This document shows positions 1 through 64,000 of a stretch of DNA of 64,000 bases, in pieces. The notes beneath the pieces were generated by a model. That model made no database searches, was not told where the DNA came from, and was given only the letters and a program-made list of their open reading frames with translations. Position 1 is the stretch's first letter; the number at the start of each line of letters is the position of its first letter. Source of the DNA: Alkaliphilus sp. B6464 (GTDB lineage: Bacteria > Bacillota > Clostridia > Peptostreptococcales > Natronincolaceae); NCBI RefSeq assembly GCF_018141165.1, contig NZ_CP058557.1:1488001-1552000 (forward strand), in the 5' to 3' direction. The position numbers were made by a program, and so were the translations under genes.

Positions 1-815
1 AAGAAATTGCAAAAGGGGCAAATGATCAAGCAAAGGATACTGAAGAAGGTGCAACTAATATTGATGAATTAGGTAAGCAAATATTCAAAAATCGTCAAGA
101 TATATTAAGCTTAAGCAGTGCATCGGAAGAAGTAAATATTCTAAAGGATGAAGGTTTAAATATATTAACTGAGCTTGTAGAAAAAAATAAAGAGTGTAAC
201 ATGGCAATGAAGGAAGTAGGAGAAATTATTGCTAATACGAATAAAAGTGCGGAAAAAATAGAAGTTGCCAGTGAGATGGTTAAAAATATAACACAGCAGA
301 CTAATTTATTGGCGCTAAATGCAGCAATTGAGGCGGCACGAGCAGGAGAAGCTGGTAAGGGATTTGCGGTAGTGGCAGATGAAATAAGAAAACTATCCGA
401 ACAATCCAATCAATTTACACAGCAAATTACTGATATAGTGGTAGATTTAACTAATAAAACTGGTCAAGCTGTAAATACTATGGGCGAAGTTGATAAAATA
501 GTGATGTCTCAAACTGAGAGTGTAGAACTAACAAATATTAAATTTGAGGGAATCGCTGATGCGATAGACAAAGTAAAGGAAGCGATAGAAGATATTAATC
601 AATCTGGAAATGAGATGGATAGAAAAAAAGAAAGTATTATAGAGACTATCCAAAACCTATCAGCAATATCTGAGGAAAATGCAGCAGGAACAGAAGAAGC
701 AGCGGCTTCTGTAGAAGAACAAATAGCATCTATAGAAGAAATTGCTAATGCTAGTGAATCTTTAGCGAAGCTTGCTGAAGAAATGCAGGAGAGTATTTCT
801 AAATTTAAATATTAG
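1..815 (+). CDS. Methyl-accepting chemotaxis protein, C-terminal part (5' truncated by window)
   Basis: The reading frame is open from base 3 to the stop at 813-815, so only the C-terminal ~270 residues are present. It contains the highly conserved MCP hairpin tip ([20 protein letters not shown], then [17 protein letters not shown]), which binds CheW and CheA. Long alanine/glutamate-rich heptad helices carry probable methylation sites on both sides, for example the [17 protein letters not shown] region near the end. The protein ends KFKY with no CheR-tethering pentapeptide. The sensor and membrane parts lie upstream of the window, so the ligand cannot be inferred. An internal ATG at 201 is in frame but is not a credible start because the coiled coil continues upstream of it. 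Confidence 0.93.
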
Positions 816-836
816 GAGTTAAATAAATATTATCTG

Positions 837-865
837 TTGACATAATCATAACATTTAGTTATAAT
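837..865 (+). promoter_or_regulatory. Sigma-A type promoter for the MATE gene
   Basis: A perfect -35 hexamer TTGACA (837-842) and perfect -10 hexamer TATAAT (860-865) are separated by 17 bases. It lies just after the chemotaxis gene stop and drives a short leader (about 110 nt) that contains a terminator hairpin before the MATE start at 984. Confidence 0.85.
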
Positions 866-906
866 ACATAAGTAGATTTTTCCAAAATTATAATTGATAA
901 ATAATC

Positions 907-955
907 AGAAGCACATGGGCAGCTTTATAAAACACCCAGTTGCTTCTGTTTTTTT
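907..955 (+). terminator. Leader terminator / attenuator before MATE gene
   Basis: AGAAGCA (907-913) pairs with TGCTTCT (941-947), with an inner TGGG/CCCA pairing, followed by a run of T from 949. It sits between a consensus promoter (837-865) and the ribosome-binding site of the MATE gene, so it would end that gene's own transcript unless it is bypassed. This geometry is typical of conditional termination. I could not match the leader to a known riboswitch class. Confidence 0.65.
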
Positions 956-983
956 ATTTTTGTAGGCAGAGGAGGAATAGGAT

Positions 984-2345
984 ATGAAGAAACTACTAAA
1001 AGATAAGAAATTTTTTATTTTATTGTTTACACTAGCTTTACCGATTACTTTTCAAAATCTGATCAGTTCATCCCTTAATCTAATTGATAATTTGATGATT
1101 GGTAAGCTAGGAGAAACAGAAATTGCTGCTGTAGGCTTAATCAATCAGTTCTTTTTTATTTTTATGTTATGTTTATCAGGTATTAATGCTGGGGCCAGTA
1201 TATTTATGTCTCAATATTGGGGAAAAAAGAATATAGATAGAATAAAAAAGGTATTAGGCTTAAATATTATACTGGGACTATTAACAGCTATTGTATTTTC
1301 AATTGTAGGGCTGGCATTTCCTAGTTTTGTAATTAGAGTGTTTACTAAAGATCAACATGTTATTGCTTTAGGTACTACTTATTTAAGATTTGTTGCTTTA
1401 GGTTTTGTTATGACGAGTATTACACAAGCATATTCTACTGCATTGAGAAGTACAGAACAACCAAATACTCCTATGTATGCTAGCTTAATAGGGGTTGCTT
1501 GTAATGCTATTTTAAACTGGGTATTAATTTTTGGAAACTTAGGTTTTCCTCCAATGGGTGTCAAGGGCGCAGCTATAGCTACAACTATAGCAAGAGGAGC
1601 TGAAATGTTTTACGTTTTAATTGTAGTATATGGAATTAATAATATTATTGGTGTAAAGCTTAGAGAAATATTTAGCTTTAATAGAGAATTTGTAATGGTA
1701 TACTTTAGGACATCATATTCAGTAATTATAAATGAAATTATATGGGCTTTAGGTATGACAGCCTATTCAGTTGTTTATGCTAAAATAAGTATTAGTGCTG
1801 TAGCTGGGATGCAAATTGCAACTACAATAAGTAATATTTTTATGGTAGTATGTATTGGTTTAGCTAGTGCCTCTGCTATAATGATAGGAACTCAGATTGG
1901 GGCAGAGCATGAAGATATAGCTAAGGACTATGCATTTAAACTAGGAGTATTATCACCTTTTATTGGAATCTTGATAGGAATAGGTATATGGGTTTCTGCT
2001 CCTTTTATTTTACAATCCTTTAATATTAGCCACACAACATATCAATCTACTCTTATGGTTTTAAGAATTATGGCAGTATTTTGTCCACTACGCTTCTTTA
2101 ATGTGCTTATGATAATTGGGGTATTTAGAGGTGGAGGAGATACAACATATTCTATGATAGTCCAGGGAGTTACCCTATGGTTATATGCAATACCACTTTC
2201 ATTTGTTGCCGCAGTCTATTTTAAAATATCATTGCCTATGGTATACTTTATTATCTGTACAGAAGAAATTATAAAAGCAATCTTTGAGGTTAAAAGATTT
2301 CTATCGAATAAATGGATGCGGAATGTAATTGAACAAGCTGTATAG
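984..2345 (+). CDS. MATE family efflux transporter
   Basis: This 453-residue integral membrane protein has about 12 predicted hydrophobic segments and the MATE N-terminal signature, with NLISSSLNLIDNLMIGKLGE near residues 25-44. A repeat of the same fold follows in the second half. MATE proteins export drugs or metabolites using a Na+ or H+ gradient across the cytoplasmic membrane. The start follows a strong GGAGGAAT site. It is a close paralogue of the minus-strand MATE gene at 50243-51604, with parallel phrases such as IGEIEIAAVG, while the third MATE gene at 46968-48335 is more distant. Its leader carries a consensus promoter and a terminator hairpin, suggesting regulated read-through. The substrate is unknown. 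Confidence 0.92.
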   Translation: MKKLLKDKKFFILLFTLALPITFQNLISSSLNLIDNLMIGKLGETEIAAVGLINQFFFIFMLCLSGINAGASIFMSQYWGKKNIDRIKKVLGLNIILGLLTAIVFSIVGLAFPSFVIRVFTKDQHVIALGTTYLRFVALGFVMTSITQAYSTALRSTEQPNTPMYASLIGVACNAILNWVLIFGNLGFPPMGVKGAAIATTIARGAEMFYVLIVVYGINNIIGVKLREIFSFNREFVMVYFRTSYSVIINEIIWALGMTAYSVVYAKISISAVAGMQIATTISNIFMVVCIGLASASAIMIGTQIGAEHEDIAKDYAFKLGVLSPFIGILIGIGIWVSAPFILQSFNISHTTYQSTLMVLRIMAVFCPLRFFNVLMIIGVFRGGGDTTYSMIVQGVTLWLYAIPLSFVAAVYFKISLPMVYFIICTEEIIKAIFEVKRFLSNKWMRNVIEQAV

Positions 2346-2387
2346 CAATAAAATGTTAAAAATTATTATAAATATTTAAAGTTATAT

Positions 2388-2428
2388 AAATCACCTAGTA
2401 CTATTTTGAAATAGACACTAGGTGATTT
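2388..2428 (+). terminator. Rho-independent terminator after MATE gene
   Basis: AAATCACCTAGT (2388-2399) and ACTAGGTGATTT (2417-2428) form a 12-bp stem followed by a T/A-rich tail. Confidence 0.6.
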
Positions 2429-2502
2429 ATTAATATTTAATTTCTATAGTTCTATTTAAAAGAATGTAAGAATAAAAATAAGGAAAGGACAGACTAATTA
2501 AA

Positions 2503-2641
2503 TTAACTAAACACTTTCTCTACATAAGAAATTATCAGAATATTTAAAATTATAGAATTTCAACTTCGTATATTGTTTCCTATATCTACTCTCCTGGATA
2601 TTTATATGAAATAGCGAACCTTGTAGAAAGTGTTAAGTTAA
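2503..2641 (+). other. Structured leader or small inverted-repeat element upstream of ABC importer
   Basis: TTAACTAAACACTTTCTC (2503-2520) with the following ACATAAG is almost the reverse complement of CTTGTAGAAAGTGTTAAGTTAA with its start at 2620, so about 20 base pairs enclose a ~90-base interior. The interior contains weaker internal pairings and no long ORF. It ends 20-30 bases before the start of the DUF3798 lipoprotein gene. It could be a riboswitch-like leader closed by a long P1 stem, or a miniature inverted-repeat element. I see none of the conserved motifs of the purine, lysine, SAM or glycine riboswitches. Confidence 0.45.
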
Positions 2642-2670
2642 AAAAGAAATTATTAAAGGGGATGAAAATT

Positions 2671-3786
2671 TTGAAAAGATTTTTAGTGTTACTAGTAGCA
2701 TTAACTATGATTTTAAGCCTAGCAGCTTGCGGCAACAAGCAAGGCACAGCAGCAGTACCTAAATATAAAATAGGTATTATGTCTGGTACGGTATCTCAAG
2801 GTGAAGAGGAGTTTAGAGCGGCTGAAAATATGAAGGCAAAATACGGTGATATGATTGTTACCAGTACGTATCCAGATCGCTTTATGCAAGAGCAAGAAAC
2901 TACGATTACTAATATGATGGCTATGGCATCTGACCCAGATGTAAAGGCTATTGTTATGACTCAAGCTGTACCAGGTGCGGCAGCGGCTGTCGACAGAGTT
3001 AGAGAGATTAGACCAGATATACTATTTATATTAGGATCTCCCCAAGAAGATCAAGATGTTATTGCATCTAAGGGTGATATTGTACTGAACACAGATGATT
3101 TAGGTAGAGGAGAGCAAATAGCAGAGCATGCTCATAATATGGGTGCAAAAACCTTAGTCCACTACACATTCCCAAGGCATATGTCTATTGAATTCTTAGC
3201 TGTAAGAAGAGATAGAATGAAGGCTAAGGCAGAAGAACTAGGTATGAAATTTGTGCAAGAGGATGCTCCAGATCCAACAGGGGATGCAGGAGTTCCTGGA
3301 ACACAACAATTCATTATTGAAGATGTGCCAAGAAAAATTACTGAATATGGTAAAGATACGGCATTCTTTGCTACTAATTGTGCTATGATGGAACCTCTTA
3401 TTAGACAAAGTATAGAAGGTGGAGCTATATTTCCAGTACAATGTTGTCCGTCTCCTTATCATGCAATGCCAGCTGCACTAGGTATTGCTGTTCCTGATGA
3501 AAAAGCAGGCGATTTAGGTTATATAATCGATGAAATAGGCAAGAAAGTTGAAAAAGCTGGAATGAAAGGAAGGGTTGCTACTTGGCCAGTTCCTGTAAAC
3601 ATGATGTTTATTGAAGGTGGAGTAGAATATGCTAGAGCTTACTTAGAAGGTAAGACAAATGGAAAAGTGGATAAAGAAAAACTTGTTGAAGTTCTAGAAA
3701 AAATAGCAGGTGGTTCTGTTCAATTAACAGAGTATGAAGGTCATAATAACTATTTCTTATATCTTTCAGATCATATTATTTTTTAA
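2671..3786 (+). CDS. DUF3798-type substrate-binding lipoprotein of ABC importer
   Basis: The ~371-residue protein has a lipoprotein signal: a basic N-terminus, a hydrophobic stretch, then lipobox LAAC near residue 20, so it should be anchored outside the membrane. The mature part has a periplasmic-binding-protein type I look (KIGIMSGTVSQGEEE, then DIVLNTDDLGRGEQIAEHAH) and matches what I recall of DUF3798 proteins. An ATG at 2662 is directly against the AAAGGGG site, so the TTG at 2671 is the better-spaced start. Two sugar/nucleoside-type permeases and a double ATPase follow, so it should deliver solute to that importer. The substrate is not evident. A 12-bp hairpin separates it from the ATPase gene. 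Confidence 0.8.
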   Translation: MKRFLVLLVALTMILSLAACGNKQGTAAVPKYKIGIMSGTVSQGEEEFRAAENMKAKYGDMIVTSTYPDRFMQEQETTITNMMAMASDPDVKAIVMTQAVPGAAAAVDRVREIRPDILFILGSPQEDQDVIASKGDIVLNTDDLGRGEQIAEHAHNMGAKTLVHYTFPRHMSIEFLAVRRDRMKAKAEELGMKFVQEDAPDPTGDAGVPGTQQFIIEDVPRKITEYGKDTAFFATNCAMMEPLIRQSIEGGAIFPVQCCPSPYHAMPAALGIAVPDEKAGDLGYIIDEIGKKVEKAGMKGRVATWPVPVNMMFIEGGVEYARAYLEGKTNGKVDKEKLVEVLEKIAGGSVQLTEYEGHNNYFLYLSDHIIF

Positions 3787-3828
3787 CCTTCTAGAAAAGT
3801 GTAAATTTTAAAAATTAAATTTCTACCT

Positions 3829-3857
3829 ACAAGATTGCCACTAGATGGCAATCTTGT
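3829..3857 (+). terminator. Intercistronic hairpin between binding protein and ATPase genes
   Basis: ACAAGATTGCCA and TGGCAATCTTGT form a perfect 12-bp stem with loop CTAGA. There is no good T-run after it, so partial termination or mRNA protection is likely. Such a site commonly raises binding-protein expression over that of the membrane subunits. Confidence 0.6.
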
Positions 3858-3899
3858 ACTATTAATTCCTTATGAGTAATAACAAAGGAGGTATAAGCG

Positions 3900-5504
3900 T
3901 TGGAAAAAGAAGAGTATGTATTACAGATGAATAATATTGCAAAGGAATATTACGGAACCCGTGTGCTAAAAGGGGTGGATTTATGCGTTAGACCAGGAGA
4001 AATCCATGCTCTGTTAGGTGAAAATGGAGCAGGTAAGTCTACATTAATGAATATACTTTTTGGAATGTCTGTAATTCACTCAACAGGCGGGTTTGAAGGG
4101 GATGTGCTAATCGATAATGAAATTACCCATGTTAAGTCCCCTATAGAGGCTATGGAGCTAGGTATTGGTATGGTACATCAAGAATTTATGTTAATACCAG
4201 GATATTCAATTACTGAAAACATAAAGCTTAATAGAGAAATAAATAAGGATAATTTTATAAATAAATTTTTAGGGTCGAAATTAAAGATATTAGATTTTAA
4301 AAATATGAGTAGGGATGCTAGAGCAGCCCTAGATACGGTAGGAATGGATGTAGATGAGTGGGTAAAGGTTGCAGGATTACCTGTTGGCTATATGCAGTTT
4401 ATTGAAATAGCAAGGGAACTGGATAAGAAGAATTTAAAAATTATTGTATTTGATGAACCTACTGCCGTTCTTACAGAAAGCGAAGCTAGTGGACTTTTAA
4501 AGGCTATGAGAAAAATTGCCGACTCTGGGATTGCGATTCTTTTTATTACCCATAGACTAGAAGAGGTAATGGAAGTAGCTGATAATATAACTATCTTACG
4601 GGATGGAGAGCTTGTAGCAAAGGTTAAAAAGGAAGATACTAATCCATTAGAACTTGCAGAGTTAATGGTTGGAAGAAAAATAGATGGAATTTTAAACAAT
4701 ACTACCAGTAGTATCCAGAATAAAAATACAATATTATCTATTAAAAACCTAACTGTACATATGCCTGGCGAAGAAGTAAAGGGAGCGAACTTAGATATTA
4801 AAGAAGGTGAGATTTTAGGAATCGGAGGCTTGGCGGGTCAAGGAAAGATTGGTATTGCTAATGGAATTATGGGACTTTATCCTGCCAGTGGAGAAGTTTA
4901 TTTAAAGGAGAGAGAGCTTAAGTTAGGTGATCCTAAGGAAGCTCTTAAAAATAATTTAGCTTTTGTATCTGAAGATAGAAGAGGCACCGGCTTGCTTTTG
5001 GACTCATCTATCGAATTAAATATTGTTATTACAGCTATGCATAATCAAAGAAAGTATATTAAAAATTATGGACCATTTACTCAAATAAAGTCAAAGGAAA
5101 TTAGGGAATATAGTTTAAAAATGATAGAGGATTTAGATATTAGATGTACTGGCCCAACTCAGATTACAAGAAGGTTAAGCGGGGGAAATCAACAAAAAGT
5201 TTGTATTGCTAGAGCTCTTACATTAGAGCCTACTATTTTATTTATTTCTGAGCCTACTAGAGGGATAGATGTTGGGGCTAAAAAAATAGTTTTAGAAACA
5301 TTAGTTAAGCTTAATAAGGAATTAGGAATGACAATAGTTATGACTTCTAGTGAGCTTTCTGAATTAAGATCAATATGTAATAGAATAGCTATCGTAACTG
5401 AAGGTAAAATACAAGGTATATTAAAACCAGATGACAGTGATGCTAACTATGGTTTGATGATGGCAGGCAATAAGCTGGAAACCCTTAGCGAAGGAGTTGA
5501 ATAA
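3900..5504 (+). CDS. ABC transporter ATP-binding protein, double-domain (sugar/nucleoside type)
   Basis: The 534-residue protein carries two nucleotide-binding domains in tandem, as in RbsA and the nucleoside importers. Domain 1 has Walker A GENGAGKST at residues 40-48 and Walker B IIVFDEPTA near 180. Domain 2 has a degenerate Walker A (GLAGQGKIG), a good signature LSGGNQQKVCIARAL near 430 and a FISEPTRGID Walker B. A TTG start at 3900 follows AAAGGAGG. It should energise uptake through the two permeases encoded directly downstream, with the DUF3798 lipoprotein as receptor. The degenerate second Walker A is normal for this subfamily. Confidence 0.93.
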   Translation: MEKEEYVLQMNNIAKEYYGTRVLKGVDLCVRPGEIHALLGENGAGKSTLMNILFGMSVIHSTGGFEGDVLIDNEITHVKSPIEAMELGIGMVHQEFMLIPGYSITENIKLNREINKDNFINKFLGSKLKILDFKNMSRDARAALDTVGMDVDEWVKVAGLPVGYMQFIEIARELDKKNLKIIVFDEPTAVLTESEASGLLKAMRKIADSGIAILFITHRLEEVMEVADNITILRDGELVAKVKKEDTNPLELAELMVGRKIDGILNNTTSSIQNKNTILSIKNLTVHMPGEEVKGANLDIKEGEILGIGGLAGQGKIGIANGIMGLYPASGEVYLKERELKLGDPKEALKNNLAFVSEDRRGTGLLLDSSIELNIVITAMHNQRKYIKNYGPFTQIKSKEIREYSLKMIEDLDIRCTGPTQITRRLSGGNQQKVCIARALTLEPTILFISEPTRGIDVGAKKIVLETLVKLNKELGMTIVMTSSELSELRSICNRIAIVTEGKIQGILKPDDSDANYGLMMAGNKLETLSEGVE

Positions 5505-5505
5505 A

Positions 5506-6546
5506 TTGAAAGCGAGAGTAAAGCAATTTATTGAAAAGTTTGGTCTTCCTCGAATTATTATTGTAGGGTTTTTAATTTTTCTTTCTATTTTAGCAGCTAT
5601 TGTAGAAATACCTTTTGGAGAATTAATTAAAGATTCCTTAGTTAGAACAGGAATGAATGGTGTATTAGTTTTAGCCATGGTTCCAGGTATATTAAGTGGT
5701 GTGGGATTGAATTTTGGTCTGCCTTTAGGAATACTTTGTGGTCTTTTAGGTGGACTTATAAGTATAGAGCTAAACCTTTCTGGAGGGATAGGATTTTTTG
5801 CAGCTGTATTGTTTTCTATACCATTTGCTGCAATAGTTGGATTTGGATACGGTTGGCTTTTAAATAAGGTAAAGGGATCAGAAATGATGGTAGCAACATA
5901 TGTAGGGTTTTCAGCAGTATCTTTAATGAGTATAGGTTGGATGATTCTACCCTTTAAGAGTCCAGAAATGGCTTGGCCTATAGGTAAGGGTGTCAGAACT
6001 ACCATATCCCTAGCAGGTAGATTTGATAAAATATTAAATGATTTTGCTACTTTTAATATAGGTAGCATAACTATTCCTACAGGCTTAATTTTATTCACAT
6101 TAGCTCTTTGTGGTATTGTTTGGATTTTTCTAAGAAGTAAAACAGGTGTTGCTATGAAGGCTGCTGGGGATAATCCTAGATTTGCTATGGCAGCTGGAAT
6201 TAATGTTAACAAACATAGAATAATAGGTACAATATTGTCTACTATTTTAGGGGCAATAGGTATTATAGTTTACTCTCAAAGCTTTGGTTTCCTTCAATTA
6301 TATCAAGCACCGATGTTTATGGGCTTTGCAGCTGTAGCTGCTATATTAATTGGTGGAGCTACCGTAAAAAAGGCATCAATCTCTAATGTGTTAATAGGGA
6401 CCTTTCTATTTCAATCTCTTTTAGTTGTTGCATTGCCAGTTGCAAATAAGATTATGACCTTAGGAAGCTTAGCGGAAATCACAAGAATTATAGTTAGTAA
6501 TGGTATAATTTTATATGCACTTACGCAAGTTCGTGGAGGTGAATAA
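5506..6546 (+). CDS. ABC transporter permease (BPD_transp_2 type), subunit 1
   Basis: This 346-residue hydrophobic protein has about 8-10 membrane segments and the family's cytoplasmic coupling region (TGVAMKAAGDNPRFAMAAGI near residue 225). That arrangement is typical of permeases paired with double-domain ATPases. I prefer TTG 5506, nine bases after AAGGAG; a TTG at 5497 abuts that site and would be unusable. One base separates it from the ATPase stop, so translation is probably coupled. It should form a heterodimer with the next permease. Confidence 0.9.
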   Translation: MKARVKQFIEKFGLPRIIIVGFLIFLSILAAIVEIPFGELIKDSLVRTGMNGVLVLAMVPGILSGVGLNFGLPLGILCGLLGGLISIELNLSGGIGFFAAVLFSIPFAAIVGFGYGWLLNKVKGSEMMVATYVGFSAVSLMSIGWMILPFKSPEMAWPIGKGVRTTISLAGRFDKILNDFATFNIGSITIPTGLILFTLALCGIVWIFLRSKTGVAMKAAGDNPRFAMAAGINVNKHRIIGTILSTILGAIGIIVYSQSFGFLQLYQAPMFMGFAAVAAILIGGATVKKASISNVLIGTFLFQSLLVVALPVANKIMTLGSLAEITRIIVSNGIILYALTQVRGGE

Positions 6547-6547
6547 T

Positions 6548-7888
6548 ATGATTGATAAAATAAATGACACTGAAAATCAAAAGGATAATTTCAAGGAAAA
6601 AATAAAGAACTTACTAACAAATCATATAGTAACAGTGGTATTTGCAGTACTTTGCTTAATCGGATTTAAGGCCTCAGGATTAACATTTTCTTTTTATTTA
6701 AATGATATTATTACTAGAATTTCTAGAAATGCATTTTTAGTATTAGCCCTTATTATTCCAGTACTAGCAGGAATGGGTCTAAACTTTGCTATAGTTTTGG
6801 GTGCAATGGCTGGGCAAGCAGCTATTATTGCAGTGGCTCATTGGGGAATTACAGGATGGCAAGGGATTCTACTGTGTGCAGTAATAGCAGCACCCCTAGC
6901 AATTATTTTTGGATATTTAACAGGAAAGCTATTAAATAATACTAAGGGGCAGGAAATGATAACAAGCTTAATTTTAGGTTTTTTTGCGAATGGTATTTAT
7001 CAAATGGTATTTCTTATTTTAGTTGGATCTATAATTCCTATGAAAAATGAGGAACTTATTTTAAGCACTGGCGTAGGGGTTAGAACTACAATAGACCTAA
7101 CCGGCAAATTGAAATATGGTTTGGATGATATTTTTAAGCTTTCATTTCCTATGTTTGTATTATTATTTTCAGTTGCTTTAGCTATATACGTTATTTTCAA
7201 ATATCACAACAATAGATCCCTAAAAGAATTCAATAATAAAAAATATAAGGCCATTGGTGTAACTAGCCTATTATTAATAACTTTTAGTATTATATCTATG
7301 AATGCTGCTGGATTGTTTCAATCCTTCGGAGATTCCTCAGAAATTGCAAGAAAAATTTTGCTAGAATTAATTATGATTAATAATGTGAAAGTACCAATAG
7401 TAACAGGTGTTTTAATTACCCTATTATGCTTGTTTAATATATTTATTTCAAAAACAAAGATTGGGCAAGATTTTAAATCCGTTGGGCAAGATATGCATAT
7501 TGCAACCGTATCTGGTATTAACTCTAATAAAATTAGAGTTATTGCAATAGTAATCTCTACAGTACTTGCCGCATGGGGACAGATTATTTATCTTCAAAAT
7601 CTTGGTACCTTTAGTACATATGGCAGTCATGAACAGGTAGGTATGTTTGCAATAGCAGCCCTTCTAATTGGAGGGGCATCAGTAACTAAGGCAACCATTG
7701 GCCAGGCCTTATTAGGTACAGTTTTATTTCATACATTATTTATTGTTTCGCCACTAGCAGGTAGAAATTTATTTGGTGATCCACAACTTGGAGAGTTTTT
7801 TAGAGCCTTTGTAGCTTATGGGGTTATAGGACTCTCACTAGGTATGCATGCTTGGAAGCAACAGATACAGGCAAGGCATAAATTATAG
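6548..7888 (+). CDS. ABC transporter permease (BPD_transp_2 type), subunit 2
   Basis: This 446-residue membrane protein is homologous to the preceding permease (TKIGQDFKSVGQDMHIATVS is its coupling loop). It has an extra ~100-residue insertion in the middle, including a soluble basic patch KYHNNRSLKEFNNKKYK around residues 215-235. The start ATG at 6548 follows GGAGGTG, which overlaps the end of the previous gene. It closes the importer operon, and a strong terminator follows at 7987-8031. Confidence 0.9.
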   Translation: MIDKINDTENQKDNFKEKIKNLLTNHIVTVVFAVLCLIGFKASGLTFSFYLNDIITRISRNAFLVLALIIPVLAGMGLNFAIVLGAMAGQAAIIAVAHWGITGWQGILLCAVIAAPLAIIFGYLTGKLLNNTKGQEMITSLILGFFANGIYQMVFLILVGSIIPMKNEELILSTGVGVRTTIDLTGKLKYGLDDIFKLSFPMFVLLFSVALAIYVIFKYHNNRSLKEFNNKKYKAIGVTSLLLITFSIISMNAAGLFQSFGDSSEIARKILLELIMINNVKVPIVTGVLITLLCLFNIFISKTKIGQDFKSVGQDMHIATVSGINSNKIRVIAIVISTVLAAWGQIIYLQNLGTFSTYGSHEQVGMFAIAALLIGGASVTKATIGQALLGTVLFHTLFIVSPLAGRNLFGDPQLGEFFRAFVAYGVIGLSLGMHAWKQQIQARHKL

Positions 7889-7986
7889 CTTAGAAAAGAA
7901 GATTTTTGGAAGAGGGTGCAAATTCGTGCACAAGCAAGAGATATTGCAGATGAAATTATACTTGCCGGATTGATTTATAAATAAGA

Positions 7987-8031
7987 AAAGCCACCTTGTT
8001 GACCGTAAAGAGTCAGTAAGGTGGCTTTTTT
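7987..8031 (+). terminator. Terminator after ABC importer operon
   Basis: AAAGCCACCTT pairs with AAGGTGGCTTTTTT around a loop of about 20 bases. The A-run on the 5' side makes it usable in both directions, so it can also end the minus-strand operon 9669-8106. Confidence 0.8.
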
Positions 8032-8105
8032 CTGCGGAATACTCATATGCAAGATAGCGTTTGGCAATAACCTCCATAGATTTACCAATTTCAATCATGT
8101 GATTG

Positions 8106-8429
8106 CTAAGATTTTTTCTTTTTTGGTTTGGGCATTGGTAATTCGTCACAGGTTTTACGGATAAAGTTAGATATGAACTCCATATCCTCAACACTTTCAA
8201 TTAGAAAATGAGGTTTTGCACCTGTATATGGAGATGCTTCCTCGCAATCTGGCAAAAGGTTTGTGCAGACATTGGTTTTCTTTACAAAAAACTGATTATC
8301 ACAAATTACGCCTATAACTTTCCCATCACAGTAAATGCCGTATTCACCAAACATTTTCTTATATGTAATTTCACCTGCACCGCTGATTTGGTCGCAAACA
8401 TATTCTACAAAATCCAGACTTGAAGCCAT
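8106..8429 (-). CDS. TfoX/Sxy N-terminal domain protein
   Basis: The 107-residue protein resembles the TfoX N-terminal domain: a YKKMFGEYGIYCDGKVIGVI core followed by a short alpha/beta region and a lysine-rich tail (PKPKKKKS). In proteobacteria, TfoX/Sxy activates competence genes. Stand-alone copies in Firmicutes have no proven role and are often found beside WYL-type regulators, as here. It is the last gene of a minus-strand operon, 9 bases after the DUF3795 gene, with an AGGAG site upstream of ATG 8429. Confidence 0.8.
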   Translation of the reverse strand: MASSLDFVEYVCDQISGAGEITYKKMFGEYGIYCDGKVIGVICDNQFFVKKTNVCTNLLPDCEEASPYTGAKPHFLIESVEDMEFISNFIRKTCDELPMPKPKKKKS

Positions 8430-8438
8430 AAATTTCTC

Positions 8439-8699
8439 CTATCTTGAACACCATTTTTTACATTGTTCAATTCTTTTCCCATTATCGCCTTGTTGTTCGT
8501 CATAAGCAAACTGATTTAATAGGTTACATGGAAATTCGCTGCATTCGCCACAGTGAGTATAATTTTTGCTTTCACAGCAAGCCTTTACAGGGCAGCTTTC
8601 ACCCCAAAAAGGCTTGTCTATATTGATACATCCTTTGCAATTCACCTGCTCCTTATATATACACTCACTACACAAAATACCACATCTTGATTCTATCAT
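8439..8699 (-). CDS. DUF3795 small cysteine-rich protein
   Basis: In 86 residues it has at least 11 cysteines in metal-site-like pairs (CGILCSEC, CKGC, CPVKACCE, CGECSEFPC). This matches DUF3795 proteins, which are thought to bind zinc or an iron-sulfur cluster. The start follows GGAGGTATAT. It sits between a WYL regulator and a TfoX-like gene in one operon. No enzymatic role can be assigned. Confidence 0.8.
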   Translation of the reverse strand: MIESRCGILCSECIYKEQVNCKGCINIDKPFWGESCPVKACCESKNYTHCGECSEFPCNLLNQFAYDEQQGDNGKRIEQCKKWCSR

Positions 8700-8751
8700 A
8701 ACGATATACCTCCATTATTTTTATAAAAGTATATCATATCAAACATGACAA

Positions 8752-9669
8752 CTATATGTCATGTTGAGAATATTTTTTTAATGACTTTTTCAGCCTTTGA
8801 GATATTTCAGTGCGAAGCTCCTGCGGCTCAATAATTTCAGCCTTATCACCAAAGCTAAGTATCCATTGGAATAAGCTTTCTTTGTTGGTAAAAGGAAATT
8901 TAAAAAGCAGTTGATTATCCTCCGCATAAGAAAAGCAATCCACACCATATTCCTCAACAAGTCTGTACTTTACACTTTCATCAAAGATAGCCACAAGATT
9001 TATTTCATCTGAAAAATACTGGTCAAACTCTGTTTTTGATGGTGGGAGGTCACGAAGCTCAAATTTTATATCAGTAACGGCTAAATTCCATAAACGATTC
9101 AGCTTAAACAAACGAAAATCCTGCTTTTCTATACAGTATCCAAATACATACCATGATGACCATTTAAATATGATAAGATATGGCTCAATTTTTTTTAATG
9201 CTTCTCCTTTATCATAAAAGTAGTCAAAGTAGACTATCCATTTTTCTGATATAGCTTGCTGTATCCTTTCGATTTTAGGTGCAAGTGTATTTTTGTAGTG
9301 TGATGAAAGGTCAATCAAAATGTTGTTCTGATCAGAGTAAACTGTATCATCACCACCAGAAAATTTGTTAATAATCTGTTTGTATTTTGTAACCTCTGAA
9401 ATACTGTCAAGACTTTGAAGCCCTGCAAATATTGTTTTTAACTCATCGGAGGTGAAAACTGTCTTATCAATTTTGAAACCGTCTGCAATCCTGATACCAC
9501 CACCTGTACCCTGTAAGGTGACAACAGGTATGCCTGCTTTGCAAATGTCCTCAATATCACGATTTATTGTGCGTCTTGAAACCTCAAATTTCTCTGCAAG
9601 ATAAGGAGCAGTTACCTTTTCGTTTTGTAATAAAATGGTCAATATTCCTATCAATCTATCAATCTTCAC
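8752..9669 (-). CDS. YafY-type transcriptional regulator (HTH + WYL domain)
   Basis: The 305-residue protein has an N-terminal HTH_11 winged helix (residues ~1-60; ...APYLAEKFEVSRRTINRDIE), a WYL sensor domain (~140-225; WSSWYVFGYC) and a C-terminal WCX extension. Such proteins sense a small ligand or nucleic acid and usually control their own operon. A GTG start at 9669 follows an AAAGGG site. It heads the operon with DUF3795 and TfoX-like genes, which are its likely targets. Confidence 0.88.
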   Translation of the reverse strand: MKIDRLIGILTILLQNEKVTAPYLAEKFEVSRRTINRDIEDICKAGIPVVTLQGTGGGIRIADGFKIDKTVFTSDELKTIFAGLQSLDSISEVTKYKQIINKFSGGDDTVYSDQNNILIDLSSHYKNTLAPKIERIQQAISEKWIVYFDYFYDKGEALKKIEPYLIIFKWSSWYVFGYCIEKQDFRLFKLNRLWNLAVTDIKFELRDLPPSKTEFDQYFSDEINLVAIFDESVKYRLVEEYGVDCFSYAEDNQLLFKFPFTNKESLFQWILSFGDKAEIIEPQELRTEISQRLKKSLKKYSQHDI

Positions 9670-10166
9670 GGTAATCAGCCCTTTCTCAAATTTATATAAA
9701 ATTTATTCATCAAACAGTGAGTAAGATTATTTTCATACTTCTATTGTACCATCTCCTTGTGAATATTTATATCATCAATCGCTCCATAAACACTTCGTCC
9801 CAAATCGTTAGAGAGTACATTGACTGTATTGTTATCCATAAACGTTCCGAACCTTGAAAGAAGAAAAACTATACCTAACAAGTTGATATTTACTTCAACT
9901 TTGTGGGCAGGTCTAAAAAGCGAAAAGCCACAGGATACCAAAATATTCTGTGGCAAATCTTAAAATCAAAAAATATCCTTATCGGGTAGAGCGCAAGCAT
10001 CAGAGGGTTTTATTGTAAATTCATACAAAAAGATTATGAATTTTTGTAGCATTAAATAATATTACAAAAATACTAATTAATATCTAAAATACCCACAAAT
10101 CTATTTAAGGCTTTTTCTACTATACTAAGTATAAGGGTAGTTAACTAATATGAGGGGGTTGAAAAG
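9670..10166. other. Gene-poor stretch between divergent operons
   Basis: It separates the WYL operon (minus) from the DUF5058 operon (plus). A minus-strand frame at 9741-9956 encodes 71 residues with no ribosome-binding site and no recognised family; it may be a gene remnant. A hairpin GCCACAG...CTGTGGC lies near 9927-9955. Near 9986 a short stretch resembles a tRNA D-arm, but no cloverleaf forms. The sequence ACTATACTAAGTATAAG near 10116-10133 is a partly palindromic candidate promoter or operator for the downstream operon. Confidence 0.4.
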
Positions 10167-10865
10167 ATGAAAGAATACTTAGAGGTAGCGAATGATCCAA
10201 TATTGTGGTTGATGAGCTTACCAGTGGTAGTTTTAGTAGCAATACAAGCAATTATATTTTCTAAAAAAGCATTTAAAACGGCTAGTTTAGTACAGCTAAC
10301 TAAAAAAGAAGCTAAAGATGCATTTAGAGTTGGCGCTATATCGGCTATTGGGCCAGCATTAGCAGTATTTGTAGTAATGCTTGGTATGATGGCAGTAGTA
10401 GGAGCACCAATGACTTGGCTTAGACTATCTGTAATTGGTGCAGCCCCTACAGAATTAGCAGCATCTACAATGGGTGCCCAAGCTATGGGAGTCGAATTTG
10501 GAGGAGAAGGTTATGGTGTTCTTCAATTTGCTAACTCCGTATGGGCAATGACTTTAAATGGAATTGGATGGCTTTTATTTGTTGGTTTATTTGCCCATAA
10601 ATTAGAAGGAATAAGAGATAGAGTATCAGGAGGAGATTCAAAACTTACAGGTGAAATTGGTGGGGCAGCTATGCTAGGGGCTATGGCTTATTTAGTAGGA
10701 GGACATCTAATAGCAGGTAGTGGAAGATTAATTGCTGCTTTAGCTTCAGCAATAGCAATGATAGTTCTTGTTAAGTTGTCAGGTAAAATACCTAAGCTTG
10801 TGGAATATAATTTAGGAATTTCAATGGTTATTGGAATGGTGGCCGCAATCATTTATATGGGATAG
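10167..10865 (+). CDS. DUF5058 family membrane protein
   Basis: This 232-residue protein has about six hydrophobic segments, beginning with a single helix at residues 14-32 and a short basic loop (SKKAFKTASLVQLTKKEAKD). It matches what I recall of the DUF5058 family. It starts 20 bases downstream of AGGGGG and is followed 15 bases later by another membrane-protein gene and two M20 peptidases. A two-subunit transporter for a peptide or acylated amino acid that the peptidases then hydrolyse would fit this context. That is inference; no DUF5058 transporter has been shown as far as I know. Confidence 0.75.
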   Translation: MKEYLEVANDPILWLMSLPVVVLVAIQAIIFSKKAFKTASLVQLTKKEAKDAFRVGAISAIGPALAVFVVMLGMMAVVGAPMTWLRLSVIGAAPTELAASTMGAQAMGVEFGGEGYGVLQFANSVWAMTLNGIGWLLFVGLFAHKLEGIRDRVSGGDSKLTGEIGGAAMLGAMAYLVGGHLIAGSGRLIAALASAIAMIVLVKLSGKIPKLVEYNLGISMVIGMVAAIIYMG

Positions 10866-10880
10866 AGGGGTGATATAAGT

Positions 10881-11552
10881 ATGGAAAAGACAAATAATCA
10901 AACTTATCATGAAAGTTTTACAAAACCAATAATAAAGGTAGGCAGAATTACTTTGCTTCTTGCAGTAGCATTTAGCTTTCTTCCGCCACTTTATTTATGG
11001 ATGAGGTATGATGCGTTACCACCATTGAATGCCATATTGACAGGTTGGTTTCTTATTGCATCAATTTACGGTACTTATTATTTTATTGAGCCTATATCAT
11101 TTTTTCCGATATTAGGGGTGGCAGGCACATATATGTCATTTTTATCTGGAAACATAGGTAATATGAGACTACCTTGCGCTGCAGTTGCTCAAGAGGCATT
11201 AAAGGTTGAACCAGGATCTGAAAAAGCTGAGCTTGTAGCAACATTAGGTATAGCTGGATCTATCATTACAAATATAATAGTAGTTACAATTGCAGCTATT
11301 GCGGGGAATCAATTGATGGCAATCTTTCCACCAGTAGTAGTAAAAGCTTTTGAATATGTTTTACCATCAATATTCGGTGCAATGTTTGCCATGTTTGCAG
11401 TAAAATATCCTAAATATGGTGGGTTTGCAATAACAGTTACTTTATTCCTATTAGGAGTTGTAAAGGTATTACCTGTATGGGTATTAATTCCTGTTTGTGT
11501 ATTTAGTACAATTTCATTTGCCACATTTTCATATAAAAAGAAGGCTAAATAA
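10881..11552 (+). CDS. Membrane protein partner of DUF5058 protein
   Basis: It has 223 residues with about six membrane segments and a conserved-looking central loop (GNIGNMRLPCAAVAQEALK, residues ~90-110). I do not recognise the family. Spacing to the DUF5058 gene is 15 bases and to the M20 gene 23 bases, so the four genes form one transcription unit. Equal size and paired position suggest it makes a hetero-oligomeric membrane complex with the DUF5058 protein. Confidence 0.7.
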   Translation: MEKTNNQTYHESFTKPIIKVGRITLLLAVAFSFLPPLYLWMRYDALPPLNAILTGWFLIASIYGTYYFIEPISFFPILGVAGTYMSFLSGNIGNMRLPCAAVAQEALKVEPGSEKAELVATLGIAGSIITNIIVVTIAAIAGNQLMAIFPPVVVKAFEYVLPSIFGAMFAMFAVKYPKYGGFAITVTLFLLGVVKVLPVWVLIPVCVFSTISFATFSYKKKAK

Positions 11553-11575
11553 TAGAATTGAAGGGGGATATTAAT

Positions 11576-12736
11576 ATGAATAGGGACTCATTAAAAAAAG
11601 AGGCTATCGAAGTATTACAAAAGATGATTAAGTTTAAGACTGTAAATGAACCTGGAGATGAAAAGCCATTAGCAGAATATATAAAAGATTTATTGGAGGA
11701 AATTGGATTAAAAGTTAAGCTGGACGATTTAGGGAATAATAGGGCTAATGTTATTGGAAGGCTAAAGGGAACTGGAGAAAGAGAGGCTTTACTATTCAAT
11801 GGTCATTTAGATACCGTTCCACCTGGAGATATTCAGTGGAAGTATGCACCCTATAGTGGAGATGTAGTAGATGGGAAAATTTATGGAAGAGGTTCAGCAG
11901 ATATGAAGGGTGGCCTAGCCGCTATGCTAATTGCATTAAAGCTTATAAATGATTCAGGCCTAAAGTTAAAAGGAGACTTTATCTACTCTGCAACTGCTGG
12001 TGAAGAAACGGATAGTATAGGCGCCATAAAATTTGTTAAAGATGGTGGACTTGATGGAGTAGGAGCTATAATTATAGGAGAACCAAGCTCTAATGGGGTT
12101 AATATAGCTGAAAAAGGTGCATTTTGGGTAAAAATATCTACATATGGCAAGACAGCACATGGGGCTTTTCCAGATGAAGGAATAAATGCTGTAGTTCATA
12201 TGAATGCCTTCTTATCTGAGTTAATAAGCTATAAATTTAAATATGAAGAAAATGAACTAGTGGGCCAACCTACGATGAATATTTCTACCATTAGCGGTGG
12301 AATCAAAACAAATGTAGTACCTGATAAATGTACTATTACTATTGATATGAGAACCGTGCCAGGTATGGATCATTATGAAATAGTTAGGGATTTTGAAAAA
12401 ATCATAAATAAGCTTTCGAATGAGATAAAAGATTTTAAAGCAGATATTAAGGTGCTAAATAATAGGGCAGCTGTAGAAACAAAATCTACTGATCCATTTG
12501 TGAAACTTGCGGTAGATACTATTAAGCAAGAATTTAATAAAGAAGTAAAGCCACAGGGGGTTAATTTCTATACAGATGCTTCAGTATTTCTGCCAGCTAA
12601 AAACATTCCATGCATATTTTATGGGCCAGGGGACGCTAATATGGCTCATCAGCCAAATGAATGTATTACGATAGATAGTTTAATAGAATCTGTACATTTC
12701 TATTATAAAATGATTGAAAATTATTTAGTTAAATAG
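11576..12736 (+). CDS. M20 family metallopeptidase (ArgE/DapE type)
   Basis: The 386-residue protein has the M20 di-metal motifs GHLDTVPPGD, GRGSADMKGGLAA, the catalytic AGEETDSIG and the C-terminal MAHQPNE histidine. Family members hydrolyse N-acyl amino acids or small peptides in the cytoplasm. The ATG at 11576 follows GAAGGGGG; an earlier TTG at 11558 is poorly placed. It is encoded with a second, more distant M20 enzyme and two membrane proteins, suggesting uptake and hydrolysis of one class of substrate. The exact substrate cannot be read from the sequence. Confidence 0.9.
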   Translation: MNRDSLKKEAIEVLQKMIKFKTVNEPGDEKPLAEYIKDLLEEIGLKVKLDDLGNNRANVIGRLKGTGEREALLFNGHLDTVPPGDIQWKYAPYSGDVVDGKIYGRGSADMKGGLAAMLIALKLINDSGLKLKGDFIYSATAGEETDSIGAIKFVKDGGLDGVGAIIIGEPSSNGVNIAEKGAFWVKISTYGKTAHGAFPDEGINAVVHMNAFLSELISYKFKYEENELVGQPTMNISTISGGIKTNVVPDKCTITIDMRTVPGMDHYEIVRDFEKIINKLSNEIKDFKADIKVLNNRAAVETKSTDPFVKLAVDTIKQEFNKEVKPQGVNFYTDASVFLPAKNIPCIFYGPGDANMAHQPNECITIDSLIESVHFYYKMIENYLVK

Positions 12737-12747
12737 GAGGGAGAACT

Positions 12748-13926
12748 TTGAATATATTTGAAAAAGTTAAAGAGGTTGAGGAATATATAATAAATTGTAG
12801 ACGTGATTTGCACCAAATACCAGAAATAGGATTGGATTTGCCACAAACATCGACCTATGTGGCAAGTCAGCTTAAAGATATGGGTATAGGAATTAAAGAA
12901 GGAGTTGGAGTTTCAGGAGTAGTAGGTCTTATTAAAGGCAAGCAAGATGGAAAAACTATTGCTTTAAGAGCTGACATGGATGGTCTTGCTATAAAAGAAG
13001 AAACAGGATTACCTTTTGCATCGACAAATGGAAATATGCATGCATGTGGACATGATGGTCATACAGCTATACTTCTTGGGGTAGCTAAGGTATTAAGTGA
13101 AAATAAGGATAAAATTAAAGGAAATGTAAAGCTTATTTTTCAACCTGCTGAAGAAGGGCCAGGTGGAGCTAAACCTATGATAGAAGAAGGTGCTTTAGAA
13201 AATCCTAAAGTTGATGCTATATTGGGGCTGCATATTGGCTCCTTAATAGAAGGTGAAAAACATGGTCTAGTTATGGTATCTTATGGCAACATGATGGCAT
13301 GTTTAGATAGTTTTAGAGTAAAACTAGTTGGTAAGGGATGCCATGGGGCTTATCCAGAGACTGGTGTAGACCCTATAACTATGGCAGGTTACTTTTTAAC
13401 AAATCTCCAGACTATAGTTAGTAGAGAGATAAGTCCCACAGATCCGTCCGTTGTTACAGTAGGAAAAATACTTGGTGGTACAGCATATAATATTATTCCC
13501 GGAAGTGTAGAAATTGAAGGAACAGTAAGAGCTGTAGATCAAAATGTACGTGAAAAGATTGCTAAAAGAATAGAAAACATCGCTAGAGGAATATCTGAAA
13601 CTATGAGGGGAAGTTATGAATTCGACTATACATTTGGATATCCGCCATTAGTAAATGATGAAAATTTTACAAAAGCATTTGTAGAGTCGGCTAAACACAT
13701 AATTCCTAAAGAAGACATTATGGTAATGAAAAAGCCTGTAATGGGTGGGGAGGACATGGCATACTTCTTAAGAGAAGTTCCAGGAACATTCTTTTTCCTA
13801 AATAACCCTAAAGCAATAGATGGAAAGTTCTATCCCCATCATAACTCTAAATTTGATATAAACGAAGCTATGTTATCTAGAGGAGCAGCTCTTATAATAC
13901 AAGCAGCTTTAGACTATTTAGGATAA
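12748..13926 (+). CDS. M20D amidohydrolase (hippurate hydrolase/N-acyl amino acid type)
   Basis: The 392-residue protein has the typical M20D motifs: CRRDLHQIPEIGLDLPQT at the N-terminus, MHACGHDGHTAILLG (metal ligands), QPAEEGPGGAKPM (catalytic Glu) and the late MGGEDMAYF. The family cleaves N-acyl or indole-3-acetyl amino acids. The TTG start at 12748 follows AGGAGGGAG. It is the last gene of the DUF5058 operon, before a strong terminator. M20D enzymes differ clearly from ArgE/DapE-type ones, so the two encoded enzymes probably act on different bonds. Confidence 0.92.
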   Translation: MNIFEKVKEVEEYIINCRRDLHQIPEIGLDLPQTSTYVASQLKDMGIGIKEGVGVSGVVGLIKGKQDGKTIALRADMDGLAIKEETGLPFASTNGNMHACGHDGHTAILLGVAKVLSENKDKIKGNVKLIFQPAEEGPGGAKPMIEEGALENPKVDAILGLHIGSLIEGEKHGLVMVSYGNMMACLDSFRVKLVGKGCHGAYPETGVDPITMAGYFLTNLQTIVSREISPTDPSVVTVGKILGGTAYNIIPGSVEIEGTVRAVDQNVREKIAKRIENIARGISETMRGSYEFDYTFGYPPLVNDENFTKAFVESAKHIIPKEDIMVMKKPVMGGEDMAYFLREVPGTFFFLNNPKAIDGKFYPHHNSKFDINEAMLSRGAALIIQAALDYLG

Positions 13927-13931
13927 TTACT

Positions 13932-13969
13932 AACAACTTCTTTTATAGCTTACTATAAAAGAAGTTGTT
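13932..13969 (+). terminator. Terminator after M20D gene
   Basis: A perfect 17-bp stem (AACAACTTCTTTTATAG with its complement) and a 4-base loop precede TTTCATTTTT. Confidence 0.9.
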
Positions 13970-14027
13970 TCATTTTTCATACAATATAATCATTAATATG
14001 ATATAATTATTACAGCGAGGTGATTAT

Positions 14028-15650
14028 ATGGGGGTTAGTATTAGAGAAGTACTTCAGTCAAAATTCTTTAAAGATTACTATGTAATTGCTGGAGAAAATG
14101 GACTAAATAGAGAAACCCAAGCAGTTGTACTTTTTGATGCTCCAGATGGATATAAGTGGTTTAAAGGAAAAGAACTTGTATTAACCACAGGTTTTTTTTT
14201 CAAAGATAATACTGAACTTTTTAAGAATGTTATTTCATTTTTACATAATAAAAATTCAGCCGCTATGGCTATTAAGAAGGATAGATATTTAAATGAAATT
14301 CCAGAGGAAATCCTTAATCTATGCGATGATCTAGAGTTTCCATTAGTAGTTGTACCGTATAATGTAGCTTGGATTGATATAATAAATGCAGTAAATTCAA
14401 TTGTTGTAAATAGGTATATAACTCGATTAAATGATGCTAATTTTATAAAAAAAAATGTTGCAAGTAATGATTTCTATAAAAAAATTGAAAATATAATCAT
14501 AAATCTGTCTAAAGAGTTAAATTCCCCAATTTCTGTGAGAGATATTATAGATAAAAATATTATTAGTTATCCGACAAACTATAAATCAGAAGAGGAGATT
14601 AATAATTTATCTGAGAATATCTTGTTTAATTATCAAAAAGAAATATTATGCGACAAATTAAATATCTGTCGTATAACAAATATAGAGGACGAAAAATCTT
14701 GGATTGAAATGATTATTAAAATAAACAGCACCCCTGTAACAAAAATAATAGTTTGGGAAGAGCATAGAAGCATAGACTATTATGACTTATTTGCATTAAG
14801 ATTAAGTTATACTTTGCTCTTGGAAATATATGAGCAAATATATGTAATGAATTCTTTCGAGAGAAAATTTTACGACGATCTTATAAAGTCACTATTTGAT
14901 GAAATATTTGATACTAAAGAAAAATTAGTTAAAGTAATAAAAGGAATGCAAAACTTTAAGTTAAATATAGATAATAAATTTATCTGTATAATTATACGAC
15001 AGGAGGAGAAAAATCCTTCTTTCTATACAATACGTGAAAAAATATACAATACTTTGCTTTTAAGAATTCCTAAAGATGAAGCTATATTTGGAATTGTAGA
15101 TGATAATACAGTAGCGATTGTTAAAGATACATCAAAATATAATAGGAATATAATTATAAATGTACAGAAAGAGCTAAATGACTTATTAATAAATATTGAG
15201 AATACATTTCCGGGAAACGGATTAAAAATTGGTATAGGTAATGTTACAGATGATATTTGCTTTATAAATGGTAGCTATATTGAGGCATTGAGGGCAATTG
15301 AGGTAGGAAATTATATCTATCCTAAAAAAAAGATAATCAGTTTTGAAGAACTAGGACCATTTGGTTTACTAAGATTAGATAATATTCATAAGAAGAGTTT
15401 TGGAAGAAGTTTTAATAACCTATATCCTTTATTAAAAGAAGGATTTAATGAAGAATTGCTAACCACACTAAAAGTATATTTAGAAAGTGAGTCAAATTGT
15501 AATATAGCGGCGCAAAAGTTATACATCCATAGTAATTCTGTAAGATATAGAATAGCTAAAGTACAGCAGTTATGTAATATTGACCTTGACGATCCAATAG
15601 AAAGATTAAAGACGGAAATAACTTTAAACTTTATGGAGCTTTTTAAATAA
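14028..15650 (+). CDS. PucR family transcriptional regulator
   Basis: The 540-residue protein has an N-terminal PucR ligand-sensing domain (~1-125; REVLQSKFFKDYYVIAG), a CdaR-type GGDEF-like middle domain (~285-410; KIGIGNVTDD) and a C-terminal PucR helix-turn-helix (CNIAAQKLYIHSNSVRYRI, residues ~480-530). PucR-type proteins activate catabolic operons for purines, amino acids or polyamines in response to metabolites. It follows the DUF5058/M20 operon after a terminator and has its own AGGTGATT site, so it is the obvious candidate regulator of that operon. A link to the distant purine-like BMC locus cannot be excluded. Confidence 0.88.
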   Translation: MGVSIREVLQSKFFKDYYVIAGENGLNRETQAVVLFDAPDGYKWFKGKELVLTTGFFFKDNTELFKNVISFLHNKNSAAMAIKKDRYLNEIPEEILNLCDDLEFPLVVVPYNVAWIDIINAVNSIVVNRYITRLNDANFIKKNVASNDFYKKIENIIINLSKELNSPISVRDIIDKNIISYPTNYKSEEEINNLSENILFNYQKEILCDKLNICRITNIEDEKSWIEMIIKINSTPVTKIIVWEEHRSIDYYDLFALRLSYTLLLEIYEQIYVMNSFERKFYDDLIKSLFDEIFDTKEKLVKVIKGMQNFKLNIDNKFICIIIRQEEKNPSFYTIREKIYNTLLLRIPKDEAIFGIVDDNTVAIVKDTSKYNRNIIINVQKELNDLLINIENTFPGNGLKIGIGNVTDDICFINGSYIEALRAIEVGNYIYPKKKIISFEELGPFGLLRLDNIHKKSFGRSFNNLYPLLKEGFNEELLTTLKVYLESESNCNIAAQKLYIHSNSVRYRIAKVQQLCNIDLDDPIERLKTEITLNFMELFK

Positions 15651-15660
15651 AAGATGTAAA

Positions 15661-15690
15661 AGTCCCCAGCTACTTAAGTATCTGGGGACT
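15661..15690. terminator. Bidirectional terminator between PucR and peroxiredoxin genes
   Basis: AGTCCCCAG (15661-15669) and CTGGGGACT (15682-15690) form a GC-rich stem between two convergent genes, with T-runs after it on both strands. Confidence 0.8.
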
Positions 15691-15697
15691 ACTATTT

Positions 15698-16237
15698 TTA
15701 TAGAGTATCGTCTCCAGGATTCCAGTCAATAGGGCATAGTCCGCCAGATTGTAGGCCTTGAAGTACTCTTAATGTTTCATCTACACTTCGTCCAACATTT
15801 AAATCGTGTACTACTGAATATCTAAGTACTCCTTCAGGGTCTATAATAAATAATCCTCTTAAGGCAATTCCTTCTTCCTCTATTAGTACACCATAATCTC
15901 TAGCTACTTGGTGAGTCATATCAGAAGCTAATGGGAAGGATAGTTGTCCTAATCCACCTTGATCTTGAGCTGCATTTATCCAAGCTTTGTGGGAATGCTC
16001 ACTATCTGTACTTACACCAAGTACCTCTGTATTAAGCTTATTAAAGTCAGCTAGTCTTTTATTTATTGCTGTAATTTCTGTCGGGCATACAAAGGTAAAG
16101 TCTAGTGGATAAAAGAACATTACTAACCACTTTCCTTTATAATCATCTAAAGAAACCTTTCCAAAGTCCTTACCATCACCGTTAGCTGTATTCATTGCAA
16201 AATAAGGTGCTTTTAACCCAACCATTCTTTCTGCCAT
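15698..16237 (-). CDS. 2-Cys peroxiredoxin (AhpC/Prx1 type)
   Basis: The 179-residue thioredoxin-fold peroxidase reduces H2O2 and organic peroxides in the cytoplasm. The peroxidatic cysteine is C51 in FYPLDFTFVCPTEI, and the resolving cysteine is C168 in GGLCPIDWNPG, as in typical 2-Cys enzymes. No AhpF-like reductase gene is adjacent. The start has an AAGGAGG-type site. A Fur/PerR-like sequence lies ~75 bases upstream, consistent with peroxide-responsive control. Neither position is replaced by selenocysteine. Confidence 0.95.
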   Translation of the reverse strand: MAERMVGLKAPYFAMNTANGDGKDFGKVSLDDYKGKWLVMFFYPLDFTFVCPTEITAINKRLADFNKLNTEVLGVSTDSEHSHKAWINAAQDQGGLGQLSFPLASDMTHQVARDYGVLIEEEGIALRGLFIIDPEGVLRYSVVHDLNVGRSVDETLRVLQGLQSGGLCPIDWNPGDDTL

Positions 16238-16311
16238 AATAAAATCCTCCTTATTAATTGTAATTTAATACTTGTCCAATATATTTATTCCCAAATATTT
16301 CGATCCTAAAC

Positions 16312-16330
16312 ACTAATGATTATTATTTTC
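16312..16330 (-). promoter_or_regulatory. Fur/PerR-like operator upstream of peroxiredoxin
   Basis: The 19 bases ACTAATGATTATTATTTTC match most of the classical Fur box (GATAATGATTATCATTATC), differing mainly at the ends. They lie 75-95 bases upstream of the peroxiredoxin start. In Firmicutes, PerR, a Fur-family peroxide sensor, commonly controls such genes through this kind of site. The region is AT-rich, so a chance match is possible. Confidence 0.45.
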
Positions 16331-16503
16331 AATAAAATTAGGATGTGTTATATTTAGCATGATTTATCTCACTCCTAGATTCATGATGGTGTATGAGTAC
16401 TTAAAAAAATTTGCTGCTTTTAAAATTAATCTTTTTACAAGGTGTAATATGACATGGTGTTGTCATATAATTGTGGTATTCTATACTTAATTAGAGGGAA
16501 TAT

Positions 16504-16635
16504 ATGAATAAATTAGATTATAGAAAAGAGTATAAAGATCTATATATTCCGAAAAAAAATCCTGTTATCGTCGCAGTACCACCTAATAAACTTAAAACCG
16601 TATTGCGATATAAGATTGAAGCTGAGGTGAAGTAA
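16504..16635 (+). pseudogene. GyrI-like domain protein with large internal in-frame deletion
   Basis: This 43-codon frame begins NKLDYRKEYKDLYIPKKNPV, the usual N-terminus of small GyrI-like ligand-binding proteins (normally ~200 residues). It ends PPNKLKTVLRYKIEAEVK, which looks like that family's C-terminus. The middle ~160 residues are missing. Because the frame stays open, the lesion looks like a clean in-frame deletion. It lies directly upstream of an acetyltransferase gene with one base between, so it may now act mainly as a translated leader. A genuinely short protein is less likely. Confidence 0.55.
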
Positions 16636-16636
16636 A

Positions 16637-17395
16637 ATGAAGATTATAAACGTTGATTATCATAATATTGATAGGGAACATATTTGCTGTGCCATTACAG
16701 ATAGAAAAGGGGAAAGTTGTGCTTCCTTAAAAAAAGCATGGATGATGGAGCGCTTTGATGAGGGATTGATCTTTAAAAAGCTTGATGTACGGGGGAAGGT
16801 TTTTATTGAGTATATCCCTGCTGAAAATGCCTGGTGTCCTGTAGAAGCTGCTGGATATATGTTTATAAGCTGTTTCTGGGTTTCAGGTCAATTTAAAGGA
16901 CAAGGTTATGGGAATAAGTTGTTAGAAGAATGCATCCGTGATTCAAAGATGCATGGAAAGAAAGGGCTGGTCATTCTTTCTTCAAAAAAGAAGATGCCTT
17001 TTTTATCAGATCCCAAATATTTAAAATATAAGGGCTTTCAATTATGCGATGTTGCTGATCCTTATTTTGAACTGCTGTATCTACCTTTTGAAAAGGATGC
17101 AGAAAAACCAAGATTAAAAGAATGCTGTAAAAAGGGTGTAGTTGATAAGATGGGAATCGTATTATATTATTCTAATCAGTGTCCACATACTGAAAAATAC
17201 GCCATCATGATTGCAAAGATCGCTGATATAGAAGGTCTTGACTTTACTCTAATAAAGTATAAAACAAAAGAGCAGGCACAAAACTCACCTGCACCATTTA
17301 CAACATACAGTCTTTTTTATGATGGCAAATTTGTAACTAACGAAGTGTTATCGGAAAAGAAGTTTAGAAACTTTCTTGCCGAACGGGGATTGTAA
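16637..17395 (+). CDS. GNAT N-acetyltransferase with YoaP-like C-terminal domain
   Basis: In 252 residues, the N-terminal half holds a GNAT fold with an acetyl-CoA loop (VSGQFKGQGYGNKLLEECI, residues ~78-96). The C-terminal ~75 residues (from about VLYYSNQCPHTEKYA) look like the YoaP-like domain often fused to such enzymes. The acceptor is unknown. It begins one base after the GyrI-like remnant and is followed after one base by the radical SAM gene, so the three form an operon. WYL, GyrI-like, TfoX and DUF3795 genes often travel with this acetyltransferase type, and several of them are nearby here. Confidence 0.82.
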   Translation: MKIINVDYHNIDREHICCAITDRKGESCASLKKAWMMERFDEGLIFKKLDVRGKVFIEYIPAENAWCPVEAAGYMFISCFWVSGQFKGQGYGNKLLEECIRDSKMHGKKGLVILSSKKKMPFLSDPKYLKYKGFQLCDVADPYFELLYLPFEKDAEKPRLKECCKKGVVDKMGIVLYYSNQCPHTEKYAIMIAKIADIEGLDFTLIKYKTKEQAQNSPAPFTTYSLFYDGKFVTNEVLSEKKFRNFLAERGL

Positions 17396-17396
17396 A

Positions 17397-18284
17397 ATGG
17401 AGTTTATTAAGGCAAAAACAATCATTTCAAGCTATGCTACTAATAATTCTTGGTTTGGGAATAATTACAATATGAATATTTATAAGGGTTGTTGCCATGG
17501 CTGCATCTACTGCGATAGTCGTAGTGAATGTTATCGTGTAGAGAACTTTGATAGGGTAAGGGCAAAAGAAAATGCACTTGCCTTAATTGCACGTGAGCTT
17601 AAATCAAAACGTAAAACTGGTGTTATTGGCACTGGATCAATGAGTGACCCATATAATCCATTTGAGAAAGAGTTTAAGCTAACAAGAGGGGCACTTGAGC
17701 TGATTGATCATTATCGGTTTGGGGTTTCTATTGCTACAAAAAGTGATTTAATTTCAAGAGATATAGATATTCTAAAATCAATAGCGGTACATTCTCCAGT
17801 GCTGATTAAGATGACAATAACAACGTCTGACGATCAATTGTGTAAAAAGATTGAGCCAAATGTGGCTGAATCATCACAACGATTTGCCACAATAAAAAAA
17901 CTGACTGATAATGGTATTTTTACAGGCATATTGTTAATGCCTGTACTTCCATTTATAGAAGATAATGAAGAAAACATCAGGAGTATTGTTAAGCTTGCAC
18001 ATGAAAATGGCGCAAAATTTATATATCCTGCTTTTGGAGTGACCCTACGACAGAATCAGAGAGAATGGTATTATAATAAGTTGGAAGAACACTTTCCATT
18101 CATTAAAGAGAAATACATTAAGCAATTTGGAAATGCCTATGAGTGTCTTTCTCCAAAGGCAAAAGAGCTATGGAAATTGTTTCAAGGTGAATGTGACAGA
18201 TATGGTATTTTTTACAGGATGAATGATATTATCAAAAATTATAAGCAGGGGTATAAAGATGCTCAGCTCTCATTTTTTGATTAA
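17397..18284 (+). CDS. SPL/Rv2578c-type radical SAM protein
   Basis: The 295-residue protein has the radical SAM cluster motif CCHGCIYC (C-x3-C-x2-C) near residue 35, followed by CDSRSEC. The GTGSMSDPYNPFEKEF motif is characteristic of the spore-photoproduct-lyase-like family. A TIM-barrel body and a C-terminal SPASM-less tail follow. The reaction is unknown; family members act on nucleic acids or unknown substrates through a 5'-deoxyadenosyl radical. The ATG at 17397 lies just after the acetyltransferase stop at 17395. Confidence 0.85.
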   Translation: MEFIKAKTIISSYATNNSWFGNNYNMNIYKGCCHGCIYCDSRSECYRVENFDRVRAKENALALIARELKSKRKTGVIGTGSMSDPYNPFEKEFKLTRGALELIDHYRFGVSIATKSDLISRDIDILKSIAVHSPVLIKMTITTSDDQLCKKIEPNVAESSQRFATIKKLTDNGIFTGILLMPVLPFIEDNEENIRSIVKLAHENGAKFIYPAFGVTLRQNQREWYYNKLEEHFPFIKEKYIKQFGNAYECLSPKAKELWKLFQGECDRYGIFYRMNDIIKNYKQGYKDAQLSFFD

Positions 18285-18624
18285 GCATTTTATTTGTTTT
18301 TCAAAGCTGTGTGCTTTGATAAAGGGAACACTTGGTTTCGGCTTTTTAAATTAAAATTTTTTTAGTTTTTACTTAACACAGGATATGAATATTATCATGA
18401 GACTTAAGATTTATATGATAAAATAATCAATTATCTTAAATCAGATATATTTGTTATATTTCTCATAGAAGATGCTTTTTAGAAGCATATTATTACCAGT
18501 AATTAACATGCATCAGTATACCTGCTTACCCAAAAAATAGTTGTAAACTCTTTGTTAATGTGGCACTATATATATATTCAGTTAATAATATAATGTCTGT
18601 TTATGATATATATGGGGTGATTTT
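18285..18624. other. Intergenic region before the D-Asp ligase-like gene
   Basis: This is AT-rich DNA without a supported gene. A weak hairpin TCAAAG...CTTTGA at 18301-18319 may end the radical SAM operon. A second small stem, GATGCTTTTTAGAAGCAT, lies near 18470-18490. I saw no convincing promoter or riboswitch motif. Confidence 0.4.
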
Positions 18625-19803
18625 ATGGAAAATAAAAATAAGGCTGTAATTTTAGGTTCAAATTATTATATAGGTTTAAGTACGATTCGTTGTTTAGGTA
18701 TTCATGGTATATATACTGTAGCTGTAGATTATTCAGATAAGGATAGATATGGTGCAGAATCTAAATATTGCTCGGAAAAGCTTATTGCACCTCACTATAG
18801 ACAAAATAAAGAAGATTTTATTCGTTTTTTAAAGGATTATGCAAGGAAACAAAGTGCACCTCCTGTGCTTATTCCCTGTCATGATTCATACGTCGAGGTC
18901 ATTGATGAATATTTAGATGAATTAAAAGAATATTATCTTATCCCCCAGACTGAAAAGGGTTTATACACTAAGGCAATGAACAAAGAAACCCTACATCGAC
19001 TAGCAACAGAAAAAGGAGTTCTTGTACCAGAAACAGTTAGGGTAAATGAGGATAATTTTTTTGAAAAAATAGAAACTATAATTAAATATCCTTGCATAGT
19101 TAAGCCTACAGACTCACCATCCTTTGTAGCAAAGTTTAGAAAGAAGATATTTAAAGTTAATAATAGAAAAGAATTAGAGGAAGCTTTAGAAAAAGCACAT
19201 AATGCAGAACTAGAGGTAATTGTGCAGAGAATTATACCAGGCTTTGATGACCATATGCATACATTTGATGCATATTTAAATCAGGATGCAAAGGTAACTC
19301 ACTGGACAACCTGTCAGAAGTTTCGTCAATATCCCATAAATTTTGGAGCATCTGTTTATACTGGACAAAAGTATATTCCAGAGCTTTATGGAATTGGTGC
19401 TAAATTTTTAGAAGATATAGGATATAAGGGATTTGCTGAAATCGAATTTAAAAAAGATGCTGAAACAGGGAAATATTACTTAATAGAAATCAATGTAAGA
19501 ATTACAAACTTTAATAATTTATTATATAAAGTTGGACTTAATATCCCATATATAACTTATAGAGAATTAACGGGAGAACCTTTAGAACCTAAAGCTATTA
19601 CAGAAAATACAAACCGAGTATTTTGGTATCTATATGAAGATTTGTTAGCTATAAGAGACTACATTAAAACGGGACAACTTTCTTTAGGTGATGTAATAAG
19701 CTCATTATTTAAGCCTAAGGCTTATGCAATATGGAGTCTAGATGATCTTAAGCCGACTTTTAGCTTTTTTAAAATGATGGCTAGTAAACTATTTAAAAGA
19801 TAA
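18625..19803 (+). CDS. ATP-grasp ligase resembling D-aspartate ligase
   Basis: The 392-residue protein has an N-terminal Rossmann-like pre-ATP-grasp domain (NKAVILGSNYYIGLSTIRCL). The ATP-grasp core carries PCIVKPTDSPSF, the metal-binding GFAEIEFKKD and EINVRITNFNN. Overall layout and length recall the D-aspartate ligase Aslfm of Enterococcus faecium, which adds D-Asp to the stem-peptide lysine of peptidoglycan precursors. A MurE-like ligase follows at 52 bases and an Asp/Glu racemase after that, which fits a D-Asp supply and ligation role. A different amino-acid ligase function remains possible. Confidence 0.75.
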   Translation: MENKNKAVILGSNYYIGLSTIRCLGIHGIYTVAVDYSDKDRYGAESKYCSEKLIAPHYRQNKEDFIRFLKDYARKQSAPPVLIPCHDSYVEVIDEYLDELKEYYLIPQTEKGLYTKAMNKETLHRLATEKGVLVPETVRVNEDNFFEKIETIIKYPCIVKPTDSPSFVAKFRKKIFKVNNRKELEEALEKAHNAELEVIVQRIIPGFDDHMHTFDAYLNQDAKVTHWTTCQKFRQYPINFGASVYTGQKYIPELYGIGAKFLEDIGYKGFAEIEFKKDAETGKYYLIEINVRITNFNNLLYKVGLNIPYITYRELTGEPLEPKAITENTNRVFWYLYEDLLAIRDYIKTGQLSLGDVISSLFKPKAYAIWSLDDLKPTFSFFKMMASKLFKR

Positions 19804-19854
19804 ATAATCTGAGTAAAAGACAGATTATAAGAAGGTAGAAAAGAGGAATAACAA

Positions 19855-21360
19855 ATGGTAATATTAGAGAATTTGCTTAACTCTATACAGATTAAAGAGT
19901 CTTATAATGAAAAAGACATAAATATTGATGGAATTTCATATCATTCTAAAAAGGTAACTAATGGACACCTGTTTGTTTGTATTAAAGGATATAAAACTGA
20001 CGGACACAAATATTTGCCTCAAGCTATAGAGAATGGGGCAGTAGCTGCTATTGTTGAAGAGTTTCAAGAGGGTATAAGCATTCCTCAATATGTTGTTGAA
20101 AATAGTAGGATAGCATTAGCTAGATTAGGTGCAGCTTTTTATAATAACCCATCTAAAAAAATGAAAATGATAGGAATTACTGCTACTAATGGTAAAACAA
20201 CTACTTCATTTATGACAAATGCTATGTTAGAAAATGAAGGGCTTAAGACAGGATTAATTGGAACTGTATTAATAAAGATGGATGATTATTGTACTCCTGC
20301 TGAACTTACAACACCAGAGTCTCTAGATTTACAATATTATTTAAGCCAAATGGTAGACAAGCATGTTTCACACGTAACTATGGAGGTTTCATCTGCTGCT
20401 TTAGAGACTTATCGTGTTGAAGATGTTGATTATGATATTGTTACATTAAATAATATAAGTCGAGAGCATATTGATTCTCATGGTTCTTTTGAAAAATACT
20501 TTGAAGCTAAGTCTAGTTTAATAAGGAATGCTAGTGAAAAGAGCTTTGCTGTTCTTAACTTAGATTGTCCTTATTCAGCATCGCTTATAAATGAAACAAA
20601 GGCTCAAGTTATAACATTTGGTGTTAATAGCAGAGAAGGCCATATTGCTTGTAAAAATTTAGATTTAACTACTGGAAGAGCTAAATTTGTACTAGAAATC
20701 TTAAAGTCTTTTGAAATAAATGGTACTTCATATGAACCAACAGAGTTTGAAGTACAGCTATCAGTACCAGGGCTACATTCTGTATATAACTCTATGGTAG
20801 CTATTACAATAGCACTTTTATGTGGAGTATCTATTTCTACAATACAAAAAACATTAAAAACTTTCGCAGGTGTGGAAAGAAGATTCCAGTTTATCTTTGA
20901 AGAAGATATCAAAATTATTGATGATCACTTTGCTAATTCTGGAAATATAGATGTTACTTTGGAGACACTAAAGTATATGGATTATGAAAAACTTCATGTT
21001 GTTTACGCAATAAGAGGAGAAAGAGGGCCTACAGTAAATAGAGAGAATGCTGAAACTATTGTAAAATGGGCATCTAAGCTTGGATTAAATGAAATAACTG
21101 CTACTAAGAGTGTATCCCACGTAACTTCTAAGGATAGAGTTACAGATGAAGAACTGCAGGCATTTCAAGAAGTAATGGATAAAGCAAAAATTAAGGTTAA
21201 CTTATATGATGAGCTGCCAGATTCTATATCTCATGCTATTTCTAATGCTAAAACAGGAGATTTAATTCTATTAGCAGGCTGTCAAGGGATGGATTTTGGG
21301 GCAGAAATCGCATTAAAGCAACTTGCTATAATAAAAGATAATTTAAAAGAGGTAAGGTAG
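19855..21360 (+). CDS. MurE-like UDP-MurNAc-tripeptide ligase, divergent
   Basis: This 501-residue Mur ligase has all three domains: an N-terminal UDP-sugar domain, an ATPase domain with GITATNGKTTTSF near residue 107, and a C-terminal domain. In ordinary MurE the C-terminal domain carries DYAHTPD, GGDRD and DNPR motifs that bind the incoming amino acid. Here the corresponding places read DHFANSGNID, AIRGERGPTVNRENAE and TATKSVSHVTSKD, so the acceptor pocket differs from the diaminopimelate type. It lies between a D-Asp ligase-like gene and an Asp/Glu racemase gene. It may be the cell-wall MurE for another diamino acid or a specialised paralogue. Confidence 0.78.
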   Translation: MVILENLLNSIQIKESYNEKDINIDGISYHSKKVTNGHLFVCIKGYKTDGHKYLPQAIENGAVAAIVEEFQEGISIPQYVVENSRIALARLGAAFYNNPSKKMKMIGITATNGKTTTSFMTNAMLENEGLKTGLIGTVLIKMDDYCTPAELTTPESLDLQYYLSQMVDKHVSHVTMEVSSAALETYRVEDVDYDIVTLNNISREHIDSHGSFEKYFEAKSSLIRNASEKSFAVLNLDCPYSASLINETKAQVITFGVNSREGHIACKNLDLTTGRAKFVLEILKSFEINGTSYEPTEFEVQLSVPGLHSVYNSMVAITIALLCGVSISTIQKTLKTFAGVERRFQFIFEEDIKIIDDHFANSGNIDVTLETLKYMDYEKLHVVYAIRGERGPTVNRENAETIVKWASKLGLNEITATKSVSHVTSKDRVTDEELQAFQEVMDKAKIKVNLYDELPDSISHAISNAKTGDLILLAGCQGMDFGAEIALKQLAIIKDNLKEVR

Positions 21361-21368
21361 GTAAAAAT

Positions 21369-22079
21369 ATGAAATATAAGAATTTAGGTGTAATAGGTGG
21401 CATGGGACCTAAAGCGACATCAGTATTTTTTGAAAAGGTAATTGAAAATACAGATGCAAATAAAGACCAAGATCATATAAATATGATTATACTTAACCAT
21501 GCTACTCTGCCAGATAGGACTACTGCTATTTTTGAAAATACAGGAGAAGTTTTTTTAGAACATATTAAAGAGGACATAAAGTTACTTGAAGTGGCTGGGG
21601 TTGCTAATATAGCTATACCATGTAATACTGCACATTACTTCTATGATGATATTAAAAATATGACAGATATTAATATAATAAATATGATAGAGGAAACTGC
21701 CAAAGATTTATATAGAAAATATGGTGAAAAAAGTAAAGTAGGTATACTAGGAACTAAAGGAACTATAAGTAGTGGAATATATGAAAAAGCATGTAATAAG
21801 TACAATATTAAACTTCTTGTTCCAAGTGAGAGTGTTCAGGATCAAACTATGAAAATAATATATGATAATGTTAAAGGCGGCTTAACGGAAGATGCTAGTA
21901 AACTGGAATCCTTAGTAATGGATTTTATAGAAAAAGAGAATTGTAAATGTGTTATTATAGCATGTACTGAGCTATCCAGTATTAACCTAAGTGCTGAAGT
22001 TAAAAAGTACTGCATAGATGCTATGGAGATTCTAGTTAACAAATCTATAGAGTTATCTGGAAAAAATCTTAAGAAATAA
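21369..22079 (+). CDS. Aspartate/glutamate racemase family protein
   Basis: The 236-residue cofactor-independent racemase has both catalytic cysteines: IPCNTAHYFYDD near residue 83 and VIIACTELSSI near 195. The N-terminal GVIGGMGPKAT motif is typical of aspartate racemases. It should convert L-Asp (or L-Glu) to the D form. It starts 8 bases after the MurE-like gene stop in the same operon, so D-Asp would be available to the ATP-grasp ligase. A terminator follows. Confidence 0.88.
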   Translation: MKYKNLGVIGGMGPKATSVFFEKVIENTDANKDQDHINMIILNHATLPDRTTAIFENTGEVFLEHIKEDIKLLEVAGVANIAIPCNTAHYFYDDIKNMTDINIINMIEETAKDLYRKYGEKSKVGILGTKGTISSGIYEKACNKYNIKLLVPSESVQDQTMKIIYDNVKGGLTEDASKLESLVMDFIEKENCKCVIIACTELSSINLSAEVKKYCIDAMEILVNKSIELSGKNLKK

Positions 22080-22121
22080 ACCAATAGAATATTTAATTGA
22101 TTTTATAATTAATTTATAAAG

Positions 22122-22162
22122 CCCATCTAAAACTTATATTAAATAGTTTTAGATGGGTTTTA
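22122..22162 (+). terminator. Terminator after racemase gene
   Basis: CCCATCTAAAACT and AGTTTTAGATGGG form a perfect 13-bp stem followed by TTTTATTTA. Confidence 0.85.
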
Positions 22163-22224
22163 TTTATATAACTAATAAATCAACCTGTTCTAAAATGAAT
22201 TATCCAGAATATTTTATATATAGT

Positions 22225-22347
22225 GTGACTTCGCTTTGAATTTGGGAATAAATAGAACAAATGGTTCTACTCAAAATCAAAGAAGCCCTTATTTATTAAA
22301 ATACATATGAGATTATGTACTAAGGCCTACATACTCTCATATGAGTT
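22225..22347 (+). promoter_or_regulatory. Structured leader upstream of cystine symporter gene
   Basis: Two stems are visible. CTTTGAATTT (22234-22243) pairs with AAAATCAAAG (22273-22282), enclosing GAAC...GTTC. CATATGAGA (22304-22312) pairs with TCTCATATG (22335-22343), with an inner ATGTA/TACAT pairing. The second stem ends about 10 bases before the GGGAGG site. I recognise no S-box, T-box or other known class. The second stem may modulate translation or be a binding site for a cysteine-metabolism repressor. Confidence 0.4.
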
Positions 22348-22370
22348 AAAAAAGAATGGGAGGAATAAAA

Positions 22371-23753
22371 ATGAGTACAACTTTATTAGTAGTGATTAAT
22401 ATCGTTATAATGGCTGTCATTATTTATGGACTTATGACGATGAAAAAGATGAACTTTTCTTTTACAACTAGGGTACTTTTAGCACTTGCTGTTGGAATAG
22501 TATTTGGTGCTATATTACAGTTAATCTATGGGGATTCCTCTGAAGTAGTATCTAAATCTAATAGCTGGTTTGCTGTTGTAGGTACAGGGTATGTAAGATT
22601 GCTTCGTATGATAGTAATTCCACTTATATTTATATCTATAACTGGTGCTATAGTTAATCAAAAATCTAAAAATTTAGGAAAGATGGCGATTCTAATACTT
22701 GCTGTACTTTTAATTACAACTGCCATATCAGCATTTATAGGTGCTGGTACTGCGAAAATTTTTAATTTATCTGCTGAAGGATTACAATCAGGTGAAAGTG
22801 AGCAAAAAGCTTCTGAAAGATTAGAAACTAATCTTGAATCATTCCAAGCAAAACCGATACAAGAGCAAATTGTAGAAATAATACCTACAAATCCATTTTA
22901 CTCTATGACGGGTCAAGGTAGCTCTGCTACATTATCAGTTGTAGTATTTGCAGCTTTTCTAGCTATCGCTACTCTGGGAATTAGGCATTCTAAACCAGAA
23001 TCTGCAGAGCTGTTTTCAAACATTATTAAGGCACTGCACGATGTTATTATGCGTATGGTTACTATGGTATTGAGATTAACTCCCTATGGAGTATTAGCAT
23101 TAATGACTCGAATAGTTTCATCTAGTAATTTTAGTGAAATATTGAGATTAGTTCAGTTTGTAATAGCATCTTATGTAGCTCTAATAATTATGTTTGTAAT
23201 CCATCTAATAATTTTATCAATATTTGGATTAAATCCACTTATCTATCTGAAAAAATCTGCAACTACTTTAATGTTTGCATTTTCTTCAAGATCAAGTGCG
23301 GGTACGCTTCCTCTAAATGTAGAAACTCAAATAGATAAGTTAGGTGTGTCTGATGGGCATGCAAATCTATCTGCATCACTTGGAACTAGTATCGGCCAAA
23401 ATGGTTGTGCAGGTATATATCCTGCAATGTTAGCAGTTATGATAGCTCCGACCTTAGGAATCAATCCTATGGCTCCAGCATTTTTAATTAAGCTAATTAT
23501 TATAACAACTCTAGCTTCATTTGGTATTGCAGGGGTTGGCGGTGGCGCTACATTTGCAGCACTAACAGTTTTCTCAGCCATGGGATTACCTGTAGGCTTA
23601 GTCGGACTTTTAATAGCTATAGAGCCACTAATAGATATGGGTAGAACAGCACTTAATGTAAGTGGATCTATGTTATCTGGATTATTATCTAGTAAATTTA
23701 TGAATGAATTAGACCTAGAAAAATATAATAGTGAAATTAAAGTAGATGCTTAA
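22371..23753 (+). CDS. tcyP: L-cystine/dicarboxylate-type sodium symporter (TcyP family)
   Basis: This 460-residue membrane transporter is of the glutamate/cation symporter fold. The phrases SSAGTLPLNVETQIDKLGV, GTSIGQNGCAGIYPAMLAV and IEPLIDMGRTALNVSGS are typical of the TcyP/YdjN cystine uptake branch. The N-terminal long helix and a soluble loop (~residues 135-175) are also in place. ATG 22371 follows GGGAGG; an upstream ATG at 22356 overlaps that site. Its neighbours include a small selenoprotein and a cysteine-synthase remnant, consistent with sulfur or selenium amino-acid metabolism. Confidence 0.85.
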   Translation: MSTTLLVVINIVIMAVIIYGLMTMKKMNFSFTTRVLLALAVGIVFGAILQLIYGDSSEVVSKSNSWFAVVGTGYVRLLRMIVIPLIFISITGAIVNQKSKNLGKMAILILAVLLITTAISAFIGAGTAKIFNLSAEGLQSGESEQKASERLETNLESFQAKPIQEQIVEIIPTNPFYSMTGQGSSATLSVVVFAAFLAIATLGIRHSKPESAELFSNIIKALHDVIMRMVTMVLRLTPYGVLALMTRIVSSSNFSEILRLVQFVIASYVALIIMFVIHLIILSIFGLNPLIYLKKSATTLMFAFSSRSSAGTLPLNVETQIDKLGVSDGHANLSASLGTSIGQNGCAGIYPAMLAVMIAPTLGINPMAPAFLIKLIIITTLASFGIAGVGGGATFAALTVFSAMGLPVGLVGLLIAIEPLIDMGRTALNVSGSMLSGLLSSKFMNELDLEKYNSEIKVDA

Positions 23754-23803
23754 AATATTGTTTTAAATATATTATTATAATTAATTAAACAGGGGGGATT
23801 TAC

Positions 23804-24088
23804 GTGAAAGTTACTATTGATAACAAGACTTTAAAATTTTTAAAGTCTAAAGGAGAAAGTGCATTAACAATTTGGATAAAAGGATGCTCAAGTTGAGGCA
23901 CTGGTGAGCCACAACCATCGGTCTCGATGGGAAAACCTCAAGACACAGATGAGTACTATATGTATAAAGTCGGAGATATAGAGGTATATGTAAAGTCTGA
24001 TGTCAAGGCTAAAGATGATGAAATTACAGTTAAATATATAAAGATTTTATGGACAGAAAAATTATCTGTTGAAGGGATTTTAATTTGA
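23804..24088 (+). CDS. Small CC/Se-motif selenoprotein (in-frame UGA = selenocysteine 31)
   Basis: Reading from GTG 23804, five bases after AGGGGGGATT-type site, gives 30 codons ending WIKGCSS, then TGA (23894-23896), then 63 more codons to a second TGA at 24086. The protein reads GCSSU-GTGEPQPSVSMGKPQ around the Sec, with a C-x-x-U pair and a conserved-looking GKP. This matches what I recall of a small HesB-like family in which Cys-Cys and Cys-Sec forms alternate. A good bacterial SECIS hairpin follows the UGA. Standard gene callers miss it. It is probably a redox or metal-binding protein. Neighbours are a cystine symporter and a cysteine-synthase fragment. Confidence 0.8.
23894..23940 (+). 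promoter_or_regulatory. Bacterial SECIS element for UGA 23894
   Basis: CCATCG (23915-23920), loop GTCT, and CGATGG (23925-23930) form a perfect apical stem 18 bases beyond the UGA. The apical GGTCT resembles the SelB-binding loop of E. coli fdhF. The UGA itself, as TGAGG (23894-23898), can pair with CCTCA (23936-23940) to form the basal stem, again as in fdhF. Confidence 0.8.
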
Positions 24089-24295
24089 AGGAAATGCCTA
24101 GAAAAGATAAATGCTTTTCTAGGAGCTTTAAAAGCTCAAGATATGTTAGGGAAGGATAGTGTAGTTGTAACTATATTCTCTGATGATAGTAAAAAGTATT
24201 TAAGTACGGATTTAATGAAAGAAGAACCAGTTAAAGAGAAATTTTTATCTCAACATATTGAGTTGATTAGTGTGAAGGCTTATAAAATGAAGTAA
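24089..24295 (+). pseudogene. Cysteine synthase C-terminal remnant, in frame with the selenoprotein
   Basis: After the second TGA the same frame stays open for 68 codons. From about residue 10 it reads [19 protein letters not shown] then [20 protein letters not shown], which is clearly the C-terminal tail of a PLP-dependent cysteine synthase (compare the ERYLST tail of cysK at 51876). The catalytic portion is absent. The junction lies inside a perfect hairpin (24097-24123). There is no ribosome-binding site or start, so it is a dead fragment unless the second TGA is also read through (RKC after it would make U-x-x-C). Confidence 0.7.
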
Positions 24296-24321
24296 TATAG
24301 AAAATGTAATAAGAATAAAAA

Positions 24322-24365
24322 AGCTAAGGGCCGTTTAAAATTATAATTTAAAACGGCCCTTAGCT
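24322..24365 (+). terminator. Terminator after selenoprotein region
   Basis: AGCTAAGGGCCGTTT (24322-24336) pairs perfectly with AAACGGCCCTTAGCT (24351-24365), extended by an AT-rich palindrome. A T-rich tail follows. Confidence 0.8.
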
Positions 24366-24639
24366 GTATTACTATTAATCTATTAAAATATGGCCTAAAC
24401 TAAACTTCCCCTCATAAGCCTATTGTTTGCGAATTTTAAATATGATAATATAAGAAATTGTTATGTCCATGTTTTAATTTATGAAAATAAAGAAAAAATG
24501 CTCAAAAGCTTTTAAAGCAGAAATAAGGTCTAGTAGTAGAGCATATATAGAGCTGTTTTGCAATTCTATTATGCGGTATATATAAATATGATAATTTTTT
24601 AACGATTTAAACTTTTAAAAAATATAAGGAGGAGTAAAT
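24366..24639. other. Intergenic region before chemotaxis receptor
   Basis: AT-rich, no gene. I looked for the c-di-GMP-I riboswitch core often found before chemotaxis genes and did not find it. The only feature with support is the TAAGGAGGAG ribosome-binding site just before 24640. Confidence 0.5.
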
Positions 24640-26616
24640 ATGTCTTTAAAATCCAAAATATTTATCGGTTTTACTGTTTCTGTTTTATTAATATTTTCAA
24701 TACTTTCTTATTATACTTCTAGTACGACAACTAAAATTATAATTGAAAGAGAGCAGGAGATGTTGGAAGTATTAAGACAATCTGTTCAGATCCAAATGGA
24801 GAAACAGTTAGAGGCTGCGGAAATAAGTGTTTTAGCATTAGCAAACAATACGGAAGTTCAAAGAAGCTTTGCAGAGGGAAATCGTGAAGAATTAGAAAAA
24901 ATGCTTGTACCTGTATATAAAAGTATTTCTTCAAAAATTTCTCAAATACAGTTTCACCTACCTGATTCTACATCTTTTCTTAGATTGCATCAGCCAGAAA
25001 AATTTGGAGATAGTTTAAAGGATTTTAGATTTACAGTGAATGAAACAAATGCTAAAAAAGAAATTATTAAAGGCCTTGAAGAAGGTGTTGGCGGCTATGG
25101 ATTTAGAGCTGTAGTTCCAATGTTTTATGAAGGTGTACATACTGGTAGTGTAGAATATGGTAGTGACTTTGGAATAAGCTTTTTAAAAGGATTAAAAAAT
25201 AATTATTCTGGGGAATATTTTATATATAATCTAGAAGCTAATGCAGATTCTGATTCTAATATGTTAGCTTCCACTAGTGAAGATAGCTGGAAAATCGAAA
25301 ATGACGATCATTTAGAAAGATTGGGCAATGACGAAATATTATATTTAACTACTAAAGATAATAGGTACAATGTAATGCTTATTCCTTTTAAAGACTATAG
25401 GGATAATGTTCGTGGTTATTTTAAAGTAGTAAATAATAGATCCTCTTTAGTTGAGCAAATAAACGGAATAAAAAGAAATTCTATATTATATACAGTAGGA
25501 CTATCATCTATAGCACTCGTGTTATTCTACTTATTTTTAAATTACTCGTTGAAACCTATTAAAGAACTAATAAATGTAACTGAAAAGGTAGCATCTGGAG
25601 ATTTAACTCAAAAAATTACTATTAATACAAAGGATGAAATAAGTATACTCGCAAACTCCTTTAATATAATGACATCTAGCCTTAGAGATGTTATTTCTCG
25701 TGCTGGAAATGTATCGGAGAATGTGGCTACTATAAGTCAACAGTTATCCGCTTCATCTGAGGAAGTATCTGCTTCGGCTGAAGAAGTTGCAGGCACTATT
25801 ACTCAAGTGTCAATAGCTGCACAAAATCAATTTGATTCAATAGAAGTATCAAGAGGTGCTATGGATACTATGGTTGAAAATATTAAAAATGCTGCTACAA
25901 ACATAGGTAATATAAATATATCATCTAAAAACACACTAGACTCTGCACAAGAAGGTATATTATCTTCTAAAGATGCTGTAGAAAAAATTAACAATTTAAA
26001 GGATTCTACAGAAAAAACAGCGGAGGAAATATTTAAACTTAACGAAAGTTCAAGAGAGATTGAAAAAATTGTAGTTACCATAAGTGATATTGCAGAGCAA
26101 ACTAATTTATTAGCTCTTAATGCAGCTATTGAAGCTGCAAGGGCCGGCGAGGCAGGAAGAGGCTTTTCTGTAGTAGCTGAAGAAGTAAGGAAACTGGCAG
26201 AACAATCCTCCCAGTCTTCTAGACAAATTGCAGAGCTTATATCAAATATTCAATATGAAATAAATGAAACAGTAAAGGCAATGGAATCTAACAATAAAGA
26301 AGTGGAGTATGGAGTAGCTAGCGTAACAGAATCTAGCAATCGGTTTTCAGATATACTTAATGAAATAAATATTATAGCAGGGCAAATAGGAGAAGTTACA
26401 ACATTAACTCATGGAGTATATACAAATGCTTTAGAAGTTACAAAGAGTTTTGATATCATGACAGATATTTCTCGCGAAACAGTAGATTCTTCTAGCAATG
26501 TTGCTGCTAGCTCTCAAGAGCAAACAGCGGCAATGGAGGAGATAGCAAATGCAGTAGCAAGCCTTGCAACTACAGCATCTGAGCTTAGAGATTCCATTTT
26601 AATATTTAAATATTAA
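24640..26616 (+). CDS. Methyl-accepting chemotaxis protein with extracellular Cache-like sensor
   Basis: The 658-residue receptor has an N-terminal membrane helix (~7-27), an extracellular sensor of about 250 residues and a second helix (~283-303, [20 protein letters not shown]). HAMP follows (~305-358), then a long signalling coiled coil with tip [20 protein letters not shown]. The sensor part has double-Cache-like features ([20 protein letters not shown], as in MCP sensors of the sCache/dCache type). The ligand is unknown. Its signalling tip matches that of the truncated receptor at 1-815, and both end in KFKY, so they are paralogues. Confidence 0.93.
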
Positions 26617-26619
26617 ACA

Positions 26620-26685
26620 AAACACCACTAGAATATAGGAGGCAAACTAAACGCCTCATTGGTACACTAGTGGTGTTTCGTTTTA
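26620..26685 (+). terminator. Terminator after chemotaxis receptor
   Basis: AAACACCACTAG (26620-26631) pairs with CTAGTGGTGTTT (26667-26678), with an inner GAGGC/GCCTC stem and a T-rich end. It can serve the convergent pepT gene too. Confidence 0.8.
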
Positions 26686-26735
26686 GAAAAAACTAATCAG
26701 CAATTCATATCTAGTATTATTGGATTTTTATATTT

Positions 26736-27959
26736 TTATTTGCTATACAGCTCCACAATTTTTAGAATAACCTCAACAGCCTTATCCATAGATTCTACAC
26801 AAATATATTCATATTTACCGTGAAAGTTATGGCCTCCTGTAAAAATATTAGGGCAAGGCAGACCCATAAATGAAAGTCTTGCACCATCGGTACCGCCTCG
26901 AATAGCCTTAATAATAGGAGTAACTCCTACCTCCTCCATAGCTAATTTAGCAGTATCTATTATATGCATTACAGGCTCAATTTTTTCTTTCATATTATAG
27001 TATTGATCTTTTATTACAACCTCTATAGTATTTTCTCCATATTTACCATTTAAATAATCCACTGCATTTTGCATTAATGTTTTCTTTTCCTCAAAAGAAT
27101 CTTTAAAGTGATCCCTTATTATGTAGTTAGCCTTAGTTTCTTCTACATCTCCATTTATTGATGTAAGTAAGAAAAAGCCTTCGTACCCTTCAGTATATGG
27201 AGGTTTATGATTTTCGGGTAACATTGAATTAAGTTCCATAGCTATTTCCATAGAATTGATCATTTTATTTTTAGCTGTTCCAGGGTGAATATTTCTACCG
27301 TGGATAGTTACTTTAACTCCTGCGGCATTAAAGTTCTCATATTCAAGCTCACCTATTTCTCCACCATCAATTGTATATGCAAAGTCTGCGCCAAACTTTT
27401 GGACATCAAAATGGTCTGCCCCTCTGCCAACTTCTTCGTCAGGGGTAAAGGCTACTTTAATGGTTCCATGTTTTACCTCAGGATTATTGACTAAATATTC
27501 AACAGCACTCATTATTTCAGCTATACCGGCTTTATTATCTGCCCCAAGCAGCGTAGTTCCATCTGTGGTAATTAAGGTTTTTCCTACATAGTTTTTTAAG
27601 TCTGGAAAATCTGCTGGAGATAAAACTATATTTTTATCCCCGTTTAAAATAATATCCTCACCATTGTAGTTTTCTACCATTTTAGGATTAACATCTTTAC
27701 CAGACATATCAGGACTAGTGTCCATATGGGCAATAAATCCTATGGTAGGAACATCTTTGTCCATATTTGATGGGAGAGTTGCCATTACATAACAGTTTTC
27801 GTCCACAGATGCATCACTCAGTCCTAGTTCTTTAAGCTCCCTTACTAAAACATTTGCTAGTTCAAATTGGGTTTCAGTGCTAGGAACATTTTGAGAGTCA
27901 TGCTCTGATTTTGTATCAATAGTTACATAGTTTAAAAACCTTTTAATCATATTTTCCAT
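26736..27959 (-). CDS. pepT: Peptidase T (tripeptide aminopeptidase)
   Basis: This 407-residue M20B enzyme removes N-terminal residues from tripeptides in the cytoplasm using two zinc ions. The motifs are FIAHMDTSPD (H78, D80), LLGADNKAGIAE (bridging Asp), TPDEEVGRGAD (catalytic Glu), TIDGGEIGELEYENFNAA and the GGTDGARLS loop, all characteristic of PepT. Length is normal. The ATG at 27959 follows AAAGGGGCG. A short N-terminal remnant of a second pepT-like gene is visible at 31986-32096. Confidence 0.96.
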   Translation of the reverse strand: MENMIKRFLNYVTIDTKSEHDSQNVPSTETQFELANVLVRELKELGLSDASVDENCYVMATLPSNMDKDVPTIGFIAHMDTSPDMSGKDVNPKMVENYNGEDIILNGDKNIVLSPADFPDLKNYVGKTLITTDGTTLLGADNKAGIAEIMSAVEYLVNNPEVKHGTIKVAFTPDEEVGRGADHFDVQKFGADFAYTIDGGEIGELEYENFNAAGVKVTIHGRNIHPGTAKNKMINSMEIAMELNSMLPENHKPPYTEGYEGFFLLTSINGDVEETKANYIIRDHFKDSFEEKKTLMQNAVDYLNGKYGENTIEVVIKDQYYNMKEKIEPVMHIIDTAKLAMEEVGVTPIIKAIRGGTDGARLSFMGLPCPNIFTGGHNFHGKYEYICVESMDKAVEVILKIVELYSK

Positions 27960-28102
27960 ATATGTCGCCCCTTTCTAATTAATATTTTATAATATTTATT
28001 AAATAAATGATAGAAAAGATTGAATTAAAACATTTCTGAACTCGGCAGACCTTATTTTTTATAGGCTATAGACGGCTTATTTATTTTTTTTTATTGTTTG
28101 AT

Positions 28103-29470
28103 TTACCAAGAAGGAATTTCTAAATAAAAAGAGACACCCTCGGCTTCATTTTTAGCCCTAATTTTACCATTGACTAAAGAAATAGCACGATGAACAATGG
28201 CTAACCCGAGTCCAACTTGTCCCTGAGGTCCTTTCTGAAACTTACGAAAAATATCATCTATGTTTTCAACTGGAATACTTGGTCCATCATTCCAAATGCG
28301 AAGGTATGCCAATTTTTCATTAGGGCATTCCGAATTTGTTAAAGATATAAGGATTTGACTCTGAGCATAGCGAATTTGATTATCTAATAAATTTTCTAAG
28401 ACTACTCGCCATTGGTCTATATTTCCTTTAACAAAGGTGGGGGTAAGTTCTAAGGTCCAATTTAGCTCATTACGTCGCCAACGAAATCTTTCTACTACAT
28501 CTTTTATGAGTTGATCCATAGCCACCTGTTCATTGGATGGATTGTGGGTAGCTAAGTACTCAAGCTTTGTTAAGTAAAGGAGATTACTAATAGATTTTTC
28601 TAAACGCATGGCCTCTTCTTCAATGGTTTTGACACTATTTGTTAAATTCCCTTTAGGATATATGCCATCTTGGATTGCCTGTGTATAGCTACGAATTACC
28701 ATAACAGGTGTTTTAAGCTCGTGGGATGTATGCTGTAGAAAGGATTGTTGAGCTTCATCCTGTTTGATAAGTTGATTTCTCAGTTGTTCTATAGACTGAC
28801 CTAATCTTCCAATTTCGTCTTCTCTTTTTAATTGTATAGGCTCCTGCCAATCTCGATTAGCAAGCTTTTTAACTCTCATTTCCAAAGTAACTAAAGGCTT
28901 AGATAAATACTTTGCTAATCCTAAAGAAGGCAACCAGCTTAGTATAAAAACTAAACTCATTATAAAAACTAACCTTTTTAAGAGGGTCTGTACTAAATCT
29001 TCACGATATGAGTCCCACATGTAAGAAACTAGAAAAATATTTTGATTTAATATTTTTTCTTTAGCAACCACATAAAAAATTTTTTTATCTCCAATTTGTC
29101 CACTATATCGTTGCACATCTGATGTTTGACTTTTTATTTGATCCCTGACCTTATATAAAAATTCTACAGGAAGGCGAGATGCAATAACCTCTGGACTATC
29201 CTCTATTAGTATAAAATGATTAACTGTTCGTATATCCTGAATTTGCTGCTTTCGATCTATTAGAATACCGTTTTTCCATGTTTCTCCTAAAAGCTCATTA
29301 TTAAATCGAGCAAGAGTTAAATTTTGTGCACTTTCGATGGTGGCATAGATCTCCCTAGTAAAAAAGTCTCGTAGAGTCCAAGGAAACAGTATTGATAATA
29401 GTATTGAAATGCTTAACATTATAGCTGCAATAACTAACCAAATCTGCATTGATAATGGAAGATTCTTCAT
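28103..29470 (-). CDS. Two-component sensor histidine kinase
   Basis: The 455-residue membrane kinase has a helix at ~12-32, an extracellular region of ~120 residues, a second helix (~165-185) and HAMP (~190-240). A dimerisation domain with H-box HTSHELKTPVMVIRSY follows (~250), then a HATPase domain with N-box LDNQIRYA and GLGLAIVHR. Its start ATG overlaps the stop of the response-regulator gene by four bases, so the pair is translationally coupled. The signal sensed is unknown. The secreted repeat protein encoded just upstream of the pair may be part of its regulon or its input. Confidence 0.93.
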   Translation of the reverse strand: MKNLPLSMQIWLVIAAIMLSISILLSILFPWTLRDFFTREIYATIESAQNLTLARFNNELLGETWKNGILIDRKQQIQDIRTVNHFILIEDSPEVIASRLPVEFLYKVRDQIKSQTSDVQRYSGQIGDKKIFYVVAKEKILNQNIFLVSYMWDSYREDLVQTLLKRLVFIMSLVFILSWLPSLGLAKYLSKPLVTLEMRVKKLANRDWQEPIQLKREDEIGRLGQSIEQLRNQLIKQDEAQQSFLQHTSHELKTPVMVIRSYTQAIQDGIYPKGNLTNSVKTIEEEAMRLEKSISNLLYLTKLEYLATHNPSNEQVAMDQLIKDVVERFRWRRNELNWTLELTPTFVKGNIDQWRVVLENLLDNQIRYAQSQILISLTNSECPNEKLAYLRIWNDGPSIPVENIDDIFRKFQKGPQGQVGLGLAIVHRAISLVNGKIRAKNEAEGVSFYLEIPSW

Positions 29471-30129
29471 GATTTCACCATCCTATAGCCATATCCATAC
29501 ATTGTTTCAATACGCAACTTAGACATTTTTTTCCGAAGTCGTCTAACTAGATCGTCTACTACACGGTCAGTTCCAAAATAATCATTACCCCAAATATGAA
29601 TGAGGAGCTGTTCGCGAGTTAAAGCTTGTCCTTGATTTTTAGTAAAACAAAGAAGAAGATCAAACTCCTTAGAGGTGAGATCTATTACTTTATTTTGGAA
29701 TATAACTTTCCTGCTTACTTCATCTATACTATATGGAGGAATAGTTTGTGGCTGATATTGATTCGGGTAGACACGCTCTAGAAGTTTTCGGGTCCGAATT
29801 ACCAGTTCGCGAGGTAGAAACGGCTTAGATAAGTAATCATCACTCCCTAGCTCTAAACCAATAACTCGATCTAAGTCAGCATCTCTTGCAGATATAAAAA
29901 TGACAGGAATTTGTGGGGAGGTGGCTTTAATTTCACCAATGAGCTGATAACCATCTACATCAGGGAGCATAATATCTAATATCCATAAATCAGGTGGAGA
30001 ACTGATTTCTTCTCTTGCTTTTTCACCAGTAAAAAAAGAAGAAACATTCCATCCTTCTTTTTCTAAGTAAGAAGTAAGAACTAAATTTAAATTACTATCA
30101 TCTTCCACTAAATAGATTCGAAATGACAT
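29467..30129 (-). CDS. OmpR-type response regulator
   Basis: The 220-residue protein has a receiver domain with acidic pocket EDD, phospho-acceptor Asp in LWILDIMLPD (~52), and the conserved Lys in DYLSKPFLPRE. A winged-helix DNA-binding domain follows (~125-220; TSKEFDLLLCFTKNQGQALT). It is encoded before and overlapping its kinase gene, with a CAACCTCCTT-type site seen on the plus strand (AAGGAGG in the sense of the gene). Confidence 0.94.
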   Translation of the reverse strand: MSFRIYLVEDDSNLNLVLTSYLEKEGWNVSSFFTGEKAREEISSPPDLWILDIMLPDVDGYQLIGEIKATSPQIPVIFISARDADLDRVIGLELGSDDYLSKPFLPRELVIRTRKLLERVYPNQYQPQTIPPYSIDEVSRKVIFQNKVIDLTSKEFDLLLCFTKNQGQALTREQLLIHIWGNDYFGTDRVVDDLVRRLRKKMSKLRIETMYGYGYRMVKS

Positions 30130-30161
30130 ACAATCAACCTCCTTAATTTAGATTATAGCAA

Positions 30162-30187
30162 AAAGGACGTGAAATATCACGTCCTTT
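30162..30187 (-). terminator. Terminator after secreted repeat-protein gene
   Basis: AAAGGACGTGA (30162-30172) and TCACGTCCTTT (30177-30187) form a perfect 11-bp stem with loop AATA. On the minus strand the stem is followed by TTTTTG, separating the repeat-protein gene from the two-component genes. Confidence 0.8.
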
Positions 30188-30223
30188 GAATCTTGCTTGG
30201 GAGGTACGTATTTTGTTCTAAGT

Positions 30224-30886
30224 CTAAATTAAATTGCTGATTTCTTTATTAGAAGAGTCTTTTCTTTGTATTTTAACTCGAAAACCTTCAGGCATCAATT
30301 CCTTCATCTCTTCGTGGAACTGATCCTCAGTAATTTCTTTATTTTCTAGTTTAGTTCTAAGCTCTTGTAATTTTGTCTTAACTTCCTCTAGAATATCCAT
30401 TTTTTTAATAAGCTTTTTTCCCACACCTTTAAATTGAGATCCCTCAGGCATCAATTCCTTCATTTCTCCATGAAACTGATCCTTAGTAATTTCCCCATTT
30501 TCTAGTTTAGCTTTCAGTTCTTCTAATTTTACCTTAACTTCTCCGGGGATCTCTGCTTTTTCAATAAGCTTTTTTTCCACACCTTTAACTCGAGATCCCT
30601 CAGGCATCAATTCCTTCATTTCTTCGCGAAACTGATCCTTAGTAATTTCTCCACTATCTAGTTTAGCTTTCAGTTCTTCTAATTTTATCTTAACTTCTTC
30701 AGTAACCTCTATGTTACTATAAAAGACTTCATTTTCATGTGAAGATCTATTGGTAATTACTGTTCTAAGTCCTCCAAACCCTTTTGTATTTTCTGAAACA
30801 TTTGCATCATTATCAGCAAAAGCAGCTGTAGGAATTAATAGAGTTAGCGAAAGCGTAGCTGGGATAATACTTTTTTTCCAATTCAT
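30224..30886 (-). CDS. Secreted protein with three tandem SHOCT-like repeats
   Basis: From ATG 30886 (after AAGGGAG) the protein is 220 residues, with a signal peptide ending near PTAAFA (residue 24). Then come three nearly identical units with a 52-residue period, whose cores LEELKAKLDSGEITKDQF, LEELKAKLENGEITKDQF and LQELRTKLENKEITEDQF start at residues 69, 121 and 173. Each is followed by EMKELMPEG. The core resembles the SHOCT oligomerisation motif. The DNA repeats are similar enough that copy number could change by recombination. It is encoded just upstream of the two-component pair on the same strand. Function unknown. Confidence 0.8.
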   Translation of the reverse strand: MNWKKSIIPATLSLTLLIPTAAFADNDANVSENTKGFGGLRTVITNRSSHENEVFYSNIEVTEEVKIKLEELKAKLDSGEITKDQFREEMKELMPEGSRVKGVEKKLIEKAEIPGEVKVKLEELKAKLENGEITKDQFHGEMKELMPEGSQFKGVGKKLIKKMDILEEVKTKLQELRTKLENKEITEDQFHEEMKELMPEGFRVKIQRKDSSNKEISNLI

Positions 30887-31131
30887 AAAATCTACTCCCT
30901 TCAAATTATTGATATCTGTAAGGTACCTCCTGATTAATAGTATAGGAGAAAACTGTGGAATAATTGTCATGGAATTATGGGAAATTATGAAATGTAAGAG
31001 TAACTTATTATAGATAAATATATAAATACCTAGTGTAATTTTTATAAAATTTTACATAGATGTTTTTACTGTTATGTTCTAAAATTGATTGCGAAACTGC
31101 CTAAAACTTATTGATAGGCTCTATGTGGTTT

Positions 31132-31890
31132 TTATTTATATAAGAAACTTAATTGAGATATGGATTTATTTTGTATTCCCGAATATATTATCTCAAATTC
31201 ATCATCTTCATCTACCATACCTAATATATAAAGAAGAGGTAGATAGTGGTCTTTGGTTGGTATAGATAAAGTTTTCATATCTCCATACTTAATAAGATCT
31301 TCGAAATCTTTTCTTTTTAAAGATTCTATTACTTCTCTTTCAAAATCTATAGCCCAATTATAAGGTTCAGAATCCCCACGTAAATCTGCTTTAAATAAGT
31401 TATGTACAAGATTGCCACTTCCTAAGACTAGTACACCTTTTTCGCGTAAAAATCTCATAGACTTTCCTAGGTTATAATGATACTCAGCTGGTTGAGCCAT
31501 ATCCAAACTAAGAGCAACTACAGGAATATCCGCCTTTGGATACATAAACTTCATTATAGCCCATACGCCATGGTCCAGCCCATAATCTCTAGATGGAACT
31601 ATGTTTAACCCTTTTAAAATGTCCTCAATTTCAGGATATCCGGGACAATCGTATTTAATCTTGTATAATTCTTCAGGAAACCCATAAAAATCATAAATTA
31701 AATGGGGGTTGCTTGCAGTAGTAATAGCAGTAACTCCATCTGACATCCAATGGGCAGTAATTACTAAAATTGCCTTTGGTTTGGGGAGATTATTCCCAAT
31801 ATTATAAATACTTCGAGTGTAGGGATTATCAGAGATTATATTCATAGGTGATCCATGACCGATAAATCCAATTGGAAGCTTATTTGACAT
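31132..31890 (-). CDS. LigB/YgiD-type extradiol dioxygenase family protein
   Basis: The 252-residue protein belongs to the class III extradiol ring-cleavage dioxygenase fold (4,5-DOPA dioxygenase/YgiD group). It shows FIGHGSPMN near the N-terminus, ITAHWMSDG (metal histidine), LDHGVWAIM and GSGNLVHNL. These enzymes use Fe(II) or Zn(II). In an anaerobe, oxygen-dependent ring cleavage is unlikely to be its normal job, so the physiological reaction is uncertain. Confidence 0.88.
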   Translation of the reverse strand: MSNKLPIGFIGHGSPMNIISDNPYTRSIYNIGNNLPKPKAILVITAHWMSDGVTAITTASNPHLIYDFYGFPEELYKIKYDCPGYPEIEDILKGLNIVPSRDYGLDHGVWAIMKFMYPKADIPVVALSLDMAQPAEYHYNLGKSMRFLREKGVLVLGSGNLVHNLFKADLRGDSEPYNWAIDFEREVIESLKRKDFEDLIKYGDMKTLSIPTKDHYLPLLYILGMVDEDDEFEIIYSGIQNKSISQLSFLYK

Positions 31891-31985
31891 TTAATTCAGT
31901 CCTTTCAAAAGTTTTTAATAGTGTACTCTTTTAAATAAATATATATTACCCTAAACTATGATGATTTATCACAGAGGCTAGTTGT

Positions 31986-32096
31986 TTTCAATGGGATTTT
32001 TAAAGGTAGTGCCATTATATAATAGTTCTTATTCACATATACATATCTAAGATTTAATTCTTTAAGCTTCTCTACTAAAATCTTTGTTAGATCAAA
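31986..32096 (-). pseudogene. PepT-like gene remnant (N-terminal region)
   Basis: The minus strand encodes FDLTKILVEKLKELNLRYVY then NKNYYIMALPLK. This aligns with residues 32-63 of the intact PepT at 26736-27959 (FELANVLVRELKELGLSDAS, then ENCYVMATLP). A stop precedes it in frame and nothing recognisable follows, so only about 37 codons of a former peptidase gene remain. Confidence 0.6.
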
Positions 32097-32185
32097 TTAG
32101 AAATTGTTTGTTATAATAACAGAGATGGTTTGAACAGAATACTAACTTACTTATATAATATTTTATTTAAGGAGAATTTGAATAT

Positions 32186-33070
32186 ATGAATTATTTTAAG
32201 AGACTAGAAGAGATTATTAGTGAAAACCTAAATAGTAGGGGTATGGATAAAGCCTATCTAGCTGGTGAAATTGAAAATGCAGCAAAGGAACTTATAAAAT
32301 CAAATACTATTATAATTACTACTGGATTCGTAATTAAAGATACATTGACTGGAGAAACCGATGGGCCATTAGGTGCTATTTCGGTTGCCAGCGCATTAGA
32401 GAAACTAGGGAAAAGTGTAGTTATTATTACAGATATATATTCTAAATCAATGCTACAAGCTGCTTTAAAACTGGTAGGTTTAAAAGCACCACTAGAAATA
32501 TTTATTAAAGGTGAGGAGGATATTCTTTCTCAAAGTATACTTAGTACATATAAGCCAGATTGTTTACTAGCAGTAGAAAGACCAGGCGAAGCCTCAGATG
32601 GTAATATTTATTCTATGAGAGGAGAATGCCTTAGTGATATTATTCCAAGTATGGACTGTTTGTTTAGGGAAGCAGGGCGTTTAGGATTAACTACAATTGG
32701 TATTGGTGATGGTGGAAATGAAATTGGAATGGGAAAAATAAAACAGTATGTAATAGAAAATATTCCAAATGGGGATATAATAGCGGCATCCTTTGTTACA
32801 GATTATCTTATAGTAGCAGGTGTATCTAACTGGGGCGGACACGCTCTAGCTTCTGCACTTTCCATGTTTTCACAAGAGGACTTACTTTATAATGTTGAAA
32901 CAGAAAGACAGGCTTTGGAAGCTATAGTAAATGCTGGAGCTGTAGATGGTTTGACTAAAGAAAGAACCTTAACAGTTGATGGTATAAGCCTAGAAGATAA
33001 TATTAGAATTTTTGAGATGATAAAATCCACAATAGAAGAAAGTCTAGCACTAGATAAAGGTGCATCTTGA
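32186..33070 (+). CDS. DUF4392 / D-glutamate cyclase-like protein
   Basis: The 294-residue protein has the DUF4392 features: TTGFVIKDTLTGETDGPLGA near the N-terminus, VERPGEASDGNIYSMRG in the middle, and GIGDGGNEIGMGKI followed by SNWGGHALA. Related proteins convert D-glutamate to 5-oxo-D-proline. Whether this copy does the same is inference. The gene stands alone after a GGAG site. A link to the D-amino-acid genes at 18.6-22 kb is conceivable but not shown. Confidence 0.82.
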   Translation: MNYFKRLEEIISENLNSRGMDKAYLAGEIENAAKELIKSNTIIITTGFVIKDTLTGETDGPLGAISVASALEKLGKSVVIITDIYSKSMLQAALKLVGLKAPLEIFIKGEEDILSQSILSTYKPDCLLAVERPGEASDGNIYSMRGECLSDIIPSMDCLFREAGRLGLTTIGIGDGGNEIGMGKIKQYVIENIPNGDIIAASFVTDYLIVAGVSNWGGHALASALSMFSQEDLLYNVETERQALEAIVNAGAVDGLTKERTLTVDGISLEDNIRIFEMIKSTIEESLALDKGAS

Positions 33071-33234
33071 CATAATTCCTTTTCTTTTATAATTAGTCAA
33101 TATGACACTAGAAAAATTTTAAATTAGCAAGTCTTACTTATTTGCTTTAAATACATTCATGTAACAAGTTATGATACAATTCTAATAGATGAAGCAATTT
33201 TGGAGTAAAATACATAAGAAAAGCAGGTGAAATA

Positions 33235-34539
33235 ATGAGAAACAAGAGTAAAAGTCTTATTCTTATACTATTAATTTTGTTAACACTGATTTCAAGCTCA
33301 ATATTTATTTCTGCACAAAGCGAAGTTACTATTAAACTAAATAATATTAAAATTAGTTTCCCTAATGTTAAACCATATATGGATGCTAAAGCTGGTAGGG
33401 TGCTCGTTCCAGTTAGCTTTGTAGCAGAGCGTTTAGGAGCAGAAGTTAAGTGGGATCAAGCTAATAAGGCAGTAGATATTATTAAAGATAATACTAATAT
33501 GAGATTTAAAATCGGAGAAGAAAGATTTACATTGAATGGTATAAATAAATCAATGGATACTGTTGCCTTTTTAAAGGATGGAAGGACTTTTGTTCCTTTA
33601 AGATTTATTAGTGAAAGCTTAGGCATAGATATTGGATGGGACCCAAAGACATACACAGTATCATTGAAGGAGAGAAATATCAATAAAGAATTTGTCGTTC
33701 AAGGTATTTCGGTAGGTTCAACCGAAGAAGATCTAATCTCTAAGCTTGGGCAACCTGATAGGAAGGATTTAAGTAAATACGGATTTGAATGGTATATTTA
33801 TAATAGGGATTATAGTAAATATATTCAGGTGGGAATAAAAGATAAAAAGGTAGTAGGTATATATACAAATGTGGATAATTGGAAGTCGACAAAGGGAATA
33901 AAGATAGGCATGGAAAGAGCCGAGGTAGAGAGGTTACTAGGAAAATCTTTAAACAGTGTTAGAAAAGGTAATACTGTTTACTCTATATATAATGTAGATG
34001 AAAAAGGACTTTATCTTATTGATGGAAGCTATGTATCTATTTTCTATGATATTCATGAAAATAATACTGTAACATCTCTGCAAATTATAGATGAAGATAT
34101 AGAGCTTGGATTAGATGGATATTATGGGGTATACAGTGAAAAGCTAAGGAATAGCTTTGAAAGACAGATATTTGATCTTGCAAATGTTATCAGGATAAGG
34201 AATGGTTTAGAACCATTTACATGGAGTGACGAGGCAATGATTAGTTCAAGAAAACATAGTCAAGATATGGCTGATAGTGATTATTTTGAACATATTAATT
34301 TAAAAGGAGAAAGTCCTTTTGACAGAATGAAAAAGGAAGGGATAACCTATATATCAGCGGCTGAAAATATAGCTGCAGGAACTTCAGATGCTATTGAAAC
34401 ACATGAAGGCTGGATGAACTCAAGTGAACATAGAAATAGTATTTTAGGTGAATATAAAACCATTGGAGTAGGTGGAGCCTACAACTCAAGTAGCACATAT
34501 AAATACTATTACACACAAAACTTTTTTACAGGGATATAA
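33235..34539 (+). CDS. Secreted CAP-domain protein with copper-amine-oxidase-like stalk
   Basis: The 434-residue exported protein has an N-terminal signal anchor (~8-27) and a stalk domain of the copper amine oxidase N-terminal type (~35-145; GRVLVPVSFVAERLGAEVKW and GRTFVPLRFISESLGIDIGW). A CAP-associated domain follows (~150-290; GISVGSTEEDLISKLGQPD) and a C-terminal CAP/SCP domain (~310-434; HSQDMADSDYFEH, HEGWMNSSEHRNSIL). Such proteins are common cell-wall or spore-associated proteins in Clostridia. Biochemical role is unknown. It is a monocistronic gene ending at a strong terminator. Confidence 0.9.
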   Translation: MRNKSKSLILILLILLTLISSSIFISAQSEVTIKLNNIKISFPNVKPYMDAKAGRVLVPVSFVAERLGAEVKWDQANKAVDIIKDNTNMRFKIGEERFTLNGINKSMDTVAFLKDGRTFVPLRFISESLGIDIGWDPKTYTVSLKERNINKEFVVQGISVGSTEEDLISKLGQPDRKDLSKYGFEWYIYNRDYSKYIQVGIKDKKVVGIYTNVDNWKSTKGIKIGMERAEVERLLGKSLNSVRKGNTVYSIYNVDEKGLYLIDGSYVSIFYDIHENNTVTSLQIIDEDIELGLDGYYGVYSEKLRNSFERQIFDLANVIRIRNGLEPFTWSDEAMISSRKHSQDMADSDYFEHINLKGESPFDRMKKEGITYISAAENIAAGTSDAIETHEGWMNSSEHRNSILGEYKTIGVGGAYNSSSTYKYYYTQNFFTGI

Positions 34540-34589
34540 ACAAAGACTCAGCTTATATGGAATTTTAATTTCATCATTATATAAATATT

Positions 34590-34638
34590 AAAAGAAAAAC
34601 TACTAGGTACATTGAATATGCCTAGTAGTTTTTCTTTT
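34590..34638. terminator. Bidirectional terminator
   Basis: AAAAGAAAAACTACTAGG and CCTAGTAGTTTTTCTTTT form an 18-bp perfect stem between convergent genes. Confidence 0.88.
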
Positions 34639-34657
34639 AATTACAAATAAGATAAGA

Positions 34658-35377
34658 TTAGAGTATATTTTCACCTAATAAATTATTTATAGCTTCTGTG
34701 CTATAGTTTATTATAAGTTCTTTAGGAAAATCTATTTCTTCCATAATATCTATACAATTAGTAAATTCTCCAATATCATAGGAAATATGAGCATCACTAC
34801 CAAATATAACTTTAGTTTCATATTTTTTACATAGGTTTAAAATAGATTTTACGTTTTCATAGGCTCCTGTTCTAAAGCTATCAGGCTTTAAAGAAGAATT
34901 ATTAACTTCGAGGGCCACATTATATTTTTTAGAAGCCTTTACTATAGCCTCATGATCTATAGGATATCTAGAGTCATCAGGATGGGCTATAATCTTTACA
35001 TAAGGATTTTTCATGGTATTTATAATAGCATTAGTATTTTCTTCAATTGTACCTGGATCTATGCAAGGTGGATGTAAACTAGCTATAACATAGTCTAATT
35101 TTTCTAAAATCTCTACAGGCATGTCGATATTTCCTTCATAGTCCATAATATTAGCTTCTACACCTTTTAGTAAAATTAATTCATCTATTTTTCTAGGCAC
35201 TACGGATAAATTAGAAAAGTAAAATACGTGAGTACTGCCAGGCATAGAAGGTGCATGATCCGCAATACCTAAAACCCTAAGGCCTTTCTCCTTAGCTCTT
35301 GATATCATTTCCTCCATTGTACTGTAAGCATGTCCACTAACAATAGTATGACAGTGTATATCTATTAGTGCTTTCAT
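34658..35377 (-). CDS. PHP-domain phosphatase/hydrolase (YcdX type)
   Basis: The 239-residue protein has PHP metal motifs DIHCHTIVSGHAYST (N-terminus), GIADHAPSMPG, ASLHPPC, IAHPDDSRY and FGSDAHISYDIG, matching the YcdX group of trinuclear-metal PHP hydrolases. Family members hydrolyse phosphoesters; the substrate here is not known. It is a single gene on the minus strand. Confidence 0.92.
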   Translation of the reverse strand: MKALIDIHCHTIVSGHAYSTMEEMISRAKEKGLRVLGIADHAPSMPGSTHVFYFSNLSVVPRKIDELILLKGVEANIMDYEGNIDMPVEILEKLDYVIASLHPPCIDPGTIEENTNAIINTMKNPYVKIIAHPDDSRYPIDHEAIVKASKKYNVALEVNNSSLKPDSFRTGAYENVKSILNLCKKYETKVIFGSDAHISYDIGEFTNCIDIMEEIDFPKELIINYSTEAINNLLGENIL

Positions 35378-35506
35378 TTGTTCAACCCTTTCAAATTCTG
35401 TTTATTTAAAGAATCTATTATTTAAATTATATCATATGTGGTCAATATTTTTTATGATGTAGCAGGTCCTTTGGTCAAATTTAAAATTAAGGTATAACAA
35501 AATATA

Positions 35507-36691
35507 TTATTCAACTATTAATAATTTTTCTGCAGATTTACTAATACCTATAGCGCCCAATGGTGCAGTCAAGATTATTGATAACACTGAAATAGCTAGA
35601 ATAATGTCTCCAGAGGCCACATCTAGCGATAAAGGGATAGAACCTATTGCAGCTTGGACTGTGGCTTTGGGTACATACGAAATAACACAAAATAGCCTCT
35701 CTTTTAAGTTTAAGTTGCTTCCTATTAGTGATATTAATACTCCCAAACTTCTGCCTAAAAGTCCTATTAATATTAATTCAATACCCACTTTTCCTGCATT
35801 GGTAGCTACATTTATATTTACCTCCGAACCCACTAATACAAAAAGAAGTATCTCTGCAAATATCCATACCTTATTAAACTTTACAGCTAATCTTTTACCT
35901 ATGTCAGGGCTCTTCTCTAATATTATAAATCCTATGGTCATAACCCCCAATAATCCCGCCAATTGAATTCTGCTCTTTAACAGATCTTCAAGTGCGGAAA
36001 GTAAAACTCCTGCGCCAAGAATAATTAATACTTTTTTTGTATCACGGATATGGCGCTTTTTAAAAAGTTTAATTAATATTAGGCCTATAATAATACCAAC
36101 AAAAATACCTAAAATAATAGCTAATGGAATTTCAATAACTTTAATCCCTATATTAATTTGCTTTCCACTATATAAACCTAAAAATGTACTAAATATTGTA
36201 ATAGCAAAAACATCATCTATCGAAGCGCCTGCCAATATTAAAGTCGGTATATTTTTATTAGTGCCTATCCTTTTTTCCATAAGATTCAGCATTTGAGGAA
36301 CTACTACAGCTGGAGAAACAGCGGCAATTATAAAACCAAGTATTCCACCTTGAATAAAAGAAAAGCCTAAAAGCTTAATAGAAGCAAATGCAATAAAAAA
36401 TCCTTCTATTAAACCTGGAATACAACTTAGTTTTAGAGCTGTTTTGCCTATTCCTCTCAAAGATTTTTTATTTATACCTAGTCCAGCCCTTAATAAAATA
36501 ATAATTAGGGCAATTCTTCTAAAATCTGCGGAAACGCTGAGTATATCAGAACTAAGTATATTTAGTCCGTATGGACCTATAACTACTCCAATAACAAGCA
36601 TTCCTAATAGTCCTGGTAAATGAATTCTTTCAAAAACTGCATTTGCAAATAGTCCAAGCAAAATAATTATAGCCAAATCTACTGCCATCAT
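35507..36691 (-). CDS. Cation:proton antiporter under fluoride riboswitch
   Basis: The 394-residue membrane protein has about 12 helices and NhaP/KefB-like features (GLLGMLVIGVVIGPYG, then LRAGLGINKKSLRG, ASIDDVFAI with the acidic pair and VPKATVQAA). A fluoride-type riboswitch and terminator precede it on the same strand. Fluoride riboswitches are known to control Na+/H+-type antiporters as well as CrcB and ClC-F exporters, so this protein probably helps relieve fluoride toxicity, directly or through ion homeostasis. The start follows AAGGAGG. Confidence 0.9.
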   Translation of the reverse strand: MMAVDLAIIILLGLFANAVFERIHLPGLLGMLVIGVVIGPYGLNILSSDILSVSADFRRIALIIILLRAGLGINKKSLRGIGKTALKLSCIPGLIEGFFIAFASIKLLGFSFIQGGILGFIIAAVSPAVVVPQMLNLMEKRIGTNKNIPTLILAGASIDDVFAITIFSTFLGLYSGKQINIGIKVIEIPLAIILGIFVGIIIGLILIKLFKKRHIRDTKKVLIILGAGVLLSALEDLLKSRIQLAGLLGVMTIGFIILEKSPDIGKRLAVKFNKVWIFAEILLFVLVGSEVNINVATNAGKVGIELILIGLLGRSLGVLISLIGSNLNLKERLFCVISYVPKATVQAAIGSIPLSLDVASGDIILAISVLSIILTAPLGAIGISKSAEKLLIVE

Positions 36692-36712
36692 AATACCTCC
36701 TTAATATTAAAC

Positions 36713-36794
36713 AAAAAAACTCCTACAGATACAATTATAAAATTGAATCTGTAGGAGTCATTAGCCTTTGGCAATTATGGTGAACTCCATCACC
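36713..36794 (-). promoter_or_regulatory. Fluoride (crcB-type) riboswitch
   Basis: On the minus strand the leader reads GGTGATGGAGTTCACC at its 5' end (36794-36779), then ATAATTGCC...GGCTAATGACTCCTAC. These are the diagnostic elements of the fluoride aptamer: GGnGAUGGnGUUCnCC, the following A-rich junction, and the GCUnAUGACUCCUAC segment. The last part overlaps the 5' arm of a terminator, giving a classical off-switch: fluoride binding would keep CTCCTAC from pairing with its terminator partner. Confidence 0.93.
36719..36758 (-). terminator. Riboswitch expression-platform terminator
   Basis: On the minus strand ACTCCTACAGAT pairs with ATCTGTAGGAGT and is followed by TTTTTTTG. The 5' arm overlaps the conserved CTCCTAC of the fluoride aptamer, so binding and termination compete. 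Confidence 0.88.
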
Positions 36795-37030
36795 TTATAT
36801 TATGTTTTATTTTAATTACACTATACTTTAAATTTATATATAGGTCAAGATAAAGTATTTGGTAAGAATATTATAGATAAAAATCTTATAATGAATATAT
36901 AAATATGTTATTATTGTTTTTAAGTAGATTAGGAGGATGAGTAACAGTTAATAAAACGTTGTAAAACTTTATAAGGCTATTTTGAATTTATATAATATTT
37001 GCATTATAATAAATTCAAGAGGTGATATAA

Positions 37031-37656
37031 ATGATATATTATTCAATAGGAAAGTTTTCTAAATTAATAGGAAAAACTTCTCAAACATTAAGGGAATGGG
37101 ATAATAAAAATATATTAAAACCACATCATGTTGCTCCAACAGGATATAGATATTATTCACAAGAACAACTCAATCATTTTTAGGTACAAAAGGTATTGAA
37201 ACTAAAACTAAAAAGGTAATTAGATATTGTAGAGTTAGTTCCCACAAACAAAAAGATGATTTAGAAAGACAAGTTGATAATGTTAAAACTTATATGATTG
37301 CTAAAGGTTACTCTTTTGGCATTATTACTGACATAGGAAGTGGAATAAATTACAATAAAAAAGGATTAAATCAATTAATAGATATGATAACTAATTCAGA
37401 AATTGATAAGATAGTAATTCTATATAAAGATAGATTATTAAGATTTGGTTTTGAAATTATAGAAAATCTATGTAATAAATATGGTACTACTATTGAAATT
37501 ATAGATAATACTGAAAAGACCGAACAACAAGAATTAGTTGAAGATTTAATTCAGATAGTTACAGTTTTTAGTTGTAGGCTTCAAGGCAAGAGAGCAAATA
37601 AAGCAAAGAAAATGATTAAGGAGTTGTTAGAGGATGATACTAGCGAAGAAAGTTAG
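37031..37656 (+). pseudogene. tnpA: IS607 TnpA serine recombinase, frameshifted
   Basis: ATG 37031 (after GAGGTGAT) starts a MerR-like DNA-binding head (SIGKFSKLIGKTSQTLREWD) that hits TAG at 37181-37183 after 50 residues. In the -1 frame the protein continues without loss, GTKGIETKTKKVIRYCRVSS, with the catalytic serine in CRVSS and the recombinase body to 37656. The break is at CATTTTTAG, a run of five T. One lost T, or a -1 slip at U-UUU before a stop codon, explains it. A sequencing slip in a homopolymer is also possible. Confidence 0.85.
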
Positions 37657-38767
37657 ATTATTTCCAACTAAGAAGCAGGAAAAATCACTTTGGAAATCAG
37701 TTGGTACTGCTAGATATATTTATAATTGGACACTCGCCAAACAAGAAGAAAATTATAAAAATGGTGGCAAATTTATAAGCGATATAGATTTAAGAAAAGA
37801 GATAACTATTTTAAAAAAATCCGAATTAAATTGGTTAAATGAAGTATCTAACAATGTGGCAAAACAGGCTGTAAAAGATGCTTGTAATGCTTATAAAAAC
37901 TTTTTTAAAGGATTAGCAGATAAACCTAGATTTAAAAGTAGAAAAAGAAGTAAAAAATCTTTTTACAATGACAATATGAAACTAAAAGTTAAAGAAAACA
38001 AGTTAGTTAATATTGAAAAAGTTGGTTGGATAAGAACGAATGAGCAGATACCTGTGAATGTTAAATACTCAAACCCTAGAATATCATTTGACAATAAGTA
38101 TTGGTATTTATCTGTTGGCATAGAACAAGAAGAACAACATCAAGAATTAACAGATGTTAGTTTAGGAATAGATTTGGGATTGAAAGATTTAGCAATATGT
38201 TCAGATGGTAAAGTTTATAAGAATATTAATAAAACAAGAGTTGTTAAAAAAATAGAAAAAAGACTGCGTAGGTTGCAACGTCAAGTCAGTCGTAAATACG
38301 ATAAAAATAAAAAAGGAAAGGAGTATACCAAAACTAGCAACATTATAAAACTCGAAAAGAATATACAACTACTGCATAGAAAATTAGCAAATATCAGAAA
38401 AGATTATCTTCATCAAACTACTACTGAAATAGTGAAAATCAAGCCATTCAGAGTAGTTATGGAAGATATTAATGTAAAAGGCATAATGAAGAATAAGCAC
38501 TTATCAAAAGCCATAGCAAAACAAGGCTTTTATGAGTTTAGAAGAATGTTAGAATACAAATGTAAATTTAACGGAATAGAGTTGGTTGTTGCAGATAGAT
38601 TTTATCCATCTTCTAAAACTTGTAGTAAGTGTGGAAATATCAATAAAAGCCTTAAACTTTCTGATAGAGTTTATAAATGTGAATGTGGGTTATCTATTGA
38701 TAGAGATTTGAACGCATGTATAAACTTATCTAATTACGTGTGCCCTAATGGGTATAAATCAGCATAA
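37634..38767 (+). CDS. tnpB: TnpB, RNA-guided nuclease of IS607-type element
   Basis: This 377-residue TnpB is intact. It has RuvC-I SLGIDLGLKDLAI near residue 180, RuvC-II VMEDINVKG near 277, a CSKCG...CECG zinc finger, and RuvC-III SIDRDLNACIN with Asp near 356. The N-terminal WED/REC-like region is present. TnpB proteins are RNA-guided DNA endonucleases, using an omega RNA from the element's right end, and are ancestors of Cas12. The start at 37634 overlaps the tnpA reading frame by 23 bases. All catalytic acids are present, so it could still be active even though tnpA is disrupted. Confidence 0.92.
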   Translation: MILAKKVRLFPTKKQEKSLWKSVGTARYIYNWTLAKQEENYKNGGKFISDIDLRKEITILKKSELNWLNEVSNNVAKQAVKDACNAYKNFFKGLADKPRFKSRKRSKKSFYNDNMKLKVKENKLVNIEKVGWIRTNEQIPVNVKYSNPRISFDNKYWYLSVGIEQEEQHQELTDVSLGIDLGLKDLAICSDGKVYKNINKTRVVKKIEKRLRRLQRQVSRKYDKNKKGKEYTKTSNIIKLEKNIQLLHRKLANIRKDYLHQTTTEIVKIKPFRVVMEDINVKGIMKNKHLSKAIAKQGFYEFRRMLEYKCKFNGIELVVADRFYPSSKTCSKCGNINKSLKLSDRVYKCECGLSIDRDLNACINLSNYVCPNGYKSA

Positions 38768-38921
38768 AATCACCAACAAGATAACGCTGATATGTAGGAT
38801 TCGTTGTATCCGAATTTACGCTCTCGGACTACTATATCAAACTAAAGTAGATTAACTTCGGTTATTCAAAATAGGGTAGGTTGAACAGAGAATTAAACAA
38901 AATCTTTAGAGTTTTATAAGG
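38768..38921 (+). ncRNA. Probable omega RNA of TnpB (scaffold)
   Basis: The ~150 bases between the tnpB stop and the right-end TTTATAAGG contain no ORF and are strongly structured. GATATGTAG (38789-38797) can pair with CTACTATATC (38829-38838) around smaller stems, and GGTTATTC... follows. For TnpB systems the guide scaffold comes from the 3' end of tnpB plus this flank, with the guide being the host sequence just outside the element. Here that would begin at 38922 (TTTTGGCAACGG...). Boundaries are inferred. Confidence 0.5.
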
Positions 38922-38934
38922 TTTTGGCAACGGT

Positions 38935-39204
38935 ATGTTTATGGAATGTAGAACTGGCTGTGGAGCTTGTTGTATTGCGCCTTCAATATCATCACCAATA
39001 CCAGGTATGAATGGTGGTAAACCTGCAGGCGTTAGATGTATTCAGCTAACAACGGATAATAAATGTATGTTATTTGGAAAAAGAGAAAGACCAGCTGTAT
39101 GTATTAATCTAAGGGCCTCAGAGGAAATGTGTGGCAAAGCTTCAGAAGAAGCTTACTCATATTTAGAATATCTTGAGAGGGCTACAGATATTATTAATAT
39201 GTAA
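38935..39204 (+). CDS. YkgJ-type cysteine-cluster protein
   Basis: The 89-residue protein has the zinc/iron-sulfur-like cysteine pattern CRTGCGACCIAP at the N-terminus, CIQL...CMLFGKRERPAVC and EEMC. Starts are possible at 38935 or 38941. Neither has a good ribosome-binding site, because the IS607 element ends only 13 bases upstream. An AGGAGG at 36931-36936, on the far side of the element, may belong to the original leader. It may therefore be poorly expressed. Function unknown. Confidence 0.8.
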   Translation: MFMECRTGCGACCIAPSISSPIPGMNGGKPAGVRCIQLTTDNKCMLFGKRERPAVCINLRASEEMCGKASEEAYSYLEYLERATDIINM

Positions 39205-39241
39205 TATATATTTTATAATAGATTGGGGGAGGGGATATAAT

Positions 39242-39469
39242 ATGATAGTTTACTTTACAGGTACAGGAAATTCTCTACAAGTAGCTAAAGATATATCTAA
39301 GTATCATGGAGAAAAGCTTTTTTCTATATCTGCTTTAATGTATAAGGGAAAAGAGATCTATGAATACATCCTAAAAGATGATGAAAAAATAGGCTTTGTT
39401 TTTCCTGTATATGCTTGGGGCGCTCCTAAGATGGTATTAGATTTTATTGCAAAACTAAAACTAAGTTAG
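39242..39469 (+). pseudogene. Flavodoxin-like N-terminal fragment (EFR1-type ferredoxin family)
   Basis: ATG 39242 follows GGGGGAGGGG and begins MIVYFTGTGNSLQVAKDIS, the FMN phosphate loop of flavodoxin-domain proteins, continuing to FVFPVYAWGAPKMVLDFI. It stops after 75 residues at TAG. EFR1-type proteins (flavodoxin plus two 4Fe-4S clusters) are ~260 residues, so the rest of the flavin fold and all iron-sulfur motifs are missing. It is probably a truncated, dead gene, although the start region is intact. Confidence 0.7.
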
Positions 39470-39483
39470 TAGTGAGATAAAAT

Positions 39484-39530
39484 AAGGGGGACGATTCCTC
39501 GGCACTATGTGGCAAAGGAACCGCTCCCTT
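39484..39530. repeat. REP-like palindrome
   Basis: AAGGGGGACGATTCC (39484-39498) and GGAACCGCTCCCTT (39517-39530) form an imperfect stem with a GGCACTATGTGGC loop. The sequence is typical of the GGGGACGGTTCC-type palindromes dispersed in many clostridial genomes. It may also end transcription between the convergent neighbours. Confidence 0.55.
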
Positions 39531-39537
39531 TAATTAT

Positions 39538-39927
39538 TTAAGGCTTTAGAATATCGTCCCATTTAGCTAATTCCACCTTATCATTACTTATATCTTTAAT
39601 TTTAATAGAATTTTTAAACCTATTAAGTCTATCTTTAGCCATATTTATCATTTTTAGAACTCCTGCATTCTTTGTTGTTGATGTTCCTCTAATTAGCTCA
39701 TTTAATGCAGGGTCATTAACTATAATAGTTATTTCGTCATCCTGATACTTTTCTAATTCTTTCAAAACAGTCAACAGTGCAAATGGACCTACTACTGCCG
39801 GTTTTTTATAATCCTTTAGAAGGGACTCTTTTAATATAAGGTCTTCACCGTTATAAATACGATATCTGATCTCTATATCTTCTCCTTCATAATATGCTGA
39901 AATTCCAGTTAAATAAACTGTAATCAT
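39538..39927 (-). CDS. Uncharacterised small protein
   Basis: It has 129 residues, with an ATG at 39927 after an AAAGAGATGG region. I do not recognise the family. The pattern of secondary structure (ITVYLTGISAYYEGEDIEIR, then VVGPFALLTVLKELEKY and EITIIVNDPALNELIRGTST) is reminiscent of an RNase H-like fold with two possible acidic residues, but the canonical DEDD set is not evident. It is a single gene on the minus strand, next to a truncated flavodoxin gene. Confidence 0.6.
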   Translation of the reverse strand: MITVYLTGISAYYEGEDIEIRYRIYNGEDLILKESLLKDYKKPAVVGPFALLTVLKELEKYQDDEITIIVNDPALNELIRGTSTTKNAGVLKMINMAKDRLNRFKNSIKIKDISNDKVELAKWDDILKP

Positions 39928-40033
39928 TTAAATCACCATCTCTTTCTTTTGTAATCTTTTTCATGTAATATATCCTTTATTATAGAACAAACTAATATTA
40001 TTTAATACTTAAATTTATAAAAGGAGTGATTTT

Positions 40034-41380
40034 TTGAATAAGCCAGGAAGGACCCCCTTAATGAGAGCTAAAAATCTAGAAAAGTATCTGGGCGTAGAAA
40101 AAATATATTTAAAACTTGAAGGAACAAATCCTTTTGGACATAAGTTTGATAGAATTTCTGAGGTAATAGTTAAAGATGCACTAAGCCATAAAAGTAAAGG
40201 TCTTTTGGTGGATGGTTCTGATGATTATATTAATTCAATTATCCATTTTTGTGATAAGAATGATCTAGGTGTAAAAATTCCTTTATTCAAAACCGAGAAA
40301 TGGAAGGAAAGTTTATTTGATAATAAGTTTATTATAGACTTTAGAACAGAAAAAATAGATAATAAACATCAGTTTGTAGATAAATATTGTAGAGAAAATA
40401 ATTTCTATAATGCATCTAATCAGTATGCAAATAAACATCTTAGCATGATCTCTCTGCAGAAAATAGGCGAAGAGATCGCTGAAAAATTAGGAGATAATAT
40501 AAGTACCGTGTTCACTCAGCTGAGTTATGGATATACAGTATCAAGCCTTTATAACGGATTTGTCAATAAGTGGGTTGAAGGGGATATAAATAAATATCCT
40601 AAAATATTTTCATGTACCATACCAAAGGGCAATGCTATATTTGATGATTACAAGAAAAATATGAAGATAGGTGATCTTGAAGAGTATGACATAAAGGTTA
40701 ATAAATATACGAGAAATCTATTTACGGGAGAAGGGGTACTTCTTGGAGATACTTTGAAAGCTATACATGATACAGATGGTAAAATAATATCTATAGATGA
40801 AAAAATTTTAAAAGAAAGTGTTCAAGTTTTAAGAAAACAAGAAAATATAATACTATCTACGGAAGAAGGTTATTCATTTGCTGGATTTTACAAGCTTGCT
40901 AAAGAAGGGAAGATAAAAGATGGAAAGCATGTAATAGTTCTTAATGATGGTAAAAGTGACCTAGAGCTTTATCGAGTTACTAACTTTGACAGATATTCTA
41001 AGGAAACAATTGTACAGTGGATAAAAGAGTGGCTACAAAATTATTCGGATCCTATACAAGAAACTGAAGATGCAGTTGAATCTGCAGTAAAATCTGGATT
41101 TATAATTATAGCCCTTAGAAATAACGTACCTCAAGCTGTATGTGTAGTTGTAAACCTCGGTTTTAAAGATTTTATTCCTACATATCATCTAGGTTATATA
41201 GCTACAAAGGAAGGAAATAAGGGCCGAGGTATAGCTACAGAGCTTATTAATCAAATAATAGAACTAACAGATGGTAAGTTATCTCTTCATGTAGACCTCG
41301 ATAATAAAAGGGCTAGAAAGCTATATGGAAAGTTAGGGTTTAAAACAGCATATTATAGAATGATATATTCTGCTGAATAA
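40034..41380 (+). CDS. Fusion of PLP-dependent (threonine-synthase-like) enzyme and GNAT acetyltransferase
   Basis: The 448-residue protein has a fold-type II PLP part (~1-315) and a C-terminal GNAT domain (~325-448; GYIATKEGNKGRGIATELINQ, acetyl-CoA loop). The PLP part has NPFGHKFDRISE where threonine synthase has NPTGSFKDR: lysine and phenylalanine appear exchanged. The lysine is still available, but the pattern marks an atypical subfamily. It starts with TTG 40034 after AAAGGAGTG. One enzyme that makes an amino acid and acetylates it, or senses and modifies a product, is plausible. The product is unknown. Confidence 0.78.
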   Translation: MNKPGRTPLMRAKNLEKYLGVEKIYLKLEGTNPFGHKFDRISEVIVKDALSHKSKGLLVDGSDDYINSIIHFCDKNDLGVKIPLFKTEKWKESLFDNKFIIDFRTEKIDNKHQFVDKYCRENNFYNASNQYANKHLSMISLQKIGEEIAEKLGDNISTVFTQLSYGYTVSSLYNGFVNKWVEGDINKYPKIFSCTIPKGNAIFDDYKKNMKIGDLEEYDIKVNKYTRNLFTGEGVLLGDTLKAIHDTDGKIISIDEKILKESVQVLRKQENIILSTEEGYSFAGFYKLAKEGKIKDGKHVIVLNDGKSDLELYRVTNFDRYSKETIVQWIKEWLQNYSDPIQETEDAVESAVKSGFIIIALRNNVPQAVCVVVNLGFKDFIPTYHLGYIATKEGNKGRGIATELINQIIELTDGKLSLHVDLDNKRARKLYGKLGFKTAYYRMIYSAE

Positions 41381-41404
41381 TATAAGATAATTGAGTATGT
41401 TAAG

Positions 41405-41447
41405 AAAAGACCTAAACGTTGCATATTATATAAACGTTTAGGTCTTT
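41405..41447. terminator. Terminator after PLP-GNAT gene
   Basis: AAAAGACCTAAACGTT (41405-41420) and AACGTTTAGGTCTTTT (41432-41447) form a 16-bp stem. The core AAAAGACCTAAAC recurs in another terminator at 49285-49325. Confidence 0.85.
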
Positions 41448-41489
41448 TAAATAGGGAGATTACAATAATTTTCTTGAAAAAGCATTATA

Positions 41490-43397
41490 TTATTTTGCTA
41501 ATCCTCGAATATATTTACGTCTTTTAAACTTATATACAAAGAATATAGCTAATATCATAATCAAAGTACATACTCCTGTCACTATTAAAGAGGGAATAAG
41601 GTTTCTAGTATTTGATCTATTCCTACCTCCACCCATGTCTCCACCAGGAAAACCGCCACCTCTTCCAGGACCATTTTGGAAATTTTCTAGATTCATATTT
41701 GAAGGTATATTTTTCATAAATTCTATTGCTGTATCATCAAGTCCTAATTCTTTTAGCTTGTTAATTTGAGAATCAGTTAATTCTCCTCCATCAGCTGTTT
41801 GTATAATTTCCATAATCTCTTCCATATTTTCTGAGTTAATAGTATCCTGCATAAAACCACCTTGAATATTGTTAGGAGGATTATCTCTATTTATATTTTC
41901 TTGGTTTCCAACATTAGGAGGGTTACCCATATTCATATTATCTTGATTCCTATTATTAAGACGATTCTCACTACCCATATCATTAGGCATATTACCTGGT
42001 TGCCCCATATTATTAGGTCTATCCCTATTATTGCCGCCACCAGCTCTGTTAGGTCCGGCCATTCCACCAGCTCCACCCATACCCATACTACCAAGGGCAT
42101 TTAAGTCCAAATCTACTGCGCCTGCTGTTGTTTCTCCTGCCAATTGTGCAATAACACTTTTAGCCCTTAGTTTACCAAACTCCTTAAGTACTGGAAGGGA
42201 CGCAGTATATTGCTCGTAGGTGTAAAAGGCAGTTGCATCATTTTTAACATATTCATTTATTAAATTATCTAGATTAGTAACAGTTGTTTTAAACAGTCCA
42301 CTATTAAAATATAATTTAACTGCCTCTTCTAGATACTTATTATAAATCTCTTTATACTCTGGAACTTCAAGTAGCTTGCTAATAAGAGGGTAATTTTCTC
42401 CATTGCCGCTATAAGGAGTGTTAATCGAAAAATCTACTGCTTGTTGTCCATTTCTAACTTGAAAACCTCCAAAGGCCATATTAAGATCCCAAGGTAAAAT
42501 AGAGAATACACCATCTTTTTCATATAGAAGATAATTATGATTAAAATTACCGACATAACTATCTAAATTAACAAGTAAATTGTTTACAGCGAAATAGCGA
42601 AGTACCTCGTCAACGTCCAAGTATTTTTCAAGGTCTGTTCCACTGTTAAGGTTTTTAATCATTTCAACTACCTTATCAAAATCTTTGTCTGTAATTTTTA
42701 TTTGAGCGTTATCTTTAATACCCTGATAGCTGGAATGATTTTCATCTGCCAACTTTAGCGAAGAACCAGTATCTTCAGGTTTATAAAGACTGCCATAGTC
42801 ATTACCAAAATTTCTACTTAGAAAGCTTTCTTCAGTGGCTTCTACTGCAAGATAAAGTCCCCAAGGTTCACCATTTATATTTATATTTGTAAAGGAATTT
42901 AGAGGGGTAACTATATCCATTTTTTCAAACAAATCATAGGCAAGATATTCCTTCATATATGTTGTATCGCTTATCATATTATTGATAACAAATTTATCAA
43001 GTCCATAATAGGTTTGCCCCTTAACATATTTATCAAATTTTATTTTAAAGCTAAATCGATCTGTTGTATCATCTTGTGCAACAGATCTAAGGCTAGAATT
43101 TCCCTTTGGACGAATACCAACATTATAAAAAGTTTCACCATTTATAGTTATATCAGCACTTCTATACTCTTCATCTAAAGCATTTTCTATAATCCAATCC
43201 CAATCTTCTTGTTTCATTTTTATACTAATTTCTGCTACCTCATCTTTTTTGAACAAACGGCTAGCATACTCAACTTCAGTAGTTGAAGATGGAGTTATGC
43301 CTAAGCTTTGGGGGGATAATATAAAAATAGATGTAAAGATTATAGTAACAATCATCAAAATTATTATAATTAAATTGATATGTCTATTCCCTAACAT
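41490..43397 (-). CDS. CotH family protein kinase, membrane-anchored
   Basis: The 635-residue protein has an N-terminal signal/anchor (~7-28) and a CotH kinase domain (~45-400; the catalytic-type segment GVFSILPWDLNMAFGGF, where WDLN carries the key Asp). A long Asn/Gly/Pro-rich low-complexity stretch follows (~425-520), then a C-terminal helix (~605-625) and a basic tail. CotH kinases phosphorylate secreted or spore-coat proteins. It is the last gene of an operon with VTC-domain and DUF4956 genes, a conserved triad in Firmicutes. Confidence 0.9.
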   Translation of the reverse strand: MLGNRHINLIIIILMIVTIIFTSIFILSPQSLGITPSSTTEVEYASRLFKKDEVAEISIKMKQEDWDWIIENALDEEYRSADITINGETFYNVGIRPKGNSSLRSVAQDDTTDRFSFKIKFDKYVKGQTYYGLDKFVINNMISDTTYMKEYLAYDLFEKMDIVTPLNSFTNININGEPWGLYLAVEATEESFLSRNFGNDYGSLYKPEDTGSSLKLADENHSSYQGIKDNAQIKITDKDFDKVVEMIKNLNSGTDLEKYLDVDEVLRYFAVNNLLVNLDSYVGNFNHNYLLYEKDGVFSILPWDLNMAFGGFQVRNGQQAVDFSINTPYSGNGENYPLISKLLEVPEYKEIYNKYLEEAVKLYFNSGLFKTTVTNLDNLINEYVKNDATAFYTYEQYTASLPVLKEFGKLRAKSVIAQLAGETTAGAVDLDLNALGSMGMGGAGGMAGPNRAGGGNNRDRPNNMGQPGNMPNDMGSENRLNNRNQDNMNMGNPPNVGNQENINRDNPPNNIQGGFMQDTINSENMEEIMEIIQTADGGELTDSQINKLKELGLDDTAIEFMKNIPSNMNLENFQNGPGRGGGFPGGDMGGGRNRSNTRNLIPSLIVTGVCTLIMILAIFFVYKFKRRKYIRGLAK

Positions 43398-43409
43398 TTA
43401 ACATCACTC

Positions 43410-44102
43410 CTAAGACATATATTCACCGTTGTAGCTTACAAGTACAGCGTTATTTACTCCTTCAAACTTAGTTATATCGTTGATAAATGTTGTGGACATA
43501 TTTTTAAGTCTTACTTCTACAGATAGTTCTACATTGTTGCTAGATGATACAGTCTTTGATTTTACAATATATTTGCTAACTCTACTGCTTATAAACTCCA
43601 TTACATTGTCTTCGCATTTATCTCCGGTCATATTAACAAGTACTATATATGGATTATCTGTACTCTTCTTATTAACAAATACAAGTAAAACTAGACCTAT
43701 AAATAAGGATCCTAATACTGCAAGGGGAATAAGCCCTGCACCAATGACAATACCAACACTTATAGACCAGAATAAGAAGGCAATATCGATGGGCTCTTTA
43801 ACAGCAGAACGGAATCTAACAATAGAGAGTGCACCAACCATACCAAGAGATAGCACCACATTAGATGTAATTGCTAGAATTATAAAGGTTGTAATCATTG
43901 TCATTGCCATAAGGGAAGCACCAAAGTTAATAGAGTACATTACACCTTTAAATGTTTTTTTGTAAACTAAGAATATAAATAAGCCTAATACAAAGGCAAG
44001 GCCCATGGCTAAAACCATATCTAAAAGAGAGAAAGATGTTACTTTTTCAAGAAAACTTGACTTAAAAATATCATTAAAAGTAATTTGTTTTGCTGCATTC
44101 AT
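43410..44102 (-). CDS. DUF4956 membrane protein
   Basis: The 230-residue protein has four membrane segments in the first 130 residues and a conserved LSLGMVGALSIVRFRSAVKEPID motif area, characteristic of DUF4956. The cytosolic C-terminal domain (~145-230) is ferredoxin-fold-like. It is encoded between the VTC-domain polymerase and CotH genes with short spacing (30 and 12 bases), so it is probably a subunit of the same envelope system. Function unproven. Confidence 0.88.
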   Translation of the reverse strand: MNAAKQITFNDIFKSSFLEKVTSFSLLDMVLAMGLAFVLGLFIFLVYKKTFKGVMYSINFGASLMAMTMITTFIILAITSNVVLSLGMVGALSIVRFRSAVKEPIDIAFLFWSISVGIVIGAGLIPLAVLGSLFIGLVLLVFVNKKSTDNPYIVLVNMTGDKCEDNVMEFISSRVSKYIVKSKTVSSSNNVELSVEVRLKNMSTTFINDITKFEGVNNAVLVSYNGEYMS

Positions 44103-44132
44103 TTTTCAAACCTCCATTATTAATATTTTAAA

Positions 44133-44819
44133 TTAGCCATATATTCTACAAGCTGCATATTTAGAAACTGATGTACTTCTATGCTCATTTGTTTGTAGCA
44201 TATCGCTTATTATCTCAGGTAGAAACTCATCAAATTTAACCTCTAAAATGCTATATCCTGGAGGATACATGCCTATTGTAGGTAAATTTGGATTAAGCAA
44301 ATCCTTAGAAAAAATACCAGTCTTAATATTACTATCTATAGTAATTCTTACATTACCAGGTTTATACATATAGGCTTCTCTAGTGTAGTCCACCACAGTT
44401 TTAGGTCGTAAAAACTCGGTTTGCATTTTAATATAAAGCTCTAAAAGTAAAGGGTTATTAGAGTCTGACATCCAAGCTATATCTCCTTCTACTATACGTT
44501 TACAGTTTTCATAGCTTATTTGCACAGAATCCTTTAAACATAAGCCCCTGGTTTTACTTTTCTTTTCAAGCTTTATAAATGAATGATCATCATTATAAAA
44601 ACGAATTCTAAACTTTTCACGGTTATTAAGTCCATCTAGCTTCTCTAAAAGAGCTTTGTCATTAAAGTTATCGAAGTATAAACTTCTAATTTTATATTTG
44701 CCATCTTCAAGAGCAAAAGTATCTGGACTCATTATTTGTTTTAACCTAGTCCTTAAAATACAACCGTCTAAACTATTAATAAAATGTTTTATTTCATGTC
44801 TGAATTTTGGTTTATCCAT
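44133..44819 (-). CDS. VTC-domain protein (polyphosphate polymerase-like)
   Basis: The 228-residue protein matches the VTC catalytic tunnel domain: RHEIKHFI at the N-terminus, IRSLYFDN, REKFRIRFYN, IKLEKKSKTRG and TIDSNIKTG. In yeast Vtc4 this domain makes polyphosphate from ATP. In bacteria it is commonly paired with DUF4956 and CotH genes, as here. First gene of the operon; the start follows an AGGAGGTGAATA site. Divergent from the two-component genes at 45010. Confidence 0.9.
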   Translation of the reverse strand: MDKPKFRHEIKHFINSLDGCILRTRLKQIMSPDTFALEDGKYKIRSLYFDNFNDKALLEKLDGLNNREKFRIRFYNDDHSFIKLEKKSKTRGLCLKDSVQISYENCKRIVEGDIAWMSDSNNPLLLELYIKMQTEFLRPKTVVDYTREAYMYKPGNVRITIDSNIKTGIFSKDLLNPNLPTIGMYPPGYSILEVKFDEFLPEIISDMLQTNEHRSTSVSKYAACRIYG

Positions 44820-45009
44820 TTATTCACCTCCTAGTATCAATGTCCACATATTTAATTTACAGTATGATCCTTAATTTAATCTTAAACTGAAGATTAAATT
44901 GAATAATTTTAAATTTAATTTTGTTTTAAGCTTTGTATGCTATAATAAAGAAAATTTATATCAATATATAGTCAAGTTAAAAATATAAAAATAAAAGGCG
45001 TGATACAAA

Positions 45010-45681
45010 ATGAAGGTTTTGTTAGTTGAGGATGAAAAACAATTATCAGAAGCATTAATACAAATTTTAAAGCAAAATAAGTACATGGTAGATGGGGTTT
45101 ATAACGGTGAAGATGGTCTAGACTATGCTTTAACAGGTATTTATGATGTAATAATTTTAGATATAATGCTACCAAAACTGAATGGACTTGAAATATTGAA
45201 AAAGATAAGAGAAGAAAATATCTCTACCCCTGTTATATTACTTACAGCCAAAGGAGAAGTATTAGACAAGATAAAGGGACTGGACTGTGGTGCCGATGAT
45301 TATCTTCCGAAACCATTTTCTACGGATGAGTTATTGGCAAGGTTAAGAGCATTAACTAGAAGAAAAGGCGAAGTGATAAACGATGACACATTGTATTTTG
45401 AAGATTTTTCTTTAAATTTATCTACCTACATACTTGAAGGTAGGAAAGGTAATGTAAGACTAGCACTTAAAGAATTAGAAATACTTAAATATTTTCTATT
45501 AAGACCTGGAATAGTAGTCAACAAAGAGGATCTTATAATAAAGATATGGGGGTATGAATCTGAAGCTGAGAATAATAATATAGAGGTATATATATCTTTT
45601 TTACGGAAAAAACTTCAATATATTGGGACGCAGGCTAAAATATCTACCATTAGGGGAGTAGGTTATAAATTGGAGGAGTAA
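45010..45681 (+). CDS. OmpR-type response regulator
   Basis: The 223-residue protein has receiver signatures (VEDEKQLSEAL acidic pocket, DVIILDIMLPKLNGLE phospho-acceptor near 51, DYLPKPFSTDELLAR) and a C-terminal winged helix (ALKELEILKYFLLRPGIVV). It is divergent from the VTC-DUF4956-CotH operon with a ~190-base shared promoter region, so that operon is its most likely target. The kinase gene starts 2 bases after its stop. Confidence 0.94.
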   Translation: MKVLLVEDEKQLSEALIQILKQNKYMVDGVYNGEDGLDYALTGIYDVIILDIMLPKLNGLEILKKIREENISTPVILLTAKGEVLDKIKGLDCGADDYLPKPFSTDELLARLRALTRRKGEVINDDTLYFEDFSLNLSTYILEGRKGNVRLALKELEILKYFLLRPGIVVNKEDLIIKIWGYESEAENNNIEVYISFLRKKLQYIGTQAKISTIRGVGYKLEE

Positions 45682-45683
45682 AT

Positions 45684-46892
45684 ATGTTTAAAGAATTAAA
45701 ACAAAAGTTTGTTATTATAAACATGTCCCTTTTAACATTTGTTTTTGTAGCTATTTTTATTGCAATATATATACTAACTGCATTCGGCGGGGAGCGTCAA
45801 CTAGCTTTTGACCTTGATAAAATTATTAATGCCCCTCCGAAGCCATTCCCAGGAGGGCCGAGGGTAGCTACAAGTTTAGTTGTAGAGTTAAATAAAAACA
45901 ATGAAATTATTGTATTTTCGTCTTTTATAGCTATGGAGGAAGATATTATTAAAGAAGCCGTATCAAAGGCCATAGAAATACACGAGAATTCTGGAAAAAT
46001 TAAAGCGGGAGATTTTAATTATTCTTTTATTAAGAGAGAAACTCCTTTTGGCACAAAAATAGCATTTGTTGATAGAAGTCGGCTTCAGGAAAGTTTGAGA
46101 GATATTTTGATTATATTTGTTATAGTAGGTGGGGGTAGTCTTATTGTGTTATTTTTAATTAGCGTATATTTAGCTAATCGTACTATTAAACCTATTAAAG
46201 AAGCATTTGAAAAACAAGAGCAGTTTGTTGCAGATGCATCCCATGAACTCAAAACCCCGCTAGCCATAATTAAAACCAATTTAGCTGTAATTTCATCGAA
46301 TCAAGAGGAAACTATAGAAAGCCAGTCAAAGTGGATCGGCTTTATACACTCACAAACCGAAAGAATGTCAAATCTTATTAATGATATGCTGTCTTTAGCT
46401 AAAATGGATTCATTAGAACAACCATTACTTTTCCAAAGTTTTAATTTAAGTAATGTGTTAGATGGAGTCCTATTATCCTTTGAGGCAGTCCTATTTGAAA
46501 ATAGTATTGAACTAGAAACAGATATTCAGGAGGAGATATATTTTTACGGGCATAAAGAAAGTTTTGAGCGTTTAATTAATATATTAGTGGATAATGCAAT
46601 AAAAAATACACCTAAAGAAGGGATAATTTCAGCAAGTTTAAGCTCTAAGAAAAACAATATAGAAATCATAGTAAAAAATACTGGTGCAGGTATTGCTTCG
46701 GAAAATACTGAAAAAATATTTGAAAGGTTTTATCGTGAAGATTCTTCCCGTTCAAGAGAGAGTGGTGGCTATGGATTAGGCTTAGCTATTGCAAAATCAA
46801 TTGTACAAAAGCATAACGGTAAAATATATGTTGAAAGCAATATTGGAGTTGATACTTCATTTATTGTGCAGCTACCTCAAGGTAGGTTATAG
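45684..46892 (+). CDS. Sensor histidine kinase
   Basis: The 402-residue protein has two membrane helices (~10-32 and ~145-167) around a ~110-residue extracellular sensor. HAMP-like linker, H-box DASHELKTPLAIIKTN (~185) and HATPase with VDNAIKNTPKEG and GGYGLGLAIAKS follow. It is translationally coupled to the response-regulator gene. The extracellular domain has no recognised ligand motif. Confidence 0.93.
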   Translation: MFKELKQKFVIINMSLLTFVFVAIFIAIYILTAFGGERQLAFDLDKIINAPPKPFPGGPRVATSLVVELNKNNEIIVFSSFIAMEEDIIKEAVSKAIEIHENSGKIKAGDFNYSFIKRETPFGTKIAFVDRSRLQESLRDILIIFVIVGGGSLIVLFLISVYLANRTIKPIKEAFEKQEQFVADASHELKTPLAIIKTNLAVISSNQEETIESQSKWIGFIHSQTERMSNLINDMLSLAKMDSLEQPLLFQSFNLSNVLDGVLLSFEAVLFENSIELETDIQEEIYFYGHKESFERLINILVDNAIKNTPKEGIISASLSSKKNNIEIIVKNTGAGIASENTEKIFERFYREDSSRSRESGGYGLGLAIAKSIVQKHNGKIYVESNIGVDTSFIVQLPQGRL

Positions 46893-46910
46893 GTGTTAGT
46901 AAAATGTATT

Positions 46911-46955
46911 AATGGTATAGTTAATCGACATAATGTGTCGATTAACTATACCATT
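46911..46955. terminator. Strong bidirectional terminator
   Basis: A perfect 20-bp stem (AATGGTATAGTTAATCGACA with its complement) and loop TAATG lie between convergent genes. Confidence 0.85.
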
Positions 46956-46967
46956 GTTTATCATTAA

Positions 46968-48335
46968 TTATTCTTCTGCAATTATTCCGCTAAACTCCAG
47001 TTTATCTTCTAATAAAGATAAGCCCCTCTTAATAAATATTACACCGGTAATAGCTGCAATAGCATCTGTTACTGGATATGTTATCCATGCTCCATTTACA
47101 CCCATAGTACTTACTAAAACAATAACTATAGGTATGAATAATAACAGTTGTCGGTATATAGATAAAAAGAAACTAACTTTTGCTTTATTTATTGCCTGAT
47201 TATAGTAAATAGAAACATAGTAGATTCCGATAACTGGGAAAATAATAATTGTAGTCCTAAAGGCTTTAACCGTTTCAACTAAAATATCAGGCTCTTTTAT
47301 AAAACTTGCAAATATTTGAGTTGAAAAGATCATCATTCCACTCCATAAAACTACCGAAGTGGCGGAAACCATTTTAGTTGTTATATCAATAATTTTATTT
47401 AGTTTTTGATAATCCTTAGCGCCATAATTATAGGCTGCCAAAGGCTGCATTCCAGAACTAATCCCAATAATAGTAATATACATAAACATAGATACCCTTG
47501 TAATTGCTCCTACAATGATAATAGCTGTATCTCCACCAGTAGGTAGTAATAAATTATTTAAAACAGCTATTACTATAGCATCTGATATTTCCACTATAAA
47601 GGTTGCAAATCCTATTGATATAATAGATTTTGATATATCTAAATCAAAGGACATTTTAAGTTTTAAATTAAAATCTCTTTTACAGCTATACATTTTTACT
47701 AAGGCGTAGATAAAACCAATAGTTTGTGATGAAACAGTTGCAATTGCAGCTCCTGCTACGCCCATTCCAAATATTGCTACTAATAAATAATCTAACACTA
47801 TATTAACAATAGTACCAATGGAAAGTGCAGTTACGGTTACCTTAGGATTACCAAGTGCAATAATACAATATCCAAAGATATTAGTAAAACTCAAAAATAA
47901 ACTGCCTATTAAAACTATTGAAATATATTTTTCGGCAATTGGATATATTACATCACTCGCACCTAAATTGTAAATTAAACCTTTTCTAAATAAAAAGATT
48001 AATATTGGAAGCACTATAGAAGCTATTAGTCCTAAAGTGATAGCATTAGCAATATTTTTATTTACCTTACTATAATCCTTTTCGCCTAAGGATCTAGCAA
48101 TAGAAGTAGAAGTCCCAACTCCTATTAGTAGAGATGTAGCTATTATTAATCTTTGAATAGGAAAGGCAATGCCTAAGGCTCCAACAGCATTTGCACTTAC
48201 ATATTTACCTACAAAAAATGTGTCTACCATATTGTAGAGCTCCGAAACTAAAATGGTTATTACTCCAGGCACAGCAAATTGAATTAGTGCTTTTAATACA
48301 TTTTTCTCTCTAAATATTTTAGTTTGATCTTTCAT
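46968..48335 (-). CDS. MATE family efflux transporter (MepA-like)
   Basis: The 455-residue protein has ~12 helices. The N-terminal VSELYNMVDTFFVGKYV and late PLAAYNYGAKDYQKLNKI match the MepA-type branch of MATE pumps, distinct from the two other MATE genes here (984 and 50243), which share IGKxGE motifs. It should export drugs or metabolites using an ion gradient. The start follows GAGGTGAT. No linked regulator. Confidence 0.92.
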   Translation of the reverse strand: MKDQTKIFREKNVLKALIQFAVPGVITILVSELYNMVDTFFVGKYVSANAVGALGIAFPIQRLIIATSLLIGVGTSTSIARSLGEKDYSKVNKNIANAITLGLIASIVLPILIFLFRKGLIYNLGASDVIYPIAEKYISIVLIGSLFLSFTNIFGYCIIALGNPKVTVTALSIGTIVNIVLDYLLVAIFGMGVAGAAIATVSSQTIGFIYALVKMYSCKRDFNLKLKMSFDLDISKSIISIGFATFIVEISDAIVIAVLNNLLLPTGGDTAIIIVGAITRVSMFMYITIIGISSGMQPLAAYNYGAKDYQKLNKIIDITTKMVSATSVVLWSGMMIFSTQIFASFIKEPDILVETVKAFRTTIIIFPVIGIYYVSIYYNQAINKAKVSFFLSIYRQLLLFIPIVIVLVSTMGVNGAWITYPVTDAIAAITGVIFIKRGLSLLEDKLEFSGIIAEE

Positions 48336-48623
48336 ATTATCACCTCATAGTCAACGCGGCTTAGTAAAACCCACCAGCTGGCTTATTTGGTTGTACTTTA
48401 CGTTAATTTTCATTTTATATTTTATTTCCTGCATTGTTTCGTTCGTCTAACTATTATATCATAGGATATCCCAATCTCATAACTTTAAAGAAGTTTTAAG
48501 AAAAATGGTGAAATTTGTGGAATATTAAAGCGACAATTTTTTTTACTAGAAGAAGCGTATATTTAAGCCTATATGGACAATATAAAACTAGTTTAGTAAA
48601 ATTAAATTAAAGGGGGAGTTTAG
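48336..48623. other. Divergent intergenic region, MATE / methylglyoxal synthase
   Basis: It is gene-free. On the minus strand the MATE leader has AGCCAGCTGG and GCCGCG patches that are unusually GC-rich for this DNA. TATAAT-like hexamers occur on both strands, for example TATGATATAATAG on the minus strand near 48460. I found no known riboswitch motif. Confidence 0.4.
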
Positions 48624-49121
48624 ATGGATATAGTAAATGATTATACTATAATTAAAATGAAAAAGCAAAAGAATATAGCACTTATTGCACATGATAACAG
48701 AAAAGAAGATTTAGTAAATTGGGTAAAGGTAAATAAAGATAGGTTAGAAAATCACTTTTTATGTGGAACTGGAACTACTGCTAAGCTTATTGCAGACACT
48801 GCTAAGCTACCAATTATAGCTTTTAAAAGTGGACCTTTAGGTGGAGATCAGCAGATAGGATCTCGTATAGCAGAAGGGAATATAGACTTTATGATATTTT
48901 TCTGGGATCCATTAGAAGCCCAACCTCATGACCCCGATGTTAAAGCATTACTTCGTATTGCAGTTTTATATGATGTACCTGTTGCAAACAATCGTTCTAC
49001 AGCGGACTTTCTACTTTCTTCTCCACTGATGAATGAGGAATACAATAGGAAAATAATTGATTACTCTAAAAGGATAAGTAGTAGGGCTAAAGAGTACAGT
49101 AATAATATAGGTAATAAGTAA
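48624..49121 (+). CDS. mgsA: Methylglyoxal synthase
   Basis: The 165-residue protein has the MgsA features LIAHDNRKEDLVNWVKVN, HFLCGTGTTAKLI (phosphate loop), SGPLGGDQQIGSRIAEG and FFWDPLEAQPHDPDVKALLR. The catalytic Asp lies in the GGDQQIG segment. It converts dihydroxyacetone phosphate to methylglyoxal, an overflow route when phosphate is short. It has ~30 extra N-terminal residues compared with the shortest family members. Single gene after AAAGGGGGAG. Confidence 0.95.
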   Translation: MDIVNDYTIIKMKKQKNIALIAHDNRKEDLVNWVKVNKDRLENHFLCGTGTTAKLIADTAKLPIIAFKSGPLGGDQQIGSRIAEGNIDFMIFFWDPLEAQPHDPDVKALLRIAVLYDVPVANNRSTADFLLSSPLMNEEYNRKIIDYSKRISSRAKEYSNNIGNK

Positions 49122-49156
49122 AGAAGCCAATGAAAATTTAGATAAGTGAAGCTCAT

Positions 49157-49264
49157 ATGATTAAAAGAATAACAGTAAGATTAAATGTTATTGAAGGAAT
49201 GCTTTATTATTGGCAAGCAACTGCTGAAATTGACGAAAAATTGATAGAATTGATTAGTGAGTAA
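49157..49264 (+). CDS. Small protein or N-terminal gene remnant
   Basis: This 35-residue frame (IKRITVRLNVIEGMLYYWQA, then TAEIDEKLIELISE) has protein-like composition, but no good ribosome-binding site precedes ATG 49157. It looks like the N-terminus of a longer protein that now ends early. I do not recognise the family with confidence. Confidence 0.35.
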   Translation: MIKRITVRLNVIEGMLYYWQATAEIDEKLIELISE

Positions 49265-49286
49265 ATATTTTATCTAAAACTAATAA

Positions 49287-49325
49287 AAGACCTAAACACT
49301 TCTAACCAATTAGTATTTAGGTCTT
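49287..49325. terminator. Terminator, overlapping the deacetylase stop codon
   Basis: AAGACCTAAA (49287-49296) pairs with TTTAGGTCTT (49316-49325). The deacetylase stop (49310-49312) is in the loop. The arm sequence repeats that of the terminator at 41405. Confidence 0.65.
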
Positions 49326-50209
49326 ATTAAGTTTAAAAAACTTTTTATTAATTTTTTAAATAAAGGCTCTCGGCTTAGTCCAACTTTGATCTTAAATTTT
49401 GCTATTGTGGTAGATGGAAAAACACCCTGTCTATTAAGTTCAAATATAGGGTCTCCAGTTTTTACGAAGCCTTCTTTAACTGTAAAGGCCATCTCGTATT
49501 CCAAATCTTGTAAAATCTGAATGGTTTCATCCGTATAGTGACCATATGGATAAGCGAAGTAGGGATTATGTACAAGCTCTAGGTTTTTCCTTAAATCTTC
49601 TTCTACTTCTGTCCTAGGCTTGGTTACTACATAACTTTTATTATCATCAGTTAAGTAATGAAGTTTATGTGTATGACATGCAAACTTAAAAACATCTTGG
49701 CTTAACTCCATCTCTTCCCAGCTAAGATATTGTATCTGGGTAGGATCAAATGAAACTGTTGTATCGGAAATTCTATCTGTAATCATAAATATTGTGGAAA
49801 TAAATCCGTATTCTTTTAAAATTGGATAAGCATATTCATAATTACTCTTGTAGCCATCATCAAAGGTAATTAGAACACTTCTTGAAGGTAGGTCCCTTTC
49901 TCCTAGTATAAATCCTTCAAGCTCTTCTAAGGTTATACTCCTATATCCTTCGTTGTATAATAACTCCATTTGTTCTTGGAAATTTTCTACGGATATAATA
50001 GAAGGATTATTTTTCATAGTATTCTCTTCATCTCTAAGTAGATGATGATAGACCAAAACAGGAATTTTTTTAGCAAACCTAGTCGAATCAGAGATAGAAC
50101 TATTATTGATACCCACAGGCTTTACTATATTAGGAGAATAGATAGATCTAACAATAAGAACTGTAAATATTAAAGTTAGCATTAGTAATAATCGTGATTT
50201 TTTACTCAT
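49310..50209 (-). CDS. Polysaccharide deacetylase (NodB domain), membrane-anchored
   Basis: From ATG 50209, after GAGGAGGAG, the protein is 299 residues. It has a signal anchor (~5-25) and a NodB domain with VLVYHHLL-type entrance, TFDDGYKSNYEYAYP (catalytic Asp and metal Asp) and HTHKLHYL-type metal histidines, then FAYPYGHYTDE. It should deacetylate N-acetylglucosamine residues of peptidoglycan or other wall glycans outside the cell. A 33-base upstream extension of the frame lacks a site. It directly follows the MATE gene on the minus strand. Confidence 0.9.
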   Translation of the reverse strand: MSKKSRLLLMLTLIFTVLIVRSIYSPNIVKPVGINNSSISDSTRFAKKIPVLVYHHLLRDEENTMKNNPSIISVENFQEQMELLYNEGYRSITLEELEGFILGERDLPSRSVLITFDDGYKSNYEYAYPILKEYGFISTIFMITDRISDTTVSFDPTQIQYLSWEEMELSQDVFKFACHTHKLHYLTDDNKSYVVTKPRTEVEEDLRKNLELVHNPYFAYPYGHYTDETIQILQDLEYEMAFTVKEGFVKTGDPIFELNRQGVFPSTTIAKFKIKVGLSREPLFKKLIKSFLNLIRPKY

Positions 50210-50242
50210 GATGTATCTCCTCCTCAAATAGTATAGGAACAA

Positions 50243-51604
50243 TTAGTCAGTAACCTGACGTATCCATTCGTTTGTTTTTAATCTTTTTAATGTGAACGCT
50301 ACCTTTGCTACCTCCTCTAATCCTACCAATAGTACTACTATTTCCACTGGAAGTTTAAACACAAATGATCCTAGAAAAGCTAAAGGAACTCCTACTCCCC
50401 ACATAGTTAAGGCTTCCACCTTGAGGGCATGGCCTGCATCCCCTCCACCCCTTAAAATTCCTACTATAATAACTACACCAAGCACTTTTATACACATTAT
50501 AAGGGAAGTAATATATAAAATTTTTAGTGCGCTATTGTACACTTCTTCGGAAATATTAAAGAATGAAAGTACAGTGGGTGCACTAAGGGCAAGTATAATT
50601 CCTATAAAAATTCCTACAATTATAGAAAGTTTTACAAATCTTCTTGTATATTCCTTGCCTTTTTCTATGTTTCCGGCCCCAACTTGATGTCCTATCATTA
50701 CTGCGGCACCGTTTGCAAGACCAAAGGTAAATACCATAAAAATATTTTGAATTGTAGTTGTAATCTGCACGGCAGCCATAGCCTGTGTACCTAAATTACC
50801 ATAGGCAATAGCATAAATAATCATAGCTATAGCCCAACACATGTCATTTATAACTACAGGAATAATAGTTCGCAAAGCTCTTTGTATAAAGCTTTTGTTT
50901 ATATCTAACATTTGTTTCCACTTAGCTGATAAAACTCCTTTTTTAGTATAAATATAAAAGATTAAAACTATAGCTTCCGCTATTCTAGCAATCAGAGTAG
51001 CAAGGGCAGCTCCTTTTACACCCATTGCAGGGAAACCTAAGTGTCCAAAGATAAAAATATAGTTTAAGCTTGCATTTACTAGCAGGGCTACTATGCTAAC
51101 TAGCATAGGTGCAACTGTATCTTCAACACATCGGGATGATACTCCAAATACTAAGGATACAGCAGTAAAAGCATAGCTTATAGAAACTATCTTTAAATAA
51201 TGTACCCCAAGCCCGATTACATAAGGGTCTTTATTAAACAATTTCATTATTGTCTCTGGCATTATAAAGGCTATTATTGTGAAAAGGATAGAAAATATTA
51301 TACTGGATATTAGACTGAGTCCTAGAGTTCTACGAATATTTTCTTTATCTTTTTGTCCCCAATATTGAGATATAAATATTCCAGCTCCGCTTGTTATACC
51401 GACTATTAGAAGATTAAATAAAAAGAAATATTGGTTAGCTATACCTACGGCTGCAATTTCAATTTCTCCTATTTTACCTATCATTATAGTATCCACCATG
51501 TTTATAGAAGATGTAATAAGGTTTTGTATAACAATTGGTATTGCTAGTTTTAATAGTGTATTATAAAAACTTGATTGTCTGTTTTGTAATTTTTCTACTA
51601 TCAT
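50243..51604 (-). CDS. MATE family efflux transporter, paralogue of 984-2345
   Basis: The ~453-residue protein shares extensive sequence with the first MATE gene (IQNLITSSINMVDTIMIGK, then IAAVGIANQYFFLFNLL; the ends differ). ATG 51604 is 6 bases after AAAGGTG; the GTG at 51613 overlaps that site. Its transcript leader contains a terminator hairpin (51673-51704) like that of its paralogue. The deacetylase gene follows within about 35 bases, so the two are co-transcribed. Substrate unknown. Confidence 0.92.
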   Translation of the reverse strand: MIVEKLQNRQSSFYNTLLKLAIPIVIQNLITSSINMVDTIMIGKIGEIEIAAVGIANQYFFLFNLLIVGITSGAGIFISQYWGQKDKENIRRTLGLSLISSIIFSILFTIIAFIMPETIMKLFNKDPYVIGLGVHYLKIVSISYAFTAVSLVFGVSSRCVEDTVAPMLVSIVALLVNASLNYIFIFGHLGFPAMGVKGAALATLIARIAEAIVLIFYIYTKKGVLSAKWKQMLDINKSFIQRALRTIIPVVINDMCWAIAMIIYAIAYGNLGTQAMAAVQITTTIQNIFMVFTFGLANGAAVMIGHQVGAGNIEKGKEYTRRFVKLSIIVGIFIGIILALSAPTVLSFFNISEEVYNSALKILYITSLIMCIKVLGVVIIVGILRGGGDAGHALKVEALTMWGVGVPLAFLGSFVFKLPVEIVVLLVGLEEVAKVAFTLKRLKTNEWIRQVTD

Positions 51605-51672
51605 TGTTATCACCTTTCATTAAATAAGGACCCAGTTTATACGGAGTCTTACAGTCTCTAACTATCAATAAA

Positions 51673-51742
51673 AAAACACCTTGTGGATTCAGACAAAGTG
51701 TTTTGTACTGTTTGGCTATCACCATACATGTATGCTATTATA
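51673..51742 (-). promoter_or_regulatory. MATE leader: -10 box and attenuator hairpin
   Basis: On the minus strand TATAAT (51742-51737) is followed by a ~30-base leader, then a hairpin of AAAACACTTTGT with ACAAGGTGTTTT (one mismatch) and a run of T. The gene starts ~70 bases later. The -35 region is poor. As in the paralogue at 984, a terminator stands in the gene's own leader, suggesting conditional read-through. Confidence 0.6.
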
Positions 51743-51875
51743 CCATATAAAAGATACTTCTGCTAATAGAATAAATATATCCCATACAATCTAAGACTTC
51801 GAGGAACTGTTATATAGAAAAGAGAAGATAGACTCCATAAAATTGTATGGAGCTCCTTCTCTTTTTAAATGATTA

Positions 51876-52808
51876 TTAACCTTCAAATAATGGAGTAGAT
51901 AAATAACGTTCACCTGTGTCTGGAAGAATTACAACAATGTTTTTTCCTACATTTTCAGCGCGTTTTGCAAGCTCTGTTGCTGCAACTATAGCGGCACCAG
52001 ATGATATTCCTACAAGAAGACCTTCTGTTTGTGCAAGTTTTTTCCCAACTGCAAAAGCATCCTCATTACTAACTTTAATTATTTCATCATAAATTTTTGT
52101 ATTAAGAGTATCAGGAACAAAGCCTGCACCAATACCTTGAATTTTGTGCGGACCTGCCATGCCCTCTGAAAGAACAGGAGAGTCAGTAGGCTCAATTGCC
52201 ACAATTTTAATATCAGGATTTTTTGATTTTAAATATTCACCAGCCCCTGTTATTGTTCCTCCTGTACCAATACCAGAAACAAAAATATCAACCTGACCAT
52301 CAGTATCATCCCAAATTTCTGGTCCTGTTGTTCTTTTATGGATTAACGGATTGGAAGGGTTAGAAAATTGACTTGGAACAAATGAGTTTTCTATCTCTGC
52401 TGACAGTTCATCAGCTTTCTCAATTGCACCCTTCATACCCTTTGCACCATCTGTAAGTACAATCTCTGCGCCATAGGCTTTTAAAAGATTACGTCGCTCT
52501 ATACTCATCGTTTCAGGCATTGTAAGAATTATTCGGTATCCTCTTGCAGCTGCAACAGATGCAAGACCTATTCCTGTATTCCCACTTGTCGGTTCAATGA
52601 TAACTGAATCAGTTTTTAACAAGCCCTTTTCTTCAGCATCAACAATCATTGCATATGCAATTCTGTCCTTTACGCTACCTGCCGGATTAAAATATTCCAG
52701 TTTTGCAATTATCTTTGCTTCCAAATCATGCTTTTTATTATAGTTTGAAAGCTCTAGAAGTGGGGTTTTCCCAATAAGCTCAGTTAAACTTTTATGAATT
52801 TTTGACAT
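51876..52808 (-). CDS. cysK: Cysteine synthase A (O-acetylserine sulfhydrylase)
   Basis: This 310-residue PLP enzyme makes cysteine from O-acetylserine and sulfide. The PLP lysine lies in [14 protein letters not shown] (~residue 42). The substrate loop is [11 protein letters not shown], the phosphate loop is [12 protein letters not shown], and the tail is [14 protein letters not shown] 52808 is placed correctly after GGAGGTG; an ATG 15 bases earlier overlaps that site. A long perfect palindrome (52826-52859) immediately upstream is a probable operator. Base composition is slightly less AT-rich than neighbouring genes. Confidence 0.95.
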
Positions 52809-52825
52809 AATCAACACCTCCATTT

Positions 52826-52859
52826 ATACCATACTAAATAGGTATGTTTAGTATGGTAT
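52826..52859 (-). promoter_or_regulatory. Palindromic operator upstream of cysK
   Basis: ATACCATACTAAA and TTTAGTATGGTAT are perfect 13-base inverted repeats around 8 bases that themselves contain GGTAT/ATACC echoes. The position, 20-50 bases before the start, and the lack of a T-run argue for a repressor site rather than a terminator. A Rrf2-family cysteine regulator such as CymR is the obvious candidate. Confidence 0.6.
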
Positions 52860-53050
52860 CATTATATTCCTTTAGTTTAAAATTATCAATAGTTTTCCCT
52901 AAAATTTTAATTTGATAAAAAATAAATAATGAAAATCATTTAAATTTAGAAGATTCAATGTTTCAAAATCAATTGGGCCATTAAAGGATTGATTTTAGCT
53001 GAATTTTTATATTATAATGATTCTATTGATAGAAAAGGTGGTGGGATTTT

Positions 53051-53647
53051 ATGAAAGATAACATTACATTGGCGGAAGCGTTCCTTATCCTTAAAAATAA
53101 AGAAAATGAATTGGATGAGATATTAACTGCTAGATTTGCATGCCTTCAAAATACTTACAAGAAGGTAAATGGACAAAAAGAACTTATGCATGAACCACAT
53201 GAAATATCAGTAAATGAATTAACATCAAAATCAGAGATACTAATGAAAGAAATTAGAAAATTAAGGCTTATAGTTGCTAAGGCTAATCTAGAAACCTTAG
53301 TAGAATTTACAATAGACGGAGAAAAGATTAGTTTACAAGAGGCTATTTATCTTGTAAAGCAATATAGAAATGAGTTGCCTAGATTAAAGCAAATGGGTGA
53401 AATGAGAATCCACAGTGAAATTGTAGACCCCACTCCAAGATATACTCCTCGAGTGCCTGGTGGCATAGTGTCTGGCGGAATAGATCGTAGTTATGAGCAA
53501 GTAATGGAGCCTAGCTTTGATACTAAGGAATATAGAAAAAAAGCAGAAAAAATGGAAGTTCTTATTACAAAATTAGAAGTAGCAATTAATCAAGCAAATT
53601 ATTCTATTTTTGTTGATTTAGATGGAATAGGAGTAAAACAAATATAA
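53051..53647 (+). CDS. DIP1984-like coiled-coil protein
   Basis: The 198-residue protein is mainly helical and charged. The pattern LVEFTIDGEKISLQEAIYLVKQYR and the C-terminal EKMEVLITKLEVAINQANY recall the DIP1984 (septicolysin-like) family. A flexible insert with PTPRYTPRVPGGIVSGG lies at ~130-150. No known biochemical function. Single gene after GGTGGTGGG. Confidence 0.6.
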   Translation: MKDNITLAEAFLILKNKENELDEILTARFACLQNTYKKVNGQKELMHEPHEISVNELTSKSEILMKEIRKLRLIVAKANLETLVEFTIDGEKISLQEAIYLVKQYRNELPRLKQMGEMRIHSEIVDPTPRYTPRVPGGIVSGGIDRSYEQVMEPSFDTKEYRKKAEKMEVLITKLEVAINQANYSIFVDLDGIGVKQI

Positions 53648-53710
53648 CTAGAATTCTTAGGATGATAAGAGTAAAGATTAGTTTCTTGGTGTAAGGGAAC
53701 TCTTCATTTA

Positions 53711-53863
53711 GTTGTGGATACTATAAAATCCCTCTTATCGCATAAAGATGCTACTTTTATGAGTGAAGACGGTTCTCTCATGCGAACTATGGACATGGGT
53801 GGGAGTAGTACCGAATTTACTACAAAAAATAAATCTATAGAGATTGAGCTTTTTAAATTGTGA
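53711..53863 (+). pseudogene. Remnant of an isopropylmalate/isocitrate dehydrogenase-type gene
   Basis: A 50-codon open stretch without start or site encodes VVDTIKSLLSHKDATFMSED then MRTMDMGGSSTEFTTKN. RT-x-DMGG followed by S/T-EFT is the usual C-terminus of isopropylmalate and NAD-isocitrate dehydrogenases. Only this tail remains, ending at TGA 53861-53863. Confidence 0.45.
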
Positions 53864-53999
53864 AGCGGACAGTTGAAAGATTACATTTGACAAGTTATAA
53901 GACTGACAATTCTCAAATTAAAACTGACAATTGAATCTGATACGGTAAATCAAAAACTTAATGTCTCGTCATAAAAGTAGCCAACCAATATAAATAATT

Positions 54000-54043
54000 A
54001 AGGGTTCGGTTTATTTACGTATTACGTAAAGAACTGAACCCTT
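54000..54043. terminator. Terminator-like hairpin
   Basis: AAGGGTTCGGTT and AACTGAACCCTT pair with one mismatch around an inner ACGTA/TACGT stem. The remaining part of 53864-54067 holds nothing else I can support. Confidence 0.6.
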
Positions 54044-54076
54044 GTATTATTAAAATTATAATAGTAGGTGATTAAC

Positions 54077-55084
54077 TTGCCAAGGATACCTGAAAATTTG
54101 ATAGAGAAAATTGAATCTATACCAGCGAAACCGGGAATTTATCAAATGATGGATATTGATGGAAATATTATATATGTTGGCAAAAGTAAGACCCTTAAAT
54201 CGAGGGTAAAATCCTATTTTTATACGGAACATAAATTGAATAAAATAAAGAGAATGGTATGTAATATACATGATATCAATTATATAGTTACTGATACACA
54301 TTTAGAAGCCCAAATACTTGAATGTGCTCTTATAAAAAAATTAAAGCCGATATATAACAAGCAATTTAAAAATGATAAAAGGTATATGTATTTAAAAATA
54401 GAAAACTATAATAGATTCAAACCAATATCAATGGTATATGATAGACAAAGCGAATATTGCTTTGGACCATATAGAAATAAAAACATTTTATTAGATATAA
54501 TTAAATTTTTTCAGAACATATGTCCAATAACAAAATTCGGGAACATATATGAATTTAAGTACAAAATATTGCTACAATCCATGGATAGGGAGAGCTTTGA
54601 AAAGAATAAAGAATGCCTAATAGAAATATTTTATAATAAAGAATGTATGTTGGATTTTTTATCTGACCTTCAAGGGAGGATGGATAGGGCAGCCTCCGAC
54701 CTACAGTTTGAGATGGCTACAATTTATAGAGATATGATAAATCATATAAAGTATTTGTATGATAATAACACAAATGAGTCACATGAAATAAGTGATAAAA
54801 TTTTGATGGGAGAAAAAATAGACGATGGATACAAGATTTTTTATATTTCAAAGAATCGAATTATATTAAAAAAGAAATATAAAGAGCTAACAAAAGAATC
54901 CATAGGAGAGTTTTTGAAACAAGCTCAAGAACTAGAGATTAAGGTGCCACATGTTATAGATGAAAAAAGAGATTTAGATTTTAAGAAGATAGTTACTAGG
55001 GAAGTTAAAGATGATGCTTTAAAGGCTATACTATTTATTCATAATGACTACAGTGTGGATGAGTTTATAAATAATATGTGTTAA
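54077..55084 (+). CDS. UvrC-like GIY-YIG nuclease (lacks C-terminal RNase H domain)
   Basis: The ~335-residue protein has an N-terminal GIY-YIG domain (PGIYQMMDIDGNIIYVGKSK, then LKSRVKSYF) and a UVR-type helical motif near residues 195-230 (QGRMDRAASDLQFEMATIYR). The C-terminal RNase H-like nuclease and HhH domains of full UvrC are absent, as in Cho-type or other short UvrC homologues. It may nick DNA 3' of damage or act in a separate repair role. Start is either TTG 54077 or GTG 54068; spacing to the weak TAGGTG site favours TTG. Confidence 0.85.
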   Translation: MPRIPENLIEKIESIPAKPGIYQMMDIDGNIIYVGKSKTLKSRVKSYFYTEHKLNKIKRMVCNIHDINYIVTDTHLEAQILECALIKKLKPIYNKQFKNDKRYMYLKIENYNRFKPISMVYDRQSEYCFGPYRNKNILLDIIKFFQNICPITKFGNIYEFKYKILLQSMDRESFEKNKECLIEIFYNKECMLDFLSDLQGRMDRAASDLQFEMATIYRDMINHIKYLYDNNTNESHEISDKILMGEKIDDGYKIFYISKNRIILKKKYKELTKESIGEFLKQAQELEIKVPHVIDEKRDLDFKKIVTREVKDDALKAILFIHNDYSVDEFINNMC

Positions 55085-55228
55085 TTTAAAATTTTCTGTT
55101 ATTTCTTTGATTTGACTGAACCTTTGGAGTATAATTAAAATTACATTCCAGTTCACAGAAATAAGGAAAATAAAGATACTGGATTACAATTAAATACTAA
55201 TGAATAATGGAAAAGGAGAAGAAGTACT

Positions 55229-55795
55229 ATGGAAACACGTCGAGAAGCATACGAATTACTTACAAAATATAATACGAGCAGTAGTCTGATAAAACATGGC
55301 TTTGCAGTCGAAGCTGTTATGCGCTATTTTGCACGAAAGTTTGGAGAAGATGAGGAATATTGGGGAAATATCGGACTGATTCATGACCTCGATTATGAAC
55401 TTTATCCTGAAGAGCACTGCCATAAAACAAAGGAAATTATGGAGAAAGAAGGAATAAGTGAGGATATAATACGTTCTGTGATTTCACATGGATGGAATAT
55501 ATGTATTGATGTAAAACCAGAACATAAAATGGAAAAAGTTCTTTATACGATCGATGAGCTTACAGGCCTTATTACAGCTACAGTTTATATGCGTCCAAAT
55601 AAGAGTATACTTGACCTCGAAGTCAAATCCGTTAAGAAGAAATTTAAATCAACGGGCTTTGCTGCTGGAGTTAATCGTGAAGTAATACTTGCAGGCTGTG
55701 AAATGCTGGAAATGGAACTTGATACGGTTATTCTTTGGACAATAGATGGTATGAAGGAGGCGGCGAAAGAACTGGAGCTTGTAGGGGAACTTTAA
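55229..55795 (+). CDS. HD-domain phosphohydrolase-like protein
   Basis: The 188-residue protein has HD motifs: H in KHGFAVEAVMRYFA, GLIHDLDYELYPEEHCHK (HD pair), SHGWN and a later D. It resembles stand-alone HDIG proteins of unknown substrate. It is less AT-rich than its neighbours and has a good AAAAGGAGAAG site. Single gene. Confidence 0.88.
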   Translation: METRREAYELLTKYNTSSSLIKHGFAVEAVMRYFARKFGEDEEYWGNIGLIHDLDYELYPEEHCHKTKEIMEKEGISEDIIRSVISHGWNICIDVKPEHKMEKVLYTIDELTGLITATVYMRPNKSILDLEVKSVKKKFKSTGFAAGVNREVILAGCEMLEMELDTVILWTIDGMKEAAKELELVGEL

Positions 55796-55944
55796 ACTTG
55801 AAAAAACGAAAAGAAACCGTATAAATATTTTTGATTGTGCTAATGCCTATGTGCATTTTTGATTATTGATAGTTACTTTTAAAATGTACATAGATGTATC
55901 AAGTATAAACAAATTATTTTAAATGTTATCCATAAAAAATCTAC

Positions 55945-55991
55945 AAAAAAGCTGATGTATTGAGGTTATATCCCTAATACATCAGCTTTTT
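55945..55991. terminator. Bidirectional terminator
   Basis: AAAAAGCTGATGTATT and AATACATCAGCTTTTT form a perfect stem with A/T runs on both sides, between the HD gene and the convergent cyclase-family gene. Confidence 0.85.
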
Positions 55992-56067
55992 ACTTTCAGC
56001 ACCAGTTGCCGCACCTTCAATTATTGCAGTGGTTTTATAAATCTTAGTTTTTAAAATTAACTTTTCT

Positions 56068-56760
56068 CTATTCCTCAACCAAGGCCACAGCCCTAATAGG
56101 CGAACCAGAGCCATCTCGTATTTTAAGAGGTAACCCAAAATATAAAAATCTTTTATTTACAAGCTTATCAAGATTGCATAGGTTTTCTGTATTTGTAATG
56201 TCGTACTCTCCACATACTAAATGCCCAGAAAAGTCTAGATCATCGGGATGATCTATGGCAGGGGCATCCACTCCGATATTTACGACACCCTTTTCTGCAA
56301 GCCACTTTGCAGCGTTATAACTAAGTCCTGTATATGTGGTTTGCCACTTATCTGTACCAAAATTCCTATCATAATGACCAGTGTATAGAAGGATAATATC
56401 TCCATGTTCCAGCCTTTGTCCGGATTTAGAGAGAGCAGTTTCTAAATCATTAGGCTCGATTTTCCTTGTAGGTGGTATGTGAGATAAGTCTATACATATG
56501 GCACTTCCCCAAAAATACTCTAGAGACATTTTGTCTATAGTAGCACCAGAGGGTTTATACTCCCACACGGCATCACAGTGGGTTCCGCCATGCTCGCTAA
56601 TAAGCAGGTTGCGGGCAGAGAAACCTAGTTTTTTACTTCCTGTGGCCTCCATATTTTCTTCATGGGTCATATTAGTCATTATAAAAGTTGGTTGGTGCAT
56701 TGGAAAAACTGACATTCCTTGAAAAATCTCCTGAGACAAATCAATTAAACGTAAAGCCAT
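56068..56760 (-). CDS. Cyclase-family (kynurenine formamidase-like) metal-dependent hydrolase
   Basis: From ATG 56760 (after AAAGGAGC) the protein is 230 residues. It has the family's metal motif SEHGGTHCDAVWEY (normally HxGTHxDxP), then YTGHYDR and GVDAPAIDHPDD-type segments. Members hydrolyse amide or formyl bonds or cyclic amides using Mn or Zn. It is divergent from the BMC/amidohydrolase locus that begins at 57225 and has ~460 bases between, so it may serve the same pathway, for example opening an imidazolone or removing a formyl group. This link is inference. Confidence 0.85.
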   Translation of the reverse strand: MALRLIDLSQEIFQGMSVFPMHQPTFIMTNMTHEENMEATGSKKLGFSARNLLISEHGGTHCDAVWEYKPSGATIDKMSLEYFWGSAICIDLSHIPPTRKIEPNDLETALSKSGQRLEHGDIILLYTGHYDRNFGTDKWQTTYTGLSYNAAKWLAEKGVVNIGVDAPAIDHPDDLDFSGHLVCGEYDITNTENLCNLDKLVNKRFLYFGLPLKIRDGSGSPIRAVALVEE

Positions 56761-57224
56761 TTTTATTGCTCCTTTCTTATTATAGGTTGTTTGTAATTTC
56801 ATCATATACCTAAAAATCTTAACATATTATTTGTATGAAGCATTTGTTTGCTAAAATTACTTCTAAGCCTAGAAAGGAATAATTAAGATTGAGTGAGTTG
56901 TCTATACAATACTACTTAATTTAATATAATCCTTCTTTTATTTTACCTCCTAGTATCTTAGTAATTTTTAAAGAGTCCATAGATTAATATTGAAAATTAA
57001 AGGGTTATGGTAGAGGCAATTAATCCTATGCTTAAGGATTAAAAAATATAATCGTAGATTTTATACAAAAACCACTTAATTTAACATATTGATTTAATGG
57101 ATTAATTGTAGAAAGACTCCAAAGGATAAAAAAAATTTTTATTGAAATTGTTGGTAATATTTTAAAAAATTTAAAATTTATTAAATATTAAAAATTAAAT
57201 AAATATATACAAGGAGGTTTTGAA
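56761..57224. other. Divergent promoter region of the putative purine/BMC locus
   Basis: ~460 bases, very AT-rich, between the cyclase-family gene and the formiminotransferase gene. A small hairpin AATCCT...AGGATT lies near 57022-57043. No ORF with a ribosome-binding site. I looked for the purine riboswitch core and did not see it. The locus probably is controlled by a protein regulator whose gene is not visible here. Confidence 0.45.
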
Positions 57225-58133
57225 ATGTCAACAGAAAAACAATATGTATTGGCTGTACCAAACTTTAGTGACGGAAGAAGAAAGGATGTAATTGAGAGTA
57301 TAGTTAATGAGCTACAAGATATAGAAGGGGTAAAGCTTGTGAGCTATGAGCCAGAGCATGACTTTAACAGAACAGTTGTAACTGTAATAGGGGAGCCTGA
57401 GCCTTTAAAGGAGGCACTACTTAAGATGGCAGGGAAAAGCTATGAGCTAATAAATATGGAAGAACAAAGCGGAACCCATCCAAGAATTGGAGCCCAAGAT
57501 ACTATTCCAATATTCCCATTTAAAAACATAACAATAGAAGAGTGTATAGATATTGCAGAGGAAATAGGTAAAGAAGTATACGAAAAGTATAATGTTCCTG
57601 TTTATTTTTCAGGATTTAATGCACGTTGTGAGGAGAGAAAAGCTCTGTCATTTATTAGAAAAGGTCAATATGAAGGATTAAAGGAAGTCGCTCATTTAGA
57701 TGAAAGAAAACCAGACATTGGTCCAGCTGCACTACATCCAACAGCAGGAGCAACTATAGTAAGTGCAGATAATGAAGGATTAACTGCTTACAATATTTTT
57801 TTAGCAACGGAGGATCTTGAAATTGCTAAGAAAATAGCTAAGGGAGTAAGAGGACCTAGTGGTGGATTCTCCACAGTAAGAGCAGTAGGAATTAAATTCC
57901 CGGAAAGATCTGGAGTTGTAGTTTCGATGAATATGTTTGATTGTGCTTCTACCCCTCTCTATAGAGCATTTAACTTTGTAAAAGGTGAGGCAGCCCGATA
58001 TGGGGTAGCAGTGACGGGCTCAGAAGTAGTAGGACCTGTAAAACTAGATTATCTTCTTAACTCCCTAGAATACTATTTAGGACTAGAAAACTTTAGAAAA
58101 GATCAAATACTTGAAAGTCATTTAATGGGATAA
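57225..58133 (+). CDS. Formiminotransferase (glutamate or glycine formiminotransferase)
   Basis: The 302-residue protein covers both sub-domains of the FTCD formiminotransferase half, with the signature SGTHPRIGAQDTIPIFPF near residue 82 and GPSGGFSTVRAVG and MFDCASTPLYRAF later. No cyclodeaminase domain is attached. FTCD moves a formimino group from formiminoglutamate to tetrahydrofolate. In purine-fermenting clostridia an equivalent enzyme uses formiminoglycine and gives glycine. The next genes encode amidohydrolase, amidase and UbiD decarboxylase, and no histidine-degradation genes are present, so the glycine form is more likely here. Start follows AAGGAGG. Confidence 0.9.
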   Translation: MSTEKQYVLAVPNFSDGRRKDVIESIVNELQDIEGVKLVSYEPEHDFNRTVVTVIGEPEPLKEALLKMAGKSYELINMEEQSGTHPRIGAQDTIPIFPFKNITIEECIDIAEEIGKEVYEKYNVPVYFSGFNARCEERKALSFIRKGQYEGLKEVAHLDERKPDIGPAALHPTAGATIVSADNEGLTAYNIFLATEDLEIAKKIAKGVRGPSGGFSTVRAVGIKFPERSGVVVSMNMFDCASTPLYRAFNFVKGEAARYGVAVTGSEVVGPVKLDYLLNSLEYYLGLENFRKDQILESHLMG

Positions 58134-58292
58134 AAAATCATCTGATGCTATTCCATCGACTTCTGTTCCACTCAACTTTAAAGCTAAGCTTTAGTATTTC
58201 AAGTATTCAAAACATTGCCGAAGATGTATTTCTATAATGGATTTGTGAGTAATAATAATTAGTTAATAGGATAAAAAAGGGGGATATAAATT

Positions 58293-59708
58293 ATGAAATA
58301 TGATGTAATTGTTAAAAATGCGAGAATTCCACAGGGAGATAACACAATACTTACGAATATACTCATTAAGGATGAAAAAATTGCAGGCTTTATTCAAGAC
58401 TTAGAAGGAGTCGATTATGCTAAAGAAATTGATGCAGAAGGTCACCTAACAATTCCAGGATGCTTTGATTCCCATACCCACTTTATGGATCCAGGATTTA
58501 CCCATAGGGAAAACTTCTTAACAGGAACTTCCTCAGCAGCTGCTGGTGGTATTACTACCATTATGGATATGCCATGTTGTTCTAAGCCTTCAGTTAGAAG
58601 TATTCCAGAGTTGGAGTCTAAATTAAATGCAATAAAAGACAAGGCAATAATTGACTTTGCATTCTGGGGTGGGGTAACTGGAGAAGACGTAAGAAATGAT
58701 AATTTAGAGCATGTTCAGGCTCAAGCAGATTATGGAGTATGTGCTTTTAAAGTATATATGACACCATCTGTACCAACCTATGAAAGAGTAACAGATCCAG
58801 AAATGTTGGAAGCCTTTAGAGCAGTAGCAAAGACAGGACTTCCAGTGGGAATACATGCAGAAAACTATGCAATGTGCGACTATTACGTTAAAAAGTTCCA
58901 AAAAGAAGGAAGAATGGATGGACCTGCTTGGGCAGAGGCTAGGTTAGAATTAGCTGAAAAGGCTGCAATTCAACTAGGTATAAGCTTTGCAGAGGAAACA
59001 GGAGCAAGGCTTCATATTGTTCATATGAGTACAGGAATTGGTGCAAAACTGGTAGGAGATGCGAAGAAGAGAGGCCTTGATGTTACTTCTGAAACTTGTC
59101 CGCATTATTTAACATTAAATTATCAAGATGCAATGACAGAACATAAGCAATATGCAAAAATTGCTCCGCCACTTAGAACTAAAAAAGACAATAAGGAGCT
59201 ATGGGAAGGCTTGCAAAATGGAAGTGTGGACTTTATAGGTACAGACCATGCTCCCTATGAAATAGAGACAGAAAAAGAAGCTGAAGGTGTTAATATTTGG
59301 ACTGCTTTTCCTGGTATTCCAGGGGTAGAAACTATGGTCCCTATACTTGTTAGCGAAGGCTATAACAAAGGTAGATTAACTCTTAGTAGATTAGTAGAAG
59401 TACTAAGTACCAATGCTGCAAAGCAATATGGACTTTATCCTAAGAAGGGGGCTATGCATATAGGTTCAGATGCAGACCTTACAATTATAGATCTTGATAG
59501 AGAGTGGACTATAGACCAGAAGAAAACATATTCAATGGCAAAATATAACCCACTTCATGGATTACAACTAAAGGGTAAGCCAGTAAAAACTATTGTACGT
59601 GGTACTCTTGTTTATGATGATAAAGAGGGTATTGTAGGTAAAGAAGGTTTTGGTCAATTTGTAAAGAGACAAAGCATTCAAAAATTAGATAAATTAATTA
59701 AATATTAA
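58293..59708 (+). CDS. Allantoinase/hydantoinase-type cyclic amidohydrolase; candidate xanthine amidohydrolase
   Basis: This 471-residue binuclear-metal amidohydrolase has HxH at 61-63 (DSHTHF), carboxylated-Lys candidate K153 (AFKVYM), H188 (GIHAEN), H244 (HIVHMS) and D318 (IGTDHAP), all ligands in place. The closest phrases (GTSSAAAGGITTIMDMPCCS, PGIPGVETMVPIL) are allantoinase-like. In this locus it should open a cyclic amide. Opening of xanthine to 4-ureido-5-imidazolecarboxylate, the first step of anaerobic purine breakdown, fits the following amidase and decarboxylase. Hydantoin, allantoin or dihydropyrimidine are alternatives. A 158-base gap follows the formiminotransferase gene. Confidence 0.88.
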   Translation: MKYDVIVKNARIPQGDNTILTNILIKDEKIAGFIQDLEGVDYAKEIDAEGHLTIPGCFDSHTHFMDPGFTHRENFLTGTSSAAAGGITTIMDMPCCSKPSVRSIPELESKLNAIKDKAIIDFAFWGGVTGEDVRNDNLEHVQAQADYGVCAFKVYMTPSVPTYERVTDPEMLEAFRAVAKTGLPVGIHAENYAMCDYYVKKFQKEGRMDGPAWAEARLELAEKAAIQLGISFAEETGARLHIVHMSTGIGAKLVGDAKKRGLDVTSETCPHYLTLNYQDAMTEHKQYAKIAPPLRTKKDNKELWEGLQNGSVDFIGTDHAPYEIETEKEAEGVNIWTAFPGIPGVETMVPILVSEGYNKGRLTLSRLVEVLSTNAAKQYGLYPKKGAMHIGSDADLTIIDLDREWTIDQKKTYSMAKYNPLHGLQLKGKPVKTIVRGTLVYDDKEGIVGKEGFGQFVKRQSIQKLDKLIKY

Positions 59709-59720
59709 GGAGGAGAAATT

Positions 59721-60323
59721 ATGCCAAGACACGCTATTTTAGTAATAGATATGTTAAATGATTTCGTGGGAGAAAAGGCATCCTTAAGATGTCCAGGTGG
59801 AGAGACTATAACTCCAGATCTTCAAAGACTTTTTAAATGGGTACGTGGAAGGGAAAATGATGATGTTCATCTTGTTCATATTCAAGAGGCACATCGTAAA
59901 AATGATGCAGATTTCAGAGTAAGACCAGTCCACGCTGTAGATGGAACTTGGGGTTCAGATTTTATTCCAGAGCTTTATCCAGAAGAAGATGAATATATAG
60001 TTAAAAAAAGAAGACATAGTGGTTTTGCACATACAGACTTAGATCTATATTTAAGAGAAGAAAATATAGATACTGTTGTAGTAACAGGAGTATGGACTAA
60101 TGTTTGTGTAAGAAGTACAGCTACAGATGCTCTTGCTAATGCCTATAAAGTAATTACATTGAGTGATGGGTGCGCTTCCAAAACTGAAGAAATGCATGAA
60201 TATGGATTAAACGACTTAAGTATTTTTACTAAAGTAATGACAATAGACGAATATATTGATGCTTGGGATAATGGCCAAGATCCATGGATAGGCGGAGGAG
60301 ATAAAGAAAACAAAGTTAAGTAG
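59721..60323 (+). CDS. Isochorismatase-family amidohydrolase (ureido/carbamoyl hydrolase type)
   Basis: The 200-residue cysteine hydrolase has the catalytic triad D10 (LVIDMLNDF), K96 (VKKRRHSGF) and C129 (TGVWTNVCVRSTATDA), close to biuret, ureidoacrylate and N-carbamoylsarcosine amidases. It should hydrolyse a ureido or carbamoyl group, releasing ammonia and CO2. In the proposed pathway it would turn 4-ureido- into 4-amino-5-imidazolecarboxylate. It starts 12 bases after the amidohydrolase gene. A long hairpin lies just after its stop. Confidence 0.88.
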   Translation: MPRHAILVIDMLNDFVGEKASLRCPGGETITPDLQRLFKWVRGRENDDVHLVHIQEAHRKNDADFRVRPVHAVDGTWGSDFIPELYPEEDEYIVKKRRHSGFAHTDLDLYLREENIDTVVVTGVWTNVCVRSTATDALANAYKVITLSDGCASKTEEMHEYGLNDLSIFTKVMTIDEYIDAWDNGQDPWIGGGDKENKVK

Positions 60324-60382
60324 TGTATAGGTGCAAGTCTGTCTACCCTTTTTGGGTAGACAGATGTAACCATACACTATAC
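60321..60382 (+). other. Long intra-operon hairpin
   Basis: TCTGTCTACCC (60338-60348) and GGGTAGACAGA (60354-60364) form an 11-bp stem with loop TTTTT. An outer TAGTGTA/TACACTA stem extends the fold over ~60 bases. No T-run follows, so it is more likely an mRNA processing or stability element than a full terminator. Confidence 0.65.
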
Positions 60383-60407
60383 AGATAGGAGAAAGTGGTG
60401 AGGCTAG

Positions 60408-60962
60408 TTGAAAATTATTGTGGGTCTTTCTGGAGGTAGTTGCACCATATATGGCATAGGAGTATTGAAGGTACTTAAAGAGCTAGGAATAGAAACCCAT
60501 TTGGTAGTTTCTACAATGGGAGAATATGTAGCAAAGCATGAATGTGGTATTTTACTAAATGAATTAAAGGATATGGCCACATATTTTCATGATAATAAAG
60601 ACCTTGCAGCACCTATTGCATCTGGCTCATTTAAGACTGATGGGATGATAATAGTTCCTTGCTCTATGCGTACTTTAGGGGCAGTGGCCAACGGTCTATC
60701 CGACAACCTGCTAACTAGAGCAGCGGATGTTGTTATTAAAGAAAGAAGAAAGCTTATTGTGGTCCCAAGAGAAACACCTTTAAGTGTAATTCATTTAGAA
60801 AACATGTTAAAGCTTGCAAAGATAGGCGTTACAATAATGCCTGCATCTCCTGGGTTTTATCATAGGCCAGAAACTATGGGAGATATTGTAAGCATAATGG
60901 TAGGTAGAACATTAGATCAATTAGATATAGAACATAACCTCTTTAAACGATGGGGAGCTTAG
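60408..60962 (+). CDS. ubiX: UbiX-type flavin prenyltransferase
   Basis: The 184-residue flavoprotein has GLSGGSCTIYGIGVLKVLKE at the N-terminus, SGSFKTDGMIIVPCSMRTLG and VPRETPLSVIHLENM, the UbiX/Pad1 signature. It makes the prenylated FMN cofactor that UbiD decarboxylases need. The TTG start 60408 follows a GGTGAGG-type site. Its gene is directly followed by ubiD, so cofactor and enzyme are co-produced, unlike organisms where ubiX is elsewhere. Confidence 0.93.
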   Translation: MKIIVGLSGGSCTIYGIGVLKVLKELGIETHLVVSTMGEYVAKHECGILLNELKDMATYFHDNKDLAAPIASGSFKTDGMIIVPCSMRTLGAVANGLSDNLLTRAADVVIKERRKLIVVPRETPLSVIHLENMLKLAKIGVTIMPASPGFYHRPETMGDIVSIMVGRTLDQLDIEHNLFKRWGA

Positions 60963-60985
60963 ACAGGAGGGAGGAAAAAAAGAAA

Positions 60986-62338
60986 ATGGAAAGACAAATG
61001 TTACGGGCCTCCATACAGGAACTTAGGGACAGGGAGCAATTACTCCACTGTAATAAAGAAGTTGACCCAAGGTTTGAATTAGGGGCAGTTTTAAAACATT
61101 TTAACAATGAGCGGCCTATTCTATTTAATAAGGTAAAGGGTGGCAAAATTCCAGTTATAGGAGCTATGTTCGGAAATAGGAATCTATACTACCAAATGAT
61201 AAGAGCCACTAGGGAAGATCGTATTTTTAAAATGATGAATGCCATAGCGAACCCTAAGCCTACAAAGCTTCTGACAAAAGGGCCAGTAATGGAAAATATT
61301 ATTACTAGAAATATTGATTTGCCAAAGATGTTTCCTATTCCAACCTTTCATGGAGGAGATTCTTCTAGCTATATTACAGCAGGGATTGTTGTGTTAAAGG
61401 ACCCCGAAACAGGACAGAGGCATACATCTGTTAGAAGGCTTCAAGTTAATGGTGAAAATGAAATGAATATTTTAGTAGCATCTCCATTAGCTAAGAATCA
61501 GTATGCATTTATGGAAAATCAGAATAAGCCTTTGGAGGTTGCTATTATATTAGGTTACGACTATTACCTGCTTTTGGCATCCCAAATTAGTGCCGCTACC
61601 TATGGCGTAGATAAATATGAGGTAGATTCTGCTCTAAGGGGAGAGGCATTAGAACTAGTAAAATGTAAGAGTGTAGATTTAGAAGTACCAGCCTATGCAG
61701 AAATTGTTTTAGAAGGTATCATGCCTCCTAATAAAAGGGTAGAAGAAGGCCCCTTTGGAGAACTAATGGGATATTACGGAGAGAGGGCGCTCCATCCTGT
61801 AGTTCAGGTAAAAACAATAATGCATAGAAACAATCCAATTTTTCAAACTTCTTTTCCATGTAGGGAAGAGCATCTAGCAAATGGATTGATAAGGGAGATT
61901 GAGTTATATAGCATATTAAAGAATTTAGTCGATGTAAAGGATGTAAATGTAACTGTATCAGGGGGATGTCGTTTTCATGCCTTTATATCTATTAATAAAA
62001 AATTTGAAGGAGAAGGAAAGAGCGCAATAATGGGGGCATTAGCAAGTAGCAAGGATGTTAAACACGTTGTAGTAGTAGATGAAGACGTTGATATTTATAA
62101 TCATGATGATATAGAATGGGCAATTGCGACTAGGGTACAGGGGTCCAAAGATATGGTTATAGTTCCTGGTGCATTAGGGTCTGGCCTTGAACCATCTCAT
62201 GTTGTAAGAGGAGTAACAGATAAAGTAGGAATAGATGCTACTAAGCCTTTAGGGGAGGCTGGTAAAGGTTTTAAGAGGGCAATAATCCCTGGATATGGAA
62301 AGATAGATATTGAAAAGTATTTTCCAGGGTTAGGCTAA
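60986..62338 (+). CDS. ubiD: UbiD-family prenyl-FMN-dependent decarboxylase
   Basis: The 450-residue protein has UbiD motifs: SSYITAGIVVLKDPETGQR, EGPFGELMGYYG with the catalytic glutamates, and NPIFQTSFPCREEH. The conserved arginine lies in the SVRRLQVNG region. UbiD enzymes decarboxylate aromatic and heteroaromatic acids; some act on pyrrole, indole and furan carboxylates. In this operon the expected substrate is 4-amino-5-imidazolecarboxylate, giving 4-aminoimidazole; this is my inference. ATG 60986 after AGGAGGGAGG is better than the in-frame ATG at 60950, which lies inside ubiX. Confidence 0.92.
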   Translation: MERQMLRASIQELRDREQLLHCNKEVDPRFELGAVLKHFNNERPILFNKVKGGKIPVIGAMFGNRNLYYQMIRATREDRIFKMMNAIANPKPTKLLTKGPVMENIITRNIDLPKMFPIPTFHGGDSSSYITAGIVVLKDPETGQRHTSVRRLQVNGENEMNILVASPLAKNQYAFMENQNKPLEVAIILGYDYYLLLASQISAATYGVDKYEVDSALRGEALELVKCKSVDLEVPAYAEIVLEGIMPPNKRVEEGPFGELMGYYGERALHPVVQVKTIMHRNNPIFQTSFPCREEHLANGLIREIELYSILKNLVDVKDVNVTVSGGCRFHAFISINKKFEGEGKSAIMGALASSKDVKHVVVVDEDVDIYNHDDIEWAIATRVQGSKDMVIVPGALGSGLEPSHVVRGVTDKVGIDATKPLGEAGKGFKRAIIPGYGKIDIEKYFPGLG

Positions 62339-62409
62339 CATTGAGTCTGGATTGAGTATTAGCAGTGTTAGTTATAGGATGAAAATTTAGGCAAAGGTGG
62401 TAGTTAATT

Positions 62410-62676
62410 ATGAAGCAAGCCTTAGGAATGATTGAGACGAGGAGCTTGGTGGCCGCCATTCAGGCAGCAGATACAATGGCAAAGTCAGCAGATGTTAAAA
62501 TAGTGGATTTAAATTATGTAGGCTCTGGAATAATTTCCGTAATAGTTTCTGGAGAAGTAGCTGCGGTTCAGGCCGCTGTAGCTAATGGTCGAGAAACAGC
62601 AGAAGAATTGGCCGAAATCATATCCACAAATGTAATACCAAGACCCCATGAGGAAGTTGGCAAAATACTAGATTAG
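62410..62676 (+). CDS. BMC-H shell protein 1
   Basis: This 88-residue single BMC-domain protein ([20 protein letters not shown], then GEVAAVQAAVANG and NVIPRPHEEV) is of the PduA/EutM/CsoS1 type, which forms hexamers tiling the shell facets. It lacks any extension. It starts 72 bases after ubiD in the same direction, with AAAGGTGG. First of three shell genes in the window. Confidence 0.96.
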   Translation: MKQALGMIETRSLVAAIQAADTMAKSADVKIVDLNYVGSGIISVIVSGEVAAVQAAVANGRETAEELAEIISTNVIPRPHEEVGKILD

Positions 62677-62698
62677 ATCAATAGGGGTGGTGAAAAAC

Positions 62699-63019
62699 TT
62701 GGCAAATCTATTAACTAGAAAGGTTATGGACAATATAGCAAGGCAATATAGAAAGGACAATGCTACTAATAGCTCTAGTTCTATTGGGCAGGAGAGCAAT
62801 GGGAATATAGATTCTAGGGAAGAAGCCTTGATCCTAAGTTTAATAAATAACAGTTCAATTAATCCAAATAGCAATAATATTAGATACCAAAAACCACAAG
62901 AAATAAAAAAAATACAGCTAGAGAATTTAATAGAATATAGTAATCAGTCAGCAGAAAAAGCCACAAAATCTTCTTTTGCTATTACTCTAGAAGAGTTAGC
63001 AAATAAACAAAGTAAGTGA
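62699..63019 (+). CDS. Uncharacterised BMC-operon protein
   Basis: From TTG 62699 (after GGGGTGG) the protein is ~106 residues and of unknown family, encoded between two shell genes. The N-terminus (ANLLTRKVMDNIARQYRK) could be an amphipathic helix like those that target cargo to BMC shells. The middle is Asn/Ser-rich and likely disordered, and another helix (FAITLEELANKQSK) ends it. It could be an assembly, linker or encapsulation factor, or a small cargo adaptor. Nothing else can be said. Confidence 0.7.
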   Translation: MANLLTRKVMDNIARQYRKDNATNSSSSIGQESNGNIDSREEALILSLINNSSINPNSNNIRYQKPQEIKKIQLENLIEYSNQSAEKATKSSFAITLEELANKQSK

Positions 63020-63041
63020 TATGAAAATAGGAGGTGGACTT

Positions 63042-63479
63042 GTGAGGGCAGCCTTAGGATTAATAGAGGCAGTAGGCTTAACAGCTGCTATTACAGCCTT
63101 AGACGCAGCTAGTAAGGCGGCGGATATAAAGCTAGTTGGCTATGAGAAAGTTATTGGTGCTGGTAAGGCAGTTAGCGTAACTATACAAATAGCTGGAGAA
63201 GTAGCAGCAGTGCAGGCAAGTGTAGATGCAGGTGTGGCAGCAGCAAACCGTATAGGTAGAGTTTTATCTTACCATGTTATACCACGCCCACATGAAGAGG
63301 TAGATTTATTAATTAAAGGCTTTGAAAAAAATTTAAAGTCGGATTTTAGTAAGAAAAATCTAGATAAAAATAATTCTAGCAAGGATGACTCTAAAAAATC
63401 TTCTGAGAAAGCAGAAGAAACAAAATCAAAAAATAAAGATAAAAATAAAGATGAAAAGACTAAAAAAGAGGAGGAATAA
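63042..63479 (+). CDS. BMC-H shell protein 2 with long charged C-terminal tail
   Basis: GTG 63042 follows AGGAGGTG by 5 bases and gives 145 residues; an upstream ATG at 63021 would add 7 residues but overlaps the site. Residues ~1-90 are a BMC domain (RAALGLIEAVGLTAAITALD, GEVAAVQASVDAG, HVIPRPHEEVD). Residues ~91-145 are a disordered tail very rich in K, E, D and S. Such tails on a hexamer could project from the shell and bind cargo or partner proteins. It is less similar to the other two BMC-H proteins, which are closer to each other. Confidence 0.93.
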   Translation: MRAALGLIEAVGLTAAITALDAASKAADIKLVGYEKVIGAGKAVSVTIQIAGEVAAVQASVDAGVAAANRIGRVLSYHVIPRPHEEVDLLIKGFEKNLKSDFSKKNLDKNNSSKDDSKKSSEKAEETKSKNKDKNKDEKTKKEEE

Positions 63480-63482
63480 TCC

Positions 63483-63758
63483 ATGGGTCAGGCATTAGGA
63501 ATGATAGAAACTAAAGGTTTAGTAGGTGCGGTTGAAGCGGCAGATGCTATGGTAAAGGCGGCAAATGTTACTTTAGTAGGCTACGAGAAAATAGGATTTG
63601 GATTAGTAACAGTTATGGTAAGAGGAGATGTTGGTGCAGTAAAAGCTGCAACGGATGCAGGTGCTGAGGCAGCTAGAGCAGTTGGAGAGCTACATTCAGT
63701 ACACGTAATACCAAGACCACATTCAGAGGTTGAAAGGGTTCTATTAAAGGGAGAATAG
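63483..63758 (+). CDS. BMC-H shell protein 3
   Basis: The 91-residue canonical BMC-H protein ([45 protein letters not shown]) is very similar to PduA/EutM. It starts 3 bases after the tailed shell gene. Facet-forming hexamers of this kind usually make up most of the shell. No pentameric BMC-P gene is seen before the window ends. Confidence 0.97.
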
Positions 63759-63790
63759 TATGAAAAGCTCCTTAAGGGAGGAGGCAAAGC

Positions 63791-64000
63791 ATGAACTCCT
63801 ATAATCAGACTAGAAAAATCATGGAAGAACTAGGTATGAAGGTAAACACTGTTTCTTCTACTCAAAATAGAAAAGTCTTTGTTGTTGTGTTAGAAGGAAC
63901 AGATTCTGAGTTTGATGAGCTAAAAAGATTGGGGGCAGTAGAGGTAGAAAATATGGATATTTTATCAAAACTTCCTAGCCTTTTAACTGATATAAAGAGA
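63791..64000 (+). CDS. Unidentified BMC-operon protein (3' truncated by window)
   Basis: ATG 63791 follows GGGAGGAGG and runs open to the window end, giving 70 residues: SYNQTRKIMEELGMKVNT, RKVFVVVLEGTDSEFDE, then a charged region. I do not recognise the family. It lies 32 bases after the third shell gene and continues the same operon, so it is probably a further shell-associated or cargo protein. Confidence 0.7.
   Translation, partial: MNSYNQTRKIMEELGMKVNTVSSTQNRKVFVVVLEGTDSEFDELKRLGAVEVENMDILSKLPSLLTDIKR

Follow-up and report, generated by a model that had tools for sequence, protein, structure and literature searches.

A probable CxxU selenoprotein of the CC/Se-motif family, paired with a TcyP-type cystine symporter gene in Alkaliphilus sp. 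B6464

The iron-sulfur site of the carrier IscA comprises three cysteines, Cys35, Cys99 and Cys101, and we know of no disulfide reductase with an IscA fold. NCBIfam holds a family of small proteins, NF041239, "CC/Se motif family (seleno)protein" (Moor_selen_rel), in which the placement of selenocysteine (Sec) varies among members: CU, UC, UU, CxxU, or cysteine only. Table 1 of a 2026 review lists this family with the motif CxxU and the term hypothetical protein, citing Zhang and Gladyshev (2008) and Peng (2016) (PMC13188914). The passages of PMC2398784 and PMC5029168 examined contained no description of the family, and the word "Moorella" is absent from both main texts. Neither the family nor its CxxU form is therefore new, and the protein described here is a further member, whose TcyP-linked CxxU clade is distinct from the CU, UC, UU, CC and other CxxU forms. 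It is encoded in a stretch of 64,000 nucleotides of Alkaliphilus sp. B6464 (contig NZ_CP058557.1, positions 1,488,001 to 1,552,000 of the forward strand), hereafter the window, in which the following features, numbered from its first letter, were delineated.

22356 to 23753, plus strand: TcyP-type cystine symporter gene (SDF family), 50 nt upstream of the selenoprotein gene, named from its match to E. coli TcyP.
23804 to 24088, plus strand: gene of the very probable CxxU selenoprotein, 94 residues and a stop, NF041239 member by family score, with purifying selection past the TGA in comparison with a sister genome (G004).
23894 to 23896, plus strand: UGA codon 31, almost certainly read as selenocysteine, in the motif G-C-S-S-U-G, with Cys or Sec aligned in homologues.
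23915 to 23930, plus strand: candidate bacterial SECIS hairpin with a 6-bp stem and the loop GUCU, -8.8 kcal/mol when a flanking base on each side is included.
24115 to 24295, plus strand: 3' stub of a cysteine-synthase-like gene, from comparison with G004.

The window also holds a fluoride riboswitch (36745-36803, minus strand) and a RAGATH-18 RNA (38821-38892, plus strand), both over their Rfam gathering scores.

An earlier, sequence-only reading of this DNA had proposed a GTG-started frame with a strong ribosome-binding site, and the GTG at 23804 indeed lies behind AGGGGGG; as it had also described, codon 31 is an in-frame TGA (23894-23896), followed by 63 sense codons and a terminal TGA at 24086-24088. 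When the internal TGA is translated as Sec, a 94-residue protein with the motif KGCSSUGTGEPQPSVSMGKP is obtained, whose sequence contains a single Cys (Cys28) and a single Sec (Sec31), neither of them C-terminal. That the terminal TGA (24086) might encode another Sec was considered and ruled out, since the gene of G004, which starts with ATG, ends there with TAA. The protein scores 56.2 bits with NF041239, against a curated cut-off of 40, residues 1-91 aligning on positions 1-90 of the 91 of the profile, and the signature-loop pair is present as C28 and U31, the Sec31 column being that of the Cys or Sec of CC, CU and UC members. This score, together with an IscA/HesB-like predicted fold (see below), bears out the earlier guess of a small CC/Se-motif (HesB-like) family. 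The gene had been called unannotated, which is correct for gene callers ignorant of Sec and incorrect for NCBIfam, where the family has a model. Elsewhere the window protein found no match in Pfam at E up to 1, although Fe-S_biosyn was touched by 4 of 18 family members (best E 0.053); the HesB-like selenoprotein model TIGR01911 gave neither a match at E up to 1 nor a score over its cut-off, a PDB sequence-profile search returned nothing at E up to 10, a plasmid search no match, and a search of genome contigs no confirmed match. The sole match of a viral scan (L078) covered query residues 27-40 only and was rejected as chance after the surrounding DNA had been read. Very probably, this is a genuine selenium-containing mini-protein that ordinary gene finders truncate at the UGA.

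Decoding of UGA 31 requires weighing against the plain alternative that the TGA is a true stop, as in standard translation, which ends at codon 31; the gene would then yield a peptide of 30 residues or be a pseudogene, with a downstream frame open by chance. The 3.86 Mb genome (G000, 2 contigs), which had been proposed for a check of selA, selB, selC and selD, does encode Sec machinery: selA, selB, selD and tRNA-Sec were all found in C1:2392215-2403369, each over its family cut-off, and selD itself carries an in-frame TGA. Compared with G004, pN is 0.027 and pS 0.156 after the UGA (6 synonymous and 4 non-synonymous differences), versus 0.110 and 0.057 before it (1 and 8), the counts being small on both sides (10 differences past the UGA, 9 ahead of it). 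Judged from these differences, the frame past the UGA is under purifying selection, as the proposed test of downstream conservation had anticipated, and small though the counts are, conservation is stronger past the UGA than ahead of it, which would be surprising behind a true stop. The NF041239 match, which spans residues 1-91, also argues against a stop, as do homologues with Cys in the Sec31 column. Reading continues through position 31 in homologues with Cys or Sec aligned there, and the two are exchanged within well-supported clades: CGKU in L064 and L065 versus CGKC in L055 (support 100/97), and SCU in L056 versus SCC in L071 (100/96). Three findings had been named as damaging to a selenoprotein, namely absence of SelB or SelC, homologues that all stop at the TGA, and lack of conservation downstream, and none of them was encountered. 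A true stop is, in our view, highly improbable. From the machinery, the hairpin and the coding conservation, we infer with very little doubt that SelB with Sec-tRNA reads UGA 31, aided by the hairpin at 23915-23930.

This hairpin, CCATCG-GTCT-CGATGG, had been noticed in the sequence-only reading and is the sole match in the window at up to 1 mismatch. It had been placed directly after the TGA, but 18 nt separate the TGA from the stem and 24 nt separate it from the apical loop. A basal TGAGG/CCTCA pairing (23894-23898 with 23936-23940), also proposed, forms when 23894-23940 is folded, but with a z of only -1.56, and another structure is preferred in 23890-23945; this pairing is weakly supported. 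The likeness to the SECIS of E. coli fdhF holds for the GGUCU string near the apex, which is common to both, but not further, as fdhF pairs differently and the string is not conserved in G004, which has GGUUU. The published bSECIS model, as described in the review, has a loop of 3-9 nt, a stem of 4-16 bp, a G in the first two loop positions, a spacing of 16-37 nt and a minimum free energy of -7.5 or lower (PMC13188914), and the window hairpin lies within every limit stated there (24 nt, 4-nt loop, 6 bp, -8.8). Among the 1910 TGAs of the window, 22, including codon 31, are followed by a hairpin within this model, and 11 by one at least as stable. Since the stem lies in sequence that codes for PSVxxGK, this stretch was recoded synonymously with local codon use: 6 of 5000 recodings fell within the model and none of 5000 was as stable as the native sequence.

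Across the family, a strict scan, which admits perfect helices only and whose misses were not taken as absence of a SECIS, fitted only 11 of 40 TGA positions and 4 of 18 CxxU members, both of which we counted against the preferred reading. It fitted none of 8 KGUC-type members, and chance fits arose at 2 of 10 Cys codons in Cys members (same hairpin of L027). For 30 CU and CxxU members, the shared 18-nt register gives pairs in 132 of 180 cells, versus 98 of 180 after a slide of -3 and 68 of 120 after a slide of +3. For 11 Cys members (two Cys rows without a register having been dropped) the corresponding figure is 30 of 66, and for 9 UC members 23 of 54, and in both groups a slide of +1 pairs better (40/66 and 37/54, respectively). 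Nine rows picked for pairing in the same register have A-U or G-C at pair 3, U-A, G-C, A-U or U-G at pair 4, C-G or U-A at pair 5, and G-C, U-A or A-U at pair 6.

In the bacterial family of the window (f1), matches at E up to 0.001 were found in 14 of 20 genomes, over the cut-off in 11 of 20, and none in G005; the genus has two genomes besides that of the window, and G005 is one of them. Order-wide, 64 of 198 genomes match the window protein, and in another bacterial family of the same class (f42) 43 of 100 match, these 100 being a sample of a larger group. The genome of the window itself holds a second member, L002 (G000:C1:392193-392465), with the motif SCU, and no ars, TcyP-type or cysteine-synthase gene was found in the 15 kb around it (context L080). 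A further gene, HesB-like and interrupted by an in-frame TGA (L102, G000:C1:1461015-1461263), lies about 27 kb before the window and falls below the TIGR01911 cut-off.

The SDF transporter encoded directly upstream of the selenoprotein gene shares 47% identity with E. coli TcyP across 451 columns (382 bits), a protein annotated as cystine/sulfocysteine:cation symporter, versus 119 bits with GltP and 100 bits with DctA (25-26% identical). The same gene pair occurs in G004 and in eight f42 genomes (G565, G635, G626, G591, G642, G588, G623 and G583, with gaps of 9-24 nt), the gap between symporter and selenoprotein gene being 9-50 nt over all pairs. The clade of the window has 11 members, drawn from two bacterial families, and in 10 of them the symporter lies directly upstream; for the eleventh, G481, no TcyP-type gene was found within 13 kb of context. 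The nine transporter-linked rows of the tree and G481 form one branch of 10 rows (support 97/80), G591 having been assigned to the clade because its protein is 59% identical to that of G565. This tree comprised 65 rows, its deep forks being mostly unresolved, and left out L012, L013, rows with internal TAA or TAG, rows of fewer than 70 residues, and L186 (G591).

Besides the window, the transporter was present in 9 of 72 contexts (53 + 19), all of them of this clade, and a TcyP-type gene in none of the 62 compared contexts outside it; some contexts were cut by contig ends, and those of f42 were taken for 20 of the 43 matching genomes, mostly best matches. CxxU members outside the clade, namely those of seven f42 genomes with CSSU and of G030, G086 and G091, are without the symporter, and the CxxU motif alone does not predict the transporter. 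The symporter and the selenoprotein gene probably lie in one transcript. Taken jointly, the identity of the product as a Sec-decoded NF041239 member and its pairing with a TcyP-type importer constitute our main reading, to which we assign a probability of about 0.85. In the parts of the literature searched, no report of this link or of the arsenic link described below was found; both words co-occur in PMC12724342, which concerns nickel and copper toxicity, and either link may be in Haft and Gwadz (2023). These functional leads look new.

Structural prediction relates the protein to IscA. A model made with 6 sequences reached a pLDDT of 89.9 and a pTM of 0.79; Foldseek returned IscA, SufA and HesB-type matches for it (best E 1.9e-4), and the best VIA matches were IscA and SufA (Z 9.0, 2.9 A over 88 residues), rows 1-10 being IscA, SufA or HesB-type, with Z from 9.0 to 5.2 and the next row at 2.4. 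The predicted fold is thus IscA/HesB-like. In profile comparison, 18 family members scored 36.8 with 12 HesB-like selenoproteins, versus 19.8 for the best of 100 column shuffles and 15.4 for the reversed profile; the UC group alone scored only 22.6. The HesB-like selenoproteins of TIGR01911 share the predicted fold, and Sec31 of the window protein stands one column before the HesB Sec. Unlike the IscA/HesB iron-sulfur carriers, the window protein has neither the three-cysteine site nor the C-terminal Cys pair, and judging from its sequence the only redox residues are Cys28 and Sec31, as a CxxU pair.

From the gene pair and this motif only, we tentatively propose a role in the thiol/selenol reduction of imported cystine. 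The selenoprotein would work in the cytosol on cystine imported by the TcyP-type symporter; the Sec31 selenolate would attack the cystine disulfide, and Cys28 would then resolve the selenenyl-sulfide, with release of cysteine. The adjoining cysteine-synthase-like gene has been lost in the window genome, which we counted against this best explanation: G004 has at this place an intact cysteine-synthase-like gene of 340 residues, below curated cut-offs, whereas a 910 bp deletion relative to G004, bounded by copies of the 9 bp repeat TTTTCTAGG, has left a 3' stub in the window. The genome of the window retains other cysteine-synthase-like matches. The remaining stub lies in frame behind the terminal TGA of the selenoprotein gene.

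The tight, conserved gene pair with a transporter would also suit a redox sensor, or a partner protein, through which TcyP activity follows the thiol state of the cell. We regard this as rather unlikely, any contact with TcyP being hypothetical and the G481 member of the clade lacking a nearby TcyP-type gene.

The main rival to cystine reduction comes from other clades of the family, next to which arsenic or heavy-metal genes are found, so that metal(loid) binding would be suited as well. All 8 KGUC-type members (L014, L015, L017, L018, L025, L026, L028 and L040; contexts L088, L112-L116, L146 and L147), spread over 7 genomes, are located in arsenic-resistance loci, with ArsR and ACR3 in seven of these loci and ArsC alone in the eighth. 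Their ars gene sets vary (ArsR, ArsC, ACR3, ArsD, ArsA), and in context L114 the end of arsR shares 4 bases with the UC gene. The eight rows form one clade (support 99/99), the weakly placed UU row L022 standing elsewhere in the tree, next to ArsD, ArsA and ArsR genes of its own (context L177). No ArsR, ArsC, ACR3, ArsD or ArsA match at E 1e-8 was found in the other 44 of the 53 contexts, nor any ars gene in the contexts examined of GGGUC-motif members outside the KGUC clade (L151, L157, L165). Among CC members, L090 lies near ArsM and a heavy-metal ATPase, and L089 near a heavy-metal ATPase. No ArsC was found beside the KGUC member in L115, L116 and L147, where the KGUC selenoprotein might stand in for it.

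With these neighbourhoods and the predicted IscA/HesB fold in its favour, the window selenoprotein may instead be a carrier of the IscA-like kind, which binds and hands over a soft metal(loid), a persulfide or selenide, or an iron-sulfur cluster. We consider such a role possible, if doubtful, for a protein with one Cys and one Sec that lacks the C-terminal Cys pair of IscA, and no arsenic or heavy-metal reference gene was found in the 16 kb context of the sister (L079).

Some further observations concern individual relatives. L022 (G006) has two consecutive TGA codons (GUUSAY) and is possibly a double-Sec protein, while the KGUC-type L040 (G003) has an extra in-frame TGA near its C terminus and could be a decaying copy. 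In three genomes (L168, L169, L170), a CU-type group has as neighbours, judging by eye from their sequences, a gene resembling dihydroxy-acid dehydratase and a set of ABC transporter genes for branched-chain amino acids.

Returning to the TcyP-linked selenoprotein as a candidate cystine reductase, it is conceivable, though we advance it with considerable reserve, that IscA-fold selenoproteins were recruited clade by clade to transport modules, as a CxxU cystine reductase at TcyP and as a KGUC arsenic factor at ArsR-ACR3. The match between clade and neighbourhood, CxxU with cystine import and KGUC with arsenic export, would suggest two specific, testable roles for the family, and may also explain the retention of several paralogues by anaerobes of this group.
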